DNA from: an uncultured bacterium
GTDB taxonomy: Bacteria > Cyanobacteriota > Vampirovibrionia > Gastranaerophilales > Gastranaerophilaceae
Length of the DNA stretch: 64,000 nt
Direction of reading: 5' to 3'
NCBI GenBank assembly: GCA_902777385.1
Contig: CACYTP010000010.1
Location: 1 to 64,000 of the forward strand
Under the pieces are notes generated by a model. That model made no database searches. It was not told where the DNA came from and saw only the letters and a list, made by a program, of their open reading frames with translations. Below, piece by piece: positions 1-64,000 of the stretch. A program made the position numbers and the translations under genes. How positions within the stretch are numbered: position 1 is the first letter of the stretch; every line of letters starts with the position of its first letter.

Positions 1-786
1 AAGTTTGAACAAGTTTCAAATAATGCAACTTTAAAAACAGTCGAAAAAACGGCTGGATTGCCACGGTCGCAAGGCTACTTGCTCCCTCGCAATGACATGG
101 GGAAAAGAGCTGCATTCACGTTGGCAGAGGTCTTAATCACCCTCGGCATAATCGGGGTGGTTGCTGCAATGACTTTACCTGCTTTAATTCAGAATTATCA
201 AAAAGGTGTTGCACTTACTCGATTTAAAAAGGCATATTCCGTTATGGCACAGGCATTAACAAGAGCACAAGCTGATTACGGAGATACAAATTTATGGGAG
301 AATTTGTCTATTGATGAGGCGGCAAATGCTAATCAGGCTATTGTTAAACAGAATGTAGAAAAATATATTCTCCCTTATATGACAAATGTAATGAACTCCG
401 GTGTAACAACATTAGGAGAGCTTGGATATAATGTATATGAAACTATAGGTGGTAATAAAAATACTAATTTAAATACTGTTAGTAAACAATATTATATAAT
501 TGAACTTGCAGATAGTATTACTTACTACTTTGTTCGTGGCAGTTCGGATTCTTTGATAATATACATTGATATAGATGGAGGTAAACGTAACAATATTTGG
601 GGTAAAGATGCTTTTATATTCAGGATAAATAAACTTACCGGTAAATTTGAGCCATATCGTTCAGGAGACTTTTCCTTTCAACGTTCCAAATCAGTATGTT
701 ATGATATAGCAGATGGAAGAACTTGTGCGGCTTTAATTATTGAAAACGGTTGGGAGATACCAAAAGATTATCCGATAAAGTTTTAG
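1..786 (+). CDS. Type IV pilin-like (prepilin) protein, 5' end outside the window
   Basis: The frame is open from the first base, so the gene may start upstream of the window. An internal ATG at 97 would give MGKRAAFTLAEV, a normal short prepilin leader, but there is no ribosome binding site before it. The sequence before 97 encodes KTAGLPRSQGYLLPRNDM, the same leader module as in loci A (5.7 kb) and B (36.6 kb). Prepilin peptidase should cut before FTLAEV, leaving a hydrophobic N-terminal helix (VLITLGIIGVVAAMTLPALI) and a globular domain with an IDIDGG loop. The C-terminus is GWEIPKDYPIKF, close to the ends of loci A and B. Membership in the pilin/pseudopilin family is clear. Whether it builds a pilus or a type II-like pseudopilus is unknown. 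Confidence 0.8.
   Translation, partial: KFEQVSNNATLKTVEKTAGLPRSQGYLLPRNDMGKRAAFTLAEVLITLGIIGVVAAMTLPALIQNYQKGVALTRFKKAYSVMAQALTRAQADYGDTNLWENLSIDEAANANQAIVKQNVEKYILPYMTNVMNSGVTTLGELGYNVYETIGGNKNTNLNTVSKQYYIIELADSITYYFVRGSSDSLIIYIDIDGGKRNNIWGKDAFIFRINKLTGKFEPYRSGDFSFQRSKSVCYDIADGRTCAALIIENGWEIPKDYPIKF
51..98 (+). repeat. Dispersed GTCATTGCGAG/GGCAATCC-type element inside pilin leader
   Basis: The minus strand reads GTCATTGCGAGGGAGC...GTGGCAATCCAGCC, the layout of a widespread bacterial interspersed palindromic repeat. Near-identical copies lie at 5750-5797 and 36637-36684, always in the same reading frame of a pilin leader (GLPRSQxYLLPRNDM). Confidence 0.75.
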
Positions 787-812
787 ATAACAGGGGAGTT
801 CCCTGTTATCTA
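784..812. terminator. Hairpin between convergent genes (weak terminator)
   Basis: A 12-bp perfect stem, TAGATAACAGGG with CCCTGTTATCTA and a 5-base loop, starts at the stop codon of the pilin-like gene. A proper U-tract is missing on either strand, so it may act as an mRNA end or a weak terminator. Confidence 0.45.
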
Positions 813-822
813 AAAAACAAAG

Positions 823-1581
823 TTATTTAATAAAATATACCGCATTTAGGTTTGCGTATATCTTTATAATTCCGCTCTGAATTGGTGTTGCAGGTGCTGC
901 CTCTGCTACTGCTCCTGAGGCATTATCCATCATTGCCATTTTATTTGTCATTAATCTGTATGGAACTCTGTTTGCAGTGTTTTCAGTACAGCTGATATTT
1001 AAGTTTTTAACTCCTGTTATGTATGTTCCTGAAGCCTTAGCAGTAATATCTGCTCTTGTTTTAGCTTTTTTTGATGCAGTTTCTAAGAGTTCATTACATT
1101 TGTTTTCGTAGCTTGATACGGAAAATCTTAAATCTTTTACATCGGTAGCTCCGAGAGATATAGCTTTATCTATCATATTTCCTGCTTTATCAATGTTTTT
1201 TGTATGAACTATTATACTGTTTGATACTTCGTACTTATCAAGAACTTTTTTGTTATTTGAAGTATATGTGTAAACAGGTCTGGCATCATAGTCCGCAGTT
1301 TTTATATAGTCCCCGTTTTGATAATTAATCATTGCCTTCAGGGCATTATATACATTATCGGAAGTGATTTTATTCTCAGAAGCGGCTTTCTGAAGAGATT
1401 TATTATCTTTCGTCTTAATTGCAATATTTATTTCCACTGTGTCAGGTGTAATTTCTGCACTTGCATTTGTGTTTACGGATATAGTTCCTCTCTCGGGTGT
1501 ATTATCTGCAGCAATTGTGCTTATACCGCTAATAGATACAATCATACCTGCAATAACTGCAGCTGTAATAATCTTCTTCAT
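823..1581 (-). CDS. SIMPL-domain (DUF541) periplasmic protein
   Basis: This 252-residue protein starts with a clear signal peptide (MKKIITAAVIAGMIVSISG, cleavage near AA-DN), followed by a SIMPL/DUF541 domain. The family hallmark pattern is visible: GTISVNTNASAEITPDTVEINIAI at the domain start, the middle YDARPVYTYTSNNKK, and a C-terminal strand with IIKIYANLNAVYFI. SIMPL proteins are exported and in some bacteria linked to oxidative stress defence, but no enzymatic activity is established. It is the last gene of a leftward operon (speB, ligA, membrane protein, this gene), with 22 bases to the upstream gene. Function in this organism is unknown. Confidence 0.8.
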   Translation of the reverse strand: MKKIITAAVIAGMIVSISGISTIAADNTPERGTISVNTNASAEITPDTVEINIAIKTKDNKSLQKAASENKITSDNVYNALKAMINYQNGDYIKTADYDARPVYTYTSNNKKVLDKYEVSNSIIVHTKNIDKAGNMIDKAISLGATDVKDLRFSVSSYENKCNELLETASKKAKTRADITAKASGTYITGVKNLNISCTENTANRVPYRLMTNKMAMMDNASGAVAEAAPATPIQSGIIKIYANLNAVYFIK

Positions 1582-1603
1582 AAATATACTCCTTAATTTT
1601 AAA

Positions 1604-2062
1604 TTACTGTTGAGATTGTTTGTCGTTTACATCAGAATTCATGTCAGTTCTATTGTCGTTATTTTGTTCTGTTTCTGACGGAATTTCTTTTTTTATAATT
1701 TTTATATCATTAGATTGCATAATCATTGCATTCAGTTTTTGAGCCTGTTGCTGCATGTGAATTCTGTCCATGAGAATTTTCATTTCGGCATCGCTCAATT
1801 CTGTGGGTTGTTGAAATGATATTGCAAATTTACGATTACTCAATATATAAATGCTAAGTGCAGTCATAGCCCACAGCAAGCATCCTTGCCATAGGGTTAT
1901 TTGAGGTATGGATATATAATTTGCCGCAACATAGTTCCATAAAAGTGTTGCAACTTTTGCAGGGAACAATACAAATCCTGCAAACAAGCATATTACGATA
2001 AATGCGGCAAGGAATATTCCTCTGTAACCATTTATTTGTATAATCTTTGGACCTTTTCTCAT
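1604..2062 (-). CDS. Hypothetical two-helix inner-membrane protein
   Basis: The 152-residue product has two predicted membrane helices (about residues 15-34 and 58-75), then a charged C-terminal cytoplasmic-type tail with an amphipathic segment (LSDAEMKILMDRIHMQQQAQKL) and a polar, Asn/Asp-rich end. I do not recognise a family. The segment before the tail (QPTELSDAEMKILMDRIHMQQQ) looks like a short helical interaction region. It sits 11 bases downstream of ligA and 22 bases upstream of the SIMPL gene on the same strand, so it is probably co-transcribed with them. Confidence 0.6.
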   Translation of the reverse strand: MRKGPKIIQINGYRGIFLAAFIVICLFAGFVLFPAKVATLLWNYVAANYISIPQITLWQGCLLWAMTALSIYILSNRKFAISFQQPTELSDAEMKILMDRIHMQQQAQKLNAMIMQSNDIKIIKKEIPSETEQNNDNRTDMNSDVNDKQSQQ

Positions 2063-2073
2063 TCCTGAACCTC

Positions 2074-4056
<1,983 letters not shown>

Positions 4057-4064
4057 TTATACCC

Positions 4065-4901
4065 CTACATTATCATTAATAATTCACGGATAACCTTTGT
4101 CGCTACAGCTGTAGATGCTCCCGAAGCGTCATAATCAGGTGCAAGTTCAACTACGTCTGCCCCAACGATATCAAAATCCCTAAGGTATTCGAACCATCCG
4201 ACGAGTTCATTGAATTGTAATCCTCCGACTTCAGGTGTTCCGGTCCCCGGCATGATGGATGTATCGAGGACATCTAAATCAACCGTTACAAATATTTTTT
4301 TGCCTTTTAAAGCATCAAGGTCTGTATATTTGTGGGCAAGAGTGTTGTATTTTTTCATAAATTCCCACTCTTCCTTCATTCCGGAACGAATGCCAATTTG
4401 CTTTATATTTTCAGCCCCAATAATTTTTGATGCGTGCCGTATTACTGCGGAATGGGACATTTCTTCACCTAAATATTCTTCTCGTAAATCAGTATGAGCG
4501 TCAAAATGTACGATTGCCAAATCCTTATAAAACTTTGATACAGCTTCGATTTCAGGTAAAGTTACAAGGTGTTCTCCGCCTATACCAAACACTCTTTTCC
4601 CGTCTTTATAAATGTCTTCCACATTCTGTCTGATTGTATCCAGACTTTTATATGTGTTGCCAAGAGGAAATTCCAAATCTCCGGCATCGTGAAAATTTAC
4701 ATCTTCCAAAAATTTATCAAATTTAGGCGAATATTCTTCTAACCCCCAGCTAGCGAGCCTAATCTGCTCAGGTGCAAACCTTGAACCTGGTCTATAGGAT
4801 ACGGTGCCGTCAAACGGCAAACCGAGCATTACTATATCAGCACTGTTGTAGTCAGGGTTTTGTCCCATCCAATTTCTGTCTAAAAATGGTCCTCTTAACA
4901 T
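4065..4901 (-). CDS. speB: Agmatinase (ureohydrolase family)
   Basis: This is a predicted manganese ureohydrolase that converts agmatine to putrescine and urea. All metal-binding motifs of the arginase/agmatinase superfamily are present in 278 residues: GGEH at 108-111, DAHTD at 134-138, a His after the second motif (MSH, about 150) and DLDVLD at 208-213, followed by PGTGTPEVGG. The overall pattern favours agmatinase over arginase, but substrate is not proven by motifs alone; formiminoglutamase or guanidinobutyrase remain possible. It is first in the operon with ligA, the two-helix protein and the SIMPL gene. Its ribosome binding site lies inside a perfect hairpin (4903-4926), suggesting translational control. 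Confidence 0.88.
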   Translation of the reverse strand: MLRGPFLDRNWMGQNPDYNSADIVMLGLPFDGTVSYRPGSRFAPEQIRLASWGLEEYSPKFDKFLEDVNFHDAGDLEFPLGNTYKSLDTIRQNVEDIYKDGKRVFGIGGEHLVTLPEIEAVSKFYKDLAIVHFDAHTDLREEYLGEEMSHSAVIRHASKIIGAENIKQIGIRSGMKEEWEFMKKYNTLAHKYTDLDALKGKKIFVTVDLDVLDTSIMPGTGTPEVGGLQFNELVGWFEYLRDFDIVGADVVELAPDYDASGASTAVATKVIRELLMIM

Positions 4902-4902
4902 A

Positions 4903-4926
4903 ACTGCCTCCTGTATAGGAGGCAGT
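4903..4926 (-). promoter_or_regulatory. Hairpin that buries the speB ribosome binding site
   Basis: Two perfectly complementary 10-base arms (ACTGCCTCCT and AGGAGGCAGT) with a 4-base loop end two bases before the speB start codon. The 3' arm contains the AGGAGG ribosome binding site, so the folded mRNA would hide it. No U-tract follows, which argues against a terminator for the upstream gene. Confidence 0.65.
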
Positions 4927-4958
4927 ATACCATAAACTAATATATTTTTAAATCATTG

Positions 4959-5336
4959 CTAACTCATTAAGTGATAATACTTCATATAATCAGCCATAAT
5001 CATTGAACTCGTTGCATTTGCAAGACTGGCTTTAATCTCCTGATCCTTATCGGTTTCCGAAGTCTCTTTTGCGTGGCTTGTTTCTTGTTGAGCCTCTTGA
5101 GCCTTTTTAGCTTCTTGTGCTTCTTCTAAAAATTGGTCTATCTGTTTTTCAATTTCATCTCTTAACGCTTTGTCACCATCATAAGAACCTGTGGAATCTA
5201 CTCCTGCCAGTTTTAAATCACTCAAAACATTTGCCCAATCCTGATAATTCGGAATACTTCCGCCGGAAGCTTGAGCCGCAGCCTGAGCTCTCTTTAATTC
5301 ATCTTCATTTTCTATACCGTCAACTTTCATTGCCAT
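4959..5336 (-). CDS. Hypothetical small acidic protein
   Basis: The product has 125 residues and is rich in Ala, Glu, Gln and Lys. It begins MAMKVDGIENEDELKRAQ, has a helical middle (DKALRDEIEKQIDQFLEEAQEAKKAQEAQQE, likely coiled coil) and a short hydrophobic C-terminus (LANATSSMIMADYMKYYHLMS). There is no signal peptide. A good ribosome binding site (GAGGAG) precedes the start. I do not recognise a family. It lies upstream of speB on the same strand with a 57-base gap, but is probably a separate unit or a weakly coupled first gene. Confidence 0.6.
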   Translation of the reverse strand: MAMKVDGIENEDELKRAQAAAQASGGSIPNYQDWANVLSDLKLAGVDSTGSYDGDKALRDEIEKQIDQFLEEAQEAKKAQEAQQETSHAKETSETDKDQEIKASLANATSSMIMADYMKYYHLMS

Positions 5337-5467
5337 AGTTAATACTCCTCTTCTTAGTTTAATAAAGTTTTTTTATTATTGCGAATTTCAGGGAATTTAT
5401 TTTTTGTAATGAAACTTTACAATGATTTTATGCTGAATGTAGATATTAAATTCTTAATTTAAAAGAC

Positions 5468-5495
5468 TTGTAAAATTAAGAAAATCGTTTATAAT
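5468..5495 (+). promoter_or_regulatory. Promoter of pilin-like locus A
   Basis: TTGTAA (5468-5473) and TATAAT (5490-5495) are separated by 16 bases. Locus B has an equivalent pair with the same spacing in front of the same ribosome binding site and start. Confidence 0.6.
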
Positions 5496-5527
5496 TATAA
5501 TATGTAAAAGCCACGGAGGATGTTATC

Positions 5528-5572
5528 ATGATTGGATTTAAGTATGGGGGGGGGGGGCAAACCCTCTTGTAG
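5528..5572 (+). CDS. Short leader frame MIGFKY-Gly4, out of frame with pilin A
   Basis: A strong ribosome binding site GGAGGA (5515-5520) sits seven bases before ATG 5528. As sequenced, this ATG reads MIGFKY, four Gly codons made by the G run, QTLL and a stop at 5570. With 11 or 14 Gs instead of 12, the same ATG would read straight into the pilin frame (GGGGKPSCSKGLRSF...). It is best seen as the switched-off 5' end of the pilin gene rather than an independent peptide. Confidence 0.6.
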   Translation: MIGFKYGGGGQTLL

Positions 5573-6587
5573 CAAGGGTTTACGGAGTTTTATAGCTGAG
5601 AAGTTCAGCTGTTTTGGAATAGGAAATATGCCCTCTACCGTCGGGAGAGGGTTGAAAATCAACTTGAGCAAAGCGAAAGTCAGATTTTCGGGTGAGGGGT
5701 CAGACCTTTCTGATAGTGTTAAATCTTTAGTATCAACAGCCGAAAAAACGGCTGGATTGCCACGGTCGCAAGGCTACTTGCTCCCTCGCAATGACATGCG
5801 GAAAGCTGCATTTACCCTAGCCGAGGGTGCTGCACACGTTGCTCAGGCTGCAAAGCCTCGTCGTGCCGCCTTTACGTTGGCAGAAGTTTTAATCACCCTC
5901 GGGATAATCGGAGTAGTTGCAGCGATGACTTTGCCTACGTTAATTCAGAATTACCAAAAGCAAGTATATTTAAATCAATTAAAAAAGAACTATGCAATTA
6001 TAACTCAAGCAGTTTCTATGTTGAAAGCCGAATACGATGGGATTGATCCTGTGCAAATGCCGTTTTGCTATAAACTATGGAATCATGAAAAATTTTTGGA
6101 TGTGCAAAAGTTTGCCAATGCAATAACGAAATATCTTCCGGCTGATTCTGTCAAAGAGGATTCTGCAAGGAAGATGTGTTTTGATGACCCTGCAAAATAT
6201 CGTATAACAGATATGGGAGGCTCAAATTATGCACCTGTAAAGATGAATGATAATTGGGCTTATACTTGGCATTTTAATAATGGAGCTTGTGTGTCGTTTG
6301 TCCATGATGGAATTTGGGATTGGACAGACAGTGCTAAAAATGCCTTTATAATTGATGTAAATGGTTCTGATAGAAATCCAAACAGAATTGGCAGAGATAT
6401 TTTTTTCTTTGTGTTAAAGCCTGATGGGGCTTTACTTCCTATGGGCTATTGGTATTCTAAAGAGGAGTTTGAAAATGCGTGGGGTGAGGGATGCAGAAAA
6501 GACGGAAGAGGAGCAGGGCAGGGATGTTCGCGTCGTATTATGGATGCAGGTTGGGCATTTCCAAAGGATTACCCTTGGCCAAAATAA
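5532..6587 (+). CDS. Pilin-like protein, locus A, with long repeat-built leader and G-run switch
   Basis: The pilin frame is open from 5532 to 6587, but its only well-supported start (ATG 5528) is one base out of frame because of a 12-G run. TTG 5532, ATG 5544 or ATG 5796 (MRKAAFTLAE) are poorer alternatives without a good ribosome binding site. In the fused state the leader would be about 114 residues. It contains a dispersed palindromic element (5630-5700), the GLPRSQGYLLPRNDM element (5750-5797) and an extra FTLAE cassette. The usable prepilin site is A/FTLAEV with Phe codon 5871, giving a mature protein of about 238 residues with a DVNGSDRNPN loop, cysteines and the family ending GWAFPKDYP. 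It is a paralogue of the genes at 1-786 and 36450-37481. Confidence 0.75.
   Translation: MDLSMGGGGKPSCSKGLRSFIAEKFSCFGIGNMPSTVGRGLKINLSKAKVRFSGEGSDLSDSVKSLVSTAEKTAGLPRSQGYLLPRNDMRKAAFTLAEGAAHVAQAAKPRRAAFTLAEVLITLGIIGVVAAMTLPTLIQNYQKQVYLNQLKKNYAIITQAVSMLKAEYDGIDPVQMPFCYKLWNHEKFLDVQKFANAITKYLPADSVKEDSARKMCFDDPAKYRITDMGGSNYAPVKMNDNWAYTWHFNNGACVSFVHDGIWDWTDSAKNAFIIDVNGSDRNPNRIGRDIFFFVLKPDGALLPMGYWYSKEEFENAWGEGCRKDGRGAGQGCSRRIMDAGWAFPKDYPWPK
5546..5557 (+). repeat. Run of 12 G in the leader of locus A
   Basis: Twelve consecutive G lie 18 bases after the A of the start codon, followed by a small hairpin (AAACCCT with AGGGTTT). The run sets the reading frame between the start and the pilin. Homopolymer length can also be misassembled. 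Confidence 0.85.
5630..5700 (+). repeat. Composite palindromic element inside the coding leader of locus A
   Basis: It starts with a palindrome (CCCTCTACCG/CGGGAGAGGG) and ends with TTCGGGTGAGGGGT. The same two blocks in the same order and similar spacing occur inside a different gene (63797-63864, opposite strand). The palindrome alone recurs at 61561-61583. Confidence 0.6.
5750..5797 (+). repeat. Dispersed GTCATTGCGAG/GGCAATCC-type element, second copy
   Basis: Over 48 bases it is nearly identical to 51-98 and 36637-36684, and translates in frame as AGLPRSQGYLLPRNDM in the pilin leader. Confidence 0.75.
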
Positions 6588-6647
6588 GCAATACAACCTA
6601 ATGTTTTTATAAAAATTAAATAATAAGAATTATTAAGAAAAATTTAC

Positions 6648-6685
6648 AAAAGGTACTAAAAGTTAATTCTACAGTACCTTTTTAA
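6648..6685 (+). terminator. Terminator after pilin locus A
   Basis: The arms AAAAGGTACT (6648-6657) and AGTACCTTTT (6673-6682) are followed by Ts. It lies about 60 bases past the pilin stop and separates it from the ribosomal operon. Confidence 0.7.
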
Positions 6686-6866
6686 TTCTGCTGTAATTAT
6701 TGAAACTGTGCCGTTTTTAAATAAACAACCAATAAGTATGTCTAATAAAATTACATGAAAAACAAAGAATATCGCTTGCATTCAAATATTTTGCAAGTAG
6801 AATTATAAAAGACACCTAAAAGAGGTGTACTGTGCACATGTAAAATTAGCCGAAAATGAGGACTAT

Positions 6867-7082
6867 ATGTCAAAAGACGTTATTGAAATAGAAGGAACAA
6901 TTATAGAATCCATGCCGAACGCTATGTTCAGAGTTAAATTAGAAAACGATCATGAAATTCTGGCACATATCTCAGGCAAAATCAGAAAAAACTTCATACG
7001 AATTTTACCGGGCGACCGTGTAAAGGTTGAAATGACACCGTATGATTTATCAAGAGGCAGAATTACATTCAGATTAAAGTAG
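6867..7082 (+). CDS. infA: Translation initiation factor IF-1
   Basis: IF-1 binds the A site of the 30S subunit during initiation. The product is 71 residues, the usual length, and is a single OB-fold ([55 protein letters not shown]). ATG 6867 is chosen over an upstream in-frame start at 6825 because it gives the conserved N-terminus and has GAGGA at 6858-6862. It is the first gene of the ribosomal operon infA-rpmJ-rpsM-rpsK-rpsD-rpoA-rplQ-truA-rplM-rpsI. Confidence 0.96.
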
Positions 7083-7118
7083 TATCTCACGAATTAATTA
7101 ATATAAAGGAAAACAAAA

Positions 7119-7232
7119 ATGAAAGTAAGATCATCAGTTAAAAAGATTTGCGACAAATGCAAATGTATTAAAAGAAAAGGCAGAATTGCCGTAATTTGCG
7201 AAAACCCTAAGCATAAACAAAGACAGGGTTAA
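7119..7232 (+). CDS. rpmJ: 50S ribosomal protein L36
   Basis: This 37-residue protein is the zinc-ribbon form of L36. It begins [15 protein letters not shown], and the zinc ligands are Cys11, Cys14, Cys27 and His32. An AAAGGA ribosome binding site precedes the ATG. Position between infA and rpsM is the conserved one. It is short, so easily missed by gene finders. Confidence 0.96.
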
Positions 7233-7478
7233 GACATAAAATGTGGAACTTGCACACACAATTGGCAAGTGGTGAGGAAGTATTTATCCCTCATACCCAA
7301 AAAAATCTAACAAGCGGATTTTTGCGTAGAGTGAAACTCGAAGTAACCCGAAGCTAAATGAACGACAGCAACAGCTTAGTGAATGTCTGCGGAGGGTGAA
7401 GCAACAATCCAAGAGGTGAATTTTCGCAGAGTGTAAGCGTAAATTTACCACAAGCCAAAGAAAAGGAGAAAATAAAAA
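7233..7478 (+). other. Long spacer between rpmJ and rpsM
   Basis: This 246-base gap is unusually long for a ribosomal operon. It contains small inverted repeats and two related blocks, GCGGATTTTTGCGTAGAGTG (about 7315) and GGTGAATTTTCGCAGAGTG (about 7411), that resemble sequence in the rpsM-rpsK spacer. A 38-codon frame at 7240-7356 has no ribosome binding site and is not supported as a gene. Confidence 0.4.
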
Positions 7479-7850
7479 ATGGCAAGATTAGTAGGTGTTG
7501 ATTTACCTCGTAACAAAAGAATGGAAATAGCATTAACCTATATTTACGGTATAGGACCAACAAGAGCTAAGAAAATTTTGGCAGCTACAGGTATATCACC
7601 TGATTTAAGAACAGACGATTTAACAGAAGAAGATATTAAAAACCTTCGTAACGAATTAGCTAATTACCACATTGAAGGTGACCTCAGACGTGAAGTATCT
7701 ATGAATATCAAACGTTTACAGGAAATTGGTTCATACAGAGGTATGAGACATAAGAGAAATCTTCCTTGCCGTGGTCAGAGAACAAAGACTAATGCAAGAA
7801 CTCGTCGTGGTAAAAAAGGTTTAGCTATTACCAAGAAAAAGACAGCTTAG
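7479..7850 (+). CDS. rpsM: 30S ribosomal protein S13
   Basis: S13 binds 16S rRNA in the head of the small subunit and contacts tRNA. The product is 123 residues with the canonical start [20 protein letters not shown], the helix-hairpin-helix [17 protein letters not shown] and the basic tail [23 protein letters not shown] lies just before the start. Order infA-rpmJ-rpsM-rpsK is conserved. Confidence 0.97.
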
Positions 7851-8027
7851 CGGATTTTCGGACAGACGGAGTCCGGTAAGCGAAACTTCCGAATTGACAG
7901 AACCGAAAGTTCGGAAATGAGGCAAGTTGAGCACAAAGAAAATCCAAGACAGCGGCTTTTCAGATGTGTAAGACACAGTAAATAAATATAAGATATAAGA
8001 AATAAGTAAAATATAAAGGAAAGAAAA
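7851..8027 (+). other. Spacer between rpsM and rpsK with inverted repeats
   Basis: The gap holds CGGAC...GTCCG (about 7858-7874) and TTCCGAA...TTCGGAA (about 7887-7916), both able to form hairpins. No gene is visible. They could be processing or attenuation structures. Confidence 0.4.
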
Positions 8028-8414
8028 ATGGCAAGACCAGTAAAAACAAAGAAAAAAGAAAAGAAAAATGTATTGCAGGGTGTTGTGCACATTCAGTCAA
8101 CATTCAACAATACAATTGTAACTTCTACTGATACTCAGGGTAATGCTATTGCTTGGGCTACAGCAGGTGCAAGCGGATTTAAAGGTGCAAGAAAAGGTAC
8201 TCCGTTCGCAGCACAATCTGCAGCTGAATTGGTAGCTAAAAAATCAATCGACCAAGGTATGAAGAAAGTTGAAGTTCATATTAAAGGACCGGGTTCAGGC
8301 AGAGAAACTGCAATCAGAGCAATCCAGGCTGCAGGTTTAGAAATTACGTTAATCAGAGACGTAACCCCTATTCCTCACAACGGATGCCGTCCGCCTAAGA
8401 AACGTAGAGTATAG
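8028..8414 (+). CDS. rpsK: 30S ribosomal protein S11
   Basis: S11 is part of the platform of the small subunit. The 128-residue product has the conserved core [35 protein letters not shown] and the C-terminus [24 protein letters not shown] precedes the ATG. It lies between rpsM and rpsD in the ribosomal operon. Confidence 0.97.
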
Positions 8415-8592
8415 TAGTTGAGTAGTTGAAAGGTTTACTTTAATCTTTGATATACAAGTTAAAATAAAATTTATTACTATTCAACCATTAAACTATAAAA
8501 CGTTTCAACAAAAAAGTAATTGGCAGGGGCTTGCGAGAAAGCCAAATCGTAAACCATAGATGCCCTGCCGCAAGTAAAAAGGAGAAATTAAA
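8415..8592 (+). other. Spacer before rpsD that resembles the rpoA-rplQ spacer
   Basis: The gap contains GTTGAGTAGTTGAAAGGTTT and, about 55 bases on, ACTATTCAACCATTAAACT, which can pair. The same two blocks occur after rpoA (10264-10370). A second hairpin, GGCAGGG (8522-8528) with CCCTGCC (8563-8569), precedes rpsD. Confidence 0.45.
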
Positions 8593-9195
8593 ATGGCTAG
8601 ATATACAGGACCTTCTAACAAATTGTTTAGAAATAAGAAAGTTAGTGATTTATCAAACAGAAAACTAACTTCATCAATGAGACAAAATGCTTCAGGTCAG
8701 CATGGTGCAGTAAGAAAGAAACTTTCTGAATACGCTATACATTTGGCTGAAAAGCAAAAAATCAGATATACATATTTAGTAAGTGAAAAACAATTTGCTA
8801 AATATTATAGTGAAGCTGAAAGAAGAAGAGGTGTTACAGGTACTATCTTGTTACAGTTATTGGAATCAAGATTGGATAACATTCTTTTCAGAGCCGGTTT
8901 AGGTATTACTCGTAAACAGGCAAGACAAATCGTAAACCACGGTCACGTTCTTGTAAACGGTAAGAAAGTTGATATTCCTTCTTACTCAGTAAAAGCAGGT
9001 GACGTTATTACAATTAAAGCTAAAAGCTCAAGCTTCATAAAGACTGTTACTGAAATGATAGATATGCCTTGTAGTTCAGCATGGATGACTGTTGATAAGG
9101 ATGCGTTAAAAATTACGTTTGACAGAATCCCTGAAAGAGAAGAGCTTGATCCTGATATGAAAGAACAGCTCGTAATTGAGTATTATTCTAAGTAA
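8593..9195 (+). CDS. rpsD: 30S ribosomal protein S4
   Basis: S4 nucleates assembly of the 30S body. The 200-residue product has the S4 domain (ESRLDNILFRAGLGITRKQARQIVNHGHVLVNGKKVDIPSY) and the C-terminal MKEQLVIEYYSK. It lacks the N-terminal zinc cysteines seen in some S4 proteins. AAAGGAG lies before the ATG. Its place inside the alpha operon is usual in many bacteria but not in typical Cyanobacteria, where rpsD is elsewhere. Confidence 0.96.
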   Translation: MARYTGPSNKLFRNKKVSDLSNRKLTSSMRQNASGQHGAVRKKLSEYAIHLAEKQKIRYTYLVSEKQFAKYYSEAERRRGVTGTILLQLLESRLDNILFRAGLGITRKQARQIVNHGHVLVNGKKVDIPSYSVKAGDVITIKAKSSSFIKTVTEMIDMPCSSAWMTVDKDALKITFDRIPEREELDPDMKEQLVIEYYSK

Positions 9196-9293
9196 TAGCA
9201 GGTGACAATAAAATATAACCGGTTCTGCCGGTAATAAATCCGAAAGGATTTAAAATCCAAGATAGTTATTTTTAAAACTAGGAGATTAAAAGA

Positions 9294-10262
9294 ATGGAAT
9301 TAAAAATTAAATGCGTAAATACTACAACAAGTTCAGACGGTTCACAGTACGGTAAATTTGTTATCGAACCATTGGAAAAAGGTTTTGGTACAACAATAGG
9401 TAATTCTTTAAGACGTGTATTATTATCAAGCCTTGAAGGTACTGCTGTTACATCTGCAAGAATTGAAGGCATAACTCATGAATACACTGCTATTCCAGGT
9501 GTATTGGAAGATGTAATCGACGTTATGTTGAACTTAAAAGGATTGGTTGTAAAAACTGATTCTCCTGAACCTCAACATTTGCGTATTGATGTTGATAAAG
9601 CAGGTGCAGTACTTGCCAGTGATATTCAATTACCTGCAGGTGTAAAAGTTGTGAACCCTGATTGGTTGATTTGTACTGTTGCTGAAGGCGGCAGTTTCCA
9701 CGCTGACGTTATTGTAGAAACAGGCAAAGGCTATGAACCTCATGATGTTCCTAGAGATTCTAAGAATGTTTCAATTGATGTTCTTCCGATAGACGCAACA
9801 TTTATGCCTATCAAGAGAGTTAGCTACAATGTAGAAAACACTCGTGTAGGTGATTCAATTGACTTTGATAAATTGACTTTGGAAATTTGGTCAAACGGTT
9901 CTATCGAAGTTACTACAGCATTGAGTCAGGCTTCAAACTTGTTAATCGACCACTTTATGCAAATAGCTTCAATCACAGGTCAGCCTGTAATTGCTCCTGT
10001 TGCACAAATTGAAGAAACAGTTGAAGAAGATGAAGCTGTTCCTACAATGACAATTGAAGAATTGGAATTGTCAGTAAGAGCTTACAATTGCTTAAAAAGA
10101 GCAAGCATCAATTCAATGGCTGAATTGCTAAAAAAATCAGAACATGATTTGCTGAACATTAAAAACTTCGGTAAAAAATCTTCTGATGAAGTAATCGAAA
10201 GATTGCACCATTTTGGTTTAGATTTGGCTCCAAATCCTGAAATCGAAGAAGAAATCGGTTAA
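9294..10262 (+). CDS. rpoA: RNA polymerase alpha subunit
   Basis: Alpha forms the dimer that nucleates RNA polymerase assembly. The 322-residue product has the N-terminal dimerisation domain (FVIEPLEKGFGTTIGNSLRRVLLSSLEGTAV), the insert domain, an acidic linker (EETVEEDEAVP) and the C-terminal helix-hairpin-helix domain that binds UP elements and activators (LELSVRAYNCLKRASINS...NFGKKSSDEVIERL). An AGGAG site precedes the start. Length and order in the operon are typical. Confidence 0.97.
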   Translation: MELKIKCVNTTTSSDGSQYGKFVIEPLEKGFGTTIGNSLRRVLLSSLEGTAVTSARIEGITHEYTAIPGVLEDVIDVMLNLKGLVVKTDSPEPQHLRIDVDKAGAVLASDIQLPAGVKVVNPDWLICTVAEGGSFHADVIVETGKGYEPHDVPRDSKNVSIDVLPIDATFMPIKRVSYNVENTRVGDSIDFDKLTLEIWSNGSIEVTTALSQASNLLIDHFMQIASITGQPVIAPVAQIEETVEEDEAVPTMTIEELELSVRAYNCLKRASINSMAELLKKSEHDLLNIKNFGKKSSDEVIERLHHFGLDLAPNPEIEEEIG

Positions 10263-10263
10263 T

Positions 10264-10372
10264 TATGTTGAATAGTTGAAGGGTTGAAAAGTTAAAAGGT
10301 TTATTTCAATTTTTCACATTGTAATTGAATAAAAAACGTAAACAACTATTCAACCATTAAACTGTTTAACCT
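10264..10372 (+). repeat. Spacer element shared with the rpsK-rpsD gap
   Basis: GTTGAATAGTTG (about 10265) pairs with CAACTATTCAAC (about 10346). The block ACTATTCAACCATTAAACT and a preceding AGTTAAAAGGTTTATTTCAAT match the spacer before rpsD. The two gaps are probably copies of one structured element. Confidence 0.5.
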
Positions 10373-10414
10373 ATAAACAAAAAGAATAAAACAAAAATAT
10401 AAAGGAAAAACAAA

Positions 10415-10843
10415 ATGAGACACATGACAAAAAAACATACGCTAAGTAAAGCAAAGGATCAAAGAGATGCTTTGTTGCGTGCATTAGCTACTGAACTTTT
10501 TGTGCATGGTGAAATCAAAACAACTATGGCGAGAGCAAAAGCTTTAAGACCATACGCTGAAGGTATTATCACTCTTGCAAAAAAAGGTGATTTAGCTGCT
10601 ATTCGTCAGGCTGCAAGACACATCTATAATAAAGAAACCGGAAAATTCATGGATTTGAAAACCGGTGAAGTATTTGATGAAGCAGTTGCTGATAAGAAAT
10701 TAGCACCTCAAACAGTTTTAAGAAAGTTGTTTGTGGTAATCGGTAAGCAATATTCAGACAGAAAAGGCGGATATACAAGAATATTCAGACTGCCTCCACG
10801 TCGTGGTGATGCTTCCGAAATGGCTTTAATCCAATTGGTATAA
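10415..10843 (+). CDS. rplQ: 50S ribosomal protein L17
   Basis: L17 sits at the peptide exit tunnel rim. The 142-residue product has the conserved N-terminus (MTKKHTLSKAKDQRDALLRALATELFVHGEIKTT) and the end GGYTRIFRLPPRRGDASEMALIQLV. The middle insertion typical of longer L17 forms is present (NKETGKFMDLKTGEVFDEA). An AAAGGA site lies before the start. It is followed by truA after four bases. Confidence 0.96.
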   Translation: MRHMTKKHTLSKAKDQRDALLRALATELFVHGEIKTTMARAKALRPYAEGIITLAKKGDLAAIRQAARHIYNKETGKFMDLKTGEVFDEAVADKKLAPQTVLRKLFVVIGKQYSDRKGGYTRIFRLPPRRGDASEMALIQLV

Positions 10844-10847
10844 GCTA

Positions 10848-11657
10848 TTGATTAGATATGCTTTAAGAGTTCAGTATATCGGAAAAAATTATGCAGGCAG
10901 TCAGCTTCAATTAGAAAATGGCAAGCCGATAGAAGGATTACCGACAATACAAGGAGAACTTGAAAGAGCATTAAGCACTTTGACAGTAAAACATGTCCGC
11001 CGTTTGGAAAACGGAGAGGTATGTGAATACAACCGACCGATAAAGGCAATCTTCTCCGGAAGAACAGACAGAGGTGTCAATTCAAAAGGTCAAATAATTC
11101 ATTTCGATGTAGAGGAACCCATTGTTGCTTCAAAGTTCCTTTACCAAATGAATGAAATATTACCCGATGATATTTCTGTTGATGATTTAAGAGAAGTCGA
11201 TAAAAACTTTCATGCTCAAAAATCTGCCGTAAGTCGCTATTACAGATTTGTGTTTATAAACAGAAGATGTAAAAACGCTTATGATGGAGATTTATTGAGA
11301 GTGAAGTACCCTATAGATATAGTTAGGATGCAAAAATCTTTGAATTATTTGTTGGGGGAACACGATTTTTCAAGTTTCAAAAGCTCCGGAACGCTTAACC
11401 CGAGCAAAGTTTGTACTTTAACAAAAGCTGAATGCTATAGAGCAGACGGTGATAGAGTTGTTATTGATATTGAGGGAAACAGATTTCTCTATAATATGGT
11501 AAGAACTATAGTCGGTACCCTTCTTGAAATAGAAGGTCATAATTTGCCGCCGGAACACATGAAAGATGTTTTGGATGCAAAAGATCGGACAAAAGCCGGT
11601 CAGACAGTTAGTCCTTACGGATTGACTTTAATGGAAGTTAAATATAATAAATTATAA
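10848..11657 (+). CDS. truA: tRNA pseudouridine(38-40) synthase TruA
   Basis: TruA makes pseudouridine at positions 38-40 in the anticodon stem. The catalytic Asp is in SGRTDRGV (Asp74). Other family blocks are [23 protein letters not shown] and the C-terminal [22 protein letters not shown]. The product has 269 residues. The start is TTG 10848, four bases after rplQ and without a strong ribosome binding site, so translation is probably coupled to rplQ. The rplQ-truA-rplM order is characteristic of Cyanobacteria and relatives. Confidence 0.94.
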
Positions 11658-11670
11658 ACGGAGAAAAAGC

Positions 11671-12108
11671 ATGAAGACATATTCAGCAAAACCTCTAGAA
11701 GTAGAAAGAAAATGGTATTTGATAGATGCTGAAGGCGAAACATTGGGTCGTCTGGCAGTTAGAATTGCCAATATTCTTAGAGGTAAAAACAAACCTGAAT
11801 ACACTCCTAACGTTGATACAGGTGACTTTGTTATCGTTATCAATGCTGACAAGGTTGTTGTAACAGGTAAAAAAGAAACAGATAAAATCTATTTACATCA
11901 CACCGGTTATCCGGGTGGTTTGAAGAGTGCAAGTTTCAAAGAATTAATGGAAAAAGACGGTACTTTAGCTTTGGAAAAAGCTGTTAAGGGTATGCTTCAA
12001 CATAATACTTTGGGTGCTCAGCAGTTAACTAAATTGAAAATTTATGCAGGCAGCGAACATCCGCATGCTGCACAAAAACCAATCGTTCTCGAAAAGGAGG
12101 CTAAGTAA
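11671..12108 (+). CDS. rplM: 50S ribosomal protein L13
   Basis: L13 is an early assembly protein of the large subunit. The 145-residue product has the canonical blocks [41 protein letters not shown] and [37 protein letters not shown] site precedes the ATG. Its stop overlaps the rpsI start by one base, so the two are translationally coupled. Confidence 0.97.
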
Positions 12109-12503
12109 TGGCAGATAAAGAAATTATGGCAACCGGCCGCAGAAAAACCGCTATTGCAGTTGTAAAACTTGTAAAAGGTAAAGGCAGAATTTTCGTAAAC
12201 GGTAAAACATTGAAAAACTATATCGGCAACCGTCCGGCTGTTGAAATGTTGGTATATAGACCGCTAGTTTTGACTGATAATCAAGAAAACTTTGATGTAA
12301 GAGTTAAAGTTATCGGCGGTGGTGTTGTAGCACAATGTGGTGCTATCAGACACGGTCTTTCAAGAGCATTGGTTAAATCCGATGAAAAATACAGAAACGT
12401 ATTAAGAATGGAAGGTCTTTTGACCCGTGACCCTCGTGTTAAAGAACGTAAGAAATACGGTAGAAAAAGAGCTCGTAAGAGATTCCAATTCTCAAAACGT
12501 TAA
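12108..12503 (+). CDS. rpsI: 30S ribosomal protein S9
   Basis: S9 contacts P-site tRNA through its C-terminal tail. The 131-residue product has the conserved start (TGRRKTAIAVVKLVKGKGRIFVNG), GGGVVAQCGAIRHGLSRAL and the tail DPRVKERKKYGRKRARKRFQFSKR. It overlaps rplM by one base. It ends the ribosomal operon and is followed by a terminator. Confidence 0.97.
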   Translation: MADKEIMATGRRKTAIAVVKLVKGKGRIFVNGKTLKNYIGNRPAVEMLVYRPLVLTDNQENFDVRVKVIGGGVVAQCGAIRHGLSRALVKSDEKYRNVLRMEGLLTRDPRVKERKKYGRKRARKRFQFSKR

Positions 12504-12526
12504 TACGCAATTTCGATTACGATTAC

Positions 12527-12554
12527 AAAAAGACTCCGAAAGGAGTCTTTTTTA
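12527..12554 (+). terminator. Terminator of the ribosomal operon
   Basis: The arms AAAAAGACTCC and GGAGTCTTTTT around a GAAA-type loop are followed by a U-tract. It lies directly after rpsI. Confidence 0.92.
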
Positions 12555-12625
12555 TTGACAGGTACAAGTATTTATGTAAAAATTTAAGTATGTTTTATTA
12601 CAGTCAAGCAAGGAGATTATATTAA

Positions 12626-13060
12626 ATGTACGTTTTACCTATAGGTGTTAATACGGATTGTAGAAAACCTCAATTCACCGCAAGGTTTTCAGAAAAAGAA
12701 ATTATCAAATTAACAGATGAAGCACGAGGTGTTGAAAAGGCGGCAGGTCTTCCTCAGTTATATACGTTGCTAAAATATGCTGACGAGATTGGCGGCAAAG
12801 TCGCAAGATTTGCTGATAAAAATTTTTCAGACAGTCCGTTAAAAGTTTCAACTAAAAAAGTTTTGGAAATTGATGGGCGTACAAAACTTGTAGCTGATAA
12901 GGGTTGGGAAAGCTCTTTCTCTGTTTTGAAAAGATTTTTGGTTGGTGAGAAGTCAACAATGGATATGATTAAAATGCCGGAGCATATTTTTGAACACGAA
13001 TGGTGGAAAAATCGAAAAGTAACGGTCGATGACGTTAAAAAACTTGCATTAAAAATATAG
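12626..13060 (+). CDS. Hypothetical protein with N-terminal FTAR motif
   Basis: This 144-residue soluble-looking protein starts MYVLPIGVNTDCRKPQFTARFSEKE. I recognise no family. It has no signal peptide or membrane helix; the body is mixed helical with a basic end (WWKNRKVTVDDVKKLALKI). The PQFTAR segment near the N-terminus matches PNFTAR in the unrelated protein at 35164-35628. An AAGGAG site precedes the ATG. It stands alone between the ribosomal operon and efp. Confidence 0.65.
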   Translation: MYVLPIGVNTDCRKPQFTARFSEKEIIKLTDEARGVEKAAGLPQLYTLLKYADEIGGKVARFADKNFSDSPLKVSTKKVLEIDGRTKLVADKGWESSFSVLKRFLVGEKSTMDMIKMPEHIFEHEWWKNRKVTVDDVKKLALKI

Positions 13061-13187
13061 TAACCCAACTGATAATTCTTGCGGAATACTGTTTCATTTA
13101 CAAATTGTAAATAAGTTTTGAAAAAACAGATATTTATGGTAAAATTGGTACATAAAGTATGACAATTAGTTAAAATAGGGGAAAAAT

Positions 13188-13745
13188 ATGATTTCAGTAA
13201 ACGACTTAAAAACAGGCTTAACACTTGAATTGGATAATGGGCTGTGGTCTGTTGTTGAATTTTTACATGTAAAACCCGGTAAAGGTGCAGCATTTGTAAG
13301 AACTAAACTTAAAAATGTTGAAACAGGTCAGGTTGTAGAAAGAACATTCAGAGCCGGTGAAAAAGTCGGCAAAGCAACTTTAGACAGACGTGAAATGCAA
13401 TACTTATACAAAGAAGGTGCAGAATTCGTTATGATGGATAACGAAACTTATGAACAGCTGCAAGTTACTGAAACTCAAGTTGGGGACGGTGTAAAATACT
13501 TGAAAGAAAATATGGTAGTTCAAGTGCTTCTTCATGATGGTAAAATTATCGGTGTTGATATTCCTGCTCATGTTGTTCTGGAAGTTACAGATACTCCTCC
13601 GTCAGAAAAGGGTAATACAGCTCAGGGCGGTACAAAACCTGCTACATTAGAAACAGGTGCAGTTGTAAACGTTCCGTTCTTTATTTCAAACGGAGATATG
13701 ATAAGAGTTGATACCAGAACTAATGAATATCTTGATAGAGCCTAG
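13188..13745 (+). CDS. efp: Elongation factor P
   Basis: EF-P rescues ribosomes stalled at polyproline. The 185-residue product has the three-barrel layout: KOW-like N-terminal domain with the tip HVKPGKGAAF (Lys32 at the modifiable position), middle OB domain, and the C-terminal signature GDMIRVDTRTNEYLDRA. GGGG precedes the ATG. It is followed by accB after 27 bases, an order conserved in Cyanobacteria. Confidence 0.97.
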   Translation: MISVNDLKTGLTLELDNGLWSVVEFLHVKPGKGAAFVRTKLKNVETGQVVERTFRAGEKVGKATLDRREMQYLYKEGAEFVMMDNETYEQLQVTETQVGDGVKYLKENMVVQVLLHDGKIIGVDIPAHVVLEVTDTPPSEKGNTAQGGTKPATLETGAVVNVPFFISNGDMIRVDTRTNEYLDRA

Positions 13746-13772
13746 TTCTCTTGAGACTAAAAGAAAGGTATA

Positions 13773-14219
13773 ATGATGAATTTTGATATAGAATATGTAG
13801 AAAAACTTTCAAAAGTATTGAAAGAAAATGAATTGACTGAAATATCTTTAGAAGATGGTGATTGTGCAATAACGATAAGAAAAGATGTTATTGTTGCACC
13901 TGCTGCAGTTGCAGCTGCTCCGTCTGTACAGAATTCGGTTTCTGCTGCCAAAACAGCTGATACGGCTAAAACTGAAGAAAAGAAAGGTACGCCGATTGTA
14001 TCACCTATGGTAGGTACGTTCTATACTTCTCCATCTCCGGATGCAAAACCTTTTGTTACTGTTGGACAAACTATCAAACAGGGTGATAAGGTTTGTATTA
14101 TAGAAGCTATGAAGTTGATGAATGAAATTGAATCCGAGGTCGCAGGTAAAGTTATTGAAATTTGTGTTCAAGACGGTCAGCCTGTTGAATTCGGGCAAGT
14201 ATTGATGTATGTAGAATAA
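13773..14219 (+). CDS. accB: Biotin carboxyl carrier protein of acetyl-CoA carboxylase
   Basis: AccB carries the biotin that is carboxylated by AccC for malonyl-CoA synthesis. The 148-residue product has an N-terminal domain, an Ala/Thr-rich linker (VAPAAVAAAPSVQNS) and the biotinyl domain with EAMKLMNEIE (Lys114 as the biotin site). Two adjacent ATG codons (13773, 13776) are possible starts. It lies between efp and accC. Confidence 0.96.
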   Translation: MMNFDIEYVEKLSKVLKENELTEISLEDGDCAITIRKDVIVAPAAVAAAPSVQNSVSAAKTADTAKTEEKKGTPIVSPMVGTFYTSPSPDAKPFVTVGQTIKQGDKVCIIEAMKLMNEIESEVAGKVIEICVQDGQPVEFGQVLMYVE

Positions 14220-14233
14220 TTTAAGATTTTTGT

Positions 14234-14257
14234 AAAGGCTCAATTTGTTGAGCCTTT
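14234..14257 (+). terminator. Hairpin between accB and accC, possible attenuator
   Basis: The arms AAAGGCTCAA and TTGAGCCTTT enclose a 4-base loop. Only three Ts follow, so readthrough into accC, 26 bases downstream, is likely. It may set the AccB:AccC ratio. Confidence 0.5.
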
Positions 14258-14282
14258 GCTATGTTTGAATAGGGATAGTATT

Positions 14283-15635
14283 ATGTTTAGAAAAGTATTA
14301 ATCGCCAATAGAGGCGAGATAGCTGTAAGAATTATTAGGGCGTGTCGAGAATTAGGGATACCTACAGTTGCAATATATTCACAAGCTGATGCAAATTCTT
14401 TGCATGTAAGATTGGCAACAGAAGCATATTGTATAGGACCTGCACAGAGTGCGAAAAGTTATTTAAGCATTCCGGCAATTATGTCTGCTGTAGATGTGTC
14501 AGGTGCTGATGCTATTCATCCCGGATATGGTTTTATGTCAGAGCGTGCTGATTTTGTTGAAATATGCGAAAAACAAGGCGTTAAATTTATCGGACCAACT
14601 TCCGATGCAATGAAGAAGATGGGTGATAAAGCTACTGCACGTCAAACTATGATAGATAATGATGTCCCTGTGACTCCGGGAACAGGAATTTTACATACTC
14701 CTGAAGAAGTTAAAGAGTTTGCTGCAAAAGTCGGGTATCCGATTATATTGAAAGCAACCGCAGGCGGTGGCGGTAAAGGTATGAGAATTTGCCGCAGCAA
14801 TGCCGAGGTTGATACTAACATGGCATTATGCCAGTCAGAGGCTCAGAATTTCTTTGGTAATCCTGACGTTTATGCGGAAAAATACTTAGAAAATCCTCGC
14901 CATATTGAAGTTCAAATTTTAGCAGATCAATATGGTAATGTTGTTCACTTAGGAGAACGTGATTGTTCTATTCAAAGACGTCACCAAAAACTTTTGGAAG
15001 AGGCTCCGTCTCCTGCAATTGATGAAGCAACAAGAAAAGAAATGGGTGCAGCTGCTGTTCGTGCCGCAAAAGCTATAAATTATGAAGGCGTTGGCACATG
15101 TGAGTTCTTATTGGACCATGACGGTAAATGGTACTTTATGGAGATGAATACAAGAATTCAGGTAGAACATTGTGTTACTGAAATGATTTCAAATGTAGAT
15201 TTGGTGCGTGAACAAATTTTGGTCGCTTCAGGTGAAAAATTAGATTTTACTCAGGATGATATTATATTGCGTGGTCACGCAATTGAGTGCCGTATAAATG
15301 CAGAAAATCCAGATAAAGATTTTATGCCTAATCCGGGACAAATTACGGGATATGTTACTCCGGGAGGATTTGGCGTAAGAGTTGATTCTCACGCATATCA
15401 GGATTATAAAATTCCTCCATATTATGATTCTATGATTGGTAAACTGATTTGTTGGGGAAGAACTCGTAACGAAGCTCGTCGCAGAATGTACAGAGCGTTG
15501 AAAGAATATGTTATTACCGGTGTTGAAACAACGTTGCCTTTCCATCAGTCTATTATTGAAGATGAAGTGTTTATGAGTGGTAATTTCAATACAAGTTTTA
15601 TAGAAGACTTTTATAAAAGAAATGGTAAACAATAA
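14283..15635 (+). CDS. accC: Acetyl-CoA carboxylase biotin carboxylase subunit
   Basis: AccC uses ATP and bicarbonate to carboxylate biotin on AccB. From ATG 14283 the product has 450 residues, the usual length, starting MFRKVLIANRGEIAVRIIRA. An upstream in-frame ATG (14256) lies inside a hairpin and adds non-conserved residues, so it is rejected. ATP-grasp features include KATAGGGGKGMRICR, ERDCSIQRRHQKLLEEAPSPA, FMEMNTRIQVEHCVTEMI and the biotin-binding Arg region. The carboxyltransferase genes are not in the window. Confidence 0.97.
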   Translation: MFRKVLIANRGEIAVRIIRACRELGIPTVAIYSQADANSLHVRLATEAYCIGPAQSAKSYLSIPAIMSAVDVSGADAIHPGYGFMSERADFVEICEKQGVKFIGPTSDAMKKMGDKATARQTMIDNDVPVTPGTGILHTPEEVKEFAAKVGYPIILKATAGGGGKGMRICRSNAEVDTNMALCQSEAQNFFGNPDVYAEKYLENPRHIEVQILADQYGNVVHLGERDCSIQRRHQKLLEEAPSPAIDEATRKEMGAAAVRAAKAINYEGVGTCEFLLDHDGKWYFMEMNTRIQVEHCVTEMISNVDLVREQILVASGEKLDFTQDDIILRGHAIECRINAENPDKDFMPNPGQITGYVTPGGFGVRVDSHAYQDYKIPPYYDSMIGKLICWGRTRNEARRRMYRALKEYVITGVETTLPFHQSIIEDEVFMSGNFNTSFIEDFYKRNGKQ

Positions 15636-15659
15636 AATTAAAAATGAAGTTATAAAAAT

Positions 15660-15698
15660 AAAGAGCGAATGAATTTAATTCATTCGCTCTTTGTTTTA
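15660..15698. terminator. Bidirectional terminator after accC
   Basis: A 16-base arm, AAAGAGCGAATGAATT, pairs with its complement, followed by TTTGTTTTAT on the plus strand. It separates accC from the convergent pseudopilin gene. Confidence 0.85.
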
Positions 15699-15711
15699 TT
15701 TATAAATCTTA

Positions 15712-16746
15712 CTAATTGTAATCATAGATTCTTACTTCGCATACAGGTTGTTTAATCTGTTTATTGGTACCTAATTCCTTTTGCATACATAAATCTGATT
15801 CAAAAGTTGGTGCCGTTTCATATCTGTTGGCTATATTTTTTATTCTGAAAAAGTGGCCGGAACCTGTACTGTCAGACATATTGATTACATCTTCATAATC
15901 CAGTGAGAATAAGTCTGTAGATGAAATCATTGCCGTTGTCGGAATATTTAAACTATATGCTTTAACTCTTGCTTCATAGAAGGTTAAAGGGTCTGAAACA
16001 GTTTCAGTATCATCAGAATCACCATCTTCATTATCATTAATTGCAGGATAAATTACATGTGCAGATAAATATCTTGTATCAAATTGCGGATACCCAAGAG
16101 GTAATATCGTATATTGGTCTGTAATTGCAAAAGCTACAATATCAGGTGCTACATTATTTGTCCATTGCGGAGAATTTGGTCTTCTGTCTCCATTTAAATC
16201 TACAAAAACTATATAATACTTAAATTTGTATTTTATACCTAAACTGTCAGTTAAGGTTCCTGATTCAAACGGTTTTTTCCCGTTAGCAGAGGCAAACCAC
16301 ATATATGTGCTGTTAGATAGTTTGAGCATTTTTAAGCCTGAGTCTGTTCTGGCGAAAGGATTTTGGGCATTTACATACGCCGGATCCTTATCTAAATCTC
16401 TTTTGCTACATACATGTAAACTATTGACAGTATATTCACCGTTAGATTTATTGCAAATTGTTTGCCTTACATTAGGATAAACATGTGAACCTGCAGCGTT
16501 CATATATTCAAGAATAGCACAACATAATTCACCTGAGTCTTTCGGGAAAGCTTCTCCATCGGTGGTATTCTTTGTAGCCATGTAGTTGAACATAGTAACA
16601 CCCAGAGAATTGTATATCTTAGAATACGCATATTTGTATGATTTTTCCCAAGGCTTGAGTGTACTAACCCCAACCGATGCAACAATACCGATGATAATGA
16701 ATACCAGTAATGTTTCAGCAAGTGTAAATGCTTTTTTAAATCTCAT
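15712..16746 (-). CDS. Large pseudopilin-like protein (prepilin signal)
   Basis: The 344-residue product starts MRFKKA/FTLAETLLVFIIIGIVASVGVSTL, a class III prepilin signal with Glu5 and a hydrophobic helix. The rest is a long globular domain with paired cysteines (ELCCAIL, VSKRDL-type region, MQKELGTN...PVCEVRIYDYN) and a VDLNGDRRPN loop like those in the other pilin-like proteins here. Its length and N-terminus suit a minor pseudopilin or pilin tip protein. It is divergent from the pseudopilin gene at 16886 and shares an intergenic promoter region with it. Confidence 0.75.
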   Translation of the reverse strand: MRFKKAFTLAETLLVFIIIGIVASVGVSTLKPWEKSYKYAYSKIYNSLGVTMFNYMATKNTTDGEAFPKDSGELCCAILEYMNAAGSHVYPNVRQTICNKSNGEYTVNSLHVCSKRDLDKDPAYVNAQNPFARTDSGLKMLKLSNSTYMWFASANGKKPFESGTLTDSLGIKYKFKYYIVFVDLNGDRRPNSPQWTNNVAPDIVAFAITDQYTILPLGYPQFDTRYLSAHVIYPAINDNEDGDSDDTETVSDPLTFYEARVKAYSLNIPTTAMISSTDLFSLDYEDVINMSDSTGSGHFFRIKNIANRYETAPTFESDLCMQKELGTNKQIKQPVCEVRIYDYN

Positions 16747-16885
16747 TCAATACCCCCTTGAACTATATATATTTATTATAACTTTTATTGTTAATAAAGT
16801 CAATATTCATTACTCATATATTGCATTTCACTCAAATATATGTTAAAATATATTTGTTATATCGGTTAAGTTATAGAGGATTTGT

Positions 16886-17551
16886 ATGATAATTAAAAGA
16901 CAAGCATTTACTTTGGCTGAGGTTATGATTACTCTTGCTGTATTAGGAGTTTTAGCATCAATAATATTGCCTGCGGTATCACATGTCAGACCAAATAAAT
17001 CAAAAGCAATGTTTAAAAAGGCGTATTATGTTGCGGAACGAATGGTTTATGAGTTGGTAAACGATCAAGACTTATATCCGTCAAATGGTGTATTTGCCGG
17101 ATTTGATAATACCAGTGAAGTTACATACTTAGGACATGCTTATGGCGGTTCTACTGATGCATCAGCAAAGAGTAAATTCTGCAATCTGTTTGCAAGGAAA
17201 TCAAATACTGCATCTGATGAAATAAATTGTGATGCTGATCATGCCGTACCGACCGGTCAGGGTACCTTCAAAACTGCGTCTTTAATTACTTCGGATGGTA
17301 TTCATTGGTATTTACCTTATTCTAAATTCCCATCATTCCAGAGTATTTATGTTGATGTGAATGGTTCTAAAGAACCAAATTGCAGATGTGCAACATCGCC
17401 TTGTGCTGATTGTCCGGCACCTGATATTTTTGAAATTCAAGTAGAACCGGATGGGAAAATGCATTTTGCTGCCGGTGCAGCTAATTCGCCTGTAGAAAAA
17501 GCTTATATGGAATCAAATGATACTATGCAGGGACCTAGACATTCTCTGTAA
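16886..17551 (+). CDS. Pseudopilin-like protein (prepilin signal)
   Basis: The 221-residue product starts MIIKRQA/FTLAEVMITLAVLGVLASIILPAV, a class III prepilin signal. The globular part has a VDVNGSKEPN loop followed by a cysteine cluster (CRCATSPCADC) and APDIFEIQV. This matches the D-x-N-G then DIF pattern of the other pilin-like proteins in the window. GAGGA precedes the ATG. It is transcribed away from the larger pseudopilin at 15712-16746, and both may belong to one machine whose ATPase, platform and peptidase genes are not in the window. Confidence 0.78.
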   Translation: MIIKRQAFTLAEVMITLAVLGVLASIILPAVSHVRPNKSKAMFKKAYYVAERMVYELVNDQDLYPSNGVFAGFDNTSEVTYLGHAYGGSTDASAKSKFCNLFARKSNTASDEINCDADHAVPTGQGTFKTASLITSDGIHWYLPYSKFPSFQSIYVDVNGSKEPNCRCATSPCADCPAPDIFEIQVEPDGKMHFAAGAANSPVEKAYMESNDTMQGPRHSL

Positions 17552-17585
17552 TTTTGTAAGTTAATTTTTATCAAAATAAAATACA

Positions 17586-17622
17586 AAGATTAATGGTATA
17601 TTTTTATATCATTAATTTTTGT
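17586..17622 (+). terminator. AT-rich hairpin after pseudopilin
   Basis: GATTAATG and CATTAATT arms extended by ATAT pairs are followed by TTTTTGTT. It is weak because it is almost all A-T. Confidence 0.45.
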
Positions 17623-17697
17623 TAAAAATTTTTAACTAAATTTCTTTTTGAGGCTTTTAAGGTTATAATTTAAAGAGAATATAAGGAAATATAATAT

Positions 17698-17970
17698 ATG
17701 TTTTTAATAGCGTTAATTTTATTTGTAATAGCTGTGCTGGCTGTTTTATTTTTAATCAGACTGGATACAAAAGTTTCTGTTATATGTTTATTAGTTGTGC
17801 TATTAGGGGCTACAGGGTGGATTTGTACGAGTACTCCTGTAATGCATAAGCAGTTTTCAATTAATATCATAGAATATCTTATAAAAATTAACGATGACGG
17901 CTCTATGTCAACAACAAAACAAACTACTCAGACAGTGATACATAAAAAACAAAATGGAACTAATAAATGA
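17698..17970 (+). CDS. Small two-helix membrane protein, first gene of envelope operon
   Basis: The 90-residue product has two hydrophobic helices at about 1-20 and 27-44 and a polar, Thr/Lys-rich tail. No family is recognised. It overlaps the next gene by four bases, so it is translated with it. It opens a run of six genes on the plus strand (17698-23569) whose products all look membrane-bound or exported. Confidence 0.65.
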   Translation: MFLIALILFVIAVLAVLFLIRLDTKVSVICLLVVLLGATGWICTSTPVMHKQFSINIIEYLIKINDDGSMSTTKQTTQTVIHKKQNGTNK

Positions 17971-19013
17971 AAAAAATAATTACTACAATACTGGCTTTAA
18001 TATTTACGGCATTCAATGCAAGCTTTGCATATAGCGAATTGTTCTATCTGAAAAATGTTCGGGTAGATACTGTAAAACCTATGGTTACAGACAGTTATTA
18101 TTCCTATAATTACAACTTGGAGAAACAGGATCCTTATTACGGAAAATCGTATTCTGATTCTTCAAATTATGCGGTTGTTATTTTGCAACAGAGCGGTGAA
18201 AATGCCTTTTATTACTATCAATCAAATGGAAGTAAGAAGATAAGTAATGCTATATTAAAAAAGATAAAACGTAACGGAATTGTATATGAGGAGTCATATA
18301 ATTCAAATATTCTTTCGGTGTATGACAGATTGGCACAGGATTTGATTTCTGGTACATCAAATGCTAATCGTTATACCTTTGAAGAACCTATAACGTTGAA
18401 TAATCAAACTCAAGTGCAGCAACAACAAAGGCAGAGTTCTTTATATTCTCCAACTTCACTAAGGGGTGGTGTTGCTCATATTGATTCGGGAGCAAAGCTG
18501 AATGTCTATTTACAGACTTCCATAAATACGGCGACAGCTCAAAAGGGGGATCAGGTTATTGCGGTTTTGATGCAGGATTTGGTTTACAATGGGGTTGTAG
18601 TTTTTCCACAAGGAAGTTTAGTTTATGGTACGTTAACTAAGGCTGTTCATGCATCATACGGTTCAAGAAACGGCAAGGTTGTAATTCAGTTTAATCAAAT
18701 TGTTACTCCTGAAAATAAAACTTATGCAATATCTACTGATAAAGTTGATTTTGCGGTTGCAAATGATGGTAAGGTTAAATCAGTTGTGACGAGTGCTGCA
18801 ACCGGAGCAATAATTGGTGCATTAGGAGGCTTGTTATATGCCGCTCTATCTGGTGGTGATATTGGCAAGGCTACCGCAATAGGTGCAGGTGTAGGTGCAG
18901 GTACAGGTCTAGCTGGTGCTGCAATTGAACAGGGTGTAGATGCTGAAATTCCGTCATTCACAGAACTGGAATTAGTTTTAACTAAATCTGTAAATGTTAC
19001 GGTTAGTTATTAG
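17967..19013 (+). CDS. Secreted protein with FPxGS domain and glycine zipper
   Basis: The 348-residue product has a signal peptide (MKKIITTILALIFTAFNASFA), a Tyr/Ser-rich N-terminal region, a Gln-rich linker (QVQQQQRQSS) and a beta domain. That domain carries GDQVIAVLMQDLVYNGVVVFPQGSLVYGTL, a pattern I associate with TrbI/VirB10-type outer channel proteins, though the match is loose. Near the C-terminus comes a long glycine-zipper hydrophobic segment (AATGAIIGALGGLLYAALSG...AIGAGVGAGTGLAGAA) that could insert into a membrane. The beta domain resembles that in the protein at 55279-56151. It is the second gene of the envelope operon. Function is unknown; an outer-envelope anchor or channel component is plausible. 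Confidence 0.6.
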   Translation: MKKIITTILALIFTAFNASFAYSELFYLKNVRVDTVKPMVTDSYYSYNYNLEKQDPYYGKSYSDSSNYAVVILQQSGENAFYYYQSNGSKKISNAILKKIKRNGIVYEESYNSNILSVYDRLAQDLISGTSNANRYTFEEPITLNNQTQVQQQQRQSSLYSPTSLRGGVAHIDSGAKLNVYLQTSINTATAQKGDQVIAVLMQDLVYNGVVVFPQGSLVYGTLTKAVHASYGSRNGKVVIQFNQIVTPENKTYAISTDKVDFAVANDGKVKSVVTSAATGAIIGALGGLLYAALSGGDIGKATAIGAGVGAGTGLAGAAIEQGVDAEIPSFTELELVLTKSVNVTVSY

Positions 19014-19028
19014 GGTATTGAATAAAAG

Positions 19029-19694
19029 ATGAACAAAAGACTTATTACAATTGGATTTATTTTTTTTATGACAGCTGTTATAGCTAAGTCTTTGTTTGTC
19101 GCTTTCAACAGCATAAAGTTAGATGATTTTCATAAATCTGCTGTTATCTTTGTGATAGACGGTTCTGCATCAAATCAGAAAAAATTATCGGATGAAATAA
19201 AGTACATAAAGTCCTTGTGTGCGATATTAGATCCGGAGGATGCAGTAAAGATAATTAAAGCAGCGAACAGTTCTTATTTGATATTTGAAGGAACGCCTGC
19301 AGATTCGGCAGAAATTGGTAAATCGATTGAGGCGTTAAAAAGTAATAAAAAAGATTATACAACTTCATATGGAGAGGCTTTAAAAAAAGCTTTGGGTTAT
19401 ACATTGTCAATGAAAAAAGAAGGTTACAGACCATCGGTTGTTGTTATAGGTGATTTGGCTAATCAGGGTGTGATATCAAGACAATTAAATTGGGAAACAT
19501 TACCTAAAAATATAAAAGGTGTTCAAAAATATGTTCCTGAATTGGCAATGATGTTTTTGTATGCACCGCCTGAAAAATTGGATTTAGTCAAAACAAAATT
19601 GTCGCCTGTATTAGGCGAAACGAGGCTTGTTGTAGCAAATGAAGCTATGATAGACAAGTCAGACAGAAGATTTTTGAAAGCAATAGGACGATAA
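19029..19694 (+). CDS. Membrane-anchored von Willebrand A-like protein
   Basis: The 221-residue product has an N-terminal membrane anchor (about 4-24) and a von Willebrand A-like fold. The first metal-site motif DGSAS is present (Asp44, Ser46, Ser48), with TTSYGEAL as the likely second loop and VVVIGDLAN as the third. Such domains bind Mg2+ and partner proteins. It lies between the glycine-zipper protein and the polytopic membrane protein. A role as an adaptor in an envelope complex is an inference. Confidence 0.6.
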   Translation: MNKRLITIGFIFFMTAVIAKSLFVAFNSIKLDDFHKSAVIFVIDGSASNQKKLSDEIKYIKSLCAILDPEDAVKIIKAANSSYLIFEGTPADSAEIGKSIEALKSNKKDYTTSYGEALKKALGYTLSMKKEGYRPSVVVIGDLANQGVISRQLNWETLPKNIKGVQKYVPELAMMFLYAPPEKLDLVKTKLSPVLGETRLVVANEAMIDKSDRRFLKAIGR

Positions 19695-19706
19695 GGAGTA
19701 AAAATA

Positions 19707-21299
19707 ATGTCATTTACTATTATTACAAAGCAAGGTGAAAGAACTTTTACGGATAAGCAGTTGATAAATATCAGCTCAAAACCAGGTTATGATGTAATTG
19801 TTAATACGGGTTTCCCGTTTATGTTGACAGTTCAATATGATGAAAAGACTAACAGATGTTTACTTATAAACCAGTTCAATACAAAGAAATTTCTGTTTAA
19901 AGGTCAGCCTATTCCGGCGAGTTTGGAAGTTGATAAAATATGTAAGATTATGGCAGAAGGTTCTGATGAATTTATAACAATAAGAGTAGCTCCGTCACAA
20001 CAGACAGCAACTTCTTCCGCTATGTCTGAAGCTGATGTTATGGCATTATATGGTAATGATCCAAATGCGGGGGCAAAACTTGTTTTGGAAAAAAGAAAAA
20101 CAGATATAGAAAATGCAAGAGTAGCAATTATCAAGCAGATTGCAGCACCTATTAATAATTTTAAGAACAAGATTTCCATGAATTCAAAGGGTGGAATTGT
20201 ATTACATATTGCATTATTTCTTGCTTCTTTTGTGTGTGCGTTTGGTGTTTCAAATTATCTGACAGGTTTACCGTTGGCAGAGTCCGGCAGCGTTATTCAA
20301 ATGCCTACAAATATGAAATTAATATTTATATACGCTTTGATTGTGTACGGTGTAGGTCTTATATTGAAGCATGGAATATATCTGATTTTACAAAATAATG
20401 CTATGAGGCAGCCAATAAATAATTCTGTTGCAGAAAAGTTTATGGTTGTTTTGGCTTCTGTATTCTATATAGCAATATATCTGATAAATGTTTTATATTA
20501 TCTGACGCCGGATTCTATTCCGTTCTTTGCTGTATTTATCTCATTATTCTTTGTTGGTACTACAGTAACCTTATCGCTTGCTTGCGGATATTTTAAAAGT
20601 ATAAGCGTTCAGACAAGAGCAATGTTAGATGAATATGAGTACAGAGAAGATTTTGAACACGTTATTCACGATTATCAGCAGTGGATTGAAAGATTTATAA
20701 ACTCATTAAGTAAGACAAAACTAAATAACGTAAAGGATAAATTATTCTCATTACAGATAAAATCTATGGGAGAAACAATTTTGGGTATCCTGACAGCACC
20801 GTTTTTGGCTTATGGTGTATCAAATACTTTAGCTATGTGTTTCCCTGAGGCTGCAGGTTGGGTAAGAATTTCAGGATTAAGACTAAGCCCTGTATTTCTT
20901 GTGCTTGCTACGTTCTTAATCGTATTTGCATTTTTTGCATTTACAAACGGTTTTTTCTGTAATAAGAAAATACAGGCATCAAATGTTTTAAAACAGGACG
21001 GTTACAGCAATTATCTTCAGCACGGTGTTGAAATATACGGGTTAGAAGGTGCAAAGAAACTGGATACAGAAATGCGTCGTTCATTTATAATTGGTGTTGC
21101 TATTATCATAATTGAATTTTCAATGAACGTTTCATACTTTATGCAAAGTATTGGCGGTGATTTACAGGGAATGCTTTTGGCAGCCGTTGCGGCGTTGGTT
21201 CCTACTGCGTTGTTGATTGCAGAAACCTTTATGTTAAGTCAGACAAAATTTGAATCTTTCGCAAGTGAAAGTTTATTGGCAAAAGTAGATAAAGACTAA
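19707..21299 (+). CDS. Polytopic membrane protein with N-terminal cytoplasmic domain
   Basis: The 530-residue product starts with about 95 residues of beta-rich sequence (ERTFTDKQLINISSKPGYDV...KFLFKGQPIPASLEV) that could be a degenerate FHA-like fold; the conserved FHA Gly-Arg and Ser-His residues are not obvious. About eight membrane helices follow, in two groups (roughly residues 155-300 and 355-510), with a charged loop between them (YREDFEHVIHDYQQWIERF). I do not recognise a family. The stop overlaps the next start by one base, tying it to the TonB-like gene. It is the only polytopic protein of the operon and so the likely core. Confidence 0.6.
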   Translation: MSFTIITKQGERTFTDKQLINISSKPGYDVIVNTGFPFMLTVQYDEKTNRCLLINQFNTKKFLFKGQPIPASLEVDKICKIMAEGSDEFITIRVAPSQQTATSSAMSEADVMALYGNDPNAGAKLVLEKRKTDIENARVAIIKQIAAPINNFKNKISMNSKGGIVLHIALFLASFVCAFGVSNYLTGLPLAESGSVIQMPTNMKLIFIYALIVYGVGLILKHGIYLILQNNAMRQPINNSVAEKFMVVLASVFYIAIYLINVLYYLTPDSIPFFAVFISLFFVGTTVTLSLACGYFKSISVQTRAMLDEYEYREDFEHVIHDYQQWIERFINSLSKTKLNNVKDKLFSLQIKSMGETILGILTAPFLAYGVSNTLAMCFPEAAGWVRISGLRLSPVFLVLATFLIVFAFFAFTNGFFCNKKIQASNVLKQDGYSNYLQHGVEIYGLEGAKKLDTEMRRSFIIGVAIIIIEFSMNVSYFMQSIGGDLQGMLLAAVAALVPTALLIAETFMLSQTKFESFASESLLAKVDKD

Positions 21300-22264
21300 T
21301 GAATTTGAAATTAATATTACAAATATTGCTTATAGCGGCAATCATTTCGACTGTGTGTATTTGTATAACTAAACCTAAAATGCACAAGACTATTCTTGTA
21401 TATGATTCGGGTTATACCATTACTCCTGAAGAGGTTACAACCGAGGAAACCTACGATATAATGGAAATTCCTGAGCAGCCTCAGACAGAAACGGTTAAAA
21501 TGACTATTAATGAAAAAATTGATAATCAGATAGAACAGGAGAAAGCTCAGACTGTACAATACACTCAAAGTGTGAAAACTGAACCTGTGAAAGTTTCTTC
21601 CGGTGGTAAAGAGAACAGGAGTTCCGTAACTGTTACTCAGCAACAGATACCTTCAAGAGTTTCGCAAAATGTTACACCGCAAAAGCAGACTACAACAAGC
21701 TCTTATGCGGAACGTTTAATAGAGCAGACAGCGAAACCTCAGCAAAGAACTCAGACAGTCCAAAATACATATACTCCTGCTCCTGTAGCCTCAACTCATA
21801 AAACAGTTCAGTCCGCACCTGTCGGAAATAGTACGAAAATTGTTCAAAATCCTGTGCCGGTTCAGCGACCTGTGACTTCTGCACCGCAACCACGGCAGTT
21901 AACTGCTCAGGAGGAGGAAATAGCTTGGAATAAGTGGCGTTCCCGTTTACAAAACCAGATTATGAAAGATTCAAAATTGCCGACAGTTCCAAACGGTACT
22001 ATTTTTAAATTTGCGTTTACCGTTGACAAATACGGTAAAGTAACTAATGTGAAAACTTATTCGGCTAATCCTGCGTATACGCCTTATGCAATTCAATATA
22101 TTGCACCTGTGATAAGAGGATATCAGGGACATTCTATTCTGACGTTCCCGACCGGTTCAAGCAGAACAATAACTGATGTTACGGGTTCTTGGAAGGTTAC
22201 ATCAGGTGAAGCTAAATACAGTACACCTCACGATTATAATGATATAGAAAGGGTTACTCGTTAG
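21299..22264 (+). CDS. TonB-like membrane protein 1
   Basis: The 321-residue product has one N-terminal helix (LILQILLIAAIISTVCICI), a long Gln/Thr/Pro-rich spacer (residues about 40-200) and a C-terminal domain. That domain begins EEEIAWNKWRSRLQNQIMKDSKLPTVPNG and continues FKFAFTVDKYGKVTNVKTYSANPAYTPYAIQYI, like TonB C-terminal domains. TonB proteins span the periplasm to transmit motion from an inner-membrane motor. No ExbB or ExbD homologue is visible nearby. It overlaps the previous gene by one base. Confidence 0.65.
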   Translation: MNLKLILQILLIAAIISTVCICITKPKMHKTILVYDSGYTITPEEVTTEETYDIMEIPEQPQTETVKMTINEKIDNQIEQEKAQTVQYTQSVKTEPVKVSSGGKENRSSVTVTQQQIPSRVSQNVTPQKQTTTSSYAERLIEQTAKPQQRTQTVQNTYTPAPVASTHKTVQSAPVGNSTKIVQNPVPVQRPVTSAPQPRQLTAQEEEIAWNKWRSRLQNQIMKDSKLPTVPNGTIFKFAFTVDKYGKVTNVKTYSANPAYTPYAIQYIAPVIRGYQGHSILTFPTGSSRTITDVTGSWKVTSGEAKYSTPHDYNDIERVTR

Positions 22265-22273
22265 GTATTTAAT

Positions 22274-23569
22274 ATGTTTAAGTGTAAAGAATGCGGTTCA
22301 GAATATGATGTAAAACCAGATTTTTGTGATTGCGGTAATGATGTATTTGAGGAAGTTGCTGGAACAGTGAAAAAATCGACTCCGGTTGCTGTGCCTCGGA
22401 AAATATATAAGCAGGAAGAAAAAAAAACATACAGAAAAAAAACTTTTGAAGAGCAGTATCCTGAATTGGAAAGATTGCGAAACTCATTTGACCCTATATC
22501 AACTGTAATTTTTTTGTTACTTGTAATTTTAGGGCTTGGTGTATTATTTTTTGTAGGCAATCCTGATGAAACCGAAAAAAATAATCCGGATAAAAAAACT
22601 TCACAAGAGCCAGTACAAAATTTGAATATCCCGTCAATTGACACTTTTTGGGATAATTCTACTGTTGGAATTATAAATAATGAGAAATCTGCGGCACAAA
22701 AAGCTGCGAAAGAGCGTACACAAGGCTTGTCAGACGGTGATGCTCAGACAGTAAAACAGGAAAATGTTCAACCAAAAAATTTAATGCTTGCAAAAATTGA
22801 GAATACTTTAAATTCTCCAAATACGCCTGAGCCTGTACAACAAAATTCAGTTCCTGTTCAAACTGCTAAGAAACAGATAACTCAATCGCAAAAAGCCTTA
22901 ACTCCTCAACCGCAAAAGGTTTCTGCTCAGTCGCAAAAAACTGTAACTACCCAGCCAAAAACTCCTGCTAAAACTACAACAACTTCCCAAACGGGGAAAA
23001 AGAAAGATGTGGTTTCAGGTCTTGCTCAAATGTTCGGGGGTGGCAGTAATAATGCGGCACCTTCAATTCCGCAAAAGACACAGGCAATCGCAAACCAATC
23101 AAAATCAACTGCAAATAAGAGTACTGCAAGTCCAACTCAACAAAAAACAACGACTACAACTTCTCAGACAAAACAAACTCCGCAAACAACCGCGACTAAG
23201 CCTGTTCAGCAAACATCTTCCCAAAGTCAGGCTACACTAAGACCTAAAGCTACTATTGATACTCAGGCTTTACAACGTGAATTGTCAAATTATAAAGTTG
23301 GCTTGCGTAATACTATAGGCAGAAAAATTGATTTTGCAAATGTCGTTGGAGATGGGGAATGTGCAGTATCATTTAAAGTTGCTTCCAACGGTAAGCTCAC
23401 AAGCCGAACTTTCTCAAAACAATCATCTAATGTAACATTGAATGATGCGGTATATAGTGCTGTAATGGCTACCCCTAGTTATAATCCTCCGCCAAGCGGT
23501 TATAAGAACGAAACTATGACTTTGCGAATTCGTTTCTACAACGGTAATTTTGATATCTCTTTGAATTAA
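22274..23569 (+). CDS. Zinc-ribbon, membrane helix and TonB-like C-terminal protein 2
   Basis: The 431-residue product combines three parts. An N-terminal zinc ribbon comes first (MFKCKECGSEYDVKPDFCDC, ligands Cys4, Cys7, Cys18, Cys20). A single membrane helix (about 75-95) and a very long Gln/Thr/Pro/Lys spacer follow. The last part is a TonB-type C-terminal domain (YKVGLRNTIGRKIDFAN...CAVSFKVASNGKLTSRTFSKQSSNVTLNDAVYSAVMATP...YKNETMTLRIRF). A cytoplasmic zinc ribbon on a TonB-like protein is an unusual layout. It is the last gene of the envelope operon. Confidence 0.65.
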   Translation: MFKCKECGSEYDVKPDFCDCGNDVFEEVAGTVKKSTPVAVPRKIYKQEEKKTYRKKTFEEQYPELERLRNSFDPISTVIFLLLVILGLGVLFFVGNPDETEKNNPDKKTSQEPVQNLNIPSIDTFWDNSTVGIINNEKSAAQKAAKERTQGLSDGDAQTVKQENVQPKNLMLAKIENTLNSPNTPEPVQQNSVPVQTAKKQITQSQKALTPQPQKVSAQSQKTVTTQPKTPAKTTTTSQTGKKKDVVSGLAQMFGGGSNNAAPSIPQKTQAIANQSKSTANKSTASPTQQKTTTTTSQTKQTPQTTATKPVQQTSSQSQATLRPKATIDTQALQRELSNYKVGLRNTIGRKIDFANVVGDGECAVSFKVASNGKLTSRTFSKQSSNVTLNDAVYSAVMATPSYNPPPSGYKNETMTLRIRFYNGNFDISLN

Positions 23570-23695
23570 TAAAAGATTTTGTATTAGAGCCAAAAAAATT
23601 TTTATTTTTGCTTGAAACATTATAAAAACATTAAGGATTTAGGCTTTTTTAAAAATCTATATTATCATATTACTATAAGGAGAATTGTATAAAAA

Positions 23696-24745
23696 ATGGA
23701 ATATAAAGATTACTATGAAATATTGGGAGTAAAGCGTGATGCAAGTGAATCTGAGATAAAATCAGCATACAGAAAACTTGCAAGAAAATATCATCCGGAT
23801 GTAAATAAAACCAAAGAAGCAGAAGCAAAATTTAAAGATATAAATGAGGCTTATGAAGTTTTAGGTGATAAAAATAAACGACAGAGATATGATAGTCTGG
23901 GTGCTAATTGGCAGGGCGGTCAGAGTTATACTCCGCCTCCGGGTTTTGAAAACTTCGGTTTTGGTGGAAATGGTCAAGCCTATGAATTTAATTTTGGCGG
24001 TCAAAATATGGGCGGTTTTTCCGACTTCTTTAGTTCTTTGTTCGGTGATATGATGGGCGGAGCAGGTCACCAATCAAATATGGGCGGAATGAATTTTGGC
24101 GGATTTGATTTCGGCGGTATGGGCGGAGCTCAGCAACAACGTGCGTCCGCTCGGGGCAGAAAAAAAACGCAACAGGCTCAGACAGAAGATTTGAATATTA
24201 CTAAAACTCTTAACATAACGGCTCAGGATGTATTCAATCAGAAGCCTGTCAGTGTAAGTTTTACGGAAATTTCCAAGTGTACTCAGTGTCCGTCAGGTGG
24301 TGGATATTGCTCTGCTTGCGGCGGTACTGGTATTATTCATACACCAAAATCAATAAAGGTTAAAATACCGTTGGAGGTTAAAGCAGGTCAGAAAATCAGA
24401 TTAAAAGGTGAAGGAAAAGTCGATCAATTTGGACAAAAAGGTGATTTATTCCTTGTAATACAATATTGTGATAAAGAATATCAGGTAGATGGTGTAGATT
24501 TAACCAAGGATATTGAAATAACCCCTCCTGAAGCTGTGTTGGGCTGTAAAAAAGAAATTAAAACTTTGCATGGCAATATTGGTATAAAAATTCCGCCTAT
24601 GACTTCTACCGGCAAAATGTTGAGGCTAAAAAATCTCGGATTACCTCTAAAGTCAGGCGGATATGGAAATCTTAATGCCAGAATAAAAATTGTTCTGCCT
24701 GATAATATGACTCAGAAACAAATTGATTTATACAAAAAAATGTAA
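23696..24745 (+). CDS. DnaJ-like (Hsp40) co-chaperone with a single zinc module
   Basis: The 349-residue product starts with a J domain ([27 protein letters not shown] in KYHPDVNK) that activates Hsp70. A Gly/Phe-rich region with many GGM and FGG stretches follows, and then the C-terminal substrate domains. Classical DnaJ has four CxxCxGxG motifs; here only CTQC and CSACGGTG remain, enough for one zinc site. CbpA-type proteins have none, so this is an intermediate form. An AAGGAG site precedes the start. It is 126 bases after the envelope operon, possibly with its own promoter. Confidence 0.88.
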
Positions 24746-24828
24746 CATAGAATATGCTGTGTTTATGCTTTTTTCTTGACAAAAATGTATAAAGCTAAGA
24801 CAATAGATTTACAGTAGGGGGAAGTGTC

Positions 24829-25932
24829 ATGGTAAAAGAAACATTTTTGCATGAAAAACATATTGCACTGGGTGCAAAGATGGTGGATTTTGCAGGCTGG
24901 CATATGCCTGTTCAATATTCAACCATTGTTGAAGAACACAATACAGTCAGAAATTCTGTAGGATTGTTTGATGTTTCTCACATGGGTGAAGTTTTTGTAT
25001 CAGGAAATGATGCTTTGGATTTTTTGCAAAAACTTGTTCCGCAAGATATTTCCAAGCTGAACTATGAAAAAGCTGTATATTGCCAATTGCCAAATAAGAA
25101 GGGCGGTTTAATTGATGATTTAATTATTTATAAAATGGGTATAAATTACTATCTGATAATTTGTAATGCATCAAGAGTTGACGATGATGTTAATTGGATG
25201 AGTGTTAACAGTTCAGGTTATGATGTAACTATTGATAATCAATCTCATAATTATTCTTTGCTTGCAATCCAAGGTCCAAAAGCTGATGAATTATTAAGAA
25301 CAATGGGGTTGGATACACAACAGGATTCTTTTACAATTAAATCTGCAAAAATTCTCGATTATAAAATTTTGGTATCAAGAACCGGTTATACGGGCGAGGA
25401 TGGTTATGAATTGCTTGTTAAAAATGAAATAGCTCCTGTGTTGTGGGATAGAATATTAGAATATGGAGAACCTTTTGGAATAAAGCCAATTGGACTTGGA
25501 GCAAGAGATACATTAAGACTGGAAGCTGCACTTCATTTGTACGGAAACGATTTAGATGAAGATACTACTCCTGTTGAAGCAGGTTTAAGCTGGTCCTTTG
25601 CGAAGGATAAAAAAGAAGATTATAACGGAAAATCAGTTATTATGGAGCAGCTTGCAAATGGCGGAAGGAAAAAACTTATCGCAATCAAAATGTTGGATAA
25701 GAATATCGCAAGACATGGATATGCAGTATTCTTTAATGGTGAAAAAGCAGGTATAGTTACAAGCGGATGTATTTCTCCTGTTTTAGGATGTAATATAGCC
25801 CTTGCTTATGTAAAGAATACTAAGGATATTTGCACAGGTACGGTTGTTCAAGTTATGATAAGAGAAAAATTACATGATGCCGAGGTCGTTAAAAAACCTT
25901 TCGTAAATAAGAACAATAAAATAAGGAATTAG
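24829..25932 (+). CDS. gcvT: Glycine cleavage system T protein (aminomethyltransferase)
   Basis: GcvT transfers the aminomethyl carbon from lipoyl-GcvH to tetrahydrofolate and releases ammonia. The 367-residue product has the start KETFLHEKHIALGAKMVDFAGWHMPVQY, VGLFDVSHMGEV, SRTGYTGEDGYEL and GARDTLRLEAALHLYGNDLDEDTTPVEAGLSW. GGGGG lies eight bases before the ATG. It is first in gcvT-gcvH-gcvPA. I looked for a glycine riboswitch in the 83-base upstream gap and saw none. Confidence 0.95.
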   Translation: MVKETFLHEKHIALGAKMVDFAGWHMPVQYSTIVEEHNTVRNSVGLFDVSHMGEVFVSGNDALDFLQKLVPQDISKLNYEKAVYCQLPNKKGGLIDDLIIYKMGINYYLIICNASRVDDDVNWMSVNSSGYDVTIDNQSHNYSLLAIQGPKADELLRTMGLDTQQDSFTIKSAKILDYKILVSRTGYTGEDGYELLVKNEIAPVLWDRILEYGEPFGIKPIGLGARDTLRLEAALHLYGNDLDEDTTPVEAGLSWSFAKDKKEDYNGKSVIMEQLANGGRKKLIAIKMLDKNIARHGYAVFFNGEKAGIVTSGCISPVLGCNIALAYVKNTKDICTGTVVQVMIREKLHDAEVVKKPFVNKNNKIRN

Positions 25933-25947
25933 TATAATAAGGAGACT

Positions 25948-26334
25948 ATGATGAGTATTACAGAAAAGATTTTATGTACAAAAACCCACGAATACATTTT
26001 AAAAAATGACGATAGTACTTATACGGTTGGTTTGACTGATTATGCTGTAGAACAGTTGGGTGATATTGTATTTTTAGAATTGCCTGAAAACGGTGTAAGT
26101 TTTTCGAAAGGGGATTCTTTTGCGGCAATAGAATCAGTAAAAGCTGCTTCTGAAATCTATATGCCAATCAGCGGCGAAGTTATTGATGTAAATACAGCAC
26201 TTGTAGAAGCACCTGAAACACTAAACGAGGATGTATATGAAAATGGTTGGCTTATAAAAATTAAAGCTACAGGAGATGCTTCTGAACAGGATGATTTATT
26301 AGAATACAGTGATTATAAAGAAGAAGTGGAATAA
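25948..26334 (+). CDS. gcvH: Glycine cleavage system H protein
   Basis: GcvH is the lipoyl carrier that shuttles the aminomethyl group between GcvP and GcvT. The 128-residue product has THEYILKNDDSTYTVGLTDYAVEQLGDIVF and the lipoylation segment ESVKAASEIYMPISG (Lys65). Start codons at 25948 and 25951 are both possible; GGAG at about 25940 fits the second slightly better. It is 15 bases after gcvT and two bases before gcvPA. Confidence 0.95.
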   Translation: MMSITEKILCTKTHEYILKNDDSTYTVGLTDYAVEQLGDIVFLELPENGVSFSKGDSFAAIESVKAASEIYMPISGEVIDVNTALVEAPETLNEDVYENGWLIKIKATGDASEQDDLLEYSDYKEEVE

Positions 26335-26336
26335 TA

Positions 26337-27578
26337 ATGAAAAATTTTTTGGTGCATAACGATGAAGTTAAGACAGAGATGTTGAACTCTGTTAATGCCG
26401 GTACAATCGGGGATTTGTTCAAACAAATACCTGATGCTGCAAGGTTGTCAGAGTTTGAACTTGATGATGCTATGAGTGAAATGGCTGTACAAAGAAAAAT
26501 TATGACTTTGGCAAAGGAAAACAAGTCTGATTTCATAGATTTTAAAGGCGGCGGTGTTTACAATAAATTTGTACCTGCGTGTATAAATCAGATAGCTCAA
26601 CGTTGGGAATTTTTGACGGCATATACTCCTTATCAGGCAGAAATTTCTCAGGGTACGCTGCAGGTTATGTATGAATTCCAGACAATGATGGCACGTCTTA
26701 CGGGCATGGATATTGCAAATGCAACTGTATATGACGGAGCGACTGCATGTGCAGAAGCTGTTTTAATGGCGGCAAGAATTTCTAAAAAAAATAAAGCTTT
26801 GATATCAAAGGATATTAATCCGGAATATTTAGATGTAATTAAAACATATACTTGGGCAAGCGAAATTCAGACAGAATTGTTTGATAAAATTCCGTCTGAT
26901 GTATCAGAATACGCCTGTGTACTTATTCAAACTCCGAATTATTACGGAGAGATTTTAAAGGCAGAAGCTGTTGAAGGTTCTTTATTGATTGTGTGTACTG
27001 ATTTATCGACGTTATCAATTCTTGAACCTCCGTCAAATGCTGATATTGTTGTAGCCGATATTCAGTCACTCGGCATTCCTATGAGTTTTGGCGGACCTCA
27101 TGCCGGAATCATTGCTTGTAAAGAAAAATATATGCGACAAATGCCGGGCAGACTTGCCGGAAGAACAGTTGATGCTGACGGTAATCAGGCTTTTACGCTT
27201 ACTATACAAACAAGAGAACAACATATTAAAAGAGAAAAGGCAACAAGTAATATATGCTCAAATCAGGCATTGATGGGCTTGTGGGTAACAGTATACCTTT
27301 CTGTTATGGGTGAAAAAGGTTTTCGTCAGGCAGGTTATTTGTCTGCAAAGAATGCTCATGTTTTGGCAGGTAAGTTGGCAGCTAAAGGTTATAAAGTTTT
27401 AAACCAAAATTTCTTTAACGAGTTTGTTGTTGAAACTGATAATGCTGATGAATATTTGAAACAGCTTGAATTGGTAAATATATCAGGTGGTATAAAACTT
27501 GATGATTCAAGAATTCTTGTAGCCGTTACCGAAATGATTTCTGATGACGATATAGAATTATATGTTAATACGATTTAG
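26337..27578 (+). CDS. gcvPA: Glycine dehydrogenase (decarboxylating) subunit 1
   Basis: This is the N-terminal half of the split P protein; with subunit 2 it decarboxylates glycine using pyridoxal phosphate held by subunit 2. The 413-residue product has typical subunit 1 blocks: GTIGDLFKQIP, FKGGGVYNKFVPACI, FLTAYTPYQAEISQGTLQVMYEFQTMMARLTGMDIANATVYDGATA, SFGGPHAGIIACK and ATSNICSNQALM. It is somewhat shorter than most homologues. Subunit 2 (gcvPB) is not adjacent and is not in the window; a terminator follows at once. Confidence 0.93.
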   Translation: MKNFLVHNDEVKTEMLNSVNAGTIGDLFKQIPDAARLSEFELDDAMSEMAVQRKIMTLAKENKSDFIDFKGGGVYNKFVPACINQIAQRWEFLTAYTPYQAEISQGTLQVMYEFQTMMARLTGMDIANATVYDGATACAEAVLMAARISKKNKALISKDINPEYLDVIKTYTWASEIQTELFDKIPSDVSEYACVLIQTPNYYGEILKAEAVEGSLLIVCTDLSTLSILEPPSNADIVVADIQSLGIPMSFGGPHAGIIACKEKYMRQMPGRLAGRTVDADGNQAFTLTIQTREQHIKREKATSNICSNQALMGLWVTVYLSVMGEKGFRQAGYLSAKNAHVLAGKLAAKGYKVLNQNFFNEFVVETDNADEYLKQLELVNISGGIKLDDSRILVAVTEMISDDDIELYVNTI

Positions 27579-27592
27579 CTTAATTTTTAAAT

Positions 27593-27630
27593 AAAATGAG
27601 GTTTGCTGAAATATGCGAACCTCATTTGTT
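27593..27630. terminator. Terminator after gcvPA
   Basis: The arms AAATGAGGTT(T)GC and GC(G)AACCTCATTT are followed by TTGTTATT. It lies between gcvPA and the convergent acyltransferase gene. Confidence 0.8.
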
Positions 27631-27643
27631 ATTAAAATAAATA

Positions 27644-28357
27644 CTATACCGTAGCAGTTTCTTTTTCTTTCATACTTTCCGGTTTTGGACAGCAATTTTC
27701 ATAATCTGCGTGTTGTGAAATTGCTTCACACCAAAGATATTCAATTTCATCAGCAGGCAGTTGATATGATATCGGTTTACATATATGTAATCTTACTTTC
27801 TGTCTTTTAAACGGGAATAATTTTGGATAACCTGAAAAATCTGCAATTGCTACAGGTACAATGTCAGCTTTTGCATTTTTCGCAATGGCAGCAAATCCTC
27901 TTCTAATCTCATCCAGTTTCCCATAAGGTCTTGTTCCTCCTTGAGGAAAGATTCCTAATGCCCATTTTGTTGTAAAAATGTCCCTTACTGTTTTGAATGT
28001 TGCAATTTCGGGTTTTGTTCTGTCTACTGCAAATGCTCCCAATGAAATTATAAGCTTGCTGAATTTTTCATCAGGATTAAACAATTCTTTCTTTGCCATC
28101 CACGCCATTAGTCTTTTTGTTGCAAAAGGAATTAGAAACGGATCAAATATTGAAACATGATTTCCGCAATAAATATAATTTGAATTGAATATATCTTTAG
28201 ATAAATTTTCCTGTCCTGTTATTTTATAGTCATAAAATACAGAAAAGAACGGCACGGTAACTCCGTACAAAAAAATAACATACCATAAGGAACGCCAAAA
28301 CCCATATTCTTTTGCATATCGTCTGTTGTAATTTCTTACTTCTTTTTCTTTACCCAT
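27644..28357 (-). CDS. 1-acyl-sn-glycerol-3-phosphate acyltransferase family protein (PlsC-like) 2
   Basis: The 237-residue product has the acyltransferase motifs: NHVSIFD (HxxxxD block I) and FPQGGTR (block III), with MAWMAKKELF between. These enzymes add an acyl chain to lysophosphatidic acid at the inner membrane. N-terminal hydrophobic residues (SLWYVIFLYGVTVPFFSVFY) suggest membrane attachment. It overlaps the neighbouring PlsC-like gene by eight bases, so the pair is one operon. Exact acceptor specificity cannot be told from sequence. Confidence 0.88.
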   Translation of the reverse strand: MGKEKEVRNYNRRYAKEYGFWRSLWYVIFLYGVTVPFFSVFYDYKITGQENLSKDIFNSNYIYCGNHVSIFDPFLIPFATKRLMAWMAKKELFNPDEKFSKLIISLGAFAVDRTKPEIATFKTVRDIFTTKWALGIFPQGGTRPYGKLDEIRRGFAAIAKNAKADIVPVAIADFSGYPKLFPFKRQKVRLHICKPISYQLPADEIEYLWCEAISQHADYENCCPKPESMKEKETATV

Positions 28358-29027
28358 TAGCTACTCCTGTTTCTACTTCCTCAGGGATATATTTAAATCC
28401 TGAAAGTTTTTGGATTTCTTCAATCCAGCTATTGACCATTATATCTATATTTTCATTCCACGGAATTGGTTTTCCGATATTAACAACAATTTTACCGCTG
28501 AACGGCAATCTTTTTATTTCATCTGTTCCGGTTATACCTACCGGAAGAATTGCACATTTTGTAATTTTTGCTAATCCTGCAAACCCTTTGGATATCCCTC
28601 TTATTTCACCCGGAACACCTCTTGTTCCTTGCGGAAACATTCCCAGTACCCATTTGCTTTTTTGAATACCCATGACAGTTTTTACGGTTGATGGAGCAAG
28701 ACTTTCTCTATTAACCGAAAATGCCCCGAGCCAATCAAGCCACCATCTCAAAAATCTGATATCAAATAATTCTTTTTTAGCCATAAAAGCAATACTTCTT
28801 GGAAAAACCCCAACAATCAACGGGGGATCAAGTGTTGATAAGTGATTTGGGCAAACAATATATTTATTATCTTTCGGTATATTTTCCATTCCGTGAACTT
28901 CTAATCTATATACAAGTTTGTATCTTATCATATAGAATATTTTACATACCAGAAATTGAAAAAATCTTCTCCAACTGTTAAATTGTTCTGCATTTTTTAC
29001 TGTATAGGATTTGTTTTTCTTGGACAT
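28350..29027 (-). CDS. 1-acyl-sn-glycerol-3-phosphate acyltransferase family protein (PlsC-like) 1
   Basis: The 225-residue product has NHLSTLD (block I), FMAKKELF and FPQGTRGVPGEIRGISKGFAGLA (block III), the usual PlsC arrangement. It is the first gene of a two-gene leftward operon and a paralogue of the overlapping gene. One of the two is probably the housekeeping PlsC for phosphatidic acid synthesis. The other may use a different acceptor; which is which cannot be decided. Confidence 0.9.
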   Translation of the reverse strand: MSKKNKSYTVKNAEQFNSWRRFFQFLVCKIFYMIRYKLVYRLEVHGMENIPKDNKYIVCPNHLSTLDPPLIVGVFPRSIAFMAKKELFDIRFLRWWLDWLGAFSVNRESLAPSTVKTVMGIQKSKWVLGMFPQGTRGVPGEIRGISKGFAGLAKITKCAILPVGITGTDEIKRLPFSGKIVVNIGKPIPWNENIDIMVNSWIEEIQKLSGFKYIPEEVETGVANG

Positions 29028-29152
29028 AAGTTAAATATTACTCCCTAATTCAACTGTTATATTACCATAAAATAACATGTTTTTCAATTCAATTAAATAA
29101 ATGATTACTTTAATAATACATTCTGTCATAATTTGATCAAAAGGAGTTTGTT

Positions 29153-29707
29153 ATGGAAAAACTTACTACAGATGGTATTATTGCGGTATATTATTATGTC
29201 GCATTATTTTCTACAATTTTTTACATCATAAAAATGTCTATATTTGCTGTATTTGGTGGTGATGCTGAAGTCCATACGGATTTTAATTCGTCATTTGAAA
29301 CTGATGAGTCATTTGATTTTCTGTCAATACAGTCTATATTGGCTTTTCTTATGGGATTTGGCTGGATGGGATTGTCTTGCCTGAAAGTTTGGGGATTGAG
29401 AACATTATATTCAGTAATAATTTCTGTATTATTTGGGTTATTACTTATGTTTCTTTCTTCTTATTTAATGTATTGTGTGAAAAAATTAAATAAAAAAGTT
29501 ACGAAGGATTTATCTAATGCTGTTGGCAAAGTTGGTAAAGCTTATACTAATTTTGAACCGAACAGTGAGGGCAGAATTGAAATTGATATAAACCGGCAAC
29601 TTTCAATTGAAGACGCTTTAAATGCTACGGATAATCCGATAAAAGCTTTCGATGCAGTAAAAGTTTTGAAATATGAAAATAATAAATTGTACATAGAAAA
29701 AGAATAA
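29153..29707 (+). CDS. NfeD-like membrane protein next to flotillin
   Basis: The 184-residue product has an N-terminal helix, a conserved-looking pair of helices (SILAFLMGFGWMGLSCLKVWG, LYSVIISVLFGLLLMFLSSYLMY) and a C-terminal beta domain (AVGKVGKAYTNFEPNSEGRIEIDIN...FDAVKVLKYENNKLYIEK) resembling the NfeD OB-fold. NfeD-type proteins (for example YuaF and YqiJ) are encoded beside flotillins and work with them in membrane organisation. AAAGGAG precedes the ATG. Flotillin starts 12 bases after its stop, supporting the assignment. Confidence 0.78.
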   Translation: MEKLTTDGIIAVYYYVALFSTIFYIIKMSIFAVFGGDAEVHTDFNSSFETDESFDFLSIQSILAFLMGFGWMGLSCLKVWGLRTLYSVIISVLFGLLLMFLSSYLMYCVKKLNKKVTKDLSNAVGKVGKAYTNFEPNSEGRIEIDINRQLSIEDALNATDNPIKAFDAVKVLKYENNKLYIEKE

Positions 29708-29719
29708 AAGGAGATTACT

Positions 29720-31288
29720 ATGGATTTTATTACTATGATGACGGTGATTGGCGTTCCGGTATTAATATTACTGGCACTGTTAATTTTTATAGCCAATCAG
29801 TACAAACGTTGTCCGTCAAACAAGATTATTGTAGTTTACGGTAAAACCGGCGGTGATAAAACCGCAAAATGTGTTCACGGCGGAGGTACTTTTGTAATCC
29901 CGTTAATTCAGGATTACGGTGTGTTATCTCTTGAACCTATGACAACAGATATTGATTTGAAAGGTGCTCTTTCTAAAGGTAATATCCGTGTTGCAGTTCC
30001 GTCAACGTTTACTTTCGGTATTTCAACTCACGAAAATATAATGATTAATGCTGCGGAAAGACTTTTAGGGCTTACTAAAAATGAAATTATTATACAAGCA
30101 AGTGATATTATTTTAGGTCAGTTACGTCTTGCTATTGCAACATTAACTATTGAAGAAATTAATCAGGACAGAGAAAAATTCCTTGAACAGATTAATGCAA
30201 ACGTTAATACGGAGTTAAATAAAATCGGTCTTGAAATTATCAACGTAAACATAAAAGATATTACTGATGAATCAGGATATATTGATGCAATTGGTAAAAA
30301 GGCAGCAGCAGAAGCTATTAACAAGGCAAAAGTAGAAGTTGCACAGCAGGAAAAACTTGGTGCTGTCGGTGAAGCTGAGGCTAATAAAGAGAAAGAAGTT
30401 CAGGTAGCAGAACAAACTGCACAAACTTTAATAGGTAAAACGAATGCAGAAAAGGAACAGCGTGTACAAACAGCTAATATTAATTCTTCTGCGGTAATCG
30501 GTGAAGCTGAAGCAGATAAAATAAGAGAAGTTCAGGTTGCCGAACAAATGGCACAAACTCAAATTGGTAAGACAGAAGCTTTAAAAGAACAACGTATTCA
30601 AACTGCAAATCTTGAAGCACAGGCAGTTGAAGGTGAAAATATTTCAAAAGCTAATATTGCTGAATATAATGCAACTTTGGCTGTAAAACAGGCTGATGCA
30701 TTCCGTGAAGGTGAGGTTGCTAAAGCTAATGCTCAGCGTGATGTATTATTAGCTCAAAAGGAACAGGAAGAAGCAAAATTAAAGAAAGAGGAACTTGCAA
30801 GACAAGAAGTTGAAAAACTTAAAATACAGGTTCAGGCTGATGCAGAAGCTGAAAAGGCAAGACGTATTGCATTAGGTGAAGCTGACGCTATAAAGGCTAA
30901 ATATTTTGCTGAAGCAGAAGGTGTCAAAGCTGTATTAGAAGCAAAAGCAAAAGGTTATGAAGAGCTTGTTAAAATTAGTAATAACAGACCGGAAATTGCA
31001 ACAAGTTTTCTTATGATAGAAAAAGTTGAAGATATAGTTGCAAAACAAGTTGAGGCAATTAAAAATATTAAATTTGATAAGATTACTGTATGGGACGGAG
31101 GCTCAGGTTCTGCCAACGGTTCAACAACAGCCAATTTTATGAGAGATTTAATAAAGGCACTTCCTGCAATGCACGATTTGGCTAATCAGGCAGGAATTGA
31201 ACTTCCTCAGATACTTGGTAAGGTTGACAGCAGCGTAGATGCTAAAACCGTAACTACAGGAAAAACTGAAACAAAAGATAAAAAATAA
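29720..31288 (+). CDS. Flotillin-family (SPFH domain) protein
   Basis: Flotillins form membrane-associated assemblies that organise lipid microdomains. The 522-residue product has an N-terminal membrane helix (GVPVLILLALLIFIANQY), an SPFH domain (about 30-200) and a long Glu/Ala/Lys-rich coiled coil. In the coil a segment of about 43 residues is repeated in tandem, each copy with EVQVAEQ-AQT-IGKT then KEQR-QTAN (about 225-310). A C-terminal Gly/Ser region follows. GGAG precedes the ATG. It forms an operon with the NfeD-like gene upstream. Confidence 0.9.
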   Translation: MDFITMMTVIGVPVLILLALLIFIANQYKRCPSNKIIVVYGKTGGDKTAKCVHGGGTFVIPLIQDYGVLSLEPMTTDIDLKGALSKGNIRVAVPSTFTFGISTHENIMINAAERLLGLTKNEIIIQASDIILGQLRLAIATLTIEEINQDREKFLEQINANVNTELNKIGLEIINVNIKDITDESGYIDAIGKKAAAEAINKAKVEVAQQEKLGAVGEAEANKEKEVQVAEQTAQTLIGKTNAEKEQRVQTANINSSAVIGEAEADKIREVQVAEQMAQTQIGKTEALKEQRIQTANLEAQAVEGENISKANIAEYNATLAVKQADAFREGEVAKANAQRDVLLAQKEQEEAKLKKEELARQEVEKLKIQVQADAEAEKARRIALGEADAIKAKYFAEAEGVKAVLEAKAKGYEELVKISNNRPEIATSFLMIEKVEDIVAKQVEAIKNIKFDKITVWDGGSGSANGSTTANFMRDLIKALPAMHDLANQAGIELPQILGKVDSSVDAKTVTTGKTETKDKK

Positions 31289-31301
31289 AAGAATTTCCAA
31301 T

Positions 31302-31341
31302 AAAAAAAGCCATTACGAAAATATTTCGTAATGGCTTTTTT
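31302..31341. terminator. Terminator after flotillin
   Basis: The long arms AAAAAAGCCATTACGAAA and TTTCGTAATGGCTTTTTT are followed by Ts. It can serve both the flotillin gene and the convergent von Willebrand A gene. Confidence 0.93.
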
Positions 31342-31385
31342 CATTATGTTTGTATTTCGGTTGTTATCACGAACTCTTGTTTTAT

Positions 31386-32333
31386 TTATTGGTATAAATC
31401 ATCTTCATCCTTGATGAATTCGTAATTCTGACCGGCAGGATTTTGTTGAGGTGCTGATAACGGCGGTTGATTTGTTGGCATAGAACGCATTGACTGGTTC
31501 ATTACCGTTGAAAAATCCGATAGATTGTTTATTGTATAGAAATGACCGCCTGTTGTTGTGGCTAAACATGACAATGCTCTGGAGCTGGAATCAACCAGAA
31601 CTACATCAATGTGTACATCCGAGCGTTTTTGCATCAATTCTCTTGCAAAGGCACAAGGATCTCCGCCGCAGTTTTCATACCCGTCTGTAATTAATACAAT
31701 TTTCTTTGGTGTTGTTAAATTCATTCCTGCAAAATCTTGATATACTGTTCTTTCTAAACCGTAAACAAGTGGTGTCATACCGCCAATGTTAACGGAATTC
31801 ATACCCATAAGTAATGAATTTGCATTAGCAGGCATTATTCCCGTAACCTGTCTTGTAGCTGCACAAGCACCCGTAGTATTACCTAATGTATTGTCAGCTC
31901 CAGTTACGACTCTGAATTTTCCGTTTCCTTTTTTAATAATTTGTTTAACTTGTTGTACGGTACTTCCTACAGGATTTGAACCGTTAAGATCGTGTCCGAA
32001 TACCCTGAAGCCCACGTTTACAGAGGACGGGATTTGTGCAACTATAGCGGACATACTTCTTTTTGCAACTCCAATCCAATTAGCCATGCTTCCGGAATAG
32101 TCCATCAATATTTCAATTGTTCCTACCTGAATATCGTTCACCTGATTATTAGCAACGTAGCTTGTTGCTCCGTAATTATTAAAATAGTTCTGGTTAGTAG
32201 TATTTGCAGGCGAAGATATAACTCTGCCGTTCGATTTAACTACTCCGCTTGTGTTAACCTTATATTTTGCGGCATAAGCTCCGCATGAGGTTGCCAAAAT
32301 AATTGCCAATAATAATAATGATAATTTTTTCAT
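31386..32333 (-). CDS. Exported von Willebrand A domain protein
   Basis: The start is placed at 32333 because it gives MKKLSLLLLAIILATSCGAYAA, a signal peptide with a possible lipobox, after a GAGG/TAGGA site; the longer frame to 32411 adds unlikely residues. The 315-residue product has a full von Willebrand A domain: metal-site DYSGS (Asp-x-Ser-x-Ser), the Thr loop in NIGGMTPLVYGLER, and KIVLITDGYENC. Cysteines (DGYENCGGDPC, SCLATT) suggest disulphides outside the cytoplasm. The C-terminus is short and Pro/Gln-rich. It is divergent from the alcohol dehydrogenase gene. Function is unknown, perhaps adhesion or envelope integrity. Confidence 0.8.
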   Translation of the reverse strand: MKKLSLLLLAIILATSCGAYAAKYKVNTSGVVKSNGRVISSPANTTNQNYFNNYGATSYVANNQVNDIQVGTIEILMDYSGSMANWIGVAKRSMSAIVAQIPSSVNVGFRVFGHDLNGSNPVGSTVQQVKQIIKKGNGKFRVVTGADNTLGNTTGACAATRQVTGIMPANANSLLMGMNSVNIGGMTPLVYGLERTVYQDFAGMNLTTPKKIVLITDGYENCGGDPCAFARELMQKRSDVHIDVVLVDSSSRALSCLATTTGGHFYTINNLSDFSTVMNQSMRSMPTNQPPLSAPQQNPAGQNYEFIKDEDDLYQ

Positions 32334-32469
32334 AAATCCTACCTCTGTCAATGATATTATATCATAAAAACGACTCTTTGCCGTAAATTGTTCATATTTT
32401 ATATGAATCAATTTTTTATTTGTATTACAATGTAATTGTGGTTGTCAGTTATGAAGAAAGGGGTTTAAT

Positions 32470-33681
32470 ATGAGTGAATTAGCTTGGCAAAATGACATCA
32501 ATATTGAAGAGGTCAAAGAAATCAGAACCAGAACTTGCGTTTATTTTGGTTGCGGTGCAATTAATAAAATAAACGATATAGCAAAAGAGTATTCCCAAAA
32601 AGGAATAGATAAGGTTATTGTAATGTCCGGTCGTAATGCCTACAAATCTACAGGTGCTTGGGATGTTGTTGAAAAAGCCTTGAAAGATAACGGTATTGGA
32701 TATATAAATTATGATAAGGTTACTCCAAATCCTACTACGGATGCAATTGATGAGGCAACAAAAATGGCTAAGGATTTTGGGGCAAAAGCTGTTATTACTA
32801 TCGGTGGGGGTTCTCCTACTGATGCAGGTAAATCTGTTGCAATACTTTTGAAATATCCGAATGAAACCGGCAGCAGTTTGTATGAATTTAAATTTATACC
32901 TGATAAGGCTGTTCCTATAGTTGCTATTAATTTAACTCACGGTACAGGCAGTGAAACTAACAGATTTGCGGTTGCAACAATTTTGGATAAAAATTACAAG
33001 CCGGCTATTGCGTACGATTGTATTTATCCGGAATACGCAATTGATGATCCGAATTTAATGCTTGGCTTATCTCCAAAGCAAACAAGATATGTTTCAATTG
33101 ATGCGGTTAACCATGTTGTGGAGGCTGCTACTTCTGTTGTAGCTTCTCCTTATACGGTTACGCTTGCAAGAGAGGTTGTTGAACTCGTCGGTAAGTATTT
33201 GCCAAAAGCAATTGAGAATGCTCAGGATAAAGTTGCAAGATATTATTTGTGCTATGCAGCAATGATTGCAGGTGTATGTTTTGATAACGGACTGTTACAT
33301 TATACTCATGCACTTGAGCATCCTTTGAGTGCAATGAAACCTGACTTCTCGCATGGGTTGGGGTTAGCAATATTGTTACCTGCGGTAATAAGAAATATTT
33401 ATTCCGCAAAAGCTCACACTTTGGCATATATTCTTGAACCGATTGTATCAGGGCTAAAGCCTGATGCGTCTGATACAGAAAAAGCGGCAGGTGGTGTTTA
33501 TGAATGGCTAAAATCGGTTGATGTTCCTAACAAGCTAAAAGATGAAGGTTTCACTGATGGAGATGTTGAAAAATTGACTGAATTAGCATTTACAACCCCT
33601 TCGTTAGACGGTTTGTTGGGTATTGCTCCTACAAAGGCTACAAGAGAAGCTGTTGCTAAAATTTATAGAGAGTCTTTATAA
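32470..33681 (+). CDS. Iron-containing alcohol dehydrogenase
   Basis: The 403-residue product belongs to the group III iron-dependent alcohol dehydrogenases. Visible features are the nucleotide-binding GGGSPTDAGKS, the HGTGSETNRFA block, and the metal-binding segments SIDAVNHVVEAATS and LLHYTHALEHPLSAMKPDFSHGLGL. GAAAGGGG precedes the ATG. Substrate cannot be told; butanol, 1,3-propanediol and lactaldehyde reductases share this fold. It is separate from the AdhE fusion at 40.3 kb, giving the organism at least two iron alcohol dehydrogenases. A short palindrome (ATTACA-A-TGTAAT, 32424-32436) overlaps its likely promoter. Confidence 0.92.
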   Translation: MSELAWQNDINIEEVKEIRTRTCVYFGCGAINKINDIAKEYSQKGIDKVIVMSGRNAYKSTGAWDVVEKALKDNGIGYINYDKVTPNPTTDAIDEATKMAKDFGAKAVITIGGGSPTDAGKSVAILLKYPNETGSSLYEFKFIPDKAVPIVAINLTHGTGSETNRFAVATILDKNYKPAIAYDCIYPEYAIDDPNLMLGLSPKQTRYVSIDAVNHVVEAATSVVASPYTVTLAREVVELVGKYLPKAIENAQDKVARYYLCYAAMIAGVCFDNGLLHYTHALEHPLSAMKPDFSHGLGLAILLPAVIRNIYSAKAHTLAYILEPIVSGLKPDASDTEKAAGGVYEWLKSVDVPNKLKDEGFTDGDVEKLTELAFTTPSLDGLLGIAPTKATREAVAKIYRESL

Positions 33682-33688
33682 AAAACGA

Positions 33689-33727
33689 ACAAGGCGTACT
33701 ATCGGTAAAGGTAGTACGCCTTGTTTT
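33689..33727 (+). terminator. Terminator after iron alcohol dehydrogenase
   Basis: The arms ACAAGGCGTACTA and TAGTACGCCTTGT are followed by TTTT. Confidence 0.93.
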
Positions 33728-33780
33728 AAAAACAATTGAAAATTTTACAGCCTTGTAATATGCTGAAAAATGTAAAGTAT

Positions 33781-33854
33781 GTGCCTGTAGCTCAGTTGAA
33801 TAGAGTGTCGGTCTCCGAAGCCGAAGGTCACGGGTTTGACTCCCGTCAGGCACA
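33781..33854 (+). tRNA. tRNA-Arg (anticodon CCG)
   Basis: Acceptor arms GTGCCTG and CAGGCAC, anticodon stem TCGGT/GCCGA with loop CTCCGAA (anticodon CCG, reads CGG), and T-arm ACGGGTTTGACTCCCGT give a full cloverleaf. The discriminator is A at 33854 and CCA is not encoded. Confidence 0.93.
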
Positions 33855-33890
33855 AATTAAAAAACTTGTGATATAATAATAAAGCGAAGT

Positions 33891-33966
33891 GGCTTCGTAG
33901 CTCAGTAGGATAGAGCGGCGGTTTCCTAAACCGCGTCTTGCCCGCGTTCGAGTCGCGGCGGGGCCA
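33891..33966 (+). tRNA. tRNA-Arg (anticodon CCT)
   Basis: Acceptor arms GGCTTCG and CGGGGCC pair with two G-U pairs. The anticodon stem GCGGT/ACCGC holds loop TTCCTAA (anticodon CCT, reads AGG). The T-stem is CCGCG/CGCGG. The discriminator is A at 33966. The last bases of this tRNA (TCGCGGCGGGG) recur at 34134-34144. Confidence 0.92.
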
Positions 33967-34288
33967 TTTTTATTAAAAATAAAAAAGTTTGTAAATAGCG
34001 ATGAGAACGCACAGAACGGAGTTCTGTAAGCGTTCGAGAGTGAGTGAGCTGAGGGCGAAGATTTATTTGCGAAATAAATGAAATTTATGAAGCAAAAAAT
34101 CGTAGACCCGTTAAAAGCGAACGAACGATAAAATCGCGGCGGGGATAAATAAAAAAACGGGAATTAACCCATTCTTTAAGTTTAAAGGTTAAGCATTAAA
34201 TACAAGTTTATACACAACAAAACTCATCATAACACTACAATGTTTTGATGGGTTTTGCAGATACTTATAATTAATTTACGGGTAAGTA
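33967..34288. other. Gene-free region after the arginine tRNAs
   Basis: This 322-base stretch has no convincing gene. It contains a nested hairpin (GAACGC...CAGAAC-GGA-GTTCTG...GCGTTC, about 33996-34024), an 11-base repeat of the tRNA-Arg(CCT) 3' end at 34134-34144, and a hairpin CAAAACTCATCA/TTGATGGGTTTTG at 34218-34257. It could be the scar of a lost element or hold a small RNA. Confidence 0.4.
34218..34257. terminator. Hairpin downstream of the small basic protein
   Basis: The arms CAAAACTCATCA and TTGATGGGTTTTG pair with one G-U. On the minus strand it lies after the 48-residue gene, with few Us after it. Confidence 0.4.
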
Positions 34289-34435
34289 TTATTTTATTAC
34301 CGGTAAAACCACTGTTGCAAGACGCTTACGTCCTCTTTTAGGGGTCTTAAAATAAACCTCTTTTTTAGTAGGTTCAGGAGTAAACTCATCTTTTTGATAA
34401 TTGATTAAAAACTTCATAAATTCAGGACTAAACAT
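34289..34435 (-). CDS. Small basic hypothetical protein (48 residues)
   Basis: On the minus strand, AAGGAG lies a few bases before an ATG that opens a 48-codon frame: MFSPEFMKFLINYQKDEF, then TPEPTKKEVYFKTPKRGRK and RLATVVLPVIK. The C-terminal half is strongly basic (TPKRGRKR). The strong ribosome binding site and isolated position support a real gene, though it is short. The KTPKRGRKR stretch could bind nucleic acid. No family is recognised. Confidence 0.65.
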   Translation of the reverse strand: MFSPEFMKFLINYQKDEFTPEPTKKEVYFKTPKRGRKRLATVVLPVIK

Positions 34436-34552
34436 AATTCTCCTTGAAATTAGTTACACATACACCAAAGATTGTTATTCTACACATATATAATAAACCA
34501 TATTTTATCCAAAAATTGCGTTTTTTGTCAAAAATTTTTACATAATGTAATG

Positions 34553-35164
34553 TTACTTATAATCAGTGTACTTTTTGCTTTTTGCAAATTCCGGAACTTC
34601 ATTTTTTGCCATTCTCATTTGCATATATTGTTCTTTTAATTTTGCATTTTCAATATCGTCTGCATTAGTTGCCTTCTCGCTTAATTCTGTATATATTCCC
34701 TTTTCAGCTTCATTTGCTTTTACATATACATCCATTTCTTTTTCTTTCTTGAAGGCATTAACCTTACTTTTATATGCAATTTTTGGGGCATTCAGCATTG
34801 TATATAAGAGTGCAAATGCACTTACACCTGCCGCTATTAACGCTACTGTTGCACCTGCTCGGTACATATCTCTTTTTGCCCCCTTTAATCCTGCGTTGTT
34901 TTTGTCAACAATTTTTGTAGCAGTATTTCCGGCATGTTCAAAAAGGAAATCTCCATCCAAAAGTTCCCACAGTAACCTCATACCAAGTGCAAATCCACCT
35001 AAAAATGTTATTTTTATAAGGTTTGCAACTTCGCCTTTTCTGGAAATAGGGTTTTCCGTAGTTGTTTCATCTTCCGTTTTCTTGGAACCGAAATTGACAG
35101 GATAACTCTTTGCACTTGCATTATTTATGTAATTATTTCTGACAGGTGAAATAACAAGGCTCAT
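34553..35164 (-). CDS. Membrane protein of a tandem paralogous pair (B)
   Basis: The 203-residue product starts MSLVISPVRNN and has the N-terminal YPVNFGSKK motif, ENPISRKGE, two hydrophobic segments (IKITFLGGFALGMRLLW and GATVALIAAGVSAFALLYTML) and then KSKVNAFKKEKEMDVYVK. The neighbouring gene shares ISPV, NPI-RK-E and the KV-AF-KEKEMDV block, so they are tandem duplicates that have diverged. The start overlaps the stop of the upstream paralogue by one base, indicating translational coupling. The family and function are unknown. Confidence 0.65.
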   Translation of the reverse strand: MSLVISPVRNNYINNASAKSYPVNFGSKKTEDETTTENPISRKGEVANLIKITFLGGFALGMRLLWELLDGDFLFEHAGNTATKIVDKNNAGLKGAKRDMYRAGATVALIAAGVSAFALLYTMLNAPKIAYKSKVNAFKKEKEMDVYVKANEAEKGIYTELSEKATNADDIENAKLKEQYMQMRMAKNEVPEFAKSKKYTDYK

Positions 35165-35628
35165 TATGCACCCTTTATCATCATTCCGTTACCGTTATCA
35201 GCCATTTTTACGGTTGTGTAATGACTGATTTTATCATCAAGTGATACATCTTCATCTTTAATTTCATCGTTTATATCTTTATAGATGTTTGCCTGTGCAG
35301 ATTTTTGTCTTGAAAATACATCCATTTCTTTTTCTTTTGCAAAGGCATGAACTTTAGTGTTATACAACTTTGCCGGCAATGCCAACATTAATGTAACTCC
35401 TGCAGCCAGTCCACCGATTACAGTCGGGAATTTCCATCCGCTTTTAATACAAGATGTAAGAAAACCTGCTGTTACACCTACCAACGCACTGACTCCTAGT
35501 GTACTTAATACTGATAAATTGCGTTCTGTCTTTCTGTTAATCGGATTTTCATATCCGTCTTTGTCGAATTGTCTTGCTGTAAAATTTGGTCTGTTAACGT
35601 TAACCGGACTGATTGCTGAAATTGCCAT
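35164..35628 (-). CDS. Membrane protein of a tandem paralogous pair (A)
   Basis: The 154-residue product starts MAISAISPVNVNRPNFTARQF and has NPINRKTERN, two hydrophobic segments (VLSTLGVSALVGVTAGFLTSC and VIGGLAAGVTLMLALPAKLY) and NTKVHAFAKEKEMDVFSRQ. It is a paralogue of the next gene downstream. The N-terminal FTAR motif matches PQFTAR in the protein at 12626-13060. AAAGGAG precedes the ATG. The function is unknown; both may be lineage-specific membrane proteins. Confidence 0.65.
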   Translation of the reverse strand: MAISAISPVNVNRPNFTARQFDKDGYENPINRKTERNLSVLSTLGVSALVGVTAGFLTSCIKSGWKFPTVIGGLAAGVTLMLALPAKLYNTKVHAFAKEKEMDVFSRQKSAQANIYKDINDEIKDEDVSLDDKISHYTTVKMADNGNGMMIKGA

Positions 35629-35816
35629 ATTTTATAACTCCTTTTATTAATTTATTTCTGTTTACTTGTCTATATAATATTCCTAAAGATTAATAATTGC
35701 CTAAATGTAAAAAAATGTTAATTGTTAATTTTTGGTTAAAAAATCGGGGTTTTTTAAAAATCAGAGTTATAACGTAAGTATAGAGAACAGATAAGTTATT
35801 GAAAGGAGTGTTGAAT

Positions 35817-36272
35817 ATGAAATTTTTAGTTAGAAAAGCACCGGAACATTTTATCAGAACAGTAAACGATGAGATTAATTCGTTGTTAAATCGACACTTT
35901 GACAGCTATTTCCCTGAAGCCGCTTACTGGGAAGATCAGGACAAATTTTCTATGCCTGTTGAAATAACTGACAAAGGCAAAGATTACGAGGTAAGAGCAG
36001 AGTTGCCTGGCGTAAAGAAAGAGGATTTGGATATCGATATTGATAAGAATTATTTAACTATTAGTGCAGAGAAGAAAGAAGAAAATGTCGTAGATGAGAA
36101 AACCTTTAAGAAATCAGAAATCCGATATGGCAGCTATTCAAGAACGGTATATTTCCCTGAAGAAATTAATATCGACAAAACCGAGGCAAAACTTGAACAC
36201 GGTATATTGAAAATAACCGCACCTAAAAAATACGAGGATAAAGAATCCCGTAAAAAATTAACAGTACATTAG
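35817..36272 (+). CDS. Small heat shock protein, Hsp20/alpha-crystallin family
   Basis: Hsp20 proteins are ATP-independent holdases that bind unfolding proteins. The 151-residue product has an N-terminal arm (NDEINSLLNRHFDSYF), the alpha-crystallin domain (MPVEITDKGKDYEVRAELPGVKKEDLDIDID...YGSYSRTVYFPEEINIDKTEAKLEHGILKITAPK) with the signature A-x-L-x-x-G-x-L, and a basic end. ATG 35817 is chosen for the AAAGGAG eight bases upstream; the longer frame to 35799 would include that site in the coding region. Confidence 0.93.
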   Translation: MKFLVRKAPEHFIRTVNDEINSLLNRHFDSYFPEAAYWEDQDKFSMPVEITDKGKDYEVRAELPGVKKEDLDIDIDKNYLTISAEKKEENVVDEKTFKKSEIRYGSYSRTVYFPEEINIDKTEAKLEHGILKITAPKKYEDKESRKKLTVH

Positions 36273-36301
36273 TTTAAGTGATAAATTCATACTTTAACTG
36301 A

Positions 36302-36332
36302 GCAGGAAGTCGTTTGGCTTCCTGCTTTATTA
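36302..36332 (+). terminator. Terminator after hsp20
   Basis: The arms AGCAGGAAG and CTTCCTGCT are followed by TTATTAT. Confidence 0.85.
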
Positions 36333-36389
36333 TGTGCTTCGCTCGTAAGGTGCAAAGATTTGTTGTGATAAATAATTTTAATTTAAGGA

Positions 36390-36417
36390 TTGAAATAATC
36401 CCCAAAAATGTTATAAT
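36390..36417 (+). promoter_or_regulatory. Promoter of pilin-like locus B
   Basis: TTGAAA (36390-36395) and TATAAT (36412-36417) are 16 bases apart, matching the promoter layout of locus A. Confidence 0.65.
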
Positions 36418-36468
36418 GATAATGTACAAAAACCACGGAGGATATTATCATGATTGGATTTAAACATA

Positions 36469-36479
36469 GGGGGGGGGGG
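36469..36479 (+). repeat. Run of 11 G in the leader of locus B
   Basis: Eleven consecutive G follow ATG 36450 after 18 bases, at the same place as the 12-G run of locus A. A hairpin (AAATCCT with AGGATTT) follows, with base changes that keep pairing relative to locus A. Confidence 0.85.
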
Positions 36480-36530
36480 TAAAATCCTCTCATAGTAAGG
36501 ATTTACAAGATTTCACTAATGCGGACACAT

Positions 36531-36576
36531 GTCATTACGAGCAAATCAAAGGTTTGATTTGCAACGTAATCCAGCC
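36531..36576 (+). repeat. Dispersed GTCATTACGAG/GTAATCCAGCC element, inverted partner
   Basis: This is the same repeat family as 36637-36684 but in opposite orientation: GTCATTACGAG ... AACGTAATCCAGCC. The two copies form an inverted pair within the leader-coding region of locus B. Confidence 0.65.
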
Positions 36577-36636
36577 ATTAGATTACAGAAATATAAATAA
36601 AAAAGCGAGGCAAAATTTCTCAGTTATTGCAAAAAC

Positions 36637-36684
36637 GGCTGGATTGCCACGGTCGCAAGCCTACTTGCTCCCTCGCAATGACAT
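36637..36684 (+). repeat. Dispersed GTCATTGCGAG/GGCAATCC-type element, third copy
   Basis: Over 48 bases it is nearly identical to 51-98 and 5750-5797, here encoding AGLPRSQAYLLPRNDM in the pilin frame. Confidence 0.75.
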
Positions 36685-37506
36685 GGGTAGGAAAGCCGCT
36701 TTTACTCTTGCCGAAGGTGCTACGCATGTAGCTCAGTCTGCAAAGTCTCGTCGTGCCGCCTTTACACTTGCAGAAGTCTTAATCACACTCGGTATAATTG
36801 GAGTGGTCGCTGCAATGACGTTGCCTGCATTAATTCAAAATTATCAAAAACAGGTTCTATTGACCCAGTTAAAGAAAAATTATGCAATCTTAAATCAAGC
36901 AGTTCAGATGCTCAAGGCACACAACGATAATGTTGACCCTGTTCAAATATCTTCAATTACCTTGCAAAGAAATGCAAATACCAGATACATAAATACCGCA
37001 GCTTTTGGACCTGAGTTTGCGAAGTATTTGCCTACTGATTGGCATAGACTTGATCCGGGAGGGTATTGCTTGTTATAAAGATAGTGCTTCTATTGATGTT
37101 AAGAGGGCTGATGGTGCACCTTTTACCGGTGGCACTGTATATCAGACACATCATTCAGATGATTATGTTTGGCATTTAACAAATGGGGCTTGTGTTCAAT
37201 TACAAGAACGAGATAATAATTACTGGAACGGACTTTATAATCAAAGGAATTGGTTTATTGTTGATGTAAATGGTACGGATAAGCGTCCAAATCAGCTTGG
37301 TAAGGATATTTTTACATTCGACTTCATGCCTGACGGCAGAGTGCTTCCTGATGGTCATGACAGGACTGCTCAACAAAGGGCAACAGATTATGAAAGATGT
37401 AATTGGTACGGTTCTTATTGTGCATTTGAAATTATAAATGCAGGCTGGCAGTTCCCAAAAAATTATCCGGTAAGGTTCTAATATTATACAAATTTTACAA
37501 ATTCTG

Positions 37507-37540
37507 AAATTCACCTTTTTTAAAGGTGAATTTTCGTTTG
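37507..37540 (+). terminator. Terminator after pilin locus B
   Basis: The arms AAATTCACCTTT and AAAGGTGAATTT are followed by TTCGTTTG, before the permease gene. Confidence 0.75.
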
Positions 37541-37571
37541 TTTATTATATTATATTTATAGAGAGGTATTT

Positions 37572-38483
37572 ATGATAGAAGAATTATTGGAGAATGTAGG
37601 GTTGGCTGAATGGATAGCAGATGCTATTGCTGATAGCTTATTAATTTTGCCTTGGCTTTTTATAATTTTTGTTCTGATAGAACTTTTTGAGTTTTATTAT
37701 GCAGATAAAGTTAAACATTTCATCAGATACGCTCATAAGGGCGGTCCGGTTATCGGGAGTTTGGTTTCAATAATTCCTCAGTGCGGTTTTTCGGTTATTG
37801 CAAGTACTCTTTATGTCAGAAAATATCTTTCAATGGGAACTTTGATTGCAATATATCTCGCAACTTCCGATGAGGCATTACCTGTATTGTTGGCAAAACC
37901 TGAATATTTTAAATATATTCTTCCTGTTATTGTGATAAAACTTCTTGTTGCTGTTCCTGCCGGTTATTTGATTGATTTAATATGGAAACCTGAACTGAGA
38001 GAAATTCAGGAGCCTGAACAAAAGGCAGAATCTAAGCCTGTAGAAACAGGCTGCTGCAAGCATAATGTGCTTTCTCATAATAAAATGCAGCTTATTATTC
38101 ATCCGCTAAAACATACGTTTAATATATTCCTCTTTATTCTTGCAATAACGTTACTGTTGAACTTTTTGATTGATGAAGAAAAAATAGCAGGATTTTATCA
38201 GAACGGAGTGCTTTTATATAAAGTTATCCAGCCTGTAGTAACTGCTTTTATCGGATTAATTCCAAATTGTGCCGTCTCTTTAGCTATTACCGTAATGATG
38301 TTAAAGGGTACAATAAGTTTTGGTGCTGCCATGGCAGGTTTGCTGTCTAACGCAGGACTAGGGTTATTGGTTTTACTAAGGGGAAACAGATTTAAAAATA
38401 ACCTGAGAATTGTTATTATTTTACTTGTGATAAGTATTATTTGCGGTGAATTTATACAGTTTGCCTCAGGATTAATTAAGTAG
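37572..38483 (+). CDS. Putative heavy-metal/manganese exporter of the ArsP_2 type
   Basis: The 303-residue product has about ten hydrophobic segments arranged as two halves. Each half has a related proline motif: GSLVSIIPQCGFSVIASTLYVRKYLSMGTLIAIYLATSDEALP in the first and FIGLIPNCAVSLAITVMMLKGTISFGAAMAGLLSNAG in the second. The layout matches my memory of the 10-helix ArsP_2 (PF11449) permeases. A cysteine/histidine segment (ETGCCKHNVLSHNK) lies in the central loop and might bind metal. GAGAGG precedes the ATG. Substrate is uncertain: arsenic compounds, manganese or another metal. Confidence 0.75.
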   Translation: MIEELLENVGLAEWIADAIADSLLILPWLFIIFVLIELFEFYYADKVKHFIRYAHKGGPVIGSLVSIIPQCGFSVIASTLYVRKYLSMGTLIAIYLATSDEALPVLLAKPEYFKYILPVIVIKLLVAVPAGYLIDLIWKPELREIQEPEQKAESKPVETGCCKHNVLSHNKMQLIIHPLKHTFNIFLFILAITLLLNFLIDEEKIAGFYQNGVLLYKVIQPVVTAFIGLIPNCAVSLAITVMMLKGTISFGAAMAGLLSNAGLGLLVLLRGNRFKNNLRIVIILLVISIICGEFIQFASGLIK

Positions 38484-38587
38484 TTTACATTCTTAAATAT
38501 ATGAATTATTGTAAAAATATTCGATAATGTAAATTTTTTGCTCCATAAATTTTTTTATATTTATATAAGTAAAGGAGTTAATTCTAT

Positions 38588-38770
38588 ATGGGGAAATTTT
38601 TAGTAATCTTGGTTTGCTGTTTGTTTATTTGTTCGCTTGTTGAAGCGTCATACATAAAAAAGACAGAATTATTTGTATCAATTAGCAGTTCTTATAATTC
38701 AATAACTGTCTATACTGATATTAATTCTAATGTGTTTGCTTCTGAAAAAGAACGAACAAGAAGATGTTAG
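38588..38770 (+). CDS. Small secreted hypothetical protein
   Basis: The 60-residue product begins with a signal peptide (MGKFLVILVCCLFICSLVEA) and a short polar rest ending RTRRC. AAAGGAG precedes the ATG with a rather long spacing of ten bases. It may be a short secreted peptide or the remnant of a longer gene. No family is recognised. Confidence 0.45.
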   Translation: MGKFLVILVCCLFICSLVEASYIKKTELFVSISSSYNSITVYTDINSNVFASEKERTRRC

Positions 38771-38788
38771 GCGTTGAATTTTTTGTAA

Positions 38789-39490
38789 CTAAATTTCAGC
38801 CCCGCCGTCTTGCATCTTTTTCAATACGTTTGCACTACCCTCTTTTTGCCTGATGATATCCATTACAAAGGCATTGGCTTCTTCATCTCTGTGCAAAGCT
38901 TCTTTGTATGCTTCAAGTTCTTCGTATTTAAGTTTCTTTGTATCGGGTGCTTTTGACAGGTTCATATATTGCTTGAACAGTTCTTGTGATTTAAAGTCAA
39001 AGCCGTCTAATCCCTTGTGCATTGAATACCATAAATAAAATTCCCTTAAAAGCATATAGTAATCTATATCTTTATCATCACTAATTATGAACATAGGGTT
39101 GGTCTTTATACCTATTCCGTTTTTGGTAATATTATTTACATAAATTGCCTTTGCACCCTCAAGTTCGGTTATAAAACCTGTGTGTTCTTTTATTTTTTCA
39201 AGCAGCTTTGTTGCGTTATTCAGCCTGTAAACTTTTGTCCCCTGTGCCTCTATATACGAAATTAATTTCTCTGCATCCCCATTTGCGGTTTTGTTTATTG
39301 CGGTTACAGCATTTTTTATTTCTTGTATAATTTCGTTGGTTTTTGAGTTAATTGTTACAGTATCGTTCGAAGAAATTACAGTCTTTCCTGTTTTTCCGGA
39401 AAAACTGTTTCCTCTGTCTCTGATTGCTTTAATCGCTTCTTTCTTTTTCTGCTCTAAAGCTTTTTTCTTTAAATCATCCAGTATACCCAT
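38789..39490 (-). CDS. Hypothetical 233-residue protein
   Basis: The product starts MGILDDLKKKALEQKKKEAIKAIRDRG and is predominantly helical and charged, with no signal peptide or membrane helix. The middle (YIEAQGTKVYRLNNATKLLEKIKEHTGFITELEGAKAIYVNN) and C-terminal part (YYMLLREFYLWYSMHKGLDGFDFKSQELFKQYMN) look like globular domains. The segment MLLREFYLWYSMHKGLDGFDFKSQELF reminds me of small helical effector or phage-type domains, but no family can be named. It stands alone. Confidence 0.55.
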   Translation of the reverse strand: MGILDDLKKKALEQKKKEAIKAIRDRGNSFSGKTGKTVISSNDTVTINSKTNEIIQEIKNAVTAINKTANGDAEKLISYIEAQGTKVYRLNNATKLLEKIKEHTGFITELEGAKAIYVNNITKNGIGIKTNPMFIISDDKDIDYYMLLREFYLWYSMHKGLDGFDFKSQELFKQYMNLSKAPDTKKLKYEELEAYKEALHRDEEANAFVMDIIRQKEGSANVLKKMQDGGAEI

Positions 39491-39716
39491 AATAATAAAT
39501 AATAGTATATTATTTTTATTTAAGATACCTCTGTTTAGCGTATATTTGTAAAGAAATATTAAAGAAATATATAAATCGTATATATCCTTACGCAGAGTGT
39601 GTTTCCGTCCTTTAAATCATTGTAAATTCTGTTAGAAAAGGCAATTTTTAGGGAATACATGTTTTTATATACATGAGAGATAATAAGTCTTAAGTATAAA
39701 GCTAAAAAGGAGTACT

Positions 39717-40034
39717 ATGGCATTTGGTATAAGCCAAAATCCAATATCAACTTCCGCTCGTAATCAGAACTATTACGACAAGAAGCTTGCGGCTTATCAT
39801 CAGAAATATTCCGGTGATTTGCGTAATCAGTATTCTACTATGGCTATGATGCAAAAAAATGATGATAGAATGCGTAAGCTGGGCTATGATCCGGATATGG
39901 TAAGATATCAAATGTGGGAGAAACAGCAAATAGAACCGATGCTCCAATATCAGGCAGATCAGGCTGCTGTGGGTGGTATTGTCGATAGTTTGGGCAGTAT
40001 TGTAGGTTCCATAAAAGGTATTTTTGGTAAGTAA
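39717..40034 (+). CDS. Hypothetical 105-residue protein
   Basis: The product starts MAFGISQNPISTSARNQNYYDKKLAAYHQKYSG and has a helical middle with many Met, Gln and Arg residues (MAMMQKNDDRMRKLGYDPDMVRYQMWEKQQ) and a Gly/Ile-rich end (VGGIVDSLGSIVGSIKGIFGK) that could be a short amphipathic or membrane-touching helix. AAAGGAG precedes the ATG. No family is recognised. A terminator follows. Confidence 0.6.
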   Translation: MAFGISQNPISTSARNQNYYDKKLAAYHQKYSGDLRNQYSTMAMMQKNDDRMRKLGYDPDMVRYQMWEKQQIEPMLQYQADQAAVGGIVDSLGSIVGSIKGIFGK

Positions 40035-40057
40035 TTTGATTAAAATTCTGATATTCT

Positions 40058-40097
40058 AACCCTATAAACTTTTATTTTATAGTTTATAGGGTTTATT
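40058..40097 (+). terminator. Terminator before adhE
   Basis: The arms AACCCTATAAACT and AGTTTATAGGGTT are followed by TATTG. It ends the small gene upstream of adhE. Confidence 0.75.
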
Positions 40098-40150
40098 GTG
40101 TTGCAATTTTTGAAGATATTAAATTTAGATAAAGATTGTAAAAAATACAC

Positions 40151-40179
40151 TTGATTTTTAGAGAGATTTGAAGTACAAT
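40151..40179 (+). promoter_or_regulatory. adhE promoter
   Basis: TTGATT (40151-40156) and TACAAT (40174-40179) are separated by 17 bases. The next gene is adhE, with a long leader of about 125 bases. Confidence 0.6.
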
Positions 40180-40183
40180 GTAT

Positions 40184-40201
40184 TTGTGAAATAAATCACG
40201 A
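40184..40201 (+). promoter_or_regulatory. Rex-type operator at the adhE start site
   Basis: TTGTGA, six bases, TCACGA matches the Rex redox repressor palindrome TTGTGA-N6-TCACAA at all but one base. It lies over the expected transcription start, a repressor position. It also resembles a CRP site (TGTGA-N6-TCACA). Rex sites at adhE are known in other fermenters. Confidence 0.55.
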
Positions 40202-40312
40202 ATACTAGAAACTCTTATGGCAGCGGCTAAACCCCAAATCCCCGAAGAATAGTTGAAAAGCATGCTGCAACAAGACAGATTAATTATATTTGTTATAAAA
40301 AGGAGAAAACAA

Positions 40313-42991
40313 ATGGCAACAAAAAGCACAAAGAAAACTGTCGACAAACTTGAAAAGGCTCTAAATAAATCAAGTGTTGTTGATTCAGCTGAACAATTTG
40401 AATTGCTCATCGAAAGAGTAAAAAAAGCTCAAAAAATTTATTCTACATTTTCTCAGGAAAAAGTGGATGCTATCTTCAAAGCTGCAGCTACTGCTGCTGA
40501 TAAAGCAAGAATTCCTCTTGCAAGAATGGCTGTTGAAGAAACAGGTATGGGTGTTCTTGAAGACAAGATTATCAAAAATCACTTTGCTTCAGAATATATC
40601 TATAATAAACATAAGAATGCAAAAACTTGCGGCATTATAAAAGAAGATGCTGCTAACGGTACAAAGATTGTTGCAGAACCTTTAGGTATTATTGCAGGTA
40701 TTATTCCTACAACTAACCCTACTTCAACTGCTATATTCAAATCTTTAATAGCTTTAAAAACAAGAAATGCTATAATCTTTTCACCACACCCTAGAGCAAC
40801 AAAATCTACTATTGCAGCGGCAAAGGTAGTTTTGGATGCTGCTGTTAAGGCAGGTGCTCCGGCTGATATTATCGGTTGGATTGATGTTCCGTCTGTAGAA
40901 TTGTCAGGTCAGTTAATGAAACACCCTGATATTGCTTGTATTCTTGCAACAGGCGGTCCGGGTATGGTTAAAGCTGCTTATTCATCAGGTAATCCTGCGT
41001 TAGGTGTAGGACCCGGTAATACTTCAGCCGTAATTGATGAAACTGCGGATATAAAGATGGCTGTTTCTTCAATTATTATGTCAAAGACTTTTGATAACGG
41101 TATGATTTGTGCTTCAGAACAATCAGTTGTTGTTGTTGAGGATGTATATGAAGAAGTTAAAAAAGAATTCTTATACAGAGGTGCTTATCTTGTAAGCAAG
41201 GCTGAAGAGAAGAAAATGATGAGCTTACCGTTTATCGATCCTAACAGAGGAACTGCTCATCCGGCTATCGTTGGGCAGTCTGCTTGTAAGATTGCAGAAT
41301 TGTCAGGTTTCAAAATCCCTGAATATTCAAAAATTTTATTGGCTGAAAGACCTTCTGTTGATTGGAATGATCCGTTCTCAAGAGAAAAATTGTCACCAAT
41401 CTTAACAATGTATAAGGCAAAAGATTTCAAACAAGCTACCGAAATGGCTTACGAGTTGGTATCAAAGGGTGGTGCAGGTCATACTTCTGTTCTTTATACT
41501 GATACAAGAAAACAGGATAGAGTTGACATGTATGCTGAGCTTATGCCATCATGCAGAGTATTAATCAATTCTCCATCATCTCAAGGTGGTATTGGTGATT
41601 TATATAACTTTAAGTTAGAACCATCATTATCATTAGGATGCGGTTCTTGGGGCGGAAATGCCGTTTCAGGAAACATAGGTGTAGAACACTTACTTAACTA
41701 CAAAACAGTTGCTGAAAGGAGAGAAAATATGCTCTGGTTTAAGGTTCCGCCAAAAGTTTATTTCAAACGCGGTGCGGTAGATTTGGCACTTCGTGAATTG
41801 AAGGGCAAAAAACGTGCATTTATCGTAACTGATAGATTCCTATTCAATTCAGGTGCTGTTGATAGTATTACAAATGTATTAGATGATATTGGCATTGATC
41901 ATCAAATTTTCTTTGATGTTAAGCCGGATCCTACATTGTCTACAATTAATCAGGCTATGGAAATTATCAGACCTTACGAACCGGATGTAATCATTGCATT
42001 GGGCGGCGGTTCTCCTATGGATGCAGCTAAGATTATGTGGTTGATGTATGAACATCCTGAAACAGATTTCTCTGATATTTCTATGAGATTTATGGATATC
42101 AGAAAGAGAATTTGTTCTATTCCTGATTTGGGTTCAAAAGCAACAATGGTTGCTATCCCGACAACTTCAGGTACAGGTTCTGAAGTAACACCGTTTGCAA
42201 TTATTACAGATGATGAATCTCATGTAAAATATGCAATCGCAGATTACGCTTTAACACCATCTATGGCAATAATTGATCCTAACTATGTTGATGGTATGCC
42301 TAAAGGTTTGACTGCTGCTTCAGGTATAGATGCTTTGGTTCACGCAATTGAAGCTTATGTATCTTGTATGGCTACAAACTTTACAAATTCAAATGCTTTG
42401 GAAGCTTGTAAGTTAGTATTCAGATACTTGGAAAGATCTTGGTCTGAAGGTGCTAACGATCCGATAGCAAGAGAAAAAATGCACTATGCGGCAACAATTG
42501 CAGGTATGGCATTTGCAAATTCATTCTTAGGATTATGCCATTCAATGGCACACAAGTTAGGTGCTATGTTCCATGTACCTCACGGTGTTGCTAACGCATT
42601 GTTAATCAGACAGGTTATCAAATATAATGCTGTTGATTATCCGCACAAACAAGCAACTTTCCCTCAGTACAAGTTCCCTAATGCAAAAGAAAAATATGCT
42701 CAGATTGCTGATGAACTTGGCTTAGGCGGTAAGACAAATGATGAAAAGGTTGAATTATTGATTTCAGCAGTTGATAAATTGATGAAAGCTATCAATCTTC
42801 CTAATTCAATTAAGGACTTCGGTGTAACTGAAGAAGAATTTAATGCAAAATTAGATGAAATGGTTGAATTAGCATTTGATGATCAGTGTACTGGTGCTAA
42901 CCCTGCATATCCTCTTATGAGTGATATTAAGGCTATATACCTTGATGCTTTTGAAGGAAAAGTAAGAGATTATTATTCTTCTAAAAAGTAA
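40313..42991 (+). CDS. adhE: Bifunctional acetaldehyde-CoA/alcohol dehydrogenase AdhE
   Basis: AdhE reduces acetyl-CoA to acetaldehyde and then to ethanol, oxidising two NADH. From ATG 40313 (AAGGAG eight bases upstream) the product has 892 residues. The N-terminal aldehyde dehydrogenase half (to about 440) has PTTNPTSTAIFKSL and the catalytic Cys in NGMICASEQSVVV. A linker leads to the C-terminal iron alcohol dehydrogenase half with GGGSPMDAAK, TSGTGSEVTPFAI, AASGIDALVHAIEAYVS and GLCHSMAHKLGAMFHVPHG. This points to fermentation with ethanol as a product. The extra upstream frame from 40253 lacks a start signal and is ignored. Confidence 0.97.
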   Translation: MATKSTKKTVDKLEKALNKSSVVDSAEQFELLIERVKKAQKIYSTFSQEKVDAIFKAAATAADKARIPLARMAVEETGMGVLEDKIIKNHFASEYIYNKHKNAKTCGIIKEDAANGTKIVAEPLGIIAGIIPTTNPTSTAIFKSLIALKTRNAIIFSPHPRATKSTIAAAKVVLDAAVKAGAPADIIGWIDVPSVELSGQLMKHPDIACILATGGPGMVKAAYSSGNPALGVGPGNTSAVIDETADIKMAVSSIIMSKTFDNGMICASEQSVVVVEDVYEEVKKEFLYRGAYLVSKAEEKKMMSLPFIDPNRGTAHPAIVGQSACKIAELSGFKIPEYSKILLAERPSVDWNDPFSREKLSPILTMYKAKDFKQATEMAYELVSKGGAGHTSVLYTDTRKQDRVDMYAELMPSCRVLINSPSSQGGIGDLYNFKLEPSLSLGCGSWGGNAVSGNIGVEHLLNYKTVAERRENMLWFKVPPKVYFKRGAVDLALRELKGKKRAFIVTDRFLFNSGAVDSITNVLDDIGIDHQIFFDVKPDPTLSTINQAMEIIRPYEPDVIIALGGGSPMDAAKIMWLMYEHPETDFSDISMRFMDIRKRICSIPDLGSKATMVAIPTTSGTGSEVTPFAIITDDESHVKYAIADYALTPSMAIIDPNYVDGMPKGLTAASGIDALVHAIEAYVSCMATNFTNSNALEACKLVFRYLERSWSEGANDPIAREKMHYAATIAGMAFANSFLGLCHSMAHKLGAMFHVPHGVANALLIRQVIKYNAVDYPHKQATFPQYKFPNAKEKYAQIADELGLGGKTNDEKVELLISAVDKLMKAINLPNSIKDFGVTEEEFNAKLDEMVELAFDDQCTGANPAYPLMSDIKAIYLDAFEGKVRDYYSSKK

Positions 42992-43009
42992 TAGGTAAAT
43001 CCAAATAAT

Positions 43010-43046
43010 AAAGAAGTGCGATTGAATAGTCGCACTTCTTTTTTTG
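43010..43046 (+). terminator. Terminator after adhE
   Basis: The arms AAGAAGTGCGA and TCGCACTTCTT are followed by a U-tract (TTTTTTT). Confidence 0.93.
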
Positions 43047-43092
43047 TAAGGGTAAGATTGCCTTTTTTTAATCTGTATGTAATATTTAGATT

Positions 43093-43956
43093 ATGTTGTT
43101 TTTAATATTTGCGGTTACAGTAAGAATATTATCAAATTCGATGGCGAATGTTTATCAGAAAAAGCTCGCTGCATTCGGATATAACCCGTCATTTATTAAT
43201 TTTGTAATGTATCTTGGATTAAGTATTTTTTTATGTCCCCTTATGCTTAGGCAGGATTATTCGGGATTTGGTGCAGCTTTCTGGTTGTTTGCGTCTGTCG
43301 GAGGTTTGTGTGGGGCGTTAGGCAATTCATATTTAGTCAAGGCACTTAAAAAAGGTGAATTATCTGTATTAGGCCCAATAAATGCGTATAAATCTGTGGT
43401 AGCCATGATTATAGGTATATTCCTGTTAAAAGAGATACCGTCTTTGTTTGGAGTTTTTGCAGTAGCTTTAATTGTTGTCGGAAGTTATTTTGTATTTGAT
43501 ACTCAGGATGAAGGCTTTTCTTTTAAGTTGTTAAAACGTGCTGATATCAGATATAGAATTTATGCACTTGTTTTTACTGCTGTAGAGGCACTTTGTATTA
43601 AAAATGTAATCAACGAAAGTGATATTGTTATTTCATTTATATTCTGGTGTGTTTTCGGAATGCTGTTTACAGGTTTATTATCAGTTAAAAGTGGTAATAT
43701 AAATATCTTTAAAAATATTCGGACTGTGCGATATTTTGCACTGGTAGTTTTATTTATGGGGTTAATGCAGATAACTACAAATTATGTATTCTCAAAAATG
43801 CAAGTTGGATACGGACTTGCATTATTTCAGCTTTCTGCACTTGTAAGTGTTGTTCTTGGTTGGAAATATTTTAAGGAAACTAATATTATTAAAAAATTGT
43901 TCGGAACTGTAATAATGGTAATCGGTGCTGTAATAATAACCTTATTAAGGGTTTAA
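43093..43956 (+). CDS. EamA-family (drug/metabolite superfamily) transporter
   Basis: The 287-residue product has about ten hydrophobic segments in two EamA-like halves. The end of the first half (LSVLGPINAYKSVVAMIIGIFLLKEIPSLFGVFAVALIVVGSYF) and that of the second (YGLALFQLSALVSVVLGWKYFKETNIIKKLFGTVIMVIGAVII) repeat the same pattern, a family hallmark. Substrate is unknown; relatives export amino acids or metabolites. No ribosome binding site is obvious before ATG 43093. The MATE transporter gene follows after 31 bases on the same strand. Confidence 0.82.
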   Translation: MLFLIFAVTVRILSNSMANVYQKKLAAFGYNPSFINFVMYLGLSIFLCPLMLRQDYSGFGAAFWLFASVGGLCGALGNSYLVKALKKGELSVLGPINAYKSVVAMIIGIFLLKEIPSLFGVFAVALIVVGSYFVFDTQDEGFSFKLLKRADIRYRIYALVFTAVEALCIKNVINESDIVISFIFWCVFGMLFTGLLSVKSGNINIFKNIRTVRYFALVVLFMGLMQITTNYVFSKMQVGYGLALFQLSALVSVVLGWKYFKETNIIKKLFGTVIMVIGAVIITLLRV

Positions 43957-43987
43957 TTTCATTTTTCTTTAGTGTAGAATTGCAATT

Positions 43988-45295
43988 ATGACACAGCCGA
44001 TAAAATATTACATAAAAGAATTATTACATATTGCCCTGCCTATAATAATAGGAAATTTAGGATTTATTTTGATAGGTGCAGGGGATGTTTTAATAGCCGG
44101 CAGACATTCAACGAATACTCTTGCCGCAATCAGTATTGCAACCGCAATTACAAATTGTATACAGACTTTCGGTATTGGCATATTAGTTAGTATTTCACCG
44201 CTGTTATCAAATTATAGAGGCGAAAAGATGGCTGCAAAAAAGTATTTTTATCCGACATTGAGATTTTCTTTCGTCCTTTCTTTAATTGTAATGCTGGCGG
44301 TTTTGGGTACAATTCCACTTATTGATTTGTTGCATTATGAACCTGTATTGGTTCCTATGATAAAACAATATATGCTTATTACAGCATTTGCTACTTTTGG
44401 CGGATATTTACATGCTGCGGTTAAGGAATTTTTACAGGCTTTTGAGATTGTTTTGTTTCCAAATTTATTAACCTTTGTAGCAGTCTTTTTAAATTTATTT
44501 TTAAATGTTATTTTTGTGTTCGGATTTGGACCTATTCCTTCTATGGGTGTTGTGGGCTTGGCGTGGGCAAGTTTTATCGTAAGATATTTTATGGGGCTGG
44601 TATTGTTTATATACTGTTTTAAGCTTATGAGATTTAATGATTATAAAGATTTTAATTATTATAAACAGTTAATAAAGATAGGATTACCTGTATCTGCGGC
44701 AATTCTGGTTGAATTTGTTGCATTTAATTTGGTTGCTGTTGTGATGGGAAAGGTCGCCGGAATTTATGCGGCAGCTCAAAATTTAATTTGTACCTTGACG
44801 ACTGTTTCATTTATGGTGCCTCTTGCAATATCAAATGCTATAGCTGTAAAAGTAGGATTTGCTAATGGGGCAAAAGATTATTATGATTTGAGAAAGTATG
44901 CCAAAATAGGAACTTTAATTTGTGTAGGGTTTATGCTGTGCAGTGCAGTAATATTTTCTATATTCCCAAGACAGCTTGCAGGTTTATTTACAAAAGATCC
45001 GAAATTAATAACAATAAGTGTTCCGGTATTATATCTTTTAGCCGGATTTCAGGTGTTTGACGGATTGCAGGTCGCTTTATCAGGTATTTGTAAAGGTATT
45101 AAGAAGACAAATATTGTTTTGGTTGCTAACTTTGTTGCATATTGGCTGCTTTCCATACCTGTAGGATATAATTTAGCTTTTACTTTCAATTTTGGATTGA
45201 GAGGGTTTTGGTTGGGCTTAATTATGGCTGCAATTACTTTATGCGTAATAATGCTGACTATGCTAAAAAACTATTTTTCGAAACTGAAAGTGTAA
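43988..45295 (+). CDS. MATE-family multidrug efflux transporter
   Basis: The 435-residue product has about twelve membrane helices in two bundles. The MATE blocks are IALPIIIGNLGFILIGAGDVLIAGRHSTNTLAAISIA in the first half and IGLPVSAAILVEFVAFNLVAVVMGKVAGIYAAAQNLIC in the second. These transporters use sodium or proton gradients to export cationic compounds. It is paired with the EamA transporter upstream. Whether it exports a drug, a metabolite or a cell-wall precursor is open. Confidence 0.92.
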   Translation: MTQPIKYYIKELLHIALPIIIGNLGFILIGAGDVLIAGRHSTNTLAAISIATAITNCIQTFGIGILVSISPLLSNYRGEKMAAKKYFYPTLRFSFVLSLIVMLAVLGTIPLIDLLHYEPVLVPMIKQYMLITAFATFGGYLHAAVKEFLQAFEIVLFPNLLTFVAVFLNLFLNVIFVFGFGPIPSMGVVGLAWASFIVRYFMGLVLFIYCFKLMRFNDYKDFNYYKQLIKIGLPVSAAILVEFVAFNLVAVVMGKVAGIYAAAQNLICTLTTVSFMVPLAISNAIAVKVGFANGAKDYYDLRKYAKIGTLICVGFMLCSAVIFSIFPRQLAGLFTKDPKLITISVPVLYLLAGFQVFDGLQVALSGICKGIKKTNIVLVANFVAYWLLSIPVGYNLAFTFNFGLRGFWLGLIMAAITLCVIMLTMLKNYFSKLKV

Positions 45296-45460
45296 ATTTT
45301 TGTTAATACTTCAAATACTTATTTAACAACGTTTTTAATCAAATGTATTTGTCCGGTTATATGCGTAAAGGCAATTCCGTTATGAAAAATTTTTTATATA
45401 AGTAAGGGGATATAAATATTTCTTGGGGATATGAATTAATAATATGGAAAGGATTTTTTA

Positions 45461-46411
45461 ATGGAAGCTGTATCATCAATATCCGGAAACAGTAATAATA
45501 TTAGCTGGAACAGACAATTGGCAAACGAGTTGGATGCTATGGATGGGAAAAAGGATGGTGTAATAAGAGCTAATGTATGGAACAACTTTATAAAAAAATC
45601 AGATAGTTCAGGCAAAAATATCGGGTATTTTATCAATGTTGATGAAGCAGCTCAGAGCCTCAATTTTTATGCAAGAAGAAAAGATGCAGGTAAAGTTGAT
45701 TGGAAAAATTGGAAAAGCTTGTTAGAGGCATTTAAAAAAGATATTCCAATTCATATTGATAATTCGGATGTAACTGTTTCTAAAACTCATGCTGTACCTG
45801 ATGATGTATCAACAGAAGCAAAATTCTTATTCAAAAAAACAGAAATACCTAAGTATGAAGATAATAAAGAACGTGCAGGAAAATTGTATATATTGCAAGA
45901 CGGTAAATATTATTCTTATAATTCTCAGGGTAAAATAGAAAAAGTTTATAACACAAGAGAAGATTTGAAGGAAGATAATCCTGACCATGAATTATTCTAT
46001 GACGAGCAGGGCAATCTTACTGCAATGTTTAAGTATCAGTATAATGACGGTGAACCTGCTGTAACTCTTGAATATGGAGCAGAGGGTGATTTGACCGCTA
46101 TTTATAAAAAAGAATATGATGAAAACGGACAGCAAACAGGGATAATAGAATATAACAAAGACGGTGCTGTTGATAGTTTCGGTGTATATGAATACGACAA
46201 AGACGGTAATATTCTTGTTTCATCCTATGATAAAGACGGTAATTTAACAGATGTTTCAAAACAGCTTAATAATGATATAAATGTTTTATATGATACAAAC
46301 GGTAAATATCAACATGGATATAAAACTGAATATACTGAAGATGCCAATGGAAATATTAAAAGTCATAAAGATTATTGCTGGAGCAGAAAAGGTAACTTAT
46401 TAAAAAGATAA
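45461..46411 (+). CDS. EF-hand-like and YD-like repeat protein
   Basis: The 316-residue product has no signal peptide. Its N-terminus (NRQLANELDAMDGKKDGVIRANVWNNFIKK) holds a degenerate EF-hand-like loop D-G-K-K-D-G-V-I. From about residue 150 it has tyrosine-centred repeats of the form Y-x-x-x-G-x-I/L: YSYNSQGKIEKVY, FYDEQGNLTAMFKY, EYDENGQQTGIIEY, EYDKDGNILVSSYDKDGNL and TEDANGNIKSHKDY, resembling YD or MORN-type repeats in Rhs and wall-associated proteins. AAGGA precedes the ATG. The export route and role are unknown. Confidence 0.6.
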   Translation: MEAVSSISGNSNNISWNRQLANELDAMDGKKDGVIRANVWNNFIKKSDSSGKNIGYFINVDEAAQSLNFYARRKDAGKVDWKNWKSLLEAFKKDIPIHIDNSDVTVSKTHAVPDDVSTEAKFLFKKTEIPKYEDNKERAGKLYILQDGKYYSYNSQGKIEKVYNTREDLKEDNPDHELFYDEQGNLTAMFKYQYNDGEPAVTLEYGAEGDLTAIYKKEYDENGQQTGIIEYNKDGAVDSFGVYEYDKDGNILVSSYDKDGNLTDVSKQLNNDINVLYDTNGKYQHGYKTEYTEDANGNIKSHKDYCWSRKGNLLKR

Positions 46412-46484
46412 TTTGTATAAAATTGGACTATTCCTGTTTTTCATGCTATCATATTCAAAGGGATATATAAATAAGGAGAGAATT

Positions 46485-46952
46485 ATGCCTGAAGAACAGA
46501 GAACTTTTATTGCAGTAAAACCTGATGGTGTTAAAAGAGGTTTGGTTGGAGAAATTATCAAAAGATTTGAAAATAAAGGTTTTAAACTTATAGGATTGAA
46601 GATGCTTGATGTTACACCTGAAATGGCTGCTGCTCATTATGGTGAACATAAAGGAAAACCTTTTTATGAAAGATTAATTAGATATATTCAAAGCGGTCCG
46701 ATTGTAGCTATGGTTTGGAAAGGTTATAACGTAATTGCAGGTGCAAGGCATTTGATGGGCAAAACAGATCCTATGGTAGCTGAAGTCGGTACTATTCGTG
46801 CTGATTATGCTTTAATCATGGAATATAATGTTGTACACGGTTCAGATTCTGTGGAAAGTGCCGAAAGAGAGATTGGAATATACTTTAAGCCTGAAGAATT
46901 GTGTGACGAGTATCAGAATATGGCTGAAAGCGTAATTGAGGATTTAGGCTAA
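46485..46952 (+). CDS. ndk: Nucleoside diphosphate kinase
   Basis: Ndk transfers phosphate from ATP to other nucleoside diphosphates through a phosphohistidine. ATG 46485 is chosen for its AAGGAG site and the conserved start (EEQRTFIAVKPDGVKRGLVGEIIKRFE). The 155-residue product has NVIAGARHLMGKTDP and the active-site His in EYNVVHGSDS (His118). An upstream in-frame extension to 46413 is rejected. It is first in ndk-tgt-tmk. Confidence 0.97.
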   Translation: MPEEQRTFIAVKPDGVKRGLVGEIIKRFENKGFKLIGLKMLDVTPEMAAAHYGEHKGKPFYERLIRYIQSGPIVAMVWKGYNVIAGARHLMGKTDPMVAEVGTIRADYALIMEYNVVHGSDSVESAEREIGIYFKPEELCDEYQNMAESVIEDLG

Positions 46953-46966
46953 AAGAGAACTACATC

Positions 46967-48127
46967 GTGGGAAATAAGTCCGTTAACAATTATATAAAAA
47001 GAGATAAAGCTCATGATTATTTTAATTATGAGCTTATCCATACATGCAAGCAAACAGGGGCAAGAGCCGGAATTTTTGATACTCCGCATGGTACAATACT
47101 GACTCCGATATTCATGCCGGTGGGTACAAATTCTGCGGTAAAAGCTCTGGTATCAGATCAGATTATGGATACGGGAGCTCAGATTATGCTTGCAAATTCG
47201 TACCATTTATATTTAAGGGCAGGTACAAAATTAATAAAGCAGTTCGGCGGTATTCACAGCTGGATGAATTGGCATAAGCCTGTATTGACCGATTCCGGTG
47301 GGTTTCAGGTTTTTTCACTTGCTCATTTAAGAAAAATAACTGAAGATGGTGTTGAATTCAGGGACCCAAAAGATGGGAAAAAACATTTCATATCTCCGGA
47401 AGTTTCTATGGAAATTCAGCAAGATATTGGGGCTGATATTATTATGGCATTTGATGAGTGTGCTCCGTATCCTTGTGATTATCAAACTGCAAAGGCGGCT
47501 ATGGAACGGACTCACAGGTGGCTTGACAGATGCTTCGAATCCAAAACTAACCCAAGGCAAGCTCTATTCCCTATTGTTCAGGGAGCATTTTATGATGATT
47601 TGAGAAAAGAAAGTGCAAGAGTAATTTCTACTTACGATACGGTTGGTTATGCAATAGGCGGTGTAAGTGTTGGTGAACCCGCAGATGTAAAAAACTATTT
47701 TGTAAAGTTTACTGCACCTCTTCTTCCGAATGACAAACCAAGGTATCTTATGGGTGTTGGTACTCCTGAAGATTTGTTGGACGGTATTAAGAACGGAATT
47801 GATATGTTCGATTGTGTATTGCCTACAAGAAATGCTCGTCATGGCTCATTTTTTACCTGGGACGGCAAAAAAAATATTAAAAATAAACAATTTTGGGATG
47901 ATGATAAACCGTTGGTTGAGGGTTGTACCTGTTATGCTTGCCGTAACCATTCAAGAGCATACATCAGACATTTGTTCAGATGTCAGGAAGCAACAGCAGC
48001 AACTCTTTTATCAATTCACAATATACAGTTTCTTGTTGAATTTTCTCAAAAATGCAGGCAAGCTATTTTAGAAGACAGATTTGGGGATTTTTATCAAGAA
48101 CACTATGACAGGCTGTTAAGTAATTAA
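46967..48127 (+). CDS. tgt: Queuine tRNA-ribosyltransferase (TGT)
   Basis: TGT exchanges guanine 34 of certain tRNAs for a queuosine precursor. The 386-residue product has TDSGGFQVFS, AFDECAPYP, GYAIGGVSVGEP, the nucleophile-bearing FDCVLPTRNARHG and the zinc site CTCYACRNHSRAYIRHL. The start is GTG 46967, 14 bases after ndk and without a strong ribosome binding site, so translation is probably coupled to ndk. The other queuosine synthesis genes are not in the window, so preQ1 or queuine may come from elsewhere. Confidence 0.94.
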   Translation: MGNKSVNNYIKRDKAHDYFNYELIHTCKQTGARAGIFDTPHGTILTPIFMPVGTNSAVKALVSDQIMDTGAQIMLANSYHLYLRAGTKLIKQFGGIHSWMNWHKPVLTDSGGFQVFSLAHLRKITEDGVEFRDPKDGKKHFISPEVSMEIQQDIGADIIMAFDECAPYPCDYQTAKAAMERTHRWLDRCFESKTNPRQALFPIVQGAFYDDLRKESARVISTYDTVGYAIGGVSVGEPADVKNYFVKFTAPLLPNDKPRYLMGVGTPEDLLDGIKNGIDMFDCVLPTRNARHGSFFTWDGKKNIKNKQFWDDDKPLVEGCTCYACRNHSRAYIRHLFRCQEATAATLLSIHNIQFLVEFSQKCRQAILEDRFGDFYQEHYDRLLSN

Positions 48128-48136
48128 AAGGAATGT

Positions 48137-48754
48137 ATGATGATAAATAAAGGATTGTTTGTAACATTTGAAGGTATAGACGGGTGCGGTAAAACTACCC
48201 AGATGAAGCTTCTTGCCGAATATTTAACTAATCACGGATATGAAGTTGTTATCACCAGAGAGCCGGGAGCAAAGGGGCTTGGGGAAAAAATAAGAGATAT
48301 ACTTTTGCATTATGACGGGGAAGTTTCTTCAAAAGCAGAAAGCTTCTTATTCTTGGCAGACAGGGCTCAACATATAGATAAACTGGTTAATCCTTCTGTT
48401 AAAGAAGGCAAAATCGTATTGTGTGACAGACATACCGATAGTACTATCGCTTATCAGGGATATGGAAGAGGGGTTGATATTGAACAGTTAAATGTTTTAA
48501 ACTCTCTCGCTGTCGGTAACAGAGTCCCAGACTTAACCTTTGTGTTTGATATTGATGTCGAAACTTCTATGTCAAGAGTAGGTTCTGAAATGGACAGAAT
48601 GGAAGCTTCAGGAAAGGAATTTTTCAATAAGGTTCGTCAGGGATATCTCGATATAGCCGCATCTGAACCGGAGCGTGTAAAAGTAATTGACGCAAAACGT
48701 TCTGTTTCCGAAATTTCAAGAGAAGTTGTGCAAATTGTTTCAGAGATGATGTAG
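48137..48754 (+). CDS. tmk: Thymidylate kinase
   Basis: Tmk phosphorylates dTMP to dTDP. The 205-residue product has the P-loop FEGIDGCGKTTQ, the dTMP-binding REPGAKGLGEKIRD, and DRHTDSTIAYQGYGRG. Two adjacent ATG codons (48137, 48140) are possible starts; AAAGGA lies nearby. It is nine bases after tgt and ends the ndk-tgt-tmk run. Confidence 0.95.
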   Translation: MMINKGLFVTFEGIDGCGKTTQMKLLAEYLTNHGYEVVITREPGAKGLGEKIRDILLHYDGEVSSKAESFLFLADRAQHIDKLVNPSVKEGKIVLCDRHTDSTIAYQGYGRGVDIEQLNVLNSLAVGNRVPDLTFVFDIDVETSMSRVGSEMDRMEASGKEFFNKVRQGYLDIAASEPERVKVIDAKRSVSEISREVVQIVSEMM

Positions 48755-48827
48755 AGTAGTAATTATAGCTATTGAAAAATTTAGTTTTTTAATATAAAAT
48801 TTATACACATAAAGAAGGGGGATATGT

Positions 48828-50120
48828 ATGCCTGTAGCTGATAAAATACAAGAAATTAATGATACAGTAAAAGCAATTGCAAATTTTATACAAAATGATG
48901 AAACTGTAAGACCGGATTTTCAAGAGTATATAAAAACAGTAGGCGGCAACAAACAAGGAGCTTTAAATTTCCAAGCGGCATGTTTTAATTATATATTTGA
49001 AAGACGTTTGGGTGAAACTTACAAATCAATTCCTGCTATATATTTAGAAAAGGCAGATTTAAGTGCTACTGATAAAAAGATTGTAAAAGGTATTGATAAG
49101 GCAGTATCCTCTGTATTTGAAATCAAAAAAATATTAAAAAACGGGTTTGAATTTTATAATATAATTAATGAAAAATCATATACAGTAACTTCTTTAATTA
49201 AAATGACAAATTTTAGAGGTTTGGGTAGCGGACAATATGTTGTTGCAAGAATTATGAATTTTGAAAAGGAAACTTATCTTCTCGAAATTTCAGGAGTATT
49301 GCCTACGACAAGAAGGGATGATGCATACAGATTTTCTGTTGCAAAAATTATCCAAAATCCGGAAATTGTATATCTTGATAATCCTGAAAAGCAGGAAGAA
49401 ATTGAAGAAGATATCAAAGAAGTTTACGATAAGTTTATGGAATTTTTTGGTGTCGAAGAGGTTATTACAACAAATAAGCATGCTGATGAATTAATAGGTG
49501 TGTTTAATGATTATGCAGAAGACGGCGTAAAGGCAGATTATAAAAAATTAATTGAAGAACCTGAAACTTACAAATATTTTAACGTATCTGAGTTTAATAA
49601 CTCCTATGACAATTTCCTTGAAAATTCTTTGGGTGGTTTCTCTTCACACAAAGAAACTTATGATGTAGGTATCATTTACGATAAGGATTTAGGTATGTAT
49701 GCCGTTCCTTTCTGGGGAACTTTCAATAAAATATTTGAGTCGGAAAATCCTGCGGATATTGAAAATTATGATAAATGTATCCTGTATTTTCTGACGAATG
49801 ATAAATTTTCAGCAAACCTCATAAAACGTGCCGCAAAGAAACATAAAAATTTCTTGCCGGTTGTAAATGGTTTGAAGAAAACGGATTATACACTGAAGGA
49901 ATTGCTCGAAAAATATAAAGCAAGATATTTGGAACAAAAAATATATTCTTCTACAACTGTTTTGTACAAGTCAAAAGCATTCTCAAGTACATTAGGACTG
50001 ATTGAAGAAGAAGAGGAAAAACCGAAGCTCCCTGAGGGTATTGATTTATCCAAAATCGGTCGTAATGATCCGTGTCCTTGCGGTAGTGGTAAGAAATTTA
50101 AAAAATGCCACGGGGCGTAA
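48828..50120 (+). CDS. SEC-C motif protein of unknown function
   Basis: The 430-residue product is helical and charged, starting [20 protein letters not shown]. The C-terminus is a zinc-binding SEC-C motif: [19 protein letters not shown]. This motif is known from SecA tails and from various proteins thought to bind ribosomes, SecB or nucleic acids. The rest ([43 protein letters not shown]) resembles no family I know. GGGG precedes the ATG. A role in translation or export quality control is only a guess. Confidence 0.7.
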
Positions 50121-50140
50121 TAAATGTTTTTATTCATATA

Positions 50141-50173
50141 AAAAAGCTTTCGAATTTGTTTCGAAAGCTTTTT
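50141..50173. terminator. Bidirectional terminator between SEC-C gene and nusA
   Basis: The arms AAAAAGCTTTCGAA and TTCGAAAGCTTTTT serve both converging genes. Confidence 0.92.
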
Positions 50174-50198
50174 AAAATGTTAATTTTATGATGATTTG

Positions 50199-51431
50199 TT
50201 ATTCTTCGTCTTCTGAAGTTTCTTCAGCAGTTTCTTCCTGTTGGATATCCTCTTCATCATAAGCCTGTTGATTCATTTCTTCTTCAATTTCCTGTTGAAG
50301 TTCGTCTTCCTGTTCGAAATCATCTTCTACAACTTCTTCAGGTTCTTCATAAGTTTGAGCGGCTTCAGCTTTTTCCATCTGAGTAACGCTCTTGATGTCT
50401 ATCTTCCAACCGGTCAGTTTGTGTGCAAGTCTGACATTTTGACCTTCACGACCGATAGCAAGTGATAATTGATCATCAGGAACAACAACCATTGCTTCAT
50501 GAGCACCTTCTTCGTCTGCCATAATATCAACTGATACAACTCTTGCAGGAGATAGTGCGTTTACAATGTATTCTACAGGATCTTCCGAATATCTTACGAT
50601 ATCTATTTTTTCATTCTTTAATTCAGATACGATAGTCTGAATTCTGCTGCCACGAGGTCCAATACAAGCTCCTACACTGTCAACTTCCGGATCATTTGAC
50701 CAAACTGCTATTTTGGTTCTGTATCCTGCTTCACGGGATATAGATTTGATTTCTACAATTCCGTCTTCAATTTCAGGAACTTCAAGTTCAAACAATTCTC
50801 TTACTATTTCAGCGTGTGCGTGAGAAACAATAACCTGAGGAAGTCTTGTTGTTTCTTTTACATTAAGAACGAATACTCTGATTCTGTTACCAGGTTTGTA
50901 GTATTCTCCCGGTATTTGTTCTTTTTGAGGCATAATTGCATCTGTTTTACCGATATTAACAATAACATTTCTGTTTTCTACACGTTGAATGATACCTGTA
51001 GTTAAGGTGCCTTTCTTTTCTAAGAATTCATTTAATACAAGATTTCTTTCAGCTTCTCTGATTCTTTGAGTAAGAACCTGTTTAGCAGCTTGTGCTGCGA
51101 TACGTCCAAACTGTTCCGGCGTAACTTCTAATTTAACTTCGTCACCTTCTTCAACATCTTCATCAATTTCTTTTGCTTCATCTAAAGAAATTTGAGTTTC
51201 GTCATCTTCAACGGTCTTAACTACAACTTTTGTGCTGAAAACACCTATCTCACCAGATTGTTCATCCAATATTGCTTCAATATTGGTAGCTTCTTTGTTT
51301 CTCATGTGTTTTTTATATGCTGCAACCATAGCATCACAAAGTGAACTTACAAGTACATCTTTTGATATGCCACGTTCTCTTTCTAATTCTTCCAATGCTT
51401 CATTTAAATTTCCGCCGCCAATTTTAATCAT
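50199..51431 (-). CDS. nusA: Transcription termination/antitermination factor NusA
   Basis: NusA binds RNA polymerase and modulates pausing, termination and antitermination. The 410-residue product has the N-terminal polymerase-binding domain (ALEELERERGISKDVLVSSL), an S1 domain (GIIQRVENRNVIVNIGKTDAIMP), two KH domains (ACIGPRGSRIQTIVSELKNEKIDIVRY and SLAIGREGQNVRLAHKLTGWKIDIKS) and a very acidic tail of about 65 residues. GGAG precedes the ATG. It follows rimP by 16 bases, but infB, its usual downstream partner, is absent; a terminator follows nusA. Confidence 0.96.
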   Translation of the reverse strand: MIKIGGGNLNEALEELERERGISKDVLVSSLCDAMVAAYKKHMRNKEATNIEAILDEQSGEIGVFSTKVVVKTVEDDETQISLDEAKEIDEDVEEGDEVKLEVTPEQFGRIAAQAAKQVLTQRIREAERNLVLNEFLEKKGTLTTGIIQRVENRNVIVNIGKTDAIMPQKEQIPGEYYKPGNRIRVFVLNVKETTRLPQVIVSHAHAEIVRELFELEVPEIEDGIVEIKSISREAGYRTKIAVWSNDPEVDSVGACIGPRGSRIQTIVSELKNEKIDIVRYSEDPVEYIVNALSPARVVSVDIMADEEGAHEAMVVVPDDQLSLAIGREGQNVRLAHKLTGWKIDIKSVTQMEKAEAAQTYEEPEEVVEDDFEQEDELQQEIEEEMNQQAYDEEDIQQEETAEETSEDEE

Positions 51432-51447
51432 GTTTTTTCTCCTTTTA

Positions 51448-51930
51448 TTAATCTATATATAATTTTGCTGATTGAATATTACTTCTCGGAATTACGAGTT
51501 CCTGTCCGTCGTCAAACCTCAGGAAAGTTAATCCGTCTGTGTCATTGTAGTCAATAATTTCACCTTTAAATATTTTTTCGGTTTCTCCTTCCAATGCTTC
51601 TTTAAGCTTAATCGAAACTCGTCTGCCCTTAAAGATAACAAATTCCTTATCGGATTTAAATTTTCTTTCCAATCCGGGGGATGAAACCTCTAAATAGTAT
51701 TTTACAGGTATAAGCTCATCAAGAAAATCGCTCAGACTTCTTGTAACATTTTCACAGTCATCAAGCGTAACATCTTTTTCCGAAGAATAAAGATATATCC
51801 TCAAAAACCAACGATGATTTTCTTTGACAAATTCAATTTCAATCGGAATATAACCAAAACGCATAGCTGTGTTTTCTATAAGCGGGGTTATTTTTTCCAG
51901 CACCTCATATCTGTTAATTTCCTGCTTCAT
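51448..51930 (-). CDS. rimP: Ribosome maturation factor RimP
   Basis: RimP helps assemble the 30S subunit. The 160-residue product has the family blocks FVKENHRWFLRIYLYSSEKDVTLDDCENVTRSLSDFLDE and YYLEVSSPGLERKFKSDKEFVIFKGRRVSIKL, then a C-terminal SH3-like domain. It is first in rimP-nusA on the minus strand. Confidence 0.95.
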   Translation of the reverse strand: MKQEINRYEVLEKITPLIENTAMRFGYIPIEIEFVKENHRWFLRIYLYSSEKDVTLDDCENVTRSLSDFLDELIPVKYYLEVSSPGLERKFKSDKEFVIFKGRRVSIKLKEALEGETEKIFKGEIIDYNDTDGLTFLRFDDGQELVIPRSNIQSAKLYID

Positions 51931-51967
51931 TGCACACCATACCTTTCAGTCAGTTTATTTCTTAATT

Positions 51968-51999
51968 AAAAAAAGAACGAGGTGTCCCGTTCTTTTTTT
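51968..51999 (-). terminator. Terminator of the coiled-coil gene
   Basis: The arms AAAAAAAGAACG and CGTTCTTTTTTT are followed by Us on the minus strand. It ends the gene at 52076-53713 and precedes rimP. Confidence 0.85.
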
Positions 52000-52075
52000 G
52001 ACAATACTGTCTTCGCTTATATTTTATCGTAAATAAATGAATTTGTAAACATATAGGTAAAGAAAAGTAAATTTG

Positions 52076-53713
52076 TTATTGGTTTCCTTTAGCTTCTTCT
52101 TTCATCATTTGTTTTTTTCTTGCTTCTTGATCAACAATTGAACTGCTTATATCGATTCGATCCTGTTTCAGGTCGCTAATATTCTCTTTTGCTGCCTGAT
52201 ATTCTGCATTATTTTTATCGTATGCTTCTTCAGCTTTTTTAGCTTCAGCATTCTCTTTATCAGCAGTCTTTTGAGCTTCATTAGCTAACGAAGTTTCTTT
52301 TGATTCTGCACTTTTTGCTTCATCATATTTTGCATTATATTCTTTTACTTTAGCCTCAAGTTTAGTATTATCCTCCTTGAGCTTAGTATTTTCTTCACCC
52401 AGTTTATTGTTTTCCTTAGTAAGTTTTTCCTTATTGTTTTCAAGTTCTGCTTTTGTTTTTTTGTATTCAGCTAAATCTTTCTGATATTGAGCTTGTTCTG
52501 CGGCACTTGCATTTGCTCCAGGTTTTTTAGGCTCTTTAAGATTGTTTAATTGTGAAGAAATATCAGTAAGTTTTTGTTTATTCTGATCGATAGTACCGTC
52601 ATTTGTTTTTATTGTGTTGGTATTGCTGTCTATTTTTTTCTGATATCCTTCCATGGCACCTTTTGCCTGAGAAGCTTGCTGTTTATATTTAGCTGCACTC
52701 TCTTTATGTGTTTGTACCTCTTTATTTGCGGCTTTTGCTTGTTTTGCTTCCTGCTTTGCAGTTGCTTTTAATCCTGATTTTGCAGCTTTCTTTTCTGCGG
52801 CAACAGCCTTTTGATCAGATATATTGTCATCAATTTTTCCGACATCATCTTTTGCTGCATCTATTGCCTGTCCTAATTCTTGTGAACTTTTTGCATTTTC
52901 CATACCCTGTATTGAGGCATTAGATCTAGTTTGCGTTGGGGCAGGTGTATCTCCGGTTTTTGTAGCTTTGGCAGAAGTATTTGTTTGTGCTGCGGTGTTA
53001 TTATTTTTTGCAACTGCTGTGTTATTACCTGAACCGTTATCGTTTCCAACCTCTGCTTTTGAAGATTTTGAGAACAAAGAAGCAATTGATTTGCCCAGTT
53101 CAACGCCGCCCGATACAAGTCCTGCTACTCCGGCAACTCCTGTTGCTACTCCGGCTGCTTTCTGCCAGAAACTTTCATGTACTTGAGGTGTTGTTTGATC
53201 ATAAATATAGCGTTCCATTGCCGCATCACGCTGCATTTCTCTCAAACCGCTTCTTCGGTTTCCGCCTGTAGCTCCGGGCATACGGGACACACCCCAGTTG
53301 TTTTCACCTGTGAGCTGCATTTTCTTAATTTCGGAACGTTCAGCTTCTTTATTCCAGTAGCCTGAACTTACATATTTATTATCTCTTGTAAATCCGCTTG
53401 TTGAATTTGTAGAACCGGTACTTGTTCCGCCGTATCCATGACTTACAAAGTTGCTTGATTTTTTTGAAATATTTTCTTGACCGGTAGTTGCACCTGTATT
53501 TTTAATGTTAAATACAGAACTGTTGGCATCCCAGTTGTTTGTAGAAAGAGAACTTGTATTTGCTAAATTTTGGGCAGCAGTTTTGCCGGCGGTATTTTGT
53601 ATGCCGCTGGTTCCTCCCTCGCCCGCTTTTTTAGCTGCGATATTGGATTTTATGTTGGCACTCGAGTTCAGAGACGTCTGAATGCCTGGTCTGAATCTAA
53701 AATCCATACTCAT
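52076..53713 (-). CDS. Large coiled-coil hypothetical protein
   Basis: The 545-residue product has a Ser/Asn/Gly-rich N-terminal third (TSGIQNTAGKTAAQNLANTS), a hydrophobic segment around residue 185-215 (AAGVATGVAGVAGLVSGGVELG), then a long charged coiled coil with repeated Lys/Glu/Ala/Asn heptad-like stretches (about 300-545). No signal peptide is seen. Possible roles include a surface, scaffolding or secreted effector protein; I do not recognise a family. Asn/Thr-rich composition differs from the metabolic genes nearby. It stands alone, ended by its own terminator. Confidence 0.6.
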   Translation of the reverse strand: MSMDFRFRPGIQTSLNSSANIKSNIAAKKAGEGGTSGIQNTAGKTAAQNLANTSSLSTNNWDANSSVFNIKNTGATTGQENISKKSSNFVSHGYGGTSTGSTNSTSGFTRDNKYVSSGYWNKEAERSEIKKMQLTGENNWGVSRMPGATGGNRRSGLREMQRDAAMERYIYDQTTPQVHESFWQKAAGVATGVAGVAGLVSGGVELGKSIASLFSKSSKAEVGNDNGSGNNTAVAKNNNTAAQTNTSAKATKTGDTPAPTQTRSNASIQGMENAKSSQELGQAIDAAKDDVGKIDDNISDQKAVAAEKKAAKSGLKATAKQEAKQAKAANKEVQTHKESAAKYKQQASQAKGAMEGYQKKIDSNTNTIKTNDGTIDQNKQKLTDISSQLNNLKEPKKPGANASAAEQAQYQKDLAEYKKTKAELENNKEKLTKENNKLGEENTKLKEDNTKLEAKVKEYNAKYDEAKSAESKETSLANEAQKTADKENAEAKKAEEAYDKNNAEYQAAKENISDLKQDRIDISSSIVDQEARKKQMMKEEAKGNQ

Positions 53714-53901
53714 GACTTGTACTCTCTCTATTCTTTTTCATGTATATAAAAAATTTCCAAAAGCATGAATTTCAGAGGGTTTTTGTTTTGTTACATAAGT
53801 TTACAATTCTAAATACCTTACGAATTCTGTATTTTTTCTTGCAAGGACTTGTTTTTTAAGATAATATAGTATTATAAGAAATATAGGGAGATGTTATATT
53901 T

Positions 53902-55272
53902 ATGGCTATAGAAAGACAAAGAGTAGAGGAACAGGATAGAGAATTAAGACGTCACAATTTTAATCCGGTAGAAAGTAATTTAACTCCGGAGCAAGTTAAA
54001 TTGGAAGCTTCAAGATGTTTGAATTGCAAAAATCCGCGGTGTGTACAGGGATGTCCTGTAAATATTCAAATTCCGAAATTCATACAAGCTTTAAAAGAAG
54101 ATAATTTAAATGAAGCCGGAAATATAATCAGACAAACAAGTATGCTGCCTTCTGTATGTGGTCGTGTTTGTCCTCAGGAAAGACAATGTGAAGGTAATTG
54201 TGTATTGGGAATTAAGGGAGAACCTGTTTCAATAGGGGCTCTTGAAAGATATGTCGGAGATAATACATCGGCTGAAGAACCTGAAATTGTACCTACCGGA
54301 AAAAAAGTTGCGGTAATCGGTTCAGGGTGTGCAGGTATTACTGCTGCTGCTGATTTAAGAAAAGCAGGACATGATGTAACGGTATTTGAGGCGTTGCATG
54401 AACTGGGCGGAGTGTTAAGGTATGGTATCCCTCCGTTCAGATTGCCAAGAAAAGTATTAGATAGAGAACTTACTAATCTTAAAAACATGGGAGTTAAGTT
54501 TGAGAAAAACGTTATTGTAGGTAAATCTGTTACAATGAAACAATTAAAGGAAGATGGATTTGATGCAATATTTATATGCTCAGGTGCAGGCTTGGCAAAG
54601 ATGTTAAACATCAAAGGCGAAAATTTAAACGGTGTATTTTCTGCAAACGAGTTTTTGACAAGAGTAAATTTAATGCATGCAGGACAAGAGGGCTCTGTTA
54701 CACCTTTATGGACAGGCAAGAAGGTGGCTGTATTCGGAGGCGGTAATGTTGCAATGGATGCTGCAAGAACTGCTGTCAGAGTTGGGTTTGAAGAAGTTTA
54801 TATTATTTACAGAAGAACGGAAAAGGAGCTTCCTGCACGTCTTGAAGAAATTAGACATGCAAAAGAAGAAGGCGTAATTTTCAAATTCTTATACGCTCCA
54901 AAGGAAATTATCGGAGAAGATGGTAAGGTAAAATCGGTCGAACTTGAAGTGATGGAATTAGGTGAACCTGATGCAAGCGGTAGAAGACGTCCTGTTTCAA
55001 CCGGTAAAACTGAGATTATGGACTTAGATACGGTAATAGTTGCACTGGGAACAGGTCCAAACCCTATTATTCAGTGTTCTGCAGAAGCAGAAGGATTGGA
55101 TATTGTAACTGATTCAAAAGGTTATATTACGGTTGATGAAGAAAGTCGTGTAACATCTATTCCAACAATTTTCGCAGGCGGAGATGTTGCACCTGTTGGA
55201 GCTTCTAACGCAATTAACGCAATGGGTGCAGGTAAAAAAGCCGCAAAAGCTATTATTGAACTGTTAAAGTAA
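53902..55272 (+). CDS. Glutamate synthase small subunit-type NADPH oxidoreductase (GltD/NfnB-like)
   Basis: The 456-residue product has the N-terminal iron-sulphur cysteine set (CLNCKNPRCVQGCPVNIQIP and CGRVCPQERQCEGNC), an FAD-binding GSGCAGITAAADLRKAGH, and an NADPH-binding VAVFGGGNVAMDAARTAVR. GGAPV-type end residues (AGGDVAPVGASNAINAMGAGKKAA) complete the fold. Such proteins act as GltD with a GltB partner, as the NADPH subunit of electron-bifurcating Nfn, or alone. No gltB or nfnA gene is adjacent, so the exact role is open. A weak AGGGAG site precedes the ATG. Confidence 0.88.
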   Translation: MAIERQRVEEQDRELRRHNFNPVESNLTPEQVKLEASRCLNCKNPRCVQGCPVNIQIPKFIQALKEDNLNEAGNIIRQTSMLPSVCGRVCPQERQCEGNCVLGIKGEPVSIGALERYVGDNTSAEEPEIVPTGKKVAVIGSGCAGITAAADLRKAGHDVTVFEALHELGGVLRYGIPPFRLPRKVLDRELTNLKNMGVKFEKNVIVGKSVTMKQLKEDGFDAIFICSGAGLAKMLNIKGENLNGVFSANEFLTRVNLMHAGQEGSVTPLWTGKKVAVFGGGNVAMDAARTAVRVGFEEVYIIYRRTEKELPARLEEIRHAKEEGVIFKFLYAPKEIIGEDGKVKSVELEVMELGEPDASGRRRPVSTGKTEIMDLDTVIVALGTGPNPIIQCSAEAEGLDIVTDSKGYITVDEESRVTSIPTIFAGGDVAPVGASNAINAMGAGKKAAKAIIELLK

Positions 55273-55278
55273 TAAGGT

Positions 55279-56151
55279 ATGAAGATTAGATTATTTTGTA
55301 TATTATTGTTGGTTTGTTGTATGCTGACCGCATCTGTCAGTGCTTTTGAGTTGGATACTTCTGTGGATGATGAAATACGAAAAAATTATAATCCCTCTAA
55401 AATTGAAGAGGACAAATTGCCTGATTTACCAAGTGGAATAAACACTCCAACAAAGACAAATTCTGCAAGTATCAAGCCACAGCAGCAATCTTCAAACAGT
55501 TCGATTGTTCCAAACACAAATATTGATACTGAATTTTCCAAAGTCCCAAGGAGAATAAAAACTCAAACATCAACGGCGGATGATTCATATACTCAGATTA
55601 AAATAAAACGAGGGACGAAATTCAAGGTTAAGTCACAAACAAAAGTTTCGGACTGGAATTCGGCAGGAGCCGGCATGACATTTGTTTCGGTTTCTCCTGT
55701 TACCAAACGGTATGTATCATTTCCGACAGGTACGGTTTTTAAAGGGGTTATTGAAGAATCCCACCAGCCTACTTATGGCGGAAACGGCGGTTTGCTAAAA
55801 TTAAAAGCCAATTTTATTAAAGTATCAGGTAACACTTATAATATTGACGCAAAAATCGTTAATGCAAATAATAAGCATATTTATTTTAACAATATAAAAG
55901 GCAAGAGAGGTTATGTAAAAGGCATTTCAAGGCAAATTAATAAAGGTGACAGATTTTACAAAAAGACCAGAAATGCATCGACAAAACTTGCAGGAAATCC
56001 GATTGGGGTAATAATTTCACCAATTCCGACGATTGCCGGTATAGTCGGATATGGTGCAAATCTCATTATTTCGCCTGTTACAGCCATTTGGTCAAAAGGG
56101 GAGCATATTACGCTTCCTGCAGGAACATCTTATACTTTAAAACTGCGATAG
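55279..56151 (+). CDS. Secreted protein with FPxGT domain
   Basis: The 290-residue product has a signal peptide (MKIRLFCILLLVCCMLTASVSA), a Pro/Ser/Asn-rich stretch, and a beta domain with RGTKFKVKSQTKVSDWNSAG...VSFPTGTVFKGVIEESHQPTYGGNGGLLKLKANFIKVSGNTYNI. That domain matches the order and spacing of conserved residues in the envelope operon protein at 17967-19013, including FP-x-G-S/T and YG-x-x-G. The C-terminus has a hydrophobic helix (GNPIGVIISPIPTIAGIVGYGANLI). It starts six bases after the oxidoreductase gene, so the two may share an mRNA by chance of position. Function is unknown. Confidence 0.65.
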   Translation: MKIRLFCILLLVCCMLTASVSAFELDTSVDDEIRKNYNPSKIEEDKLPDLPSGINTPTKTNSASIKPQQQSSNSSIVPNTNIDTEFSKVPRRIKTQTSTADDSYTQIKIKRGTKFKVKSQTKVSDWNSAGAGMTFVSVSPVTKRYVSFPTGTVFKGVIEESHQPTYGGNGGLLKLKANFIKVSGNTYNIDAKIVNANNKHIYFNNIKGKRGYVKGISRQINKGDRFYKKTRNASTKLAGNPIGVIISPIPTIAGIVGYGANLIISPVTAIWSKGEHITLPAGTSYTLKLR

Positions 56152-56190
56152 GATTGTTATATAAATTAACGGTAGTAGTGCTATGTAGGC

Positions 56191-56210
56191 GTTGGTTGCA
56201 TTCGCCAACC
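56191..56210. repeat. Small inverted repeat after the secreted protein gene
   Basis: GTTGG (56191-56195) and CCAAC (56205-56209) flank a short loop in a GC-richer patch (GTAGG...CGTCACAGG). It resembles common bacterial dispersed GTAGGTTGGG-type palindromes, but this is a loose match. Confidence 0.35.
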
Positions 56211-56224
56211 GTCACAGGTTTATT

Positions 56225-57448
56225 CTATCTGTATTCTTTTCCGTCTTTTATATAGATTTCTTCAATAGGGTTTGGAGATTTCCCGTCAAATTTTTCTACT
56301 TTACAAGCATTCGCACGTTTGTAACTATCTGCTCCGTATGTAATCTGTTCCGGCTTATCTGTTCCCACGAAAAAGTCAATATCTTTCAGAACTATATCAT
56401 CTTCATTTTTTATTGTAAGTTCTTTGAGTTGCCCTTTCCCAGTATACATATAATTTGAACCATTAATCTCTCTACCTGCAAAATCAAATGCACCATCCGG
56501 TCTATAATAATAGTTATGTGTATTTTCACCATATTTTACAAAGTTACGTATGTAGGTCTGAGATTTATCAGTCTTAATACCTACCCAACTTAGTAATTCC
56601 TTATCATTAGAATAGTGCCATATATAACTTAATTCGCCTTCAGCATTATATTCTGCTTCAAATTTCTTACCATTCAGCAATAATTCTTTTGTACTGTTTG
56701 GGGTACCTTTTAATTCAAATTTAGACAAGTCAAATCCCATTGCTTTAACTTCTTCAACCGTCGGGTATTTTATTGTTAACATTTCTTGCGGAATTTTAAG
56801 AGTACGATCTATTTTTGCATTAATTGCATCCTTTTCTGCCTGACTAAGAGTAGGGTCGATTGGTTTTGCTTCAGTTTTTGGAGCTTCACTTTTCGGAGCT
56901 TCTTCCGCCTTTGGTGCAGCAGTATTTTCTTTCTTAGGCTCTGTCACTTTTGGTTCTTCTTTTTTAGGCACAGGATTTGGCTCTTGCTTTGGAGTTTCAA
57001 TTTTGGGTTCGGCAGGTTTACCTGTATCTTTACCTCCACCCGATTTGATTTTTGGACCATTTTTTATCTGTTCAAATTCTTCTGCTGAAATCACATCTTC
57101 GACAATTCCATCATCAGCTTTTGTTGAGCCTGTTAAATTATCAGCAGCTTTTGAGGCATCTTTTTCGACAGTACCACCCAGTGCTTTTTGAATTTTTGGA
57201 CCTAATTTACCGTATCGTCCTGCAACGCCCAATCCGATAAGTACGGCTGCCGCACTTAAACCGATTGACCAATTTCTTACTTTATGGCTTTTCTTTTCAG
57301 AAGTGTCGGTATCATTATCTTCGACAATTTCTTCTTGCTGTACAACTTCTTCTTCAACCTGTGGCTGCGGATTTTCAACAGGTTTTTGTGTATTATTGCG
57401 TACTTTATTAAATACTGACGAATTTGGTCCGATACCTTGAACAGACAT
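56225..57448 (-). CDS. Hypothetical membrane-anchored protein with Lys/Glu/Pro-rich stalk
   Basis: The 407-residue product starts MSVQGIGPNSSVFNKVRNN and has a Glu/Gln-rich segment, one membrane helix (NWSIGLSAAAVLIGLGVAG, about 60-80), then a long Pro/Lys/Glu/Ala stalk (about 145-220) and a C-terminal domain with tyrosine-rich repeat-like strands (FEAEYNAEGELSYIWHYSNDK, YYYRPDGAFDF). These resemble the YD-like repeats of the protein at 45461. No standard signal peptide is present. It may display its C-terminal domain through the stalk. Function is unknown. Confidence 0.6.
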   Translation of the reverse strand: MSVQGIGPNSSVFNKVRNNTQKPVENPQPQVEEEVVQQEEIVEDNDTDTSEKKSHKVRNWSIGLSAAAVLIGLGVAGRYGKLGPKIQKALGGTVEKDASKAADNLTGSTKADDGIVEDVISAEEFEQIKNGPKIKSGGGKDTGKPAEPKIETPKQEPNPVPKKEEPKVTEPKKENTAAPKAEEAPKSEAPKTEAKPIDPTLSQAEKDAINAKIDRTLKIPQEMLTIKYPTVEEVKAMGFDLSKFELKGTPNSTKELLLNGKKFEAEYNAEGELSYIWHYSNDKELLSWVGIKTDKSQTYIRNFVKYGENTHNYYYRPDGAFDFAGREINGSNYMYTGKGQLKELTIKNEDDIVLKDIDFFVGTDKPEQITYGADSYKRANACKVEKFDGKSPNPIEEIYIKDGKEYR

Positions 57449-57655
57449 AAACTAACCTTTCATTTTTCCCTATATATATATTAAAACGACAAAACTCAAA
57501 TATTTGCTATAGATAGTTTTTTTGTAACAATAATTTAAGTTATATGGTTTCAGGACTTAGATGTTTTTAACAAAGTTTTGTTACAAATCAATAAGTATTT
57601 TGAAATTTAGTAATATTGTTGTATTTTATAATTATACAGACGGAATACATCAATT

Positions 57656-58618
57656 ATGGCAGAAGAAGAGAAGAAAAGACATAAACCGGGAGTTCGTACA
57701 AAATTAAATTCCGGTGATAAAAAAGTTCAGACAAATACTGATAAAAACAGTAAACAAGCAAAAGCTGCACAGCCTAATCCAACAGCTGTTTCAGCATCTA
57801 AGAAGTTGCCTTCAATGCAGCTTTCTAAGGAAGCTAATTGGGCTGAAGAAACTTCTAAATCAGTATTAAGTGCGGTTAATCCTGTCAGCTCTGAAAGAAG
57901 TCTTGGCGAAAATAAGGTTGTGCCTGTGCCGCAAGAAAAAAGTCTTCCTGCAGAAACCAAGAAAAAAGAAGTCAAACCTGTTGCTGCTCCGGAACCTGAG
58001 AAAAAGAATAAATATAAGAAGAAAAAAGAGAAAAAATCCAGTATTATTGATGATATCAAGACTTCAATCGCTCAGGGCTTTGACAGCGTAAAAATTGATT
58101 ATGATCAGCTGGCTCAAATTCAGAATGAATTACATGTTAAACGTGATAACATTAAATCTTCACTAACGGATGGTGTTTCAAAATTAAAAGATTATGCAAA
58201 TTCAGCTGTGGAAAATGCTGCTGCGGCTGCTGAAGAAATGAAGAAGAAGCAGAAAGAGCTTGCTGCGGCTGCTGATCAACGTATGAAGGCTGAAGTTGAA
58301 AGAATTGAAAGAGAAAAGAAGCAGAAACAGGAAGAAGTTAAGGCTAATGCTAAACCTGCTTCTGATGTATCTGCCGAAGAGTTGCAGGCTGCTGCTGATG
58401 CTGCAAAACAAAATGCACCTGAAATTGATAAAGAAAAACTTCAGAAGCTCAATCAGGCTACACAGAGAAGAGATGGTGCAAAGAATGCACTCAATGCTTT
58501 GAATACGCAGTTACAGTATGCTTCACCGGAACAGCGTAAAGGCTTGCAGGAGAGAATTTGCCAGAAGGAAAAACAATTAGAAGAGGCAGAAGCACTTATT
58601 GCAGAATTAAGTCAATAA
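57656..58618 (+). CDS. Coiled-coil basic protein of unknown function
   Basis: The 320-residue product starts MAEEEKKRHKPGVRTKLNSG and is rich in Lys, Ala, Glu and Gln, with no hydrophobic helix. A basic segment (KKNKYKKKKEKKSS, about 115-128) is followed by a long coiled coil (about 130-235, EEMKKKQKELAAAADQRMKAEVERIEREKK) and a C-terminal helical hairpin (RDGAKNALNALNTQLQYASPEQRKGLQERICQKEKQLEEAEALI). The ribosome binding site is weak. A TATAAT box lies about 24 bases upstream. It could be a structural or DNA-associated protein; no family is recognised. Confidence 0.6.
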   Translation: MAEEEKKRHKPGVRTKLNSGDKKVQTNTDKNSKQAKAAQPNPTAVSASKKLPSMQLSKEANWAEETSKSVLSAVNPVSSERSLGENKVVPVPQEKSLPAETKKKEVKPVAAPEPEKKNKYKKKKEKKSSIIDDIKTSIAQGFDSVKIDYDQLAQIQNELHVKRDNIKSSLTDGVSKLKDYANSAVENAAAAAEEMKKKQKELAAAADQRMKAEVERIEREKKQKQEEVKANAKPASDVSAEELQAAADAAKQNAPEIDKEKLQKLNQATQRRDGAKNALNALNTQLQYASPEQRKGLQERICQKEKQLEEAEALIAELSQ

Positions 58619-58648
58619 AAAAGCAGTTCTTTTACGAACTGCTTTTTT
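58617..58648. terminator. Bidirectional terminator after coiled-coil gene
   Basis: The arms AAAAAAGCAGTTC and GAACTGCTTTTTT lie between converging genes. Confidence 0.92.
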
Positions 58649-58652
58649 GTAA

Positions 58653-58841
58653 CTAAAATTGTTCCATGACTTTTTCAGCTTCAAGACGTCTTTTCTCTCT
58701 CGTCTTTTGTACTGTGTTTACTGTCTTTTCTTTTTTAATTGTGGCTTCAATATTTTCTTTCGAAAAACTTTCAGGTTTAAAGTTGTTCCACATATATGCT
58801 CCAAAAGCTATAATTAGTATCAAACCGATTAATCTGACCAT
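58653..58841 (-). CDS. Small single-helix membrane protein
   Basis: The 62-residue product has an N-terminal helix (VRLIGLILIIAFGAYMW) and a basic tail (TIKKEKTVNTVQKTREKRRLEAEKVMEQF). AAGGAG lies before the ATG on the minus strand. No family is recognised. Confidence 0.55.
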   Translation of the reverse strand: MVRLIGLILIIAFGAYMWNNFKPESFSKENIEATIKKEKTVNTVQKTREKRRLEAEKVMEQF

Positions 58842-58933
58842 AATAATCTCCTTCTCATTGTTATTATACCATTTTTTTTTACTTTGACAATATGTTTTTT
58901 ACTTATTTTAATTTGTTTCCTATTGTTGCTGTA

Positions 58934-58962
58934 TTGTCTTATATTAAAAAATATATTATAAT
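58934..58962 (+). promoter_or_regulatory. hppA promoter
   Basis: TTGTCT (58934-58939) and TATAAT (58957-58962) are 17 bases apart, 38 bases before the hppA start. Confidence 0.6.
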
Positions 58963-58999
58963 TATCCTCGTGTAATGACACATATTGAAGGGAGATATT

Positions 59000-61423
59000 A
59001 TGATTAAAAAGTTCGCTGCACCGAAAACATTATTCGCAATGCTTGCGTTAATGTTGATGAGTGCTGTGCCTGCTCTTGCGAGTGAGGCTGATTTAGTTGT
59101 CCCTGATATTACCGGTGATAACTTCAGATTGCTTATCTGGGGTATCGTTATTTCCGTTGCCGGTTTGATATTCGGGTTTATTGAGTTTTCTCGTATCAGA
59201 AGGCTCAAAGTTCACACAGCTATGGCTGATGTAGGAAATACAATTTTTGAAACATGTAAGACATATCTTGTACAACAGGGCAAATTCCTGTTTTGTCTTG
59301 AAGTATTAATCGGACTTTGTATTGCTTTTTACTTCGGATATTTACAGCACATGCCGTTGAAGGATGTGGCTATTATTTTAGGATGGTCAGTTATTGGTAT
59401 TTTGGGTTCTTATGCGGTTGCTTGGTTTGGTATCAGAATGAACACTCTTGCAAATGCAAGAACTGCGTTCGTTTCATTAAAAGGTAATCCGCTAAATATA
59501 TTGAACATTCCTTTAAAAGCAGGTATGTCAATCGGTGTTTGTCTTGTATCTGTTGAATTAATCCTTATGCTTACAATTCTGTTGTTTGTTCCGGGACATT
59601 TGGCAGGTGCTTGCTTTATCGGTTTTGCAATAGGTGAAAGTTTGGGTGCTTCCGCTCTTCGTGTTGCAGGCGGTATTTTTACAAAGATTGCAGATATCGG
59701 TTCCGATTTGATGAAAATTCAATTCGGTATCAAAGAAGATGATCCTCGTAACCCGGGTGTAATTGCAGACTGTACGGGTGATAATGCAGGGGATTCAATC
59801 GGACCTACTGCTGACGGTTTTGAAACCTACGGCGTAACAGGTGTTGCACTTGTTTCATTTATTCTTTTGGGTGTTAAACCAGAATTTCAGGTTCAATTAT
59901 TGACCTGGATATTTGTAATGAGATATTTGATGATTGTTACTTCGGTTATTGCATACTGGATTAACAACGTTATTGATAAATTCTATGCAGCAAAAACTGC
60001 AAAATTCGATTTTGAAAAACCTTTAACCAATTTGGTATGGTTGACTTCAATATTATCTATAGGAATGACATTTAGTGTTAGCCACTGGTTGTTAGCTCCT
60101 ATGGGCGGTAATTTATGGCTAATATTGTCTGCTATTATTTCTTGCGGTACATTAGGTGCTGCATTAATTCCGGAATTTACAAAGATATTTACTTCTCCGA
60201 AAGCTTTGCATACGGAAGAAGTTGTTACAGCTTCTAAAGAAGGCGGTGCATCTTTAACAATTCTTTCCGGTATTGTTGCAGGTAATTTCTCTGCGTTTTG
60301 GATTGGTGCTGTAATTGTTCTATTAATGGGACTTGCATATTTTGCAAGTATTCACATCCCTGCCGATGTTATGATTTATTCATCAGTATTTGCATTCGGG
60401 CTTGTAGCATTCGGTTTCCTTGGTATGGGGCCTGTTACTATTGCGGTTGATTCTTACGGACCTGTTACAGATAATGCTCAGTCTGTATATGAATTATCTC
60501 TGATTGAAGAAATCCCTAATGTAGCTGAGGATATTGAAAAAGAATTCGGTTTTAAACCGGATTTTGAAAATGCTAAACAATTCTTAGAAGAAAATGACGG
60601 TGCAGGTAACACTTTCAAGGCTACTTCAAAACCTGTTTTGATTGGTACGGCTGTAGTTGGTGCTACAACGATGATTTTCTCACTGATTTTGGTTATTCAG
60701 AATACTCTTGGTATCCAGCCGGAAGCAGTACTTAACTTGTTAAATCCTTATACATTGTTAGGTTTATTAGCAGGCGGTGCTGTTATTTATTGGTTCAGCG
60801 GTGCGTCTATGCAGGCTGTTACGACAGGTGCTTACCGTGCTACTGAATACATTAAAGATAATATCAAACTTGATGAGAATTCAAAGTCAGCAAATCTTTC
60901 TAATTCAAAAGAAGTTGTTAAGATTTGTACACAGTATGCTCAAAAAGGTATGGTAAATATCTTTATTTCACTGTTTGCTTTTGCGTTAGCATTAGCTTGC
61001 CTGTCCGCACCGATTATTGCTGAGAATGCAGAATTTGCGAACAGACCTGTTTCGTTCTTTGTAAGCTACTTAATTGCTATTGCGGTATTTGGTTTATTCC
61101 AAGCCGTATTTATGGCAAACGCAGGCGGTTGCTGGGATAATGCAAAGAAAATCGTTGAAGTTGATATGAAAGAAAAAGGAACACCGCTTCATGATGCTAC
61201 TGTTGTAGGTGATACGGTTGGTGATCCGTTCAAAGATACTTCTTCTGTTGCAATGAACCCGATAATCAAATTTACAACATTATTTGGTTTATTGGCAATG
61301 GAAATTGCGATTAGTGAAGCGTTCAGAGAAGTAGCTCCAATAGCAGGGGTTGTATTCCTGATAATTGCGTTATTCTTTGTATGGCGTTCTTTCTACGGAA
61401 TGAGAATTCCATCTAAGAAGTAA
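59000..61423 (+). CDS. hppA: Membrane-bound proton-translocating pyrophosphatase
   Basis: This enzyme couples pyrophosphate hydrolysis to ion export across the membrane. ATG 59000 is chosen for AAGGGAG at 58988-58994. The 807-residue product starts with a signal-like helix and has about sixteen membrane helices. Family motifs are IKEDDPRNPGVIADCTGDNAGDSIG, DSYGPVTDNAQ and the C-terminal GGCWDNAKKIVE...GDTVGDPFKDTSSVAMNPIIK. In the segment GNTFKATSKP the Lys matches the position that marks potassium-independent, proton-pumping enzymes; potassium-dependent ones have Ala there. It is longer than the typical ~700 residues and fairly divergent. It probably helps energise a fermentative cell. Confidence 0.93.
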   Translation: MIKKFAAPKTLFAMLALMLMSAVPALASEADLVVPDITGDNFRLLIWGIVISVAGLIFGFIEFSRIRRLKVHTAMADVGNTIFETCKTYLVQQGKFLFCLEVLIGLCIAFYFGYLQHMPLKDVAIILGWSVIGILGSYAVAWFGIRMNTLANARTAFVSLKGNPLNILNIPLKAGMSIGVCLVSVELILMLTILLFVPGHLAGACFIGFAIGESLGASALRVAGGIFTKIADIGSDLMKIQFGIKEDDPRNPGVIADCTGDNAGDSIGPTADGFETYGVTGVALVSFILLGVKPEFQVQLLTWIFVMRYLMIVTSVIAYWINNVIDKFYAAKTAKFDFEKPLTNLVWLTSILSIGMTFSVSHWLLAPMGGNLWLILSAIISCGTLGAALIPEFTKIFTSPKALHTEEVVTASKEGGASLTILSGIVAGNFSAFWIGAVIVLLMGLAYFASIHIPADVMIYSSVFAFGLVAFGFLGMGPVTIAVDSYGPVTDNAQSVYELSLIEEIPNVAEDIEKEFGFKPDFENAKQFLEENDGAGNTFKATSKPVLIGTAVVGATTMIFSLILVIQNTLGIQPEAVLNLLNPYTLLGLLAGGAVIYWFSGASMQAVTTGAYRATEYIKDNIKLDENSKSANLSNSKEVVKICTQYAQKGMVNIFISLFAFALALACLSAPIIAENAEFANRPVSFFVSYLIAIAVFGLFQAVFMANAGGCWDNAKKIVEVDMKEKGTPLHDATVVGDTVGDPFKDTSSVAMNPIIKFTTLFGLLAMEIAISEAFREVAPIAGVVFLIIALFFVWRSFYGMRIPSKK

Positions 61424-61438
61424 TTGTATATTCTAAAA

Positions 61439-61474
61439 ATTTTCACCCGAGGTAAATCCTCGGGTGATTTTTTA
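61439..61474 (+). terminator. Terminator after hppA
   Basis: The arms CACCCGAGG and CCTCGGGTG are followed by ATTTTTT. Confidence 0.92.
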
Positions 61475-61664
61475 TTTATAATATTTTTTAAACTTTCCCC
61501 TCTCTTATTTTATAGGCGAGGTGAATTAATAAAACAGGAAGTGAACATCATCAAGAATTTGCCCTCTCCCGAAGGTAGAGGGCTAAAAGCAGGAAGTGAA
61601 AATCATCACTTCCTGTCTTATATATACAACTGCAAGTTTTTGTACTTACATTTTTATATACCTT
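61475..61664. repeat. Intergenic repeats between hppA and LOG gene
   Basis: The gap holds the palindrome CCCTCTCCCGAAGGTAGAGGG (61562-61582), related to elements at 5630-5700 and 63797-63864, and the block CAGGAAGTGAA at 61535. The block recurs at 61590, with its complement TCACTTCCTG at 61606-61615 forming a hairpin. A matching hairpin lies at 63346-63368. A reading frame across this stretch is not credible. Confidence 0.55.
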
Positions 61665-62318
61665 CTACTTTAATATTCCGTTTAGTTCTTTTTCGCTATC
61701 TACAACTGTAAATAGTTCACTCGGTTTGTGTTTTATTAAACCTGATTTATATAATTTGTTGTATTGTTCAATTAAACCTTTAAAAAACTTTTTCCCTACA
61801 AGAATAATTTTCTTTTTATCTTCTGATTTCCCGTAGTTATTTTTTGAAATTAAAGTAGCGGCTTCCTGTAAAGTTCCAGTGCTTCCGGGAAATATAAGTA
61901 TTGTATCAGCAACTTGTGAAAACATTTCTATCCTGCCGGCTTCACTTTTTGCACAACCGATAGGGATACAATGTTCTAAATCTTCATCACCCCATAAAGG
62001 TTTTGTAAGTATTCCTAAATTTTGTTTCGGAAGATTATTTTTATTTTTTAAGGAGTAATTGTAGCCTGATTTGTATGCCTCGCCCATTATCCCTGATGTT
62101 CCGCAGCCGGTCACAATATTTTTGCCGCTCAAAACCATACTCTTTACTGAATTTGAGCATATATCCATATACTTCAAAATATCGTCAGTTGTTTTGGAAC
62201 TTCCCAAAACTGCAATAGTATTAGCTTTGGATTGTGATGTCTTATATGTTGTCGGAATTGCTTTCGGTATTTTTGCTTGAAAAGATGATTGATAATTCTG
62301 TACCCTCTGTACTTGCAT
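61665..62318 (-). CDS. LOG/TIGR00730-like Rossmann-fold protein
   Basis: The 217-residue product has a nucleotide-binding Rossmann fold with the family-type motifs VTGCGTSGIMGEAYKSGY and FPGSTGTLQEAATLI (the latter in place of the common PGGxGTxxE). LOG proteins cleave nucleoside monophosphates to release free bases and are often mislabelled lysine decarboxylase. The N-terminus MQVQRVQNYQSSFQAKIPKA carries the short SSFQAK motif seen in several small proteins here, placed before the Rossmann domain. AAAGGGA precedes the ATG. Substrate is unknown. Confidence 0.75.
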   Translation of the reverse strand: MQVQRVQNYQSSFQAKIPKAIPTTYKTSQSKANTIAVLGSSKTTDDILKYMDICSNSVKSMVLSGKNIVTGCGTSGIMGEAYKSGYNYSLKNKNNLPKQNLGILTKPLWGDEDLEHCIPIGCAKSEAGRIEMFSQVADTILIFPGSTGTLQEAATLISKNNYGKSEDKKKIILVGKKFFKGLIEQYNKLYKSGLIKHKPSELFTVVDSEKELNGILK

Positions 62319-62370
62319 TTTTATATCCCTTTTAGGTTAATATTTACTGCTATAATGTCACTTTATAATA

Positions 62371-62655
62371 TTAATACATGTTATTTCGCTTATCGTCTCT
62401 TTCAGCAACATCAAGTATTTTTATAATAGGTCCTAAAACTGATACAATTAAAAGTATTGCTAACAAGCCATTTCCACTATCTGCCTTTTGTATCTTCAAA
62501 TTATTCTTTGGTATAAAAACATCTTTTTGTTTATTACTTTGAACATAACTTATGGTATTTTGTACAGTTTGTGGATAATAATTATGATTTTGCTTTTGTG
62601 TAGCCGGTAATATTGCAAAAATAGGTGCCAAAAGAGTTGTCTTATTAAGTTTCAT
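62371..62655 (-). CDS. Small hypothetical membrane protein
   Basis: The 94-residue product starts MKLNKTTLLAPIFAILPATQ, which may be a signal peptide or membrane anchor, continues with a polar Asn/Gln/Lys-rich stretch, and has a second hydrophobic helix near the C-terminus (GNGLLAILLIVSVLGPIIKIL) followed by DVAERDDKRNN. An AAAGGGA site lies before the ATG on the minus strand. The family is unknown. Confidence 0.55.
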   Translation of the reverse strand: MKLNKTTLLAPIFAILPATQKQNHNYYPQTVQNTISYVQSNKQKDVFIPKNNLKIQKADSGNGLLAILLIVSVLGPIIKILDVAERDDKRNNMY

Positions 62656-62821
62656 ATATTTACATATCCCTTTCCGTTTGAGTTGGAATGTTGTTTGAGA
62701 TTTACCCCTATCATATCATGATAAAACCCGTAAAAATAAAATTTGCTATTTTGTATTGGCAAAAAATATTTTTTTGAGTTTTATGTATAAATAGTAAGAA
62801 TAGATTAATGCAGAGAATATT

Positions 62822-63316
62822 ATGAAAATTACTTTTATAGATTCAAAACCTAAACAATATTTATATGACCATTTAACACAATCGGGTATAAATATTGTAA
62901 ATAATAGAGGATTAGATGCATTAAAAAATTGCTTGCTAAAAAAGAATTCTCCTAAAAGTGTTGAGGGTTTCTTCGTTGTATTAAATGAAACTCCTGTCAA
63001 TAAAAATAAGCATTGGGGTTTAATTAATCTTGAAGTTGTCAGTCATATTGACAGTAATAAAAGGAATTTAGCTCCTGAATGGATTAGATGTGCAATATGG
63101 CGTGAGGGTGAAGATTTAGGTACATTCTTTGATATCGTTCTTAAAAAATTCGGTAAGAATAAAAAGCGTGAACATTATACCGATATGAGAAAAATCTGCA
63201 CACAAATTATTGACGAATGCAAAAAATTTTCAGATGGGAATTCTGATTCGGGATTGTATGATGCGAAGAATTTTTTGAGAGATTTATTTAATGCTAAAGG
63301 TAATCGTTGCGAATAA
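62822..63316 (+). CDS. Hypothetical 164-residue protein
   Basis: The product starts MKITFIDSKPKQYLYDHLTQSG and is a soluble-looking mixed protein with no signal peptide. Visible segments are SVEGFFVVLNETPVNKNKHWGLINLEVVSHID and WIRCAIWREGEDLGTFFDIVLKKFGKNKKREHYTDMRKICTQII. The ribosome binding site before the ATG is weak (AGAGAA). I do not recognise a family. A terminator-like hairpin with the repeated block AGGAAGTGA follows. Confidence 0.55.
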   Translation: MKITFIDSKPKQYLYDHLTQSGINIVNNRGLDALKNCLLKKNSPKSVEGFFVVLNETPVNKNKHWGLINLEVVSHIDSNKRNLAPEWIRCAIWREGEDLGTFFDIVLKKFGKNKKREHYTDMRKICTQIIDECKKFSDGNSDSGLYDAKNFLRDLFNAKGNRCE

Positions 63317-63340
63317 AATTACTAAGTAAGTAAATATATA

Positions 63341-63373
63341 AAAACAGGAAGTGAAAAATCACTTCCTCTTTTT
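63341..63373. terminator. Terminator between convergent genes, sharing a repeated block
   Basis: The arms AGGAAGTGA and TCACTTCCT are followed by CTTTTT. The same arms form the hairpin at 61590-61615. Confidence 0.8.
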
Positions 63374-63383
63374 CAAATTACCC

Positions 63384-63974
63384 CTACCCTGCCATTTCAA
63401 TCCAACTGTCATCAGATATTAATTCGCCTGTCGGATTTCTTTTTACAATAGTGGTTTCTAATTTGCCGTTAGGGTATAGGTCTTGATAATATTTGATTTG
63501 TCCGTTATCAAGATGTGAATAATTTTTACCCTCATAAGGTACTTCTATATGCACCTTTCGTATTTTATAATCGGTTAGCTTTTCTGGATTAATTTCACCG
63601 CTTGTAATCATATTATTTAATTTAGAACCGACAACACCCCAAACTCCATCTTTGGGCACTCTGCGTTTTGGCATGATTTTTTCAGATAAATATTTTAATA
63701 CCGCTTTACTGCTTTCTATACAACCTTTGGAATGTTCAGCATCCATTAAAGCCGTATAATAACTAATACTACGCCCGAATGATACATTTGAAACCAACCC
63801 CTCACCCGAACCTGTAAAACTCATTTTATTCGTTAACAGGTTCGACCTCTCCCGTTGGTAGAGGTTTGTTCGATTGTTGTTTTCGCACATTGAATTAATG
63901 CACCCTGTTCTTTGCGTAATGTTTTGATATACAGGCGTATTGCCCATACATTTACCCCTGGAATTGATTAGCAT
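63384..63974 (-). CDS. Hypothetical protein with an in-frame dispersed repeat
   Basis: The 196-residue product starts at ATG 63974 with AAAGGAG well placed upstream. Its N-terminal third (LYQRERSNLLTNKMSFTGSGEGLV) is encoded by the composite palindromic element at 63797-63864, which also occurs inside pilin locus A; the rest is a small domain (AMLD-type helices, then YKIRKVHIEVPYEGKNYSHLDNGQIKYYQDLYPNGKLETTIVKRNPTGELISDDSW). The YPNGKLETT and NPTGELISD stretches resemble YD-like repeats. NKMSFTGS and NVSFGRS resemble the short N-terminal motif of other proteins here. The function is unknown. Confidence 0.55.
   Translation of the reverse strand: MLINSRGKCMGNTPVYQNITQRTGCINSMCENNNRTNLYQRERSNLLTNKMSFTGSGEGLVSNVSFGRSISYYTALMDAEHSKGCIESSKAVLKYLSEKIMPKRRVPKDGVWGVVGSKLNNMITSGEINPEKLTDYKIRKVHIEVPYEGKNYSHLDNGQIKYYQDLYPNGKLETTIVKRNPTGELISDDSWIEMAG
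63797..63864 (-). repeat. Composite palindromic element inside a hypothetical gene
   Basis: Read on the minus strand it has CCTCTACCAACGGGAGAGG, then about 35 bases on, TTCGGGTGAGGGGT, the same pair of blocks as in pilin locus A at 5630-5700. Confidence 0.6.
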
Positions 63975-64000
63975 AATAATGCTCCTTTCATAAATGGTTA

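Follow-up and report, generated by a model that had tools for sequence, protein, structure and literature searches.

A 12-G tract in a pilin leader cassette as a probable, default-OFF phase-variation switch in an uncultured Gastranaerophilaceae bacterium

Poly-G tracts that switch the reading frame of surface genes are well known. The question raised by the present locus, which lies in a 64,000 nt stretch of an uncultured Gastranaerophilaceae genome (hereafter the window), is whether a run of 12 G residues behind the start codon of a pilin gene serves as such a switch. A previous, sequence-only reading had listed a GGAGGA motif, an ATG at 5528, the 12 G and a stop at 5570, and direct reading confirmed all four. 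A sigma-70-like promoter (TTGTAA, 16 nt, TATAAT; 5468–5495; all features are on the forward strand) was read from the sequence, and its −10 element (TTTATAAT / TGTTATAAT) was found again in other copies of the cassette described below. It is followed by the Shine–Dalgarno sequence GGAGGA (5515–5520), at the usual 8 nt spacing from ATG 5528. As read with 12 G (5546–5557), this ATG opens only the short ORF MIGFKYGGGGQTLL (5528–5572), which ends at TAG 5570–5572. The +1-shifted frame, by comparison, stays open beyond the tract as far as 6587, with 342 codons past the tract and a prepilin motif 104 codons past it. The tract is thus OFF by +1, and our verification of the frames bore out the claim that one G fewer or two more (11 or 14 G) would join ATG 5528 to the pilin frame of 350 residues.

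The stop-free leader in the pilin frame (KPSCSKGLRSF...KPRRAA; 5559–5870), which shows protein-level constraint across copies, is followed by a type IV pilin-like protein (FTLAEVLITLGIIGVVAA through to the stop; 5871–6587) that scored over the cut-off for both Pfam N_methyl (PF07963) and NCBIfam TIGR02532. This protein meets the criteria for a type IV prepilin (leader, G/A before the F, E at +5 and a hydrophobic helix), and its single-sequence structure model, made without an alignment, was poor (pLDDT 44). Within the leader we found an interspersed repeat (GCTCCCTCGCAATGAC; 5780–5795, with further copies at 81–96 and 36667–36682), an internal ATG (5796–5798) that is a rival start, and an additional copy of FTLAE (5811–5825). 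The latter is perhaps the relic of an earlier cassette–pilin junction, and the same FTLAEGATHVAQ relic is present in several cassette copies. ATG 5528 had been put forward as the start with the best ribosome-binding site of the locus, and this held: GGAGGA precedes it, whilst the bases before ATG 5796 (GCTCCCTCGCAAT) contain no such site.

A search of the source genome (2.32 Mb, 37 contigs) with positions 5500–6600 returned 77 matching pieces, among which query positions ∼7–336 recur as a single block. The repeated 5′ cassette, comprising promoter, ribosome site, ATG, G-tract and coding leader, therefore spans approximately 5503–5835, its best copies being 88–92 % identical. The genome contains 35 runs of 10–13 G and none of exactly 9, and 34 of the 35 lie in cassette context, nearly all upstream of type IV prepilin genes. 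In these 34 the layout is a ribosome site, an ATG (lost in two), ∼6–8 codons, G10–13 and then TAAAATCCTCTCGTAG or a near variant; a strong ribosome site was found at the cassette ATG of 19 of 21 loci. Only two runs of at least 9 G occur in the window, and the seven overlapping 9-G matches that they give compare with 0.05 expected by chance, which meets the homopolymer criterion for a poly-G contingency locus (∼8 or more, far above chance). The other run belongs to a second cassette (36437–37054; GGAGG 36437, ATG 36450, 11 G at 36469–36479, pilin motif 36761), where we noted both an OFF tract and, near 37055–37070, a break in the pilin frame (36437–37469 inspected). A third cassette-type pilin (36–786, motif at 115) has lost its upstream part to the contig end. 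The same genome also encodes pilus machinery, with one prepilin peptidase N domain and six T2SSE-type ATPases over the cut-off. The pilin signature points to Gastranaerophilales (Vampirovibrionia), and the best PDB match of RpoA, 8syi, is cyanobacterial; as evidence of lineage this is weak. The sole G-tract outside a cassette (L063; G000:C14:30819) is a run of 10 G where a TonB-domain protein has its signal peptide; the assembled length is in frame. As a separate observation, cassette leaders, including those of L022, L042 and L060, carry in-frame interspersed repeats (GCTCCCTCGCAATGAC, HPELVSGSS and HPEDNMSLRGAESS peptides). Rickettsia palindromic elements are likewise interspersed repeats that lie inside genes and are translated in frame; this is a resemblance only.

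Across the family, the pattern of a ribosome site, 8–38 nt and G10 was detected in 78 of 288 genomes and 17 of 41 genera, far in excess of a reversed-pattern control in tract-rich genomes. Matches with at least 9 G numbered 69 in G014, 65 in G227, 57 in G012, 46 in G011, 37 in G021 and 36 in G093, and the genera share the cassette layout whilst differing in their flanks, which are unrelated. Tract-rich genomes gave 58, 51, 92, 84 and at least 150 N_methyl hits, compared with 6, 6, 9 and 9 in four tract-free genomes. The link between tracts and repertoire size is not strict, however, as genome G018 has 93 N_methyl hits and no G10 match, the two loci read there (L212 and L218) having 6 and 8 G. 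A different arrangement was seen in genus g10 (G227 and G021; for example, L185, L188 and L238), where a G11 tract lies in a short ORF (MQK..IDRIS-GGG) that is mostly unfused, and the downstream pilin starts at an ATG of its own behind a separate ribosome site; the role of a tract in such a separate ORF is unexplained.

In order to count frame states, we considered loci with an open leader fused in frame to the pilin and without an internal ribosome site plus ATG, sampling loci rather than scoring every one per genome. At the 103 loci so defined, 14 tracts were ON, 56 were +1 and 33 were +2, giving a total of 89 OFF. ON loci were present in seven genomes, and none was found among the 19 scored in the source genome; L013, a candidate there, was dropped as its cassette ATG is lost. 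The ON/+1/+2 counts over all fused loci were 0/16/3 in the source genome, 5/14/4 in its sister species G004, 2/7/1 in G012, 3/2/1 in G011, 0/0/10 in G048 and 1/1/9 in G093. The ON share is below one in three (P about 4e-6, a value that is too small, as the copies are related and not independent). The prevailing OFF sign varies by genus, being mostly +1 in that of the window, and a +1 rule across all genera was therefore rejected. At the focal locus and the 19 loci scored in its genome, one length class yields a full-length open ORF and the other classes stop early; in the canonical cassette the OFF frames meet TAA at the tract end or TAG a few codons later. Four interrupted tracts (L014, L024, L030 and L034) are all in the +1 frame and, if the model holds, are locked OFF. 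Relics locked in frame, MMIAFKHIDGGGTHHHYNKSFKG^FTLAE at L227 in the source genome and MTIFASKVNGGDVASHSRCFNG^FTLAE at L263 in G007, lend support, as far as sequence alone can, to the in-frame leader as the productive reading. We read this distribution as default OFF, although a recoding site with a constantly out-of-frame length would give a similar picture and cannot be separated on these counts.

Tract length appears to evolve much faster than the flanks, a condition that was met for paralogous copies only. Of 19 pairs whose 60 flanking bases differ at two positions at most, nine had tracts of unequal length (1/3 in the source genome, 7/14 in G004 and 1/2 in G011/G012), and L088 (11 G, OFF) and L104 (9 G, ON) are separated by a single flank-base difference. 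Two orthologous pilins that are OFF in the source genome are ON in G004 (L010/L081 and L057/L085; 92 % and 94.7 % DNA identity), but the members of each pair carry different 5′ cassettes. Our comparison set comprised one genome per species, without near relatives, reads or a second strain, and searches of genome and viral contigs gave no usable match for a conspecific comparison. All the relatives that were tested have MutS, and loss of mismatch repair as the cause of tract variation was rejected for this reason.

The importance of the tract depends on which start codon is used, a choice that we based on a simple ribosome-site rule. Were the cassette ATG and tract irrelevant and the pilin translated from ATG 5796 or another internal start, the G-run would be a passive part of the repeat; in-frame ATGs downstream of the tract at 15 of 21 loci in the source genome would allow this, as would the pilins of genus g10 with their own ribosome sites. 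At 14 of those 15 loci, however, no strong ribosome site precedes the internal ATG, whereas five of seven plain pilins of the same genome have one, and 34 of 98 scored loci have no internal ATG, GTG or TTG whatsoever. In compact copies FTLAE follows 3–15 codons past the tract with no intervening ATG, such that the prepilin leader requires the cassette ATG to be read through the G-run. Moreover, the post-tract frame (K-S-S-R-S-K-G) runs on into the pilin, and single-base differences between nearest leaders fall at codon positions 1, 2 and 3 of the pilin frame in a ratio of 26/33/95 (80 synonymous, 74 not). This third-position bias indicates that the leader is, or formerly was, translated, and its codon pattern thus places it under protein-level constraint. 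ATG 5796 was consequently rejected as the main start, as it lacks a ribosome site and compact copies have no internal ATG, and we consider internal initiation in general to be very improbable. Less credible still is initiation at TTG 5532, which lies in the pilin frame at 12 G, 12 nt past the ribosome site, and would make 12 G the ON state. It is ATG 5528 that has the usual 8 nt spacing, and an equivalent codon is absent from other cassettes, the +1 cassettes ATGAGCGAATTTACACCTA and ATGACAGTATTTCAACCTA of G004 lacking ATG, GTG and TTG upstream of the tract in that frame; TTG 5532 was rejected on this ground.

We are left with phase variation as the reading: the 12-G run would switch the pilin gene on and off, with OFF as the default, and on sequence evidence we consider this probable, although switching was not observed. 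The cassette would bring a promoter and a ribosome site together with the ATG and the first part of the prepilin leader, within which the G-tract lies. With 12 G, translation from ATG 5528 would stop after 14 codons and give no pilin; at 11 or 14 G it would continue through MIGFKYGGG..KPSCSKG... into the pilin, and prepilin peptidase would cut the leader before the F of FTLAEV. Slipped-strand mispairing would change the state by adding or removing single G residues and, if the ∼34 cassettes of the genome flip independently with OFF as the usual state, cells would vary in the few pilins made. Anatomy, frames, conservation, length differences between close copies and leader constraint are observed, whilst mutation rate, reversibility, the effect on expression and display on pili are inferred. 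Against phase variation stand the want of reads or a second strain, so that no change in length has been seen within a strain, the uniform 10 G of all ten tracts read in G048, the MutS of all tested relatives, which would slow slippage, the mostly unfused tract ORF of genus g10 and the non-independence of related copies. So does the finding that none of 19 loci in the source genome is ON and that interrupted tracts are also +1, which recoding could equally produce. In programmed recoding, polymerase slippage or ribosomal frameshifting at an out-of-frame G-run would yield a small, fixed in-frame share, and all cells would make a little of many pilins; the prevalence of OFF frames (89/103, mostly +1 in the genus of the window), the +1 retained by interrupted tracts and the uniformity in G048 fit this. 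Yet 0, +1 and +2 states all exist with a genus-dependent usual sign, lengths differ between near-identical copies and the interrupted tracts would no longer be slippery, and we judge recoding unlikely without dismissing it. That the lengths merely reflect homopolymer errors of sequencing or assembly, the true tracts being in frame or fixed, is scarcely tenable: the source sequence is probably a consensus of metagenome type, runs of G are prone to error and several contigs terminate within a cassette, but the tract occurs in one context in 78/288 family genomes, and accurate Illumina reading of short poly-G tracts has been reported (PMC6321876). Slipped-strand switching, as the sequence-only reading had suggested, remains the best-supported explanation given a repeated cassette, one type of neighbouring gene, ON and OFF examples, variable lengths in near-identical copies, locked-in-frame relics and constrained leader codons; the switching itself is an inference.

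The origin of the focal arrangement can be approached through the syntenic ortholog of the pilin in G004 (L262; 90 % protein identity), whose flanks match those of the focal locus at 85 % over 956 nt upstream and 86–94 % downstream. L262 is without a cassette and has an ordinary start, MSLKKA^FTLAEV, after GGAGG. The window segment 5422–5865 (breakpoints approximate), which contains the whole cassette, has no counterpart there and could not be aligned. Either a plain 5′ end at the focal locus gave way to the cassette, therefore, or G004 lost it; by inference, replacement seems likelier, as the cassette repeat is so abundant. Whether a portable, default-OFF switch cassette swaps the 5′ ends of ordinary pilins in several genera of a single bacterial family, turning constitutive expression into random display of a few of many, is a proposal to which we give even chances.

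Poly-G tracts average 15–18 per genome in meningococcus and gonococcus and 19 in N. lactamica (PMC5953494), and the median for Campylobacter jejuni is 20 phase-variable tracts per genome, with narrow lengths in C. jejuni/coli (52 % 9G, 30 % 10G; PMC6321876). The present tracts are like the C. jejuni contingency loci in that an in-ORF G-tract sets the frame, lengths are narrow and interrupted tracts occur in homologues (PMC6321876). They differ in their number (35 in the source genome and up to ∼69 in relatives, versus a median of 20), in an ON share of 14 % in cassettes, which is near neutral in C. jejuni, and in being confined, as cassettes, to one gene class and a single repeated cassette. 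Neisseria pilC, a pilus gene, likewise carries a homopolymer within its coding region (G 9–20; PMC5953494), but encodes an accessory protein in one or two copies, whereas cassette tracts lie in the pilin leaders of dozens of genes. The large pilin repertoire and the suspected recombination at a conserved pilin 5′ end (one locus examined) recall Neisseria pilE/pilS; unlike silent pilS donors, the cassette copies each come with a promoter, a ribosome site and a start. Compared with known poly-G switches, the present system stands out in that its tracts are more numerous, are confined to prepilin leaders, sit in a repeated cassette and are seldom ON. We found no paper on phase variation in Gastranaerophilales or Vampirovibrionia in a literature search that misses most subscription journals. 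If the proposed switch is real, a direct test is feasible in existing metagenome reads, and an uncultured lineage of probably non-photosynthetic gut relatives of the Cyanobacteria would possess one of the larger known sets of poly-G switches, spent almost wholly on pili. This would help to explain why some species carry 50 to 150 pilin genes, compared with 6 to 9 in close relatives.
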